Of a stretch of DNA of 20,895 bases, positions 1-20,895 are shown one piece after another. A program made the translations under genes and the position numbers. This DNA comes from a virus. The DNA lies in the IMG/VR virus record IMGVR_UViG_3300021368_002120, positions 1 to 20,895 of that record; one strand, 5' to 3'. The notes beneath the pieces were generated by a model that saw only the letters and a program-made list of their open reading frames with translations, ran no database searches and was not told the DNA's origin. Numbering within the stretch: the first letter of the stretch is position 1; each line of letters begins with the position of its first letter.

Positions 1-1
1 T

Positions 2-337
2 TTAGGAGTTCCTCGTAGAGTTGTTTCCCTAATGTGGAATCAGAGAAGTGTAGATACATTCTTAGGATTGCCATTTAACATTGCTTCTTATGGTATGTTA
101 CTTTCTTTAATCGCTGAAGAAGTTGGTATGTTACCAGGGGTATTAATAGGAAACTTAGGTGATACTCACTTATACTTAAATCACTTAGAACAAGCGAAAG
201 AACAAATTAGTAGAGAACCATTTGAACATCTACCAAAATTAAAATTAAATAATGTTGAACTATTGGATGGTGAATTTGATTATGAAATTTTACACTATCA
301 TTCACATCCTACAATTAAAGCACCACTAAGTAATTAA
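2..337 (+). CDS. thyA: thymidylate synthase, C-terminal part (5' end outside the window)
   Basis: The reading frame is open from base 2, so the gene begins upstream and only the last 111 codons are present. Seen: the nucleotide-binding stretch QRSVDTFLGLPFNIASYG, then GDTHLY, REP, and an end of HPTIKAPLSN, all in the order of bacterial thymidylate synthase (dUMP + methylene-THF to dTMP + DHF). The Asn in LPFNIASY is the residue that selects a uracil base in this family; dCMP hydroxymethylases carry Asp there, so dUMP is the likely substrate. A dUMP hydroxymethylase cannot be excluded because the catalytic Cys region lies outside the window. Such enzymes supply phage DNA precursors. The following ORF starts 2 bases after the stop, suggesting one operon. 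Confidence 0.93.
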   Translation, partial: LGVPRRVVSLMWNQRSVDTFLGLPFNIASYGMLLSLIAEEVGMLPGVLIGNLGDTHLYLNHLEQAKEQISREPFEHLPKLKLNNVELLDGEFDYEILHYHSHPTIKAPLSN

Positions 338-338
338 T

Positions 339-506
339 ATGGAACATATTAGATTATATGAGTTAAAAATTAAAGAACTCGAAAAGGAAAATTTAGAATT
401 AAGACAACAACTTGAAAAACAAGAGTTGATTAAAGAAGGATATAAAGAAGAAATATCCAAATGGAATCGAAAGTATAAAGAATTAAAAAATCAACTTACA
501 AAATGA
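339..506 (+). CDS. 55-residue charged coiled-coil protein
   Basis: A short ORF begins 2 bases after the thymidylate synthase stop and ends by overlapping the next start in an ATGA arrangement. The product is almost entirely Glu, Lys, Leu, Gln and Asn (for example KIKELEKENLELRQQLEKQE), with leucine/isoleucine spacing typical of one long amphipathic helix or coiled coil. No enzyme motif is seen. The tight packing between two clear phage genes is the main reason to accept it. Function unknown. Confidence 0.6.
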   Translation: MEHIRLYELKIKELEKENLELRQQLEKQELIKEGYKEEISKWNRKYKELKNQLTK

Positions 507-631
507 TTTCTAATACTATAAAACAAATTACTGAAATGATTTTAGAATTAAAAACTAAAAAAGAAATTACAGTAGAAGATAAAAAGACAATACAAAAATT
601 ACAACAATTATTAGACGAATATTATGATTAG
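503..631 (+). CDS. 42-residue helical protein, unknown function
   Basis: This ORF overlaps the previous one by 4 bases (ATGA) and the SAM synthetase start by 8 bases. The product (MISNTIKQITEMILELKTKK, then EITVEDKKTIQKLQQLLDEY) looks like two short amphipathic helices. It is small, lysine-rich and has no recognised motif. The double overlap fits translational coupling. It could instead be a chance open frame filling the gap before metK. Confidence 0.5.
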   Translation: MISNTIKQITEMILELKTKKEITVEDKKTIQKLQQLLDEYYD

Positions 632-1589
632 AACGGCAGAATGTGTATCACCGATGCACCCAGATAAGATGTGTGATAGAATATCAGACACACTATTAGA
701 TTTACATTTAAGACACGACCCATACTCACGAGTGGCAATTGAAACTGCAGGTGGTAATGGTTTAGTTTATGTAACTGGTGAAGTAACATCTGAATACAAA
801 GTTACACAAGAAGAAATTGAGAATGTGGTAAGAGAAGTTACTACTGATGAAAACATCGCGGTAATTATTAACCTTAATCAACAATCACCTGAAATTGCTC
901 AAGGAGTTGATGAAGGTGGTGCTGGTGACCAAGGAATTATGACTGGTTATGCTTGTAGAGAAAACGAACAACTATTACCACAAGAATATTTCCTTGCAAG
1001 AGAACTCAACAAATTCATTTTTGATAAGTTTCCTTTTGATGGTAAAACTCAAGTAACAATGAATGGTAATTCTTTACGAGTGGTTGCATCATTTCAGAAT
1101 GCACCAACAACTGAATTATACCAATTAGTAACAGAGTTCTTTAAAAACTATCCACAATATGGATTAGAACAAATCCATTGTAACCCAGCAGGTCAATGGA
1201 ACATTGGTGGATTTACTGCTGATGCAGGATTAACAGGTAGAAAACTTGCAGTAGATAATTACGGTCCTCGTATTCCAATCGGTGGGGGTGCATTTAGTGG
1301 AAAAGATTCTACTAAAGTTGATAGAAGTGCTGCATATATGGCACGAAGAATTGCAGTAGATATTCTAGAACAAAGACCAGAAGCAAAAGAAGTATTTGTT
1401 CAACTTGCTTATGCAATTGGTTATGACCAACCTTTACAAGCAAGTGCTCTTGTTGATGGACAACACGAGTTTGTTAAAGGATATGATTTATCACCAAATG
1501 GAATTATAGATTTTCTAAAATTAAGATTACCACAATTCGCTAAAACTGCAGAGTTTGGACATATGGGTAATGGGTTTACTTGGAAGTAA
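624..1589 (+). CDS. metK: S-adenosylmethionine synthetase (methionine adenosyltransferase), compact phage form
   Basis: The protein makes SAM from ATP and methionine. Signature motifs are intact: HPDK near residue 12 (catalytic His, Mg-binding Asp, Lys), the ATP-site loop GAGDQGIMTGYA near residue 99, and the glycine-rich loop GGGAFSGKDSTKVDRSAAY near residue 221. LTGRKLAVDNYG and FGHMG near the end also match. At 321 residues it is about 60 shorter than typical bacterial enzymes of about 380-400. The trimming appears to fall in the middle-domain loops and the C-terminal tail, not in catalytic motifs. Phage-encoded SAM synthetase would raise SAM supply for methyltransferases or for the radical SAM enzyme next door. 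The start at 624 overlaps the preceding ORF. Confidence 0.96.
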   Translation: MIRTAECVSPMHPDKMCDRISDTLLDLHLRHDPYSRVAIETAGGNGLVYVTGEVTSEYKVTQEEIENVVREVTTDENIAVIINLNQQSPEIAQGVDEGGAGDQGIMTGYACRENEQLLPQEYFLARELNKFIFDKFPFDGKTQVTMNGNSLRVVASFQNAPTTELYQLVTEFFKNYPQYGLEQIHCNPAGQWNIGGFTADAGLTGRKLAVDNYGPRIPIGGGAFSGKDSTKVDRSAAYMARRIAVDILEQRPEAKEVFVQLAYAIGYDQPLQASALVDGQHEFVKGYDLSPNGIIDFLKLRLPQFAKTAEFGHMGNGFTWK

Positions 1590-1593
1590 ATAA

Positions 1594-3609
1594 ATGAACG
1601 AAAGAGAATTTGCAATGGCCGATGCAGTTCTATCTCATGCAGAACTTGTATCAAATAATAAAATAGAATCATCAGATAAAATAACTAAACATACAAGTAT
1701 TTGGTTTTATCTTTTACCTGAGTGGTCTAATTTTTTCCCACCGTTTAATATTGCAAGATTATCTTCTGTTGTTAAAAATAGTGGATATGATTCTCGATGT
1801 TTTGATTTAAATATAGAATCATATTCTGTACTTGAACCAAAAATAAAATCAAAAGAAATTGAATATGACCCATGGGACGGTTCTCGATTTAGTAAATGGA
1901 CATCTGAGATATCTTACTATGATGATATACATCCTCATTTAGAAAAATTATATCTAACACATATAGAACGGATAAAAAAAGAATCTCCAACTGTAATTGG
2001 ATTTACTTTGTATTTTTGTAATACACTTCCTATTTTATGGTTTATTAAAAAACTAAAATCAGAATTACCAAGTATTAAAATTATTATAGGTGGTCCTGGT
2101 ATACATTCAATAAATACTAAAATAGAAGAAGGAATATTTCATTCTAATGGTGTTAAGTTGGTTGATTATGTTGTGATAGGAGAGGCCGAAAAACTCATTT
2201 TAAATGTATTGGCTGATATTGAAGAAAATAAAACACAGGATGATATTCAAATACTAACACAACCCATAACAGAACGATTGGATATAAATAATCAACCCCT
2301 TCCAAACTATGATGATTTAGATTTAAATCTATATAGAGTACCAAATGGGATTGTTACTGAATTTAGTAGAGGTTGTGTTGCTAAATGTACATTTTGTGAA
2401 GAGACTCATTTTTGGAAATACAGACAACGTAGTAGCGATTCATTGGTACATGAGATTGAAGAACTAAATCAAAAAAGAGGAGTAAGTGTTGTTTGGTTTT
2501 TAGATAGTCTCATAAATGGAAATTTAAAAGCATTAGAAAGCTTTTGTAAAAAAATAATTGAAAAAAATCTTAAAATAAAATGGACAGGATATTCAAGATG
2601 TGATAATCGAATGGATAAATTGTATTATGAAACTTTAAAATCTGCCGGATGTTTTATGTTAAACTATGGTGCAGAAAGTGGAAGTGATAAAGTTTTGGAA
2701 GATATGGATAAGCGTGTTACTGTATCTGATATGGAACAGAATTTCAAAGATAGTAAAGAAGTAGGAATTGGTGTTTATACAAATTGGATTGTGGGATTTC
2801 CTACTGAAACAATAAAAGATTTTGCAGATACTTTAACTTTTATATGGAGAAATAGAAATGTGTTGGATGTTATTGTAACTTCAAATGGATTTGTATTATC
2901 ACCACCCACAATAACCGGTCAGAATTTTGGTAGATTTAATTTATCTCACTATTACTATGAAAATCAATGGTGTAATTCTGATTTTACTTTAACAAAATTT
3001 CATTTACTTGAACGAGTAAAACTTTTTCCAATATTTTGTGAGCAGTTATTAACTAATCATAAAATATCTATACCAGTTAGGCCAAATTTAAGTTTAAATC
3101 ATTATAAAATATCTTATATAAATCCTAATATAAAAAATGAAATTGAATTTGAGAATTTTGATTACGATGTAGTAAAAACAAATATTAGTTCTTTTGCAGA
3201 TGCATTAATTAATGAAAATTTTTCATTGTTTAGAGTTTTATATAAATCTCGTGGTGGATTTAAAATGGAATTGAATTATGAAGAAGAAATGGATAGACTT
3301 GAGTTTGGAGAAAAAGTATCAGGACCTTATTTGGCCAAGTATATATTTGATATTGATATGGATGGTAATTGGAGTTTAGATATTAATTCAAAATTTAAAC
3401 AAAACAAAAATCCATTTAAGTTTGTAAATTTTGGTAATGATAAATCTAATACCGCAATACGAGCAAGAGAGTTGGCAAAAATAAAATCAGAAGTTGATAT
3501 TGAATATTTAAAATCTAAAGAAAATGAAATGAACAATACTATTGACTTTTCATTTGAATATAAAAATGTTGTAAAAGGAACATGGAAACAGAAAAAAAGT
3601 TTATTATAA
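1594..3609 (+). CDS. B12-binding-domain-like radical SAM protein
   Basis: A 671-residue protein. Residues about 30-230 look like a cobalamin-binding Rossmann domain, with PPFNIARLSSVVKNSGY at the start and IIIGGPG at residues 163-169. No DxHxxG motif for lower-axial His ligation is visible, as in many members of this class. The radical SAM cluster is CVAKCTFC, with cysteines at 261, 265 and 268 (CxxxCxxC) binding a 4Fe-4S cluster. A YGAESGSDKVLEDMDK stretch near residue 357 matches the SAM-contact region of the same family. The C-terminal ~220 residues are not recognised. The substrate is unknown; family members do methyl transfers, rearrangements and tailoring of lipids or natural products. 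The gene sits 4 bases after metK, which makes its cosubstrate. Base composition is very AT-rich (hand count 23 G/C in 120 bases at 3061-3180), suggesting separate ancestry. Confidence 0.88.
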   Translation: MNEREFAMADAVLSHAELVSNNKIESSDKITKHTSIWFYLLPEWSNFFPPFNIARLSSVVKNSGYDSRCFDLNIESYSVLEPKIKSKEIEYDPWDGSRFSKWTSEISYYDDIHPHLEKLYLTHIERIKKESPTVIGFTLYFCNTLPILWFIKKLKSELPSIKIIIGGPGIHSINTKIEEGIFHSNGVKLVDYVVIGEAEKLILNVLADIEENKTQDDIQILTQPITERLDINNQPLPNYDDLDLNLYRVPNGIVTEFSRGCVAKCTFCEETHFWKYRQRSSDSLVHEIEELNQKRGVSVVWFLDSLINGNLKALESFCKKIIEKNLKIKWTGYSRCDNRMDKLYYETLKSAGCFMLNYGAESGSDKVLEDMDKRVTVSDMEQNFKDSKEVGIGVYTNWIVGFPTETIKDFADTLTFIWRNRNVLDVIVTSNGFVLSPPTITGQNFGRFNLSHYYYENQWCNSDFTLTKFHLLERVKLFPIFCEQLLTNHKISIPVRPNLSLNHYKISYINPNIKNEIEFENFDYDVVKTNISSFADALINENFSLFRVLYKSRGGFKMELNYEEEMDRLEFGEKVSGPYLAKYIFDIDMDGNWSLDINSKFKQNKNPFKFVNFGNDKSNTAIRARELAKIKSEVDIEYLKSKENEMNNTIDFSFEYKNVVKGTWKQKKSLL

Positions 3610-3610
3610 T

Positions 3611-3641
3611 TTGGAAATATTAAAAAAAAATCGTATCTTTG
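3611..3641 (+). promoter_or_regulatory. Bacteroidota-type promoter, TTG-N20-TATCTTTG
   Basis: TTG at 3611-3613 and TATCTTTG at 3634-3641 are separated by 20 bases. They match the Bacteroidota housekeeping consensus (-33 TTG, -7 TAnnTTTG, about 17-23 bp apart). The element lies in the 44-bp gap before the SGNH-like gene, so the leader would be short. It shares 25 of 35 bases, with identical spacing, with the element at 6619-6649. Confidence 0.75.
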
Positions 3642-3653
3642 TAAAAGAAAATT

Positions 3654-4649
3654 ATGGAAAAGTATATAATATTTAGTGGATGTTCATTTACTTGGGGACA
3701 AGGATTATGGATGTATGCAGATGAAAGTGTAGGACATTTACCAACCGCAATTAATTGGACGAGCGGAAAGGAAGATATTTCAGTAGAAAATCAAGATATA
3801 AGAAAAGAATACCGATTTGCAGAAAAGGTATGTAATGACCTTGGTGATTACTATCCACTTATTAAGGTTTATAATGGAGGTACTGATGTGGAGTCTGTTA
3901 ATTTTATTGATGGAGTATTTCGAGAACATTCTTTACAGACAAGTGAAACATCTTTATGGGAACTTAATACTACACTTGAAAATGTTGATTATATAATCTT
4001 ACAAACCACTCAAGTTTATAGAAGTAGATTTCTTTTCAAAAAAGATGATAAGCAATATGTTTTATACTCAGACCCTGATTTTAGAAATCTTACTAAAGTA
4101 GAAGAAGTTCTAAGTACATCAAATCCAAATCAAGATTATTGGCATTTCAAGGAAATACCCAATGGTGAAGATTTTTTTATTAATTGGTTAATAGATAACA
4201 ATTATACTATCGATGATTTTAAACAATTACAAATAAAAGCAGTAACTAATGATATTGAAAATTGTTTAAAAAAATATCATAATCTTGGAAAAAAAGTTTT
4301 TTTATTATCGTGGACGAATGAATTTTTACAAGAAATAATTAATAGACCTTTTCTTAAAAATATTTTTATTCCTCTTTATTATAAAAATAAAATTTATAGT
4401 AATATAGGTGCATTACAACTTCACGAAAAAAATATGAGAATTGATAATGATATAAATATTAAGAGAGATACTGGATTCGATGAACATCCTTCAAAAGAAG
4501 CACATGAGATTATCTATAAAAGTATAATGAACAAAATAAAAAATGAAAAAGTAGTATATGATGATGTTTGTAACTTATTACAAAATGAAAATCATATTCT
4601 TGATGATAATAACGATAAATATTATATAACAAATGGCAAAGAAATATAA
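3654..4649 (+). CDS. SGNH/GDSL-hydrolase-like protein
   Basis: A 331-residue protein. The N-terminus carries FSGCSFTWGQG (Ser at about residue 11), resembling block I of SGNH hydrolases, where the Ser is the nucleophile. NGG at residues 74-76 fits the oxyanion-hole Asn block. FDEHPSKEAH with Asp276 and His278 fits the last block with the catalytic acid and base. No signal peptide is seen, so it should act in the cytoplasm. Members remove or transfer acyl groups on sugars, lipids or peptides; the substrate here is unknown. It has its own promoter and a 17-base overlap with the nucleotidyltransferase downstream, so the two are probably co-expressed. The gene is AT-rich like the radical SAM gene. 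Family assignment is by motif only. Confidence 0.7.
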   Translation: MEKYIIFSGCSFTWGQGLWMYADESVGHLPTAINWTSGKEDISVENQDIRKEYRFAEKVCNDLGDYYPLIKVYNGGTDVESVNFIDGVFREHSLQTSETSLWELNTTLENVDYIILQTTQVYRSRFLFKKDDKQYVLYSDPDFRNLTKVEEVLSTSNPNQDYWHFKEIPNGEDFFINWLIDNNYTIDDFKQLQIKAVTNDIENCLKKYHNLGKKVFLLSWTNEFLQEIINRPFLKNIFIPLYYKNKIYSNIGALQLHEKNMRIDNDINIKRDTGFDEHPSKEAHEIIYKSIMNKIKNEKVVYDDVCNLLQNENHILDDNNDKYYITNGKEI

Positions 4650-5115
4650 AGTAATGTTAATGAGTGGAGGGTTTGACCCTGTTCATCGAGGACACATCGA
4701 ATGTATCCAAAACGGATTAGAACTTGCTGATGAAGTTTGGATTGGTCTTAACTCTGAAAAATGGTTAAGAAATAAAAAAGGAAAATCTTTTATGTCAGAA
4801 GATGAACGAAAGTATATCATGAATCACATCAAAGGTGTTGAGTGGACTTATGTAATGAACCCAAAAGACCCAAAAGATATTACCGCGGTTGATTTTATCG
4901 AACGAGCAAAAATTGAATGGCAGAGACGGGGAAACAAATGGGAGAAAGGAACTTTCGCGTTCGGTAATGGTGGTGATAGAAAACAAGGTGGAGTTCCACC
5001 TGCAGAACAAGACCTATGTGACCAACTAGGAATTGATATGGTATGGAATTTGGGAGATAAGATTCAATCATCATCTTGGTTATTAGAGAAATTTCAAAAC
5101 GCAGAATTAAAATAA
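4633..5115 (+). CDS. HldE/TagD-like nucleotidyltransferase (cytidylyltransferase fold)
   Basis: A 160-residue protein of the HxGH nucleotidylyltransferase superfamily. SGGFDPVHRGHIECI gives His18-Arg-Gly-His21, the nucleotide-binding motif. FGNGGDRK near residue 109 corresponds to the KGGDY stretch of the HldE adenylyltransferase domain, and IQSSSWLLEKF near the end replaces the usual STT/SST triphosphate-binding element. Such enzymes activate a phosphorylated sugar or polyol by attaching AMP or CMP. Related genes are often annotated cytidylyltransferase in marine T4-like phages (from memory). The start overlaps the SGNH-like gene. It might activate a sugar that the SGNH protein or carbamoyltransferase then modifies, but no direct link is visible. 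Confidence 0.85.
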   Translation: MAKKYKVMLMSGGFDPVHRGHIECIQNGLELADEVWIGLNSEKWLRNKKGKSFMSEDERKYIMNHIKGVEWTYVMNPKDPKDITAVDFIERAKIEWQRRGNKWEKGTFAFGNGGDRKQGGVPPAEQDLCDQLGIDMVWNLGDKIQSSSWLLEKFQNAELK

Positions 5116-5116
5116 T

Positions 5117-5248
5117 ATGAAAGATAATTGTGTATTATGTGGAGAAGAAACTCCATACTTGATGACAGAAAATATTAACAACAGACATTTCTACATTGAA
5201 GGTGCAGGCCAATTATGTAAAGATTGTCATGATAAAACCTATTCTTAA
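5117..5248 (+). CDS. 43-residue zinc-ribbon mini-protein
   Basis: A short ORF begins 1 base after the nucleotidyltransferase stop and ends 2 bases before the next start. The product has two Cys pairs, CVLC at residues 5-8 and CKDC at residues 34-37, the layout of a one-site zinc ribbon/knuckle. Four Cys in 43 residues together with the close packing supports a real gene. Such mini-proteins may bind nucleic acid or a protein partner; the role is unknown. Confidence 0.7.
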   Translation: MKDNCVLCGEETPYLMTENINNRHFYIEGAGQLCKDCHDKTYS

Positions 5249-5250
5249 TT

Positions 5251-5463
5251 ATGAATGATTTATTTAAACTTGTAGAACAATACCCAAACGATGCAGAGTT
5301 GGGTGCAGAACTTAGAAGATTATATTGGGAAAATGTTTCTCGATTAGAAAAAATGCAAAAGGAAATGGAAGGTGTAAAAATCTTCGAATCACCAGATGGG
5401 GGTAAAACAATTTACGAAAGGCCTTTTGGTGGAGATGTTTCACAAAGAAAATTAGTAAAATGA
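5251..5463 (+). CDS. 70-residue conserved-looking phage protein, unknown function
   Basis: The ORF starts 2 bases after the zinc-ribbon gene and overlaps the deformylase start by 4 bases (ATGA). The first half is helical and acidic (LFKLVEQYPNDAELGAELRR, then YWENVSRLEKMQKEME). The second half has a short IFESPDGGKTIYERPFGGD stretch that looks like a beta hairpin. No signal peptide, membrane segment or catalytic motif is seen. Probably cytoplasmic. Function unknown. Confidence 0.75.
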   Translation: MNDLFKLVEQYPNDAELGAELRRLYWENVSRLEKMQKEMEGVKIFESPDGGKTIYERPFGGDVSQRKLVK

Positions 5464-6077
5464 GATTAATAAAAGAAGCAAACAAATTAAAAAAACCATT
5501 GGAACCAAAACCAATGACTCAAGAAGAGATTGATTCAATCTCAACAACTCTTTTACAAGAACTTACAAAACATGGAGGTATTGGACTATCAGCAAACCAA
5601 ATTGGTTTAGATGCTCGTGCTTGTGTAATCAATGTAAAAGAACCTTTGGTATTGATAAACCCACGAATAACTGAAGTATCGGAAGATACTGTTGCTTATG
5701 TAGAACAATGTTTATCATTAGAAAAAACTATGAGAAAACCTGTTAAGACGGTTAGACATAAATCATTTACAGTTGAAACAGATAACTTAGGTACTGTTGT
5801 ATTTTCACCTGATTCAGAAACAGGTACATGGAAAGATTCTAACGAGTTCTTTTCAGATGAGGGGTTATTGGAATGTGTTTGTGCACAACACGAGATAGAC
5901 CACCTTAATGGAGTTCTTATAACTGACTCAATTCGTAGATATACCACAACCGTAGTTAGAGAAAAAAAGTATGGTAGAAATGAAAGAGTAATGGTTAAAC
6001 TACCAAATGGTGATACAGAATTTATGAAATACAAGAAAGCAGAACCTATGTTAAAGTTAGGGGCCGAAATCTTATAA
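5460..6077 (+). CDS. def: peptide deformylase
   Basis: Removes the formyl group from the initiator Met of new proteins. All three family motifs are present: GIGLSANQ (residues 40-47; usual GxGLAAxQ), EQCLS (82-86; usual EGCLS, with the metal-binding Cys84) and QHEIDH (143-148, with His144, His148 and catalytic Glu145). At 205 residues it is longer than the typical ~150-170. About 25 residues (112-137) are inserted before the HExDH helix and there is a ~40-residue basic C-terminal extension. Deformylases are known in marine phages, notably cyanophages, where they are tied to host protein processing. The gene overlaps the preceding ORF. Confidence 0.95.
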   Translation: MRLIKEANKLKKPLEPKPMTQEEIDSISTTLLQELTKHGGIGLSANQIGLDARACVINVKEPLVLINPRITEVSEDTVAYVEQCLSLEKTMRKPVKTVRHKSFTVETDNLGTVVFSPDSETGTWKDSNEFFSDEGLLECVCAQHEIDHLNGVLITDSIRRYTTTVVREKKYGRNERVMVKLPNGDTEFMKYKKAEPMLKLGAEIL

Positions 6078-6088
6078 TAAGCGGAATA

Positions 6089-6340
6089 ATGGGAAAATTT
6101 ATATTTAGATATACAGGAGAAATGGCTGAAAACAATAGAGAAGCCAAGGAAATTGAATTCACAGTACCAGATGATATGGATATTCATGAGTTCAAAGTTA
6201 TGTGTGTTAGAATGGCATCTTCAATGGGATATACCGAAGGTTCTATTAGTAGAGCTTTTGGAGACTTAGTATTTGGAAATGAAAACAAAAACACAATAAA
6301 GGAACTATTGGATGAACTTGACATCAAAAGAAATAATTAA
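6089..6340 (+). CDS. 83-residue phage protein, unknown function
   Basis: A small acidic protein. It starts with a short beta-like KFIFRYTGEM and continues with FTVPDDMDIHEFKVMCVRMA and a helix SISRAFGDLVFG. No signal peptide, membrane helix or catalytic motif is seen. It sits 11 bases after def and overlaps the next ORF by 29 bases, fitting the same operon. The sequence seems constrained, not random, and is likely a conserved hypothetical of T4-like phages. Function unknown. Confidence 0.75.
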   Translation: MGKFIFRYTGEMAENNREAKEIEFTVPDDMDIHEFKVMCVRMASSMGYTEGSISRAFGDLVFGNENKNTIKELLDELDIKRNN

Positions 6341-6602
6341 AAGTCTTAATGAGAGATTGTTAATGCAATCAGTTGTAGTAGAAACACTATGTGATTTATT
6401 AGTAGATACTGGTGTAGTTACTCATCAAGATTTAGAGGATATGATAAAAGAAAATCTTAAGTCTCATAAAGAACAAATAAAAAAATTACAACAGAACTCA
6501 AACCTTTCAATCAAAATAAAATCTAAATTAGAAGATTTATTAGATGAAGAAAATGAGGAGTTATTTGAAGGACTTTACTTTGGTCCTGTTGGTGAGTGCT
6601 AA
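6312..6602 (+). CDS. 96-residue helical acidic protein, unknown function
   Basis: A mostly helical, charged product (SLNERLLMQSVVVETLCDLL and LEDMIKENLKSHKEQIKKLQ). It has a highly acidic region (LEDLLDEENEELFEGL) and ends in Cys. Its start lies within the previous gene's end (29-base overlap). No membrane segment is seen. The central part could form a coiled coil and the pattern suggests a protein-protein partner. It is the last gene before the promoter at 6619. Confidence 0.7.
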   Translation: MNLTSKEIIKSLNERLLMQSVVVETLCDLLVDTGVVTHQDLEDMIKENLKSHKEQIKKLQQNSNLSIKIKSKLEDLLDEENEELFEGLYFGPVGEC

Positions 6603-6618
6603 AAAACTCTATAAAAAT

Positions 6619-6650
6619 TTGGATATATCGAAAATTTTTCGTATATTTAC
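6619..6650 (+). promoter_or_regulatory. Bacteroidota-type promoter, TTG-N20-TATATTTA
   Basis: TTG at 6619-6621 and TATATTTA at 6642-6649 are 20 bases apart, matching TTG/TAnnTTTG with the final G changed to A. The copy shares TTGGA-ATAT, an AAAA tract, TCGTAT, TTT and AAA at identical spacing with the element at 3611-3641. It lies in the gap before the lysozyme-like gene, whose ribosome site follows at 6662. Confidence 0.7.
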
Positions 6651-6661
6651 AAAGTAAATCA

Positions 6662-6668
6662 AAAGGAG
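6662..6668 (+). promoter_or_regulatory. ribosome binding site AAAGGAG that sets the start at 6677
   Basis: AAAGGAG lies 8 bases before the ATG at 6677. The open frame continues upstream to an ATG at 6596, but that start would overlap the previous gene and run through the promoter at 6619-6650. The ribosome site and the signal-anchor-like MKKQILIITISMF both favour 6677. Confidence 0.8.
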
Positions 6669-6676
6669 CAATCCCT

Positions 6677-7264
6677 ATGAAAAAACAAATACTGATAATA
6701 ACAATTTCAATGTTTACAACATTGGGATTGGTTGGTTTTACGGCCAACATTGTATTACCAAAAGTTCAACCAATTAGTACAATAGAAACTAAACCAGTTG
6801 AATTAGTAAAAATTAAAATAGAACCTATTACATTATCAACACCAAGTCAACATGATATGTTTTTAGATGCAATAGGTCATCGAGAATCTTCAAACAGATA
6901 TACTATAACCAATAGATGGGGTTATATGGGAAAATATCAATTCCACAAAAGAACATTAAAATCATTAGGATATGATGTTTCAAAAAAGGAATTTTTAAAT
7001 TCACCACATTTACAAGAACAAGCTATGTTAGACTTACTTAATCATAATAAAAAAATACTTCAAAAGTATATTGATTATTGGGAGGGTAAAACTATTAAAG
7101 GTAAAATAATTACCGAAAGTGGAATTCTAGCAGCTGCTCATTTAGCAGGACCTGGTAATGTTAAGAGATTCTTAAAAGAAGGTAAGGAATTTAAAGACGG
7201 TAATGGTACAAAATTAACTTCTTACCTCACACAATTTAGCGGATACGCACTAAACTTAGATTAA
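6677..7264 (+). CDS. membrane-anchored lysozyme-like/lytic transglycosylase-like protein
   Basis: A 195-residue protein. Residues 1-26 form a Lys-started hydrophobic segment, either a signal peptide or an inner-membrane anchor with the rest outside. Residues about 58-165 look like a lysozyme-superfamily domain: IGHRESSNRY (Glu70 as the likely catalytic acid), WGYMGKYQFH, and GILAAAHLAGPGNVKRFL, which matches the helical end of lytic transglycosylases. It should cleave peptidoglycan for lysis or for late envelope remodelling. It has its own promoter (6619) and strong ribosome site, and the gene after it encodes another membrane protein. The catalytic Glu assignment is by motif only. Confidence 0.82.
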   Translation: MKKQILIITISMFTTLGLVGFTANIVLPKVQPISTIETKPVELVKIKIEPITLSTPSQHDMFLDAIGHRESSNRYTITNRWGYMGKYQFHKRTLKSLGYDVSKKEFLNSPHLQEQAMLDLLNHNKKILQKYIDYWEGKTIKGKIITESGILAAAHLAGPGNVKRFLKEGKEFKDGNGTKLTSYLTQFSGYALNLD

Positions 7265-7265
7265 T

Positions 7266-7541
7266 ATGTTAGAAATATTTACAACTTATAATATTATTAT
7301 AGGGGTTTCTGTTATACTCAATATTGTTTTATTGATTGGAGTTAGAAACCTTTTAAGACAAAATGAACAACTTGAAGATAGAGTTGTTGGAACCGTTCAA
7401 TCAGTTAGAAATAGAGTTGAATCTGCACTCGATGAAATGAGAAGATTGGATACTCGTGAAGCATTTGAAAAGGATGATGAGGTTGGAGTTACTTTCAATG
7501 AGTTAAAAAAGATAGTAGAAGATTTAAATAATCAAATTTAA
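7266..7541 (+). CDS. 91-residue one-pass membrane protein with cytoplasmic coiled coil
   Basis: Residues about 8-26 (YNIIIGVSVILNIVLLIGV) form one membrane helix. The rest is charged and helical (NEQLEDRVVGTVQSVRNRVE, FNELKKIVEDLNNQ), probably a coiled coil. It starts 1 base after the lysozyme-like gene and ends 1 base before the sigma factor start. Similar small anchored coiled-coil proteins seem common in marine T4-like phages (from memory). A spanin or holin role is possible but no lipobox is seen. Function unknown. Confidence 0.75.
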   Translation: MLEIFTTYNIIIGVSVILNIVLLIGVRNLLRQNEQLEDRVVGTVQSVRNRVESALDEMRRLDTREAFEKDDEVGVTFNELKKIVEDLNNQI

Positions 7542-7542
7542 A

Positions 7543-8307
7543 ATGCCAAAACCAAGAAGAAAAAAATCCAAAATATATTTTGGTACACCTGCTCAAGAAG
7601 CAATTATCGAATATAACAAATGTAAAGACCCAAAGAAAAGGTCTAAAATTTACGAAGAAAGAATTAAATATCCTTTTGAAAAACTTGCTGAAAATGTAAT
7701 CAATACATTTAAGTTCACTTACTTTGATGTTCCTAAAAAGGATATCCAAACAGAAGTAGTTTCTACGATGGTAGAAAAAATGCATATGTTTAAAGAAGGT
7801 AAAGGTAGAGCATTTTCTTACTTTACTATTATTGCAAAAAACCATCTTATCTTAAAGAATAATGGAAATTATAAAAGGTGGAAACAAAATGCTCTTCTTT
7901 CAGAAATGCCAGAAACTTGGAATCCTGAAAATGATTTTTATGAAAAAGAAGAAAATAATGAGTTTAAAGAATTTAAAAAAATAATGTTGAGGTATTGGGA
8001 TAATAATTTAAATTCTATTTTTGCCAAGAAAAGAGACTTACAAATTGCAGATGCTATCTTAGAATTATTTAGAAGAAGTGAACACATAGAAAACTTTAAT
8101 AAAAAACATTTATATCTTCTCATAAGAGAAATGACTGATTGCAAAACTCATTATATTACCAAAGTTGTAAATGTAATGAAACAACATCAGAAAAAAATGT
8201 TAAATGAATATCTTGAACATGGTGAATTTAGAGAACCAAAGAAAGAATCTTTTTGGGAACCAAATTCTGAAAATGAAAATCCATATTTAGATAATGATTA
8301 CTTATAA
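7543..8307 (+). CDS. gp55-like late-transcription sigma factor
   Basis: A 254-residue basic protein. Residues about 90-103 (AFSYFTIIAKNHLI), followed by the basic KNNGNYKRWKQN, match the sigma region 2 helix that T4-like late sigma factors use to recognise the -10 element. Residues about 187-230 (HLYLLIREMTDCKTHYITKV, then VNVMKQHQKKMLNEYLE) may correspond to a region-4/flap-binding part. In T4, gp55 directs host RNA polymerase to late promoters that have only a -10 box. Five identical TATATTTATA elements downstream would be natural targets. Identity to gp55 is expected to be low. The C-terminus (about 225-254) is acidic and overlaps the next gene by 14 bases. Confidence 0.78.
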   Translation: MPKPRRKKSKIYFGTPAQEAIIEYNKCKDPKKRSKIYEERIKYPFEKLAENVINTFKFTYFDVPKKDIQTEVVSTMVEKMHMFKEGKGRAFSYFTIIAKNHLILKNNGNYKRWKQNALLSEMPETWNPENDFYEKEENNEFKEFKKIMLRYWDNNLNSIFAKKRDLQIADAILELFRRSEHIENFNKKHLYLLIREMTDCKTHYITKVVNVMKQHQKKMLNEYLEHGEFREPKKESFWEPNSENENPYLDNDYL

Positions 8308-9127
8308 TGATGACATAATACAAGAACCAGAAATTAACTGTCATTCTGATTTGGATTATATTTGGAATGTAAGATTTCAAGATAGAAATAATATAAGCTT
8401 TAATATATTAAAAGAATTTAAATTAGATTCTGAAAATTTATATATAACAAAAATACCCAATAATATTATTAATTACAATTCTATTAATAGTATTTTAGAA
8501 GTAGTTAATTTATTTTTTTATAAAAATAGATATTTAAAAGAATATACTCCTGAATATCATTATAGTTTTTCAAAGAAATGCTTTATGGTAAATGAGTATT
8601 TAAATTCAGATAAAAAATTTCGTTCTCATATTGGCGCTCATTTTCAACCAAGATTAGAAAAAGTAGTACTTCATCCTGGTTCAAATAGATATTTTGTTTT
8701 AGACCTATTTGATGATGATTCTCATGAATTTATATTTTGGAACACAAATGGTATTAAATTTAATTGGATGAGTGAAAATATAATTCCAATGGATACTGAA
8801 CACCGTTTATTTAAGGAATACTTTTTTGGATTAACTCCAGACCATGGTTCGTTAATACCACATTTTTGCAATAGGAAAGATGGTCCCATGAGAGAAGAAT
8901 CTATCGATTATTTCAAAACCGTTCAGAATGTTATTAAAAATTTAAAACTTTATATAAATTCAAACAAGGGAGTGATTCTTCCATTTAAAGTACATGATAA
9001 AGAAAATGCTAATGTAATTTGTACTTTAAAAAATAAAAAAGTAAAAACTTTTTACAAAGCATTATTCATAATATTTTCAAATAACTCTTATGAAGATGAT
9101 GATGTTTATGTAAAAACAAATATTTAG
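8294..9127 (+). CDS. 277-residue protein of unknown function beside the carbamoyltransferase
   Basis: I do not recognise the family. The N-terminal third is Asn/Ile-rich and helical. The middle has a distinct stretch, RSHIGAHFQPRLEKVVLHPG then SNRYFVLDLFDDDSHEFIFW (about residues 110-153), which looks like a folded alpha/beta core. A His/Asp-rich region follows (TPDHGSLIPHFCNRKDG, about 190-206). No signal peptide or membrane segment is seen. Composition is extreme: 14 G/C in 120 bases at 8401-8520 by hand count. It is 20 bases upstream of the carbamoyltransferase, so the two may have been acquired together and act together. The 14-base overlap with the sigma gene marks the insertion edge. 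Confidence 0.75.
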   Translation: MITYNDDIIQEPEINCHSDLDYIWNVRFQDRNNISFNILKEFKLDSENLYITKIPNNIINYNSINSILEVVNLFFYKNRYLKEYTPEYHYSFSKKCFMVNEYLNSDKKFRSHIGAHFQPRLEKVVLHPGSNRYFVLDLFDDDSHEFIFWNTNGIKFNWMSENIIPMDTEHRLFKEYFFGLTPDHGSLIPHFCNRKDGPMREESIDYFKTVQNVIKNLKLYINSNKGVILPFKVHDKENANVICTLKNKKVKTFYKALFIIFSNNSYEDDDVYVKTNI

Positions 9128-9134
9128 TTAAATA

Positions 9135-9144
9135 TATATTTATA
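9135..9144 (+). promoter_or_regulatory. TATATTTATA element, possible late promoter
   Basis: An exact copy of the repeated 10-mer, 3 bases before the carbamoyltransferase ATG. If used as a -10 box the transcript would begin at or after the start codon (leaderless), so this is the weakest of the five copies. The surrounding DNA is nearly all A/T, so chance is possible. Confidence 0.35.
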
Positions 9145-9147
9145 TTT

Positions 9148-10854
9148 ATGAGTTATATTTTAGGAATAAGTTGTGGTTATCATGATAGTGCTGCTTCTCT
9201 TATTAAAGATGGAGTAGTTCTTGCTGCATGTGAAGAAGAACGATTTACTGGTATTAAACATGATTATTCTTTTCCTACAAATACTATAAATTGGATTTAT
9301 AAACAATTTAATATTAGTGGTGATGATATTGATGTTGTTACCTTTTATGATAATCCTGAAACAAAGCTAAATAGAATAAAACGTTCAACACTTCGTGGGG
9401 GTTTATTAAATTACTTCAATAGAAAAAGGATTATAAAAAGAAATAAAATATTTTCAGATAACATAAAAAACGAGATAAAAAAACATACTCATAGTAATGT
9501 AGAAATATTTTTTTCAGACCATCACCTTTCTCATGCTGCCTACTCATATTATACTTCACCATATAATGATGCATTAATTTTAACAGTTGATGGTGTTGGT
9601 GAATGGGAAACTACTTCTTTATATAAAGGAAAGGATAATCAATTGGAAAAAATAGAATCCATAAAATTTCCACACTCACTTGGAATGTTGTATTCTGCTT
9701 TTACTGCGTATCTTGGATTTAGACCAAACGAAGGTGAATATAAAGTAATGGGATTGGCACCATATGGTAATCCAATAAAGTATTTACAAAACTTTAAAAA
9801 ACTATATACTGAAAAAGAAAATGGAGATTTTAAATTAAATATGAAATACTTCACTTATGATTACTCAGATACTCAGATGTTTAATTATAAGTTACCTATG
9901 GTATTTAAAATGCCTCCAAGAACACCTGGTTCTAAAATTACTCAAAAACATAAAGATATTGCTTCCACATTACAGCATGAGTATGAGTATTTATTTTTTA
10001 AACTTTTAAAAAGATTATCAAACTTAGGTACTACTAAAAATTTATGTTTAGGTGGTGGGTGTGCATACAATGGAACTGCAAATGGAAAAGTATTAAAACA
10101 AACTTCATTTCAAAAGTTATATATACCACCTGCTCCATCTGATTCCGGTTCTGCCATAGGTTCTGCGTTATACTACTATTATTTGGTAAATAAAGATTCT
10201 AAAAGAATTGCAAATGAAAATCCATATCTTGGTCCATATTACACCAAAGAAGAAATTCAACCTATATTACAAGAATTTGAAGATAAAATAGAATATAAAT
10301 GGAATATACATACCTCAATTATAGATGAAGTTACTGATTACATTAAAGATAACAAAGTAGTTGGTTGGTTTGAAGGAAGAATGGAGTTTGGTGCAAGGGC
10401 ATTGGGAAACAGAAGTATTCTTGCAAATCCAAGAGACCCTGATATGAAAAGAAAACTTAACTCAGTAGTAAAAAAGAGAGAAGGGTTTAGACCATTTGCT
10501 CCGATTGTAAAAAAAGAATCAGAACATAAATATTTTATTGTAGATGGCGAAGTTCCATATATGAATCAAGTTGTATTGGTAAGAGAAGAACATCGAGATA
10601 ATTTACCTGCTATTACTCATGTAGATGGTTCTGCTCGAATCCAAACCCTTGAAAAAAAGAATCACCATAGAATGTGGAGGATATTGGATTCTCTTGAAGA
10701 AAAAAATAAATATCCTATTGTACTAAACACATCATTCAACTTAAAAGACCAAACAATGGTGTTAGACCCCAAAACTGCAATACAAACATTTCTTAATTGT
10801 GATATGGATTTGTTAGTTATTGAAAACTTCATTATTAAGAAAAAAACACTTTAA
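9148..10854 (+). CDS. NodU/CmcH/TobZ-family carbamoyltransferase
   Basis: A 568-residue protein with the full two-domain architecture. N-terminal Kae1-like domain: MSYILGISCGYHDSAASL, the metal/nucleotide motif SDHHLSHAAYSYY (residues about 120-135), LTVDGVGEW, FRPNEGEYKVMGLAPYG and CLGGGCAYN. C-terminal YrdC-like-coupled domain: GRMEFGARALGNRSILANPR, RPFAPIV and LNTSFNLKDQ. The family uses carbamoyl phosphate and ATP to make carbamoyl-AMP and carbamoylates hydroxyls of sugars, antibiotics or, in some phages, 5-hydroxymethylcytosine in DNA. The substrate here is unknown. Its neighbours are the unknown 277-residue protein upstream and the exported protein downstream. All usual motifs are intact and the length is normal. 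Confidence 0.94.
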   Translation: MSYILGISCGYHDSAASLIKDGVVLAACEEERFTGIKHDYSFPTNTINWIYKQFNISGDDIDVVTFYDNPETKLNRIKRSTLRGGLLNYFNRKRIIKRNKIFSDNIKNEIKKHTHSNVEIFFSDHHLSHAAYSYYTSPYNDALILTVDGVGEWETTSLYKGKDNQLEKIESIKFPHSLGMLYSAFTAYLGFRPNEGEYKVMGLAPYGNPIKYLQNFKKLYTEKENGDFKLNMKYFTYDYSDTQMFNYKLPMVFKMPPRTPGSKITQKHKDIASTLQHEYEYLFFKLLKRLSNLGTTKNLCLGGGCAYNGTANGKVLKQTSFQKLYIPPAPSDSGSAIGSALYYYYLVNKDSKRIANENPYLGPYYTKEEIQPILQEFEDKIEYKWNIHTSIIDEVTDYIKDNKVVGWFEGRMEFGARALGNRSILANPRDPDMKRKLNSVVKKREGFRPFAPIVKKESEHKYFIVDGEVPYMNQVVLVREEHRDNLPAITHVDGSARIQTLEKKNHHRMWRILDSLEEKNKYPIVLNTSFNLKDQTMVLDPKTAIQTFLNCDMDLLVIENFIIKKKTL

Positions 10855-10887
10855 TTTTACATTTACATAACATATTCTTAACATTGG

Positions 10888-10897
10888 TATATTTATA
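10888..10897 (+). promoter_or_regulatory. TATATTTATA late-promoter-like element
   Basis: An exact copy of the 10-mer, 16 bases before the ATG of the exported protein and followed by AAAGAGG as a ribosome site. No convincing TTG box is seen at the -33 distance, as expected for a -10-only late promoter. Confidence 0.6.
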
Positions 10898-10913
10898 CTA
10901 AAGAGGAATTATT

Positions 10914-11285
10914 ATGAAAGAACAATTATTCAAAGTAAGGATTGTTCAAATGATAGCAATCCTATTATTTTCTCTGTGTACATTTCCACTCTTTGGACAA
11001 AACAAAGTTATTACACAGATAGACAACAATCTTTACGAGTATAGAGCTTACAACGAAGATGGTTCTATACACCAAAAAGGAACATACATCGGAACAGAAG
11101 ATGGTAAATTATTAGTCCACTCTTATTGGCGTAATGATGTGGGTACAAAAGCTCTCTATAACAAAGGAAAGTTAGTTTGGATTAAACCTAAAGGACAATC
11201 TCGTTATACTTATGAGCAGATAGAGTACGAACAGATGAAGGCTGAACTCAAAAGATTAAAAGCAATCGTAGCTCTAAATGATTAA
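10914..11285 (+). CDS. exported small protein with YwqK/MORN-like repeats, Bacteroidota type
   Basis: A 123-residue protein. Residues about 10-29 (VQMIAILLFSLCTFPLFGQN) form a signal peptide ending in the Phe-Gly-Gln style common in Bacteroidota, with cleavage probably before Gln29 or Asn30. The mature part has short Gly/Tyr-rich beta repeats (YEYRAYNEDGSIHQKGTYIG, then DGKLLVHSYWRN, then ALYNKGKLVW), like YwqK/MORN-type repeats in flavobacterial secreted proteins, and a C-terminal helix (EQMKAELKRLKAIVAL). It has its own promoter, ribosome site and terminator, so it is a monocistronic unit and looks like a host-derived cargo gene. It may act in the periplasm or on the host surface. Function unknown. 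Confidence 0.82.
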   Translation: MKEQLFKVRIVQMIAILLFSLCTFPLFGQNKVITQIDNNLYEYRAYNEDGSIHQKGTYIGTEDGKLLVHSYWRNDVGTKALYNKGKLVWIKPKGQSRYTYEQIEYEQMKAELKRLKAIVALND

Positions 11286-11317
11286 AAAACTGGTCGTAGA
11301 ATAAAGTGGCTAGTAAC

Positions 11318-11350
11318 AAAACCCAACTCAAAAAGTTGGGTTTTTTATTT
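11318..11350 (+). terminator. intrinsic terminator after the exported-protein gene
   Basis: A perfect inverted repeat AACCCAACT / AGTTGGGTT (11320-11328 and 11334-11342) with a 5-base loop is followed by a T tract. It is 32 bases after the stop codon. Confidence 0.88.
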
Positions 11351-11360
11351 GATACCCAAT

Positions 11361-11407
11361 AGAGTTCACACAATCGGTGTGAAAATTAAAAGTGAACTTT
11401 TTTTATT
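11361..11407 (+). terminator. second terminator or attenuator-like element with alternative hairpins
   Basis: AGTTCAC (11363-11369) can pair with GTGAACT (11392-11398), followed by a seven-T run, giving a terminator with a 22-base loop. The same left arm, as TTCACAC (11365-11371), can instead pair with GTGTGAA (11377-11383) with a 5-base loop. The two folds exclude each other, like an antiterminator/terminator pair. It may also be only a backup terminator. Confidence 0.45.
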
Positions 11408-11492
11408 ATATATACAATAGTTATTTATTGGATATCCGCTGTTTTGGAATATGGAAAAGTTATTTTTCTTAAAATAAACAAAGGAGAACAAT

Positions 11493-11723
11493 ATGGATTT
11501 TTTAAACAAAATTGGCTCATGGGCTGATGAATTAACAAAAATCGGTATTAGTATCATCGCTCTTGGAGTAGTACTTGAAGTATTATTCAAAGGTGCAAAC
11601 ATTCCTTTCTGGCCAAATGTATCAGTAGTTGATAACATCATGGGTATATTGGGAAGTTTGAGTGCTGAAGGTCTATTAGGACTGGTTGGTGCTTTTGTAC
11701 TTTACCACATTATTAAGAAGTAA
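11493..11723 (+). CDS. 76-residue two-helix membrane protein
   Basis: Two hydrophobic segments at residues about 15-32 (TKIGISIIALGVVLEVLF) and 58-74 (EGLLGLVGAFVLYHIIK) are joined by FWPNVSVVDNIMGILG. The N-terminus is amphipathic (MDFLNKIGSWADEL) and the end is Lys-Lys. A good AAAGGAG site lies 8 bases before the ATG, and a strong terminator follows. Size and topology suit a holin-like or small virion membrane protein. Related short proteins seem frequent in marine T4-like phages (memory, unverified). No promoter is clear; a TATATATACA stretch at 11407-11416 is a weak candidate. Expression is expected to be high and independent of neighbours. Confidence 0.8.
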   Translation: MDFLNKIGSWADELTKIGISIIALGVVLEVLFKGANIPFWPNVSVVDNIMGILGSLSAEGLLGLVGAFVLYHIIKK

Positions 11724-11760
11724 ATTTTAAACTTAATAATTTCAGAACGCGTTAAAAACT

Positions 11761-11789
11761 AAACCCCCACAGAAAGGTGGGGGTTTTTT
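11761..11789 (+). terminator. strong intrinsic terminator after the small membrane protein
   Basis: A perfect 10-bp inverted repeat, AAACCCCCAC / GTGGGGGTTT (11761-11770 and 11777-11786), with a 6-base loop is followed by T residues. Its T tract runs into the TATATTTATA element at 11789. Confidence 0.93.
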
Positions 11790-11798
11790 ATATTTATA
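11789..11798 (+). promoter_or_regulatory. TATATTTATA late-promoter-like element
   Basis: An exact copy of the 10-mer joined directly to the T tract of the preceding terminator. Transcription would start near 11803-11806, just at the first hairpin of the leader. Confidence 0.6.
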
Positions 11799-11801
11799 TG
11801 T

Positions 11802-11900
11802 AGACCGTGTGGACTGGTCTTTACAATACAGTCGCGGGTGGAGTGAACGCATCCGAAACAATCGTTGCATATGTTGAACCTTTAAAAGAAAGGATTTGAT
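11802..11900 (+). ncRNA. GC-rich, possibly structured leader or small RNA
   Basis: Positions 11801-11880 are 49% G/C by hand count (39 of 80), against about 30% nearby. Inverted repeats: AGACC/GGTCT (11802-11806, 11816-11820; 9-base loop), GACTG/CAGTC (11812-11816, 11829-11833; competing with the first) and CGGGTG/CATCCG (11835-11840, 11850-11855; 9-base loop, one G-T pair). The loops GTGTGGACT and GAGTGAACG match at 6 of 9 positions. It is bounded by a promoter-like element upstream and a terminator downstream at 12012, so an RNA of about 210 nt is predicted. A coding alternative is listed separately. Confidence 0.35.
11807..11899 (+). CDS. possible 30-residue peptide, GTG start
   Basis: An open frame reads VWTGLYNTVAGGVNASETIV then AYVEPLKERI and stops 1 base before the next ATG. 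The composition is protein-like. There is no ribosome site, and the GTG would sit almost at the predicted transcript start, so it would need leaderless initiation. It competes with the structured-RNA reading of the same bases. Confidence 0.25.
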   Translation: MWTGLYNTVAGGVNASETIVAYVEPLKERI

Positions 11901-11981
11901 ATGAGCAAAGATGAATTATTAATGGCACTTGAACCAAACCAAGGCCATCTTCAAGCTCTCCAAGAAGAGAAGAAGAAATAG
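11901..11981 (+). CDS. 26-residue charged peptide
   Basis: MSKDELLMALEPNQGHLQAL followed by QEEKKK. An AGAAAGGA ribosome site lies 6 bases before the ATG, and a strong terminator begins 6 bases after the stop. It is therefore the only well-supported ORF of a short transcription unit with its own promoter-like element and terminator. The peptide would be a single amphipathic helix with a Lys-rich tail. Function unknown; small phage peptides of this kind often bind host RNA polymerase or other host proteins, which is only a possibility here. Confidence 0.55.
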   Translation: MSKDELLMALEPNQGHLQALQEEKKK

Positions 11982-11987
11982 AGACTG

Positions 11988-12012
11988 AACCTCTCTTCGG
12001 AGAGGTTTTTTT
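11988..12012 (+). terminator. intrinsic terminator with UUCG tetraloop
   Basis: A perfect 8-bp inverted repeat AACCTCTC / GAGAGGTT closed by a TTCG tetraloop (11996-11999) is followed by a seven-T run. UUCG loops are exceptionally stable. The T tract is followed by the next promoter-like element at 12019. Confidence 0.94.
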
Positions 12013-12018
12013 ATTCAC

Positions 12019-12028
12019 TATATTTATA
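12019..12028 (+). promoter_or_regulatory. TATATTTATA late-promoter-like element for the virion operon
   Basis: An exact copy of the 10-mer, 22 bases before the ATG at 12051 and directly after a strong terminator. The position suits the start of the structural-gene operon. Confidence 0.65.
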
Positions 12029-12050
12029 TACAACATAATATGGTATAATA

Positions 12051-12461
12051 ATGAGTACAAATTTTGAATTATTTCCTGGTAAGAACCTAAGTGGATTGTT
12101 TGAGGATATATACAAAAATCAACAAAACAAAAAACAAAGGATTTCAGAACTAATCGCTGAAATGAAGAAAGTGATTAGACATGCAGGCGATATGGCCGTA
12201 ATTGGTCCAATCATCAAAGATTTAATTGATACCTCAGTTCGTAACGATGAATCACTAATAAAAATGGCAGCAATTGCTCAACGAATCATAGGTGCCCAAC
12301 ACAAAGCAGAAGGGGATAGTGGATTCCTATCAGATGAAGAAAAAGAACAACTTCTAAAACAATTAGATGAAACAATTGCAGAAGTTTCTGATGAACATGA
12401 TATAAAGGTTGATGAACTTACTAATGAAATTGAGGAACTAAAACAAAAAGTAAATAAATAA
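12051..12461 (+). CDS. 136-residue helical protein at the head of the virion module
   Basis: A mostly helical, acidic protein. A conserved-looking core, LSGLFEDIYKNQQNKKQRIS then a pattern IGPIIKDLIDTSVRNDESLI, spans residues about 14-75. A C-terminal coiled coil follows (LKQLDETIAEVSDEHDIKVD then ELTNEIEELKQKVNK, about 103-136). No signal peptide or membrane helix is seen. The first-gene position before structural genes suggests a virion or assembly role. I do not recognise a T4 counterpart with confidence. It is followed by the next gene after 1 base. Confidence 0.8.
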   Translation: MSTNFELFPGKNLSGLFEDIYKNQQNKKQRISELIAEMKKVIRHAGDMAVIGPIIKDLIDTSVRNDESLIKMAAIAQRIIGAQHKAEGDSGFLSDEEKEQLLKQLDETIAEVSDEHDIKVDELTNEIEELKQKVNK

Positions 12462-12462
12462 G

Positions 12463-13788
12463 ATGCCAGAAAGACAAGACGAAAGTAAACGAAGTACAAG
12501 AACCGGTGGTTCCTTTTTCTCTAACAGAGAATATGGTGTTGTACAGGGTATTGTTTTAGATGATAGCGAAAAATCTAAAAAAATATTAGAAATATTTGAT
12601 GTAGATGATACTGATAAACCATTATCAGAATATGTTGGTCATATTATTGTAAAGAAAAAAACAGATGTAGAAGGACCTTCTACATTTTTACTTGTTCCTC
12701 CTTTTGTAGAAGATGATGCGTTTCCTATTGTAAACGAAACTGTAAGAATTATATCTGATGGTGGTGTTGAATATTATAAGAGATTACCAAACTCAAACAT
12801 AAACTCAGGAAACTTTACTGAAATTGGATATGATGTTTTTAACAATCAAACAGATGAATCATCTCAAAATAAAACAACAAATTATAAAGAAGTATCTACA
12901 ACAGGAATTTCAAATTCAGAATCTAAAGGAAGTGAAATAGAAAACGAATACTTTAAACCTACGTTTAGACACAAACTAAGTGCTAATGAAGGTGATAAGA
13001 TAATTCAATCTCGATTTGGCCAATCAATTCGTTTTAGTGGATATAACAACGAAGATAGAGAACTATCACCAACTATTATTATACGAAATAGACAAAATGA
13101 TTCATCCTTAGAAGAACCACTAAATATCAATAAACTAATAAAAGAAGATATTAATAGAGATGGTTCTACTATCATATTATCTTCTAACAAACACAAGATG
13201 AATTTTCAACCAGGTCAGGTTGATGATAAAGGAAATTCAAATTGGAAGTTAGATACTTTATATACAACTTTACCAGAAGAATATACAGGATTTGACCAAA
13301 TGTTATTGAACTCTGAAAGAATAATTCTTTCTTCTAAATCACAAGAGATGTTATTCTTTTCTAAAGGAAACTTCTCAATTGTATCAGATAGTGAACTAAC
13401 AGCCGATATTTCTAAAGGTGGTAAGTTTGATTTTGGTGATGAAGTTTGGATTACTACTAATAAGAATAATAAGAATATTTGGGTTAATACTGGTAATGGC
13501 GAAGTTAGATTAAATACAAATGATAGTGGTAATTCACCTGGTACGGGTCAAAAAGAACCACTTATTCGTGGAGAAAAGTTGTATGAGTTTTTAGACAAAT
13601 TATTAACTATATTAGAAAACTTCCAATCTTTAGGGTTTGCTGGATTATCGATTACTAATGGTACACCAATACCCCCGCCAATCGGTTCTCCTGAAGGAAC
13701 CCCATCTACTGCTGATACAAAAACAGAATTATCAAATTTACGAGCAACATTACAAGATTTAAAATCTACAAAAAACTTTACAGAATAA
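12463..13788 (+). CDS. baseplate-hub-like virion structural protein
   Basis: A 441-residue protein. Residues about 25-120 look like a beta-rich, OB-fold-like domain (YGVVQGIVLDDSEKSKKI, VRIISDGGVEYYKRLP). A Ser/Asn/Thr-rich linker follows. Residues about 175-210 carry EGDKIIQSRFGQSIRFSGYN followed by LSPTIIIRNRQ, a motif seen in hub/gp5-related proteins of marine T4-like phages (from memory). The rest is beta-rich with Gly/Asn turns (WVNTGNGEVRLNTNDSG), then a Pro-rich ITNGTPIPPPIGSPEGTP and a short helix. It could be a hub or an accessory tail-tip protein. No lysozyme catalytic domain is recognised. Its place just before other baseplate genes supports a tail role. Confidence 0.7.
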   Translation: MPERQDESKRSTRTGGSFFSNREYGVVQGIVLDDSEKSKKILEIFDVDDTDKPLSEYVGHIIVKKKTDVEGPSTFLLVPPFVEDDAFPIVNETVRIISDGGVEYYKRLPNSNINSGNFTEIGYDVFNNQTDESSQNKTTNYKEVSTTGISNSESKGSEIENEYFKPTFRHKLSANEGDKIIQSRFGQSIRFSGYNNEDRELSPTIIIRNRQNDSSLEEPLNINKLIKEDINRDGSTIILSSNKHKMNFQPGQVDDKGNSNWKLDTLYTTLPEEYTGFDQMLLNSERIILSSKSQEMLFFSKGNFSIVSDSELTADISKGGKFDFGDEVWITTNKNNKNIWVNTGNGEVRLNTNDSGNSPGTGQKEPLIRGEKLYEFLDKLLTILENFQSLGFAGLSITNGTPIPPPIGSPEGTPSTADTKTELSNLRATLQDLKSTKNFTE

Positions 13789-13789
13789 A

Positions 13790-14626
13790 ATGTATGCAAT
13801 ATTCAAAATAAATATGTATCTGTTTATGAAATTTCCTTCTCAAAACAGAACTCCACAGGATTTTGCAAAAAAACTTACACAAGAATATGATAATCTAATA
13901 AAAAGAGGAGGAGAACTTCTTTCTAAAGTTCCTGTTTCAAAAGGAAATACAGAGTTAATGGAAACATTAGTTTATCTTGCTTTACTAAGACAATCACTCA
14001 CACCAGTTGATATTTTAATGAATGGAATTGGTGAAGCAATACAGGGTTATTGGGTTGGAACAACATTACAAAACGCACCTATCCCACCAATACCGGCTCC
14101 AGGTAGTTTTCAAAATCAATCATTGAATAGTTCTTTTGTAACAAATATTGGTGTATGGGAACCAAGTACATCTATACCATCCAATTCTCCTCTACCATTT
14201 ATAAATCAATTGGTACAAAAAATTCAAATGCATTTGCTAACAGTACAAGGACAATTTTTAACTACATCATTATATCCAGGATTTCCACAAGTACCACCTG
14301 CACCTGGTGTTCTACCATGGCAAGGATATATAATACCTAATATTCCTTTTATATTTCCATTTTTTGAAAGAAATAACGAAGAAGATGAACAAAAGACTAC
14401 TGCATTAGATGGTGAAGAAAAAATAAATGGTGAAGAAGATGGACAAACATTAAAAGAAAGATTAGATAAAAAGGTAAAGGAGATAGAAGAAGCCGAAGAA
14501 CAGTTATTGCAAGAAGTACAAACTTTCGTTGAAGCAAGACCAACTCCTAAAACTATAAAAACCGCAGAACAACTTCGTAGAGAAATAATGAAAAAGATGA
14601 AAGATTTAAGATGTTGTGATTGTTAA
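13790..14626 (+). CDS. 278-residue Pro-rich structural-module protein, unknown function
   Basis: The N-terminus is helical (QDFAKKLTQEYDNLIKRGGE), with ELMETLVYLALLRQSLTPVD near residue 63. The middle is Pro- and aromatic-rich (APIPPIPAPGSFQNQSLNSS; YPGFPQVPPAPGVLPWQGYI; IPNIPFIFPFF). The C-terminus is a charged coiled coil (EIEEAEEQLLQEVQTFVEA) ending in Cys-Cys-Asp-Cys. The first 12 residues (MYAIFKINMYLF) are unlike the rest, so the real start may be the ATG at 13826; 13790 was kept because it abuts the previous stop, as elsewhere here. A virion or assembly role is inferred from position only. Confidence 0.75.
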   Translation: MYAIFKINMYLFMKFPSQNRTPQDFAKKLTQEYDNLIKRGGELLSKVPVSKGNTELMETLVYLALLRQSLTPVDILMNGIGEAIQGYWVGTTLQNAPIPPIPAPGSFQNQSLNSSFVTNIGVWEPSTSIPSNSPLPFINQLVQKIQMHLLTVQGQFLTTSLYPGFPQVPPAPGVLPWQGYIIPNIPFIFPFFERNNEEDEQKTTALDGEEKINGEEDGQTLKERLDKKVKEIEEAEEQLLQEVQTFVEARPTPKTIKTAEQLRREIMKKMKDLRCCDC

Positions 14627-14646
14627 TACCATAAAATGGTTATGAA

Positions 14647-14656
14647 TATATTTATA
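14647..14656 (+). promoter_or_regulatory. TATATTTATA late-promoter-like element
   Basis: An exact copy of the 10-mer, 25 bases before the ATG at 14682. A small hairpin (ACCAT/ATGGT, 14628-14640) precedes it. It would boost expression of the baseplate part of the module. Confidence 0.6.
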
Positions 14657-14681
14657 TTAAGATAAAAGAAAACAATTTATA

Positions 14682-15269
14682 ATGGATTCAAAACAATTAG
14701 TAAAAGTAATTAAAACAATTGTAGAAGCCGAAGTGGCTAAAAAACACGAAGTATTTCTTACTAAAACCTTTCCTAAGATTTTAGAAGAAGAAGTATCTCG
14801 TAGAATGAAAACTCTATTGGAGGAGAAGGGGGGTGTTGCTGCTTCCTCCACGCAAATCGTGGAAGATGAAGTAGACCCATTCCAAATAGCAGAACAGGCA
14901 CTACAAGAAGAAAGACAACAACCCCAAAAACAGTTTACAAAAAATGCTGTTTTAAATGAGGTATTAAATAATACAAAACCATTTACAGCTGCACAAAGAA
15001 AAGGTGGCATGGAACAAAAATCTGTATTAGATAAGTTCCAACAACCTGTAAATGAAAGTATGGATAAGACTGTAACATTTAACTCTCAAGGTGCTCAAGG
15101 TGGAGTGGATATGATGAGAACCCAAATGGCACAAAAAATAGGGTATGGAGATATGCCAGGTGCTAATGGAGCAAGACAAGGTGGACTTGGAGTTCAAACA
15201 GGATTACCAGGATTAGATAGAATATTAAATAGAGATAATTCTGAGTTAGTTAAAAAATTCAGAAAGTAA
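14682..15269 (+). CDS. 195-residue virion-module protein, unknown function
   Basis: The N-terminal ~50 residues are a charged helix (MDSKQLVKVIKTIVEAEVAK). A Gln/Glu-rich linker follows (EQALQEERQQPQKQF), then a Gly/Met/Gln-rich low-complexity region (GAQGGVDMMRTQMAQKIGYG, ANGARQGGLGVQTGLPGLDR) and a short basic tail ending FRK. It looks like a partly disordered assembly or scaffold-like protein. It has its own promoter-like element and lies 9 bases before gene 25. No T4 homologue recognised. Real gene by context, coding quality and spacing. Confidence 0.78.
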   Translation: MDSKQLVKVIKTIVEAEVAKKHEVFLTKTFPKILEEEVSRRMKTLLEEKGGVAASSTQIVEDEVDPFQIAEQALQEERQQPQKQFTKNAVLNEVLNNTKPFTAAQRKGGMEQKSVLDKFQQPVNESMDKTVTFNSQGAQGGVDMMRTQMAQKIGYGDMPGANGARQGGLGVQTGLPGLDRILNRDNSELVKKFRK

Positions 15270-15273
15270 GGAG
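15267..15273 (+). promoter_or_regulatory. ribosome binding site TAAGGAG supporting a GTG start
   Basis: TAAGGAG overlaps the stop of the preceding gene and is 5 bases before the GTG at 15279. No ATG is near the N-terminus of the gp25-like frame, so this site decides the start. Confidence 0.8.
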
Positions 15274-15278
15274 TTTGA

Positions 15279-15710
15279 GTGGCTTACGAATTAGGAAAAA
15301 AAGTAGTTCAAGACTTAGAAGAGTACGATAAAGTTGCGTATGGAATTACCTCTCCTACACGAAGAGGTGGTTCTATGTTTGAACAAACTTTTTCTTCTTT
15401 TGAAGCTGCTAAATCTAATTTAAGAAACTTACTTCTAACCAGAAAAGGTGAAAGAATAATGCAACCAGAATTCGGAACAGGAATACATGGTGTTTTATTT
15501 GAACCTATGGATGATTCAAATTTTGAAGAAGATATAACAAACACTATTGTAGAATCTGTTTCATATTGGTTACCATATATTTCTATCAAAGATATAGATG
15601 TTCAAATGACCAATAAGATGAAAGATGAAAATAAGGCTATTTTAAAATTAAGTTTTACGGTTGGTCAAGAAATAAATACGGAAACAATAACATTAGATAT
15701 TGAAGGATAA
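15279..15710 (+). CDS. 25: baseplate wedge protein, gp25-like (GPW/gp25 family)
   Basis: A 143-residue protein, the usual size for this family. Residues about 42-76 carry the diagnostic pattern EAAKSNLRNLLLTRKGERIM then PEFGTGIHGVLFEP, shared by T4 gp25, phage P2 gpW and type VI secretion TssE. A negatively charged helix (FEEDITNTIVESV) and beta strands follow. It builds the wedge/sheath-initiation part of the baseplate. The start codon is GTG with a strong ribosome site. The gene is 2 bases before gene 6, matching the 25-6 order of T4-like phages. Confidence 0.95.
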   Translation: MAYELGKKVVQDLEEYDKVAYGITSPTRRGGSMFEQTFSSFEAAKSNLRNLLLTRKGERIMQPEFGTGIHGVLFEPMDDSNFEEDITNTIVESVSYWLPYISIKDIDVQMTNKMKDENKAILKLSFTVGQEINTETITLDIEG

Positions 15711-15712
15711 TA

Positions 15713-17725
15713 ATGGCACTTAATAAAGTACAAAATACGGGAAGAAAAATTAATTACTTGAACAAAGATTTCACTCAGTTTAAAGAAAATCTTATTCAGT
15801 ATGCTAAAACATATTTCCCACAAACATATACTGATTTTAATGAATCATCTCCTGGTATGATGTTCATCGAAATGGCATCTTATGTTGGTGATGTTCTTTC
15901 ATATTATATTGATGACACTTATAAAGAATCATTATTAACTACCGCTGAAGATAGAAGTAATTTATTAGATATTGCATCTGTATTTGGATACAAAACAAAA
16001 CCATCTTCACCTGCAATAACAAAATTAACAGTTTATCATACAGTTCCAAGTAAATATAATTCATCAAATGGTGATTATGAACCTGATTCTGATTATTATT
16101 TAAGAATCAAAGAGGGAATGACAGTTCGTTCAACATCTACTGGTATATTATTTAGAACAACTGAATTATTAGATTTTAATGATTCTTATGATAGACAAAT
16201 TTCAATTTATCAAAGAGATACAAGTGGTAAACCGGCTTTATACTTAATTCAAAAAAATGTAAATGTAATTTCCGCAGAACTAAAGGAAATCACCTTTGAT
16301 TTTGGTAGTTCTCCAAATTCATTCTCTCAGATAGATATTGCAGATAATAATGTAATTGATATTTACGATGTGAGAGATGATAGTGGAAACAAGTGGTATC
16401 AAGTACCTTATCTTGGACAAGAGATGGTTTATGTTGATTACCCAACATCAGAGCAAACTGATAAAGACCTTTCTCAGTTTAAAAATAGTGTTTCTAATAT
16501 TTTAAAAGTAATAAAAACTTCAAGAAGATTTACTACAAAAATTAATTCAGATAACACTACTTCTATTGTTTTTGGTGGTGGAACAGCAACATCAGATGAA
16601 ACACTTATACCAAACTTTAAAAATGTAGGATTGGGATTAAATAACTCAATAGATAGATTGGGTGCATCATTTGACCCATCAAATTTCTTAAAAACAAAAA
16701 CTTATGGACAGGCACCAACAGGTACATTTACTATTTCTTATTTAGTAGGTGGTGGTGTAAGTTCAAACATACCATCGGGTGATTTAGTACAAATTGATTC
16801 AATTGAATTTGATGAAGATACTAACTTTTTTGAAGGAACTAAGTTAAGATTATATAACTCAACAAAAACATCTGTTGCGGTTGATAATGAAGGACCTGCA
16901 TCGGGTGGTAGAGGACCAGAAACCGTTGAAGAAATAAGACAAAATGCACTTTCAATGTTTGGTTCACAAAACAGAGCCGTAACACGAAAAGATTATCAAG
17001 TGAGGGCGTTATCAATGCCATCAAAATATGGTTCTGTTGCAAAAGTATTTTGTGCAGCAGATGGTGAATTAGATAATAATTCTCCATCATCTATTTTGGC
17101 AAATCCTGATTATCTTAAACAATTTACTGAATTGGTAACTGATTTGAACTCCAAAAACATAACTAAAAAAGAAATACAATCTGAAATAGAAAAGTTTTTA
17201 GTTGGTAAAAAATCAAACATAGATGAAAAAAATAATCCATTTGCTATAAATTTATATGTACTCGGATATGATTCAAACAAATATCTTACAGGATTAAACA
17301 GAGCAGTTAAAGAAAATTTAAAAACTTATTTGAGTGAATATAGAGTTCTTACTGATGGTGTAAATCTATTAGATGGGTTTGTAATTAATGTTGGGGTGGA
17401 TTTTGATATACGAGTTTATGGTGGGTATAACAAAAGAGAAGTTTTATTGGCATGTATTGAAGAAATAAAAAAATATTTTAATATTGATAATTGGACATTT
17501 AATACCCCAATAAACATATCCGAATTAGAATTATTAATCGCAGGAGTAGAGGGTGTTCAATCAGTACCTAAGTGTGAAATAGTAAATAAGTGTGGGGGTG
17601 TTTATTCAAATATAAAATATAACATTACTGATGCAACTAAAAATAAATTAGTTTATCCATCATTAGACCCATCTGTATTTGAATTGAAGTACCCAAACAA
17701 GGATATTAAAGGGAGAGTTGTGTAA
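15713..17725 (+). CDS. 6: baseplate wedge protein, gp6-like (baseplate J family)
   Basis: A 670-residue protein. The N-terminus (residues about 15-67) carries FTQFKENLIQYAKTYFPQTY then TDFNESSPGMMFIEMASYVG, the hallmark of T4-like gp6. The J-family core appears at about 393-447 (ETVEEIRQNALSMFGSQNRA, then VTRKDYQVRALSMPS). The C-terminus has GVNLLDGFVINVGVDFDIRV and ELELLIAGVEGVQSV, as in the wedge domain. gp6 joins neighbouring wedges into the central ring of the baseplate. Its stop overlaps the next start by 1 base. Size and motifs are complete; no truncation. Confidence 0.95.
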   Translation: MALNKVQNTGRKINYLNKDFTQFKENLIQYAKTYFPQTYTDFNESSPGMMFIEMASYVGDVLSYYIDDTYKESLLTTAEDRSNLLDIASVFGYKTKPSSPAITKLTVYHTVPSKYNSSNGDYEPDSDYYLRIKEGMTVRSTSTGILFRTTELLDFNDSYDRQISIYQRDTSGKPALYLIQKNVNVISAELKEITFDFGSSPNSFSQIDIADNNVIDIYDVRDDSGNKWYQVPYLGQEMVYVDYPTSEQTDKDLSQFKNSVSNILKVIKTSRRFTTKINSDNTTSIVFGGGTATSDETLIPNFKNVGLGLNNSIDRLGASFDPSNFLKTKTYGQAPTGTFTISYLVGGGVSSNIPSGDLVQIDSIEFDEDTNFFEGTKLRLYNSTKTSVAVDNEGPASGGRGPETVEEIRQNALSMFGSQNRAVTRKDYQVRALSMPSKYGSVAKVFCAADGELDNNSPSSILANPDYLKQFTELVTDLNSKNITKKEIQSEIEKFLVGKKSNIDEKNNPFAINLYVLGYDSNKYLTGLNRAVKENLKTYLSEYRVLTDGVNLLDGFVINVGVDFDIRVYGGYNKREVLLACIEEIKKYFNIDNWTFNTPINISELELLIAGVEGVQSVPKCEIVNKCGGVYSNIKYNITDATKNKLVYPSLDPSVFELKYPNKDIKGRVV

Positions 17726-18786
17726 TGTATTACTTTGTAACCGCATCAAAAGATGCAACGATTTACTTACAACAACCAACACAGAATACTGGGTTGGATG
17801 AAATATTAGAAGTTTCCAAAACTTATTATGGAAGTCTAAAGGATATTGCACACACTTTGATTAAATTTGATACTACTCCACTATCTCAATCAATTGTAAG
17901 TGGTGAGGTAACAATGAGTTCTGCTGAACTTATTCTTAGAGAATGTGAATCATCAGAAATCCCAACAGACTATACAATTTATGCGTATGCAGTAACCCAA
18001 TCATGGGATATGGGTATCGGTACTCGTTTTGATGAAATTAGTACTGATGGTGTAAGTTGGAACTCTGTAAGAACTGGTGTAGATTGGATGACATTGGAAT
18101 CACATTCGGCTGATACCACAGGTTCATTTAATGGTAAAGGTGGAACTTGGTTTACTGGTTCTTATTCATCACAATCATTCTCATATGAAACTTCTGATAT
18201 TGAGATGGATATTAAGACAACTATGGATAGTTGGATTAGTGGTTCCCTTCCAAATGAAGGATTTATATTAAAACATACATCATCGTTAGAAAATGATACA
18301 GTTGATTACGGACAATTAAAATTCTTCTCAAAAGAAACAAATACAATCTACCAACCTAAAATACGAATTGGTTGGGATGATTCTACATTTGTTACAGGTT
18401 CTTTAACAGAACTTACCGCTGATGATATTCATGTAACATTCAAAAGATTAAAGACCAGATACAAGCGTGGAAGTAAACCTGAAATCAGAGTTTTTGGTAG
18501 AGAGAAATATCCTCTCAAAACATACACCAATCTATACTCATATACAGATGTAAAATATTTACCATCATCTACTTATTACCAAATAAAAGATGTGGTAACT
18601 GATGAGGTAATTGTACCATTCTCAAACTATACAAAAGTATCTTGTGATGCAAATGGAAATTATTTTAAACTCAATTTAACTAATTGGGAATATAGTAGAG
18701 ATTATTACATTGAAATAAAAGTAGATAGAGATGGTGTAATTGAATACTTTGAAGATAAGGATTTAACTTTTACGATAGAGAAATAA
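17725..18786 (+). CDS. DNRLRE-like virion structural protein
   Basis: A 353-residue beta-rich protein. The first half resembles a DNRLRE/carbohydrate-binding-like fold: ASKDATIYLQQPTQNTGLDE at the start, LIKFDTTPL, ILRECESSEIPTDYTIYAYA, a Trp-rich region (TQSWDMGIG, WNSVRTGVDWM, KGGTWFTGSYSSQS) and NEGFILKHTSSLEND. The second half looks like Ig-like strands (KPEIRVFGREKYPLKTYTNL, YSRDYYIEIKVDRDG). No catalytic motif or membrane segment is seen. Location right after gene 6 points to a baseplate-peripheral or fibre-connector protein that may contact sugars. The function is an inference from fold type and position. Confidence 0.75.
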   Translation: MYYFVTASKDATIYLQQPTQNTGLDEILEVSKTYYGSLKDIAHTLIKFDTTPLSQSIVSGEVTMSSAELILRECESSEIPTDYTIYAYAVTQSWDMGIGTRFDEISTDGVSWNSVRTGVDWMTLESHSADTTGSFNGKGGTWFTGSYSSQSFSYETSDIEMDIKTTMDSWISGSLPNEGFILKHTSSLENDTVDYGQLKFFSKETNTIYQPKIRIGWDDSTFVTGSLTELTADDIHVTFKRLKTRYKRGSKPEIRVFGREKYPLKTYTNLYSYTDVKYLPSSTYYQIKDVVTDEVIVPFSNYTKVSCDANGNYFKLNLTNWEYSRDYYIEIKVDRDGVIEYFEDKDLTFTIEK

Positions 18787-18787
18787 A

Positions 18788-19960
18788 ATGGCATTAGACA
18801 ATCAATTTAGAATTAACGAACTTATAAGTAGTGGTTCTCGTGCAGTGGTATCTAAAGATACTGCTACAGGTGAGCACACTTTTGTATATAATTCTGACCA
18901 GATTGTTTTAGGTAAATCAGAAGGTGGAACTGCTCCTTATACTCACATTCGAGGTGAACGAGATGGAGAACAGACTGGTAGAATAGAAAAACCTAAATAT
19001 GATGAAGAACAATTAAAGAAAGCGGTAGATGTTGAAGTAGATGAGTTAATTGGTGCACCACGAGCTCCTCAACCTGATGTTGTTCCAAGACCTGTATATG
19101 AAGATTTAAGAAAATTATACGAACAAGCACTTGCTGATTTAGCTCAAGCAAATATAAGAATATCTCAATTAGAATCACAAGTACAAACATTAACTTCGGA
19201 AATAGAAGCGTTGTTGGTTGAAAATGACTCATTGAAAGTACAAAGAGCGGCCGCTGAAAATGAAGCACAAGTAGCTACTCAACGATATAGTGATTTATTG
19301 AAAGATTTTTCTAATGCCATTATAAAGGGTACTCGTGATGGAATTGAAAGAGTATCGTTAAAGGCACAAGTAGAAGGATTACAGGCACAGAAAGAAACAC
19401 TACGAGAACAATTAAAATCACTTAACTTGATTATTTCTCAGTTAGAACAAAGAATCGAAGAACAAGAAGAAAGACAGGCATCTGAATCTGCATTAGATGG
19501 ACAACCAGGTTCATTTGATGAAATTGGAGAAACAGGATATAAAATACCACAAGGTGAGTTTACTAAACAAGATAAACAACTTTATATTGAAACTGAAAAT
19601 GATGATAGAATCGTTGTATTACAAGGAACTGGTTTAAATTTATATAACTTTAGTAAAGATAGCTCAACAACATTTAACATATCAGTAGATGGTAAGGCTA
19701 AAGATTTCTTAGAAGCGCCATCAAGTATAACTTTACCTGCAAGAGAAGGTACTACACCAGGTGTTGGGCATATAACATTTAAATGGAAACCACTCGGAAG
19801 AACATCACCGAGAAAATCAACCACATCTGGTAATCTTAAAATAACAGCAAGTAGTGGAGAATCATTCTCAGTTAAAGTGGATTACAAGAAAGAAGTTCGT
19901 AGAAAAGATAGATGGAGTGCACGAGGAAGTGCAAGAGCCGTAGTAGGAAGTGAATTATAA
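18788..19960 (+). CDS. long coiled-coil virion structural protein
   Basis: A 390-residue protein in three parts. The N-terminal ~100 residues are mixed, ending in a Pro-rich hinge (APRAPQPDVVPRPVYEDL). A continuous coiled coil follows at about 104-230 (LAQANIRISQLESQVQTLTS, LVENDSLKVQRAAAENEAQV, QKETLREQLKSLNLIISQLE). The end is a beta-rich domain at about 245-390 (KQLYIETENDDRIVVLQGTG, TPGVGHITFKWKPL) with a strongly basic tail (KKEVRRKDRWSARGSAR). The layout suits a trimeric rod or connector of the baseplate/tail fibre. It begins 1 base after the previous stop and overlaps the next start by 1 base. No enzyme motif. Confidence 0.8.
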   Translation: MALDNQFRINELISSGSRAVVSKDTATGEHTFVYNSDQIVLGKSEGGTAPYTHIRGERDGEQTGRIEKPKYDEEQLKKAVDVEVDELIGAPRAPQPDVVPRPVYEDLRKLYEQALADLAQANIRISQLESQVQTLTSEIEALLVENDSLKVQRAAAENEAQVATQRYSDLLKDFSNAIIKGTRDGIERVSLKAQVEGLQAQKETLREQLKSLNLIISQLEQRIEEQEERQASESALDGQPGSFDEIGETGYKIPQGEFTKQDKQLYIETENDDRIVVLQGTGLNLYNFSKDSSTTFNISVDGKAKDFLEAPSSITLPAREGTTPGVGHITFKWKPLGRTSPRKSTTSGNLKITASSGESFSVKVDYKKEVRRKDRWSARGSARAVVGSEL

Positions 19961-20895
19961 TGGCAATAGTAGATTTTAAAAAAGTAGAAAATAACAAAGG
20001 ATACTTTGTTGATGAAAAAGATAGAAAAATCTTTGAGAGAGAAATCTCTAAAGGTTACTTTGGCATGAACATAGGTGATATTATTGAATTTGTTATTTAT
20101 GATTCAAATGATAATCAACTTCCACAAGAATCGGCAGAAGGTTCCCTTGTTCGATATATTGAATATAATGATAATACTGAAAAGAAATATTTTGGTAAAT
20201 CACAAAAAAATAAAATTACTTTAAAATCAAACGATTCTGATGAATTTTTCATCGATACAGAAAAATTAATTAGAGAAGCTGGATATTCACAAGGAATCTT
20301 CAAAACACAGATTTCATTAGTAAACAGAAGATTGGGTTCGGAAACAAGAACAAATGATAAAGTTTGGATTCACGAAATATCTCCATCACGAACGGAAGTA
20401 AGATTATTACCTACTATTGATGATAAGACAGGTAGACCAAACTCTGATTTAGAACAAAGATATAGAGCGTTTGTGGAATGTGAAATATTTGCAGCTGATG
20501 TAAATCCATTTATTGATGAATTCATAAATCAATTTGATGTAGAAGCTGCATTAAAGGCTTTACTTGGTATGAAGGGTAAAGTTGCAAATGGAAAACAATA
20601 CATTAGATTAATATGTGATGAGTTTAAAATAAATGATTTTGATAAGTTCTTAACAGATGTAAAGACTAAATTTGTAGAAGCTGCAAATCATTACAAAAAC
20701 CACAGAGAATATAATATCTTATCCATAAATTATGGAAAACCCAATGGAAGTGGGGCTAAAGTAACATATAGAGAAAATGAAATATATGATACTATTTGTA
20801 ATATAGTAGGAAATGTTATTGAGTACTATTTACCAAAACGAGATTTAAAAGAAGAAAGTGTATTAACTTTTGAACAACAAAAAACTTTAGATAAA
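19960..20895 (+). CDS. virion structural protein, truncated at the window end
   Basis: The ATG overlaps the previous stop (TAATG) and the frame stays open for 312 codons to the window edge. The product begins MAIVDFKKVENNKGYFVDEK, then a beta-rich part (IGDIIEFVIYDSNDNQLPQE) and the motif KVWIHEISPSRTEVRLLP (about residues 134-151), seen in tail-fibre/baseplate-linked proteins of marine T4-like phages (from memory). Later residues are helical (FIDEFINQFDVEAALKALLG; FDKFLTDVKTKFVEAANHY). Probably a baseplate-to-fibre connector or fibre protein. The 3' part is outside the window. Confidence 0.8.
   Translation, partial: MAIVDFKKVENNKGYFVDEKDRKIFEREISKGYFGMNIGDIIEFVIYDSNDNQLPQESAEGSLVRYIEYNDNTEKKYFGKSQKNKITLKSNDSDEFFIDTEKLIREAGYSQGIFKTQISLVNRRLGSETRTNDKVWIHEISPSRTEVRLLPTIDDKTGRPNSDLEQRYRAFVECEIFAADVNPFIDEFINQFDVEAALKALLGMKGKVANGKQYIRLICDEFKINDFDKFLTDVKTKFVEAANHYKNHREYNILSINYGKPNGSGAKVTYRENEIYDTICNIVGNVIEYYLPKRDLKEESVLTFEQQKTLDK

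Follow-up and report, generated by a model that had tools for sequence, protein, structure and literature searches.

A predicted riboswitch-like leader RNA precedes small-peptide genes in marine phages and streamlined marine Flavobacteriaceae

Marine bacteria with streamlined genomes make heavy use of RNA switches; in cyanobacteria, the peptides found under glutamine riboswitches either regulate glutamine synthetase or are suspected of doing so. The glutamine riboswitch aptamers of cyanobacteria associate mainly with DUF4278 genes (PMC6316151), and the Downstream-peptide motif precedes orphan ORFs of 17-100 aa (PMC2864571). The pseudoknot sequence and contacts of the glutamine-II RNA have been described (PMC6698751). 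Phage-encoded glutamine riboswitches were reported in the OM43 phage Melnitz and the Pelagibacter phage Mosig (PMC9004378). Here we analyzed a 20,895-nt stretch of DNA from an IMG/VR viral record (hereafter, the window), in which a structured leader RNA lies in front of a 26-codon ORF (Table 1).

We re-inspected positions 11789-12012 and found that the letters agreed with the preliminary description, which had proposed a GC-rich structured leader, a tiny 26-residue ORF and flanking terminators. The G+C content of positions 11802-11881 was 48.75% in a window of 30.1%, and only 0.24% of 80-nt windows were equally high. A scan recovered the terminators on both sides of the unit, with three terminator-like sites found against 0.2 expected. 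All three inverted repeats reported for the leader were present: AGACC/GGTCT encloses the loop GTGTGGACT, GGGTG/CATCC encloses the loop GAGTGAACG, and GACTG/CAGTC competes with AGACC/GGTCT. The leader had an ordinary minimum free energy (z -0.98), so thermodynamic stability alone would not single it out; cross-species conservation and covariation provide the stronger evidence for the RNA. Elsewhere, the window carries auxiliary metabolic genes (624-1589, 5460-6077 and 9148-10854): an S-adenosylmethionine synthetase (Pfam), a Nol-like carbamoyltransferase (PHROGs) and, by reading alone, a peptide deformylase-like ORF.

Table 1. Features of the RNA-peptide unit and its borders (positions in the window)
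Feature	Position	Strand	Details or basis
Intrinsic terminator ending the upstream gene; left edge of the cassette	11761-11786	+	Terminator scan and comparison with empty alleles
TATTTATA, promoter-like phage motif (putative), 3 nt 5' of the first base of the RNA	11791-11798	+	Recurs 5' of genes
Leader RNA core (model R1, 81 positions)	11799-11879	+	100.9 bits for the window copy
Pseudoknot 1 (modelled)	11802-11833	+	S1 11802-11806/11816-11820; L1 GTGTG 11807-11811; S2 11812-11815/11830-11833; L3 11821-11829
Frame once proposed as a 30-residue ORF, non-coding	11807-11899	+	Frame broken or fused at varied points in relatives
Pseudoknot 2 (modelled)	11835-11866	+	S1 11835-11840/11850-11855; L1 GAGTG 11841-11845; S2 AACG 11846-11849 with CGTT 11863-11866
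26-aa peptide ORF MSKDELLMALEPNQGHLQALQEEKKK, NQGH family	11901-11981	+	Homologues of 22-53 aa and purifying selection
UUCG intrinsic terminator, resident in the slot and also present in empty alleles	11987-12008	+	Scan and allele comparison

A search of Rfam 15 at the gathering cutoff gave no match on the window and only tRNAs on 18 related loci, in line with the earlier statement that no known RNA family was recognised. Sub-threshold matches on the window covered the terminator or the ORF and were judged to be chance. The open-access papers searched (subscription papers and preprints were outside the scope) held no description of the RNA, and the family is thus absent from Rfam 15 and unreported in the open-access literature searched. 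BLAST against phage and plasmid records gave nothing beyond short stretches of Prochlorococcus phage MED4-213 and of Flavobacterium phage hemulen, which overlap annotated genes and were discarded. Pattern scans of viral contigs identified the RNA in at least five phage settings: the slot of the window (ten contigs including the window), L165/L176 (adjoining a tail sheath gene), L167, L173/L174/L284 and L175. Looser viral patterns added only chance matches (L164, L179-L182, L285 and L286). A pattern scan of genome contigs identified the RNA on 56 contigs, nearly all from metagenome-assembled or single-cell genomes of marine Flavobacteriaceae. With the covariance model R1, a single copy per genome was found in 18 of 20 genomes of 1.0-2.2 Mb. 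Ten of 397 Flavobacteriaceae genomes matched, every one of 1.2-2.2 Mb, as did 9 of 13 genomes within one genus, while 396 genomes of the order yielded no further genome and hence no wider distribution. The hosts are therefore streamlined marine Flavobacteriaceae with genomes of 1-2 Mb, mostly with one copy. Altogether, R1 matched 75 copies in phages and hosts (32-106 bits), 65 of them distinct (alignment A4).

The host single-cell genome AG-894-L20 has a copy (L185, whose contig also carries mnmE) that was identical to the window at 76 of the 81 core positions. In a tree, L185 clustered with the phage copies and the phage copy L173 fell elsewhere, a placement that is weak given such short sequences. 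From these comparisons we infer that phage-host transfer of the RNA has occurred, probably more than once. The phage copies retain the RNA though their promoter differs from that of the host. The neighboring host genes, with ORFs judged by reading, showed no shared nitrogen theme. We also noted a degraded copy of 32 bits (L267, 1129-1209), whose adjoining ORF resembles the one after the intact RNA-peptide unit of L204; this suggests that one lineage lost the unit. Inverted repeats like TTGTGAAA-N7-TTTCACAA were seen just 5' of the RNA in many host copies (L188, L192, L197, L228 and L234) and are possibly a candidate operator for a transcription regulator.

Examination of the alignment indicated that each of the two 9-nt hairpin loops can pair with a tetranucleotide that lies downstream and never varies; the result would be a tandem of two H-type pseudoknots built alike: a stem of 5-6 bp, a first loop of 5 nt rich in G (GTGTG; GAGAG or GAGTG), a second helix of 4 bp and an A/U-rich linker. 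Under this drawing 98.8% of the cells in A4 pair, while slid versions reached at most 45%. Three pairs of S1 in pseudoknot 1 had changes on both sides, the variants including AGACC/GGTCT, AACCC/GGGTT, ATCCC/GGGAT, ATTCC/GGAAT and GACCC/GGGTC. The whole structure contained 56 two-sided cells compared to 18.9 in shuffles, and none of 500 shuffles reached 56. In pseudoknot 2, S1 (CGGGTG/CAYCCG) was 99.0% paired, its sole change being G-U/G-C. On the other hand, the S2 helices of pseudoknot 1 (GACT/AGTC, 99.2% paired) and pseudoknot 2 (AACG/CGTT, 99.6% paired) never vary in A4 and show no covariation; the pseudoknots are therefore a model. Covariance among related sequences, which had been suggested as a check on the leader, thus held for the first helix and did not extend to the S2 helices. 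Our first collections used patterns that required the S2 letters, and model-based searches without that requirement added few copies. When loops and linkers were shuffled, both tetranucleotide matches occurred in the same geometry with p = 2-6e-4, or in 1-2% if any loop tetramer was allowed. Taken as modelled, the leader RNA likely folds as two tandem H-type pseudoknots of ~32 nt each. The third inverted repeat, previously described as a competitor of the first, exists but more plausibly forms the second helix of one H-type pseudoknot, behind which lies another of identical build. A closing stem suggested by the fold (TATGTA/TGCATA) was unconserved and was dropped.

Three unrelated small-peptide families follow the leader RNA. 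The first, to which the window ORF belongs, consists of NQGH peptides of 22-53 aa with the consensus M(S/D)(D/E)(K/E)xxxALEPNQGHAxAM, which occur behind the RNA in both phages and Flavobacteriaceae. Nearly all of them start 46-54 nt beyond the core AACG. The 12-codon core of this family had a pN/pS of 0.32 (31 distinct sequences), indicating purifying selection and bearing out the tiny ORF as a real gene. The second is a 41-aa family (MKYYNKTRTIEQK) that starts 88-183 nt downstream, often with a decayed start region of the first class in between; since it is also found without the leader RNA, it is not RNA-specific. The third comprises DUF4278 proteins in hosts (Pfam E-values of 1.6e-9 and 2e-8). 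DUF4278 occurred in 7 of 22 RNA-bearing genomes, in each case directly behind the RNA, with the domain starting 33-49 nt past the core. The window peptide itself matched neither DUF4278 (PF14105) nor any other Pfam family, and phage L173 has a 22-aa YRG peptide that looks like DUF4278, though it is too short for a family test. Even within one genus, the peptide family behind the leader RNA differs, as between G006 and G017. Two copies lacked a short ORF altogether: in L207 a terminator directly follows the core, and in L268 the peptide is absent.

The preliminary description had also considered a two-peptide unit of 30 and 26 residues, the longer one starting at 11807. This frame is open in the window and is fused to the 11901 ORF in several phage copies, the two being joined after a 1-nt change, as would be expected if the conserved leader encoded a 30-residue peptide or an N-terminal extension of the 26-residue one. 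However, in relatives, hosts included, the frame closes after 5-34 codons by a variety of changes, indels shift it, and the stem shows compensatory changes. Since relatives break or fuse the frame at varied points, we rejected it as coding and consider a coding leader extremely improbable; the openness of the frame is a by-product of RNA conservation alone.

We then compared the site with related marine phage contigs, in many of which the flanking genes of 76 aa and 136 aa adjoin each other. Among 57 distinct intervals between these genes, 47 were 95-108 nt long and contained only one terminator and the ATATTTATAT motif, 7 contained the RNA-peptide unit and 3 contained other small genes. This comparison presents the RNA-peptide unit as an insertion at a variable slot and agrees with the earlier view of a self-contained unit. 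Because 47 of the 57 alleles are empty, the unit in the window is the inserted element, with the right terminator resident and the left terminator having arrived with the unit. The slot (window 11724-12050; L005, L010, L013, L017, L022 and L157) is hypervariable, and some alleles hold a different short gene. One variant has an ORF of ~800 nt before the RNA-peptide unit, and another has a 1.7-kb ORF that is DnaE-type polymerase-like by eye.

The TATTTATA motif, which reads as the T4 late motif TATAAATA in reverse complement, is a candidate phage promoter. All five plus-strand copies in the window (9137, 10890, 11791, 12021 and 14649) lie directly 5' of genes, both minus-strand copies lie inside genes, and the motif is kept before the 136-aa gene in relatives. 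The promoter-like element proposed earlier was thus upheld by its position, but the raw count in the window was not above chance. In hosts, a Bacteroidetes -7-like element was found 3-9 nt 5' of the RNA in 28 of 59 copies, compared to 8.6% in shuffles. Because of this host element and the phage motif 3 nt upstream, transcription is inferred to start near the first base of pseudoknot 1.

DUF4278 is a family that glutamine riboswitches control elsewhere. In ~690 genomes of Flavobacteriaceae/Flavobacteriales, DUF4278 above the cutoff was confined to G526 and to three genomes in which it follows the leader RNA (G375, G168 and G007). Contig 19 of G526 is a T4-like phage contig placed in a bacterial genome bin, with a gp23 capsid gene (E 1e-146). 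The DUF4278 gene directly after gp23 is headed by the glutamine riboswitch RF01739 (L295, 1360-1468; 48.1 bits, E 6e-10), without the leader RNA, in a terminator-riboswitch-peptide layout like that of the window cassette. A known glutamine riboswitch and the new RNA therefore precede the same family in the same cassette layout, in phages and bacteria of the sea. The two RNAs share the words GAACGCAU and AUCGUU in permuted order (p ~0.003 in a shuffle test chosen post hoc). AACG/CGUU and GAACGCAU are common to the leader RNA and glutamine riboswitches, and their order here requires a circular permutation of the glutamine-II pseudoknot. The models RF01739 and RF01704 did not match the leader RNA even at E 10, and RF01704 gave no match on the window, the 18 loci and two core regions. 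In the 17 RNA-bearing host genomes RF01739 had no match, with a control genome responding; RF01704 had none either, a weak indication of genome-wide absence as no positive control responded. We regard the sequence likeness as a lead and not as membership.

The leader RNA most likely acts in cis, as a riboswitch or another ligand-binding leader for the small-peptide gene behind it. Our preferred explanation, which we consider somewhat better than even, is a phage-borne mini-mRNA cassette in which a new riboswitch-like leader sets the expression of a micro-ORF, presumably under control of a ligand. The regulated mini-mRNA proposed earlier is supported by the structured leader and the real 26-aa ORF; regulation itself is part of the model. 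The cassette would run from a phage promoter-like motif through the 5' leader RNA and the 26-codon ORF to the terminator, its leader being one member of a family of structured RNAs from marine Flavobacteriaceae with streamlined genomes, with tandem pseudoknots beginning at or near the transcript 5' end. A ligand would stabilise the pseudoknots and change expression of the ORF, probably through the second pseudoknot being stabilised against an alternative pairing of its CGUU strand. One such alternative to the second pseudoknot, a GTTA/TAAC hairpin, was present in only 30 of 59 host copies and is therefore no general expression platform. Most speculatively, the signal may be L-glutamine or another nitrogen-status metabolite, a testable guess. 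Through a host-type switch, the phage would then time or dose a peptide acting on host metabolism, and the peptides may, speculatively, act on nitrogen metabolism.

An unlikely alternative in our judgment is that the leader is a trans-acting small RNA or a dual-function RNA, the peptide ORF being a passenger or a second product. The RNA is kept where the NQGH peptide has been lost (L207, L268 and the 41-aa class with its decayed NQGH start regions), so a trans-acting RNA fits too, and there is usually one RNA copy per genome, as an orphan unit. Against this, nearly every copy of the RNA stands in front of a short ORF at a spacing that hardly changes, peptide families swap behind the RNA, and phages carry it together with the peptide. 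A role as an independent, abundant small RNA, which the preliminary description had raised, keeps some probability. The very high sequence conservation and the two similar tandem modules, which would suit a dimeric binder, are also what a protein-binding site might look like, whether for autoregulation by the peptide or for a host RNA-binding protein, with no metabolite aptamer involved. Yet no candidate protein was found, and the peptides behind the RNA are unrelated, making autoregulation by each peptide unlikely; we give this explanation a low probability. The apparent start of the RNA at or near the transcript 5' end, judged from the host -7 element and the phage motif, would also suit pseudoknots that serve as a ligand-free, constitutive 5'-end stabiliser or translation enhancer of short mRNAs. 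Near-invariant loops across ~80 nt exceed the usual needs of a stabiliser, however, and the association with the riboswitch-controlled DUF4278 family speaks against it as well, so that such a role seems distinctly unlikely.

The ligand-binding leader that we prefer works like known leader-plus-peptide units, although the RNA family itself is new. Its 80 nt offer an immediate ligand hypothesis, and the peptides of 22-41 aa form a family. That a separate RNA family, from another major marine group, stands before the same protein family and travels in phages suggests a shared logic of nitrogen control, 'RNA sensor plus tiny peptide', that viruses exploit. If the ligand is glutamine, this would be a third glutamine riboswitch class. 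The fuller proposal, a permuted glutamine or nitrogen-status class with tandem pseudoknots that arose in marine Flavobacteriaceae, converged on DUF4278 and small-peptide targets and was captured more than once by phages as a movable cassette, is tentative and in our view rather doubtful.

Among known systems, the leader RNA can be compared with the Glutamine-II/Downstream-peptide motif (RF01704) and the Yfr6-type unit. As modelled, the leader RNA is likewise a pseudoknotted leader before orphan short peptide genes, DUF4278 included, in streamlined marine bacteria (PMC2864571, PMC6316151), and likewise would pair a CGUU strand with an AACG located towards the 3' end of a purine-rich hairpin loop. 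The leader RNA precedes DUF4278 genes in 7 of 7 cases, and two other families. In RF01704, however, the CGUU(C) strand, which pairs with GAACG in the P2 loop, lies 5' of the hairpin, whereas in the copies of the leader RNA that we read CGUU lies 3', so that such pairing could form only in permuted order. The leader RNA also differs in having two modelled pseudoknots, in belonging to Flavobacteriaceae rather than picocyanobacteria, and in having no Rfam match. RF01739 forms a three-way junction, in contrast to the modelled pseudoknots of the leader RNA, which has no significant match to it. The preQ1-I, SAM-II/SAM-V and guanidine-III riboswitches resemble the leader RNA as modelled in using H-type pseudoknot modules of ~30 nt, but the leader RNA has no significant match to them, carries two modules in tandem and has peptide targets. 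Melnitz and Mosig, like the phage of the window, are phages of streamlined marine bacteria with a metabolic riboswitch (here riboswitch-like and predicted); theirs is a known RNA class tied to tmRNA, whereas the window phage carries a new RNA with a peptide ORF.
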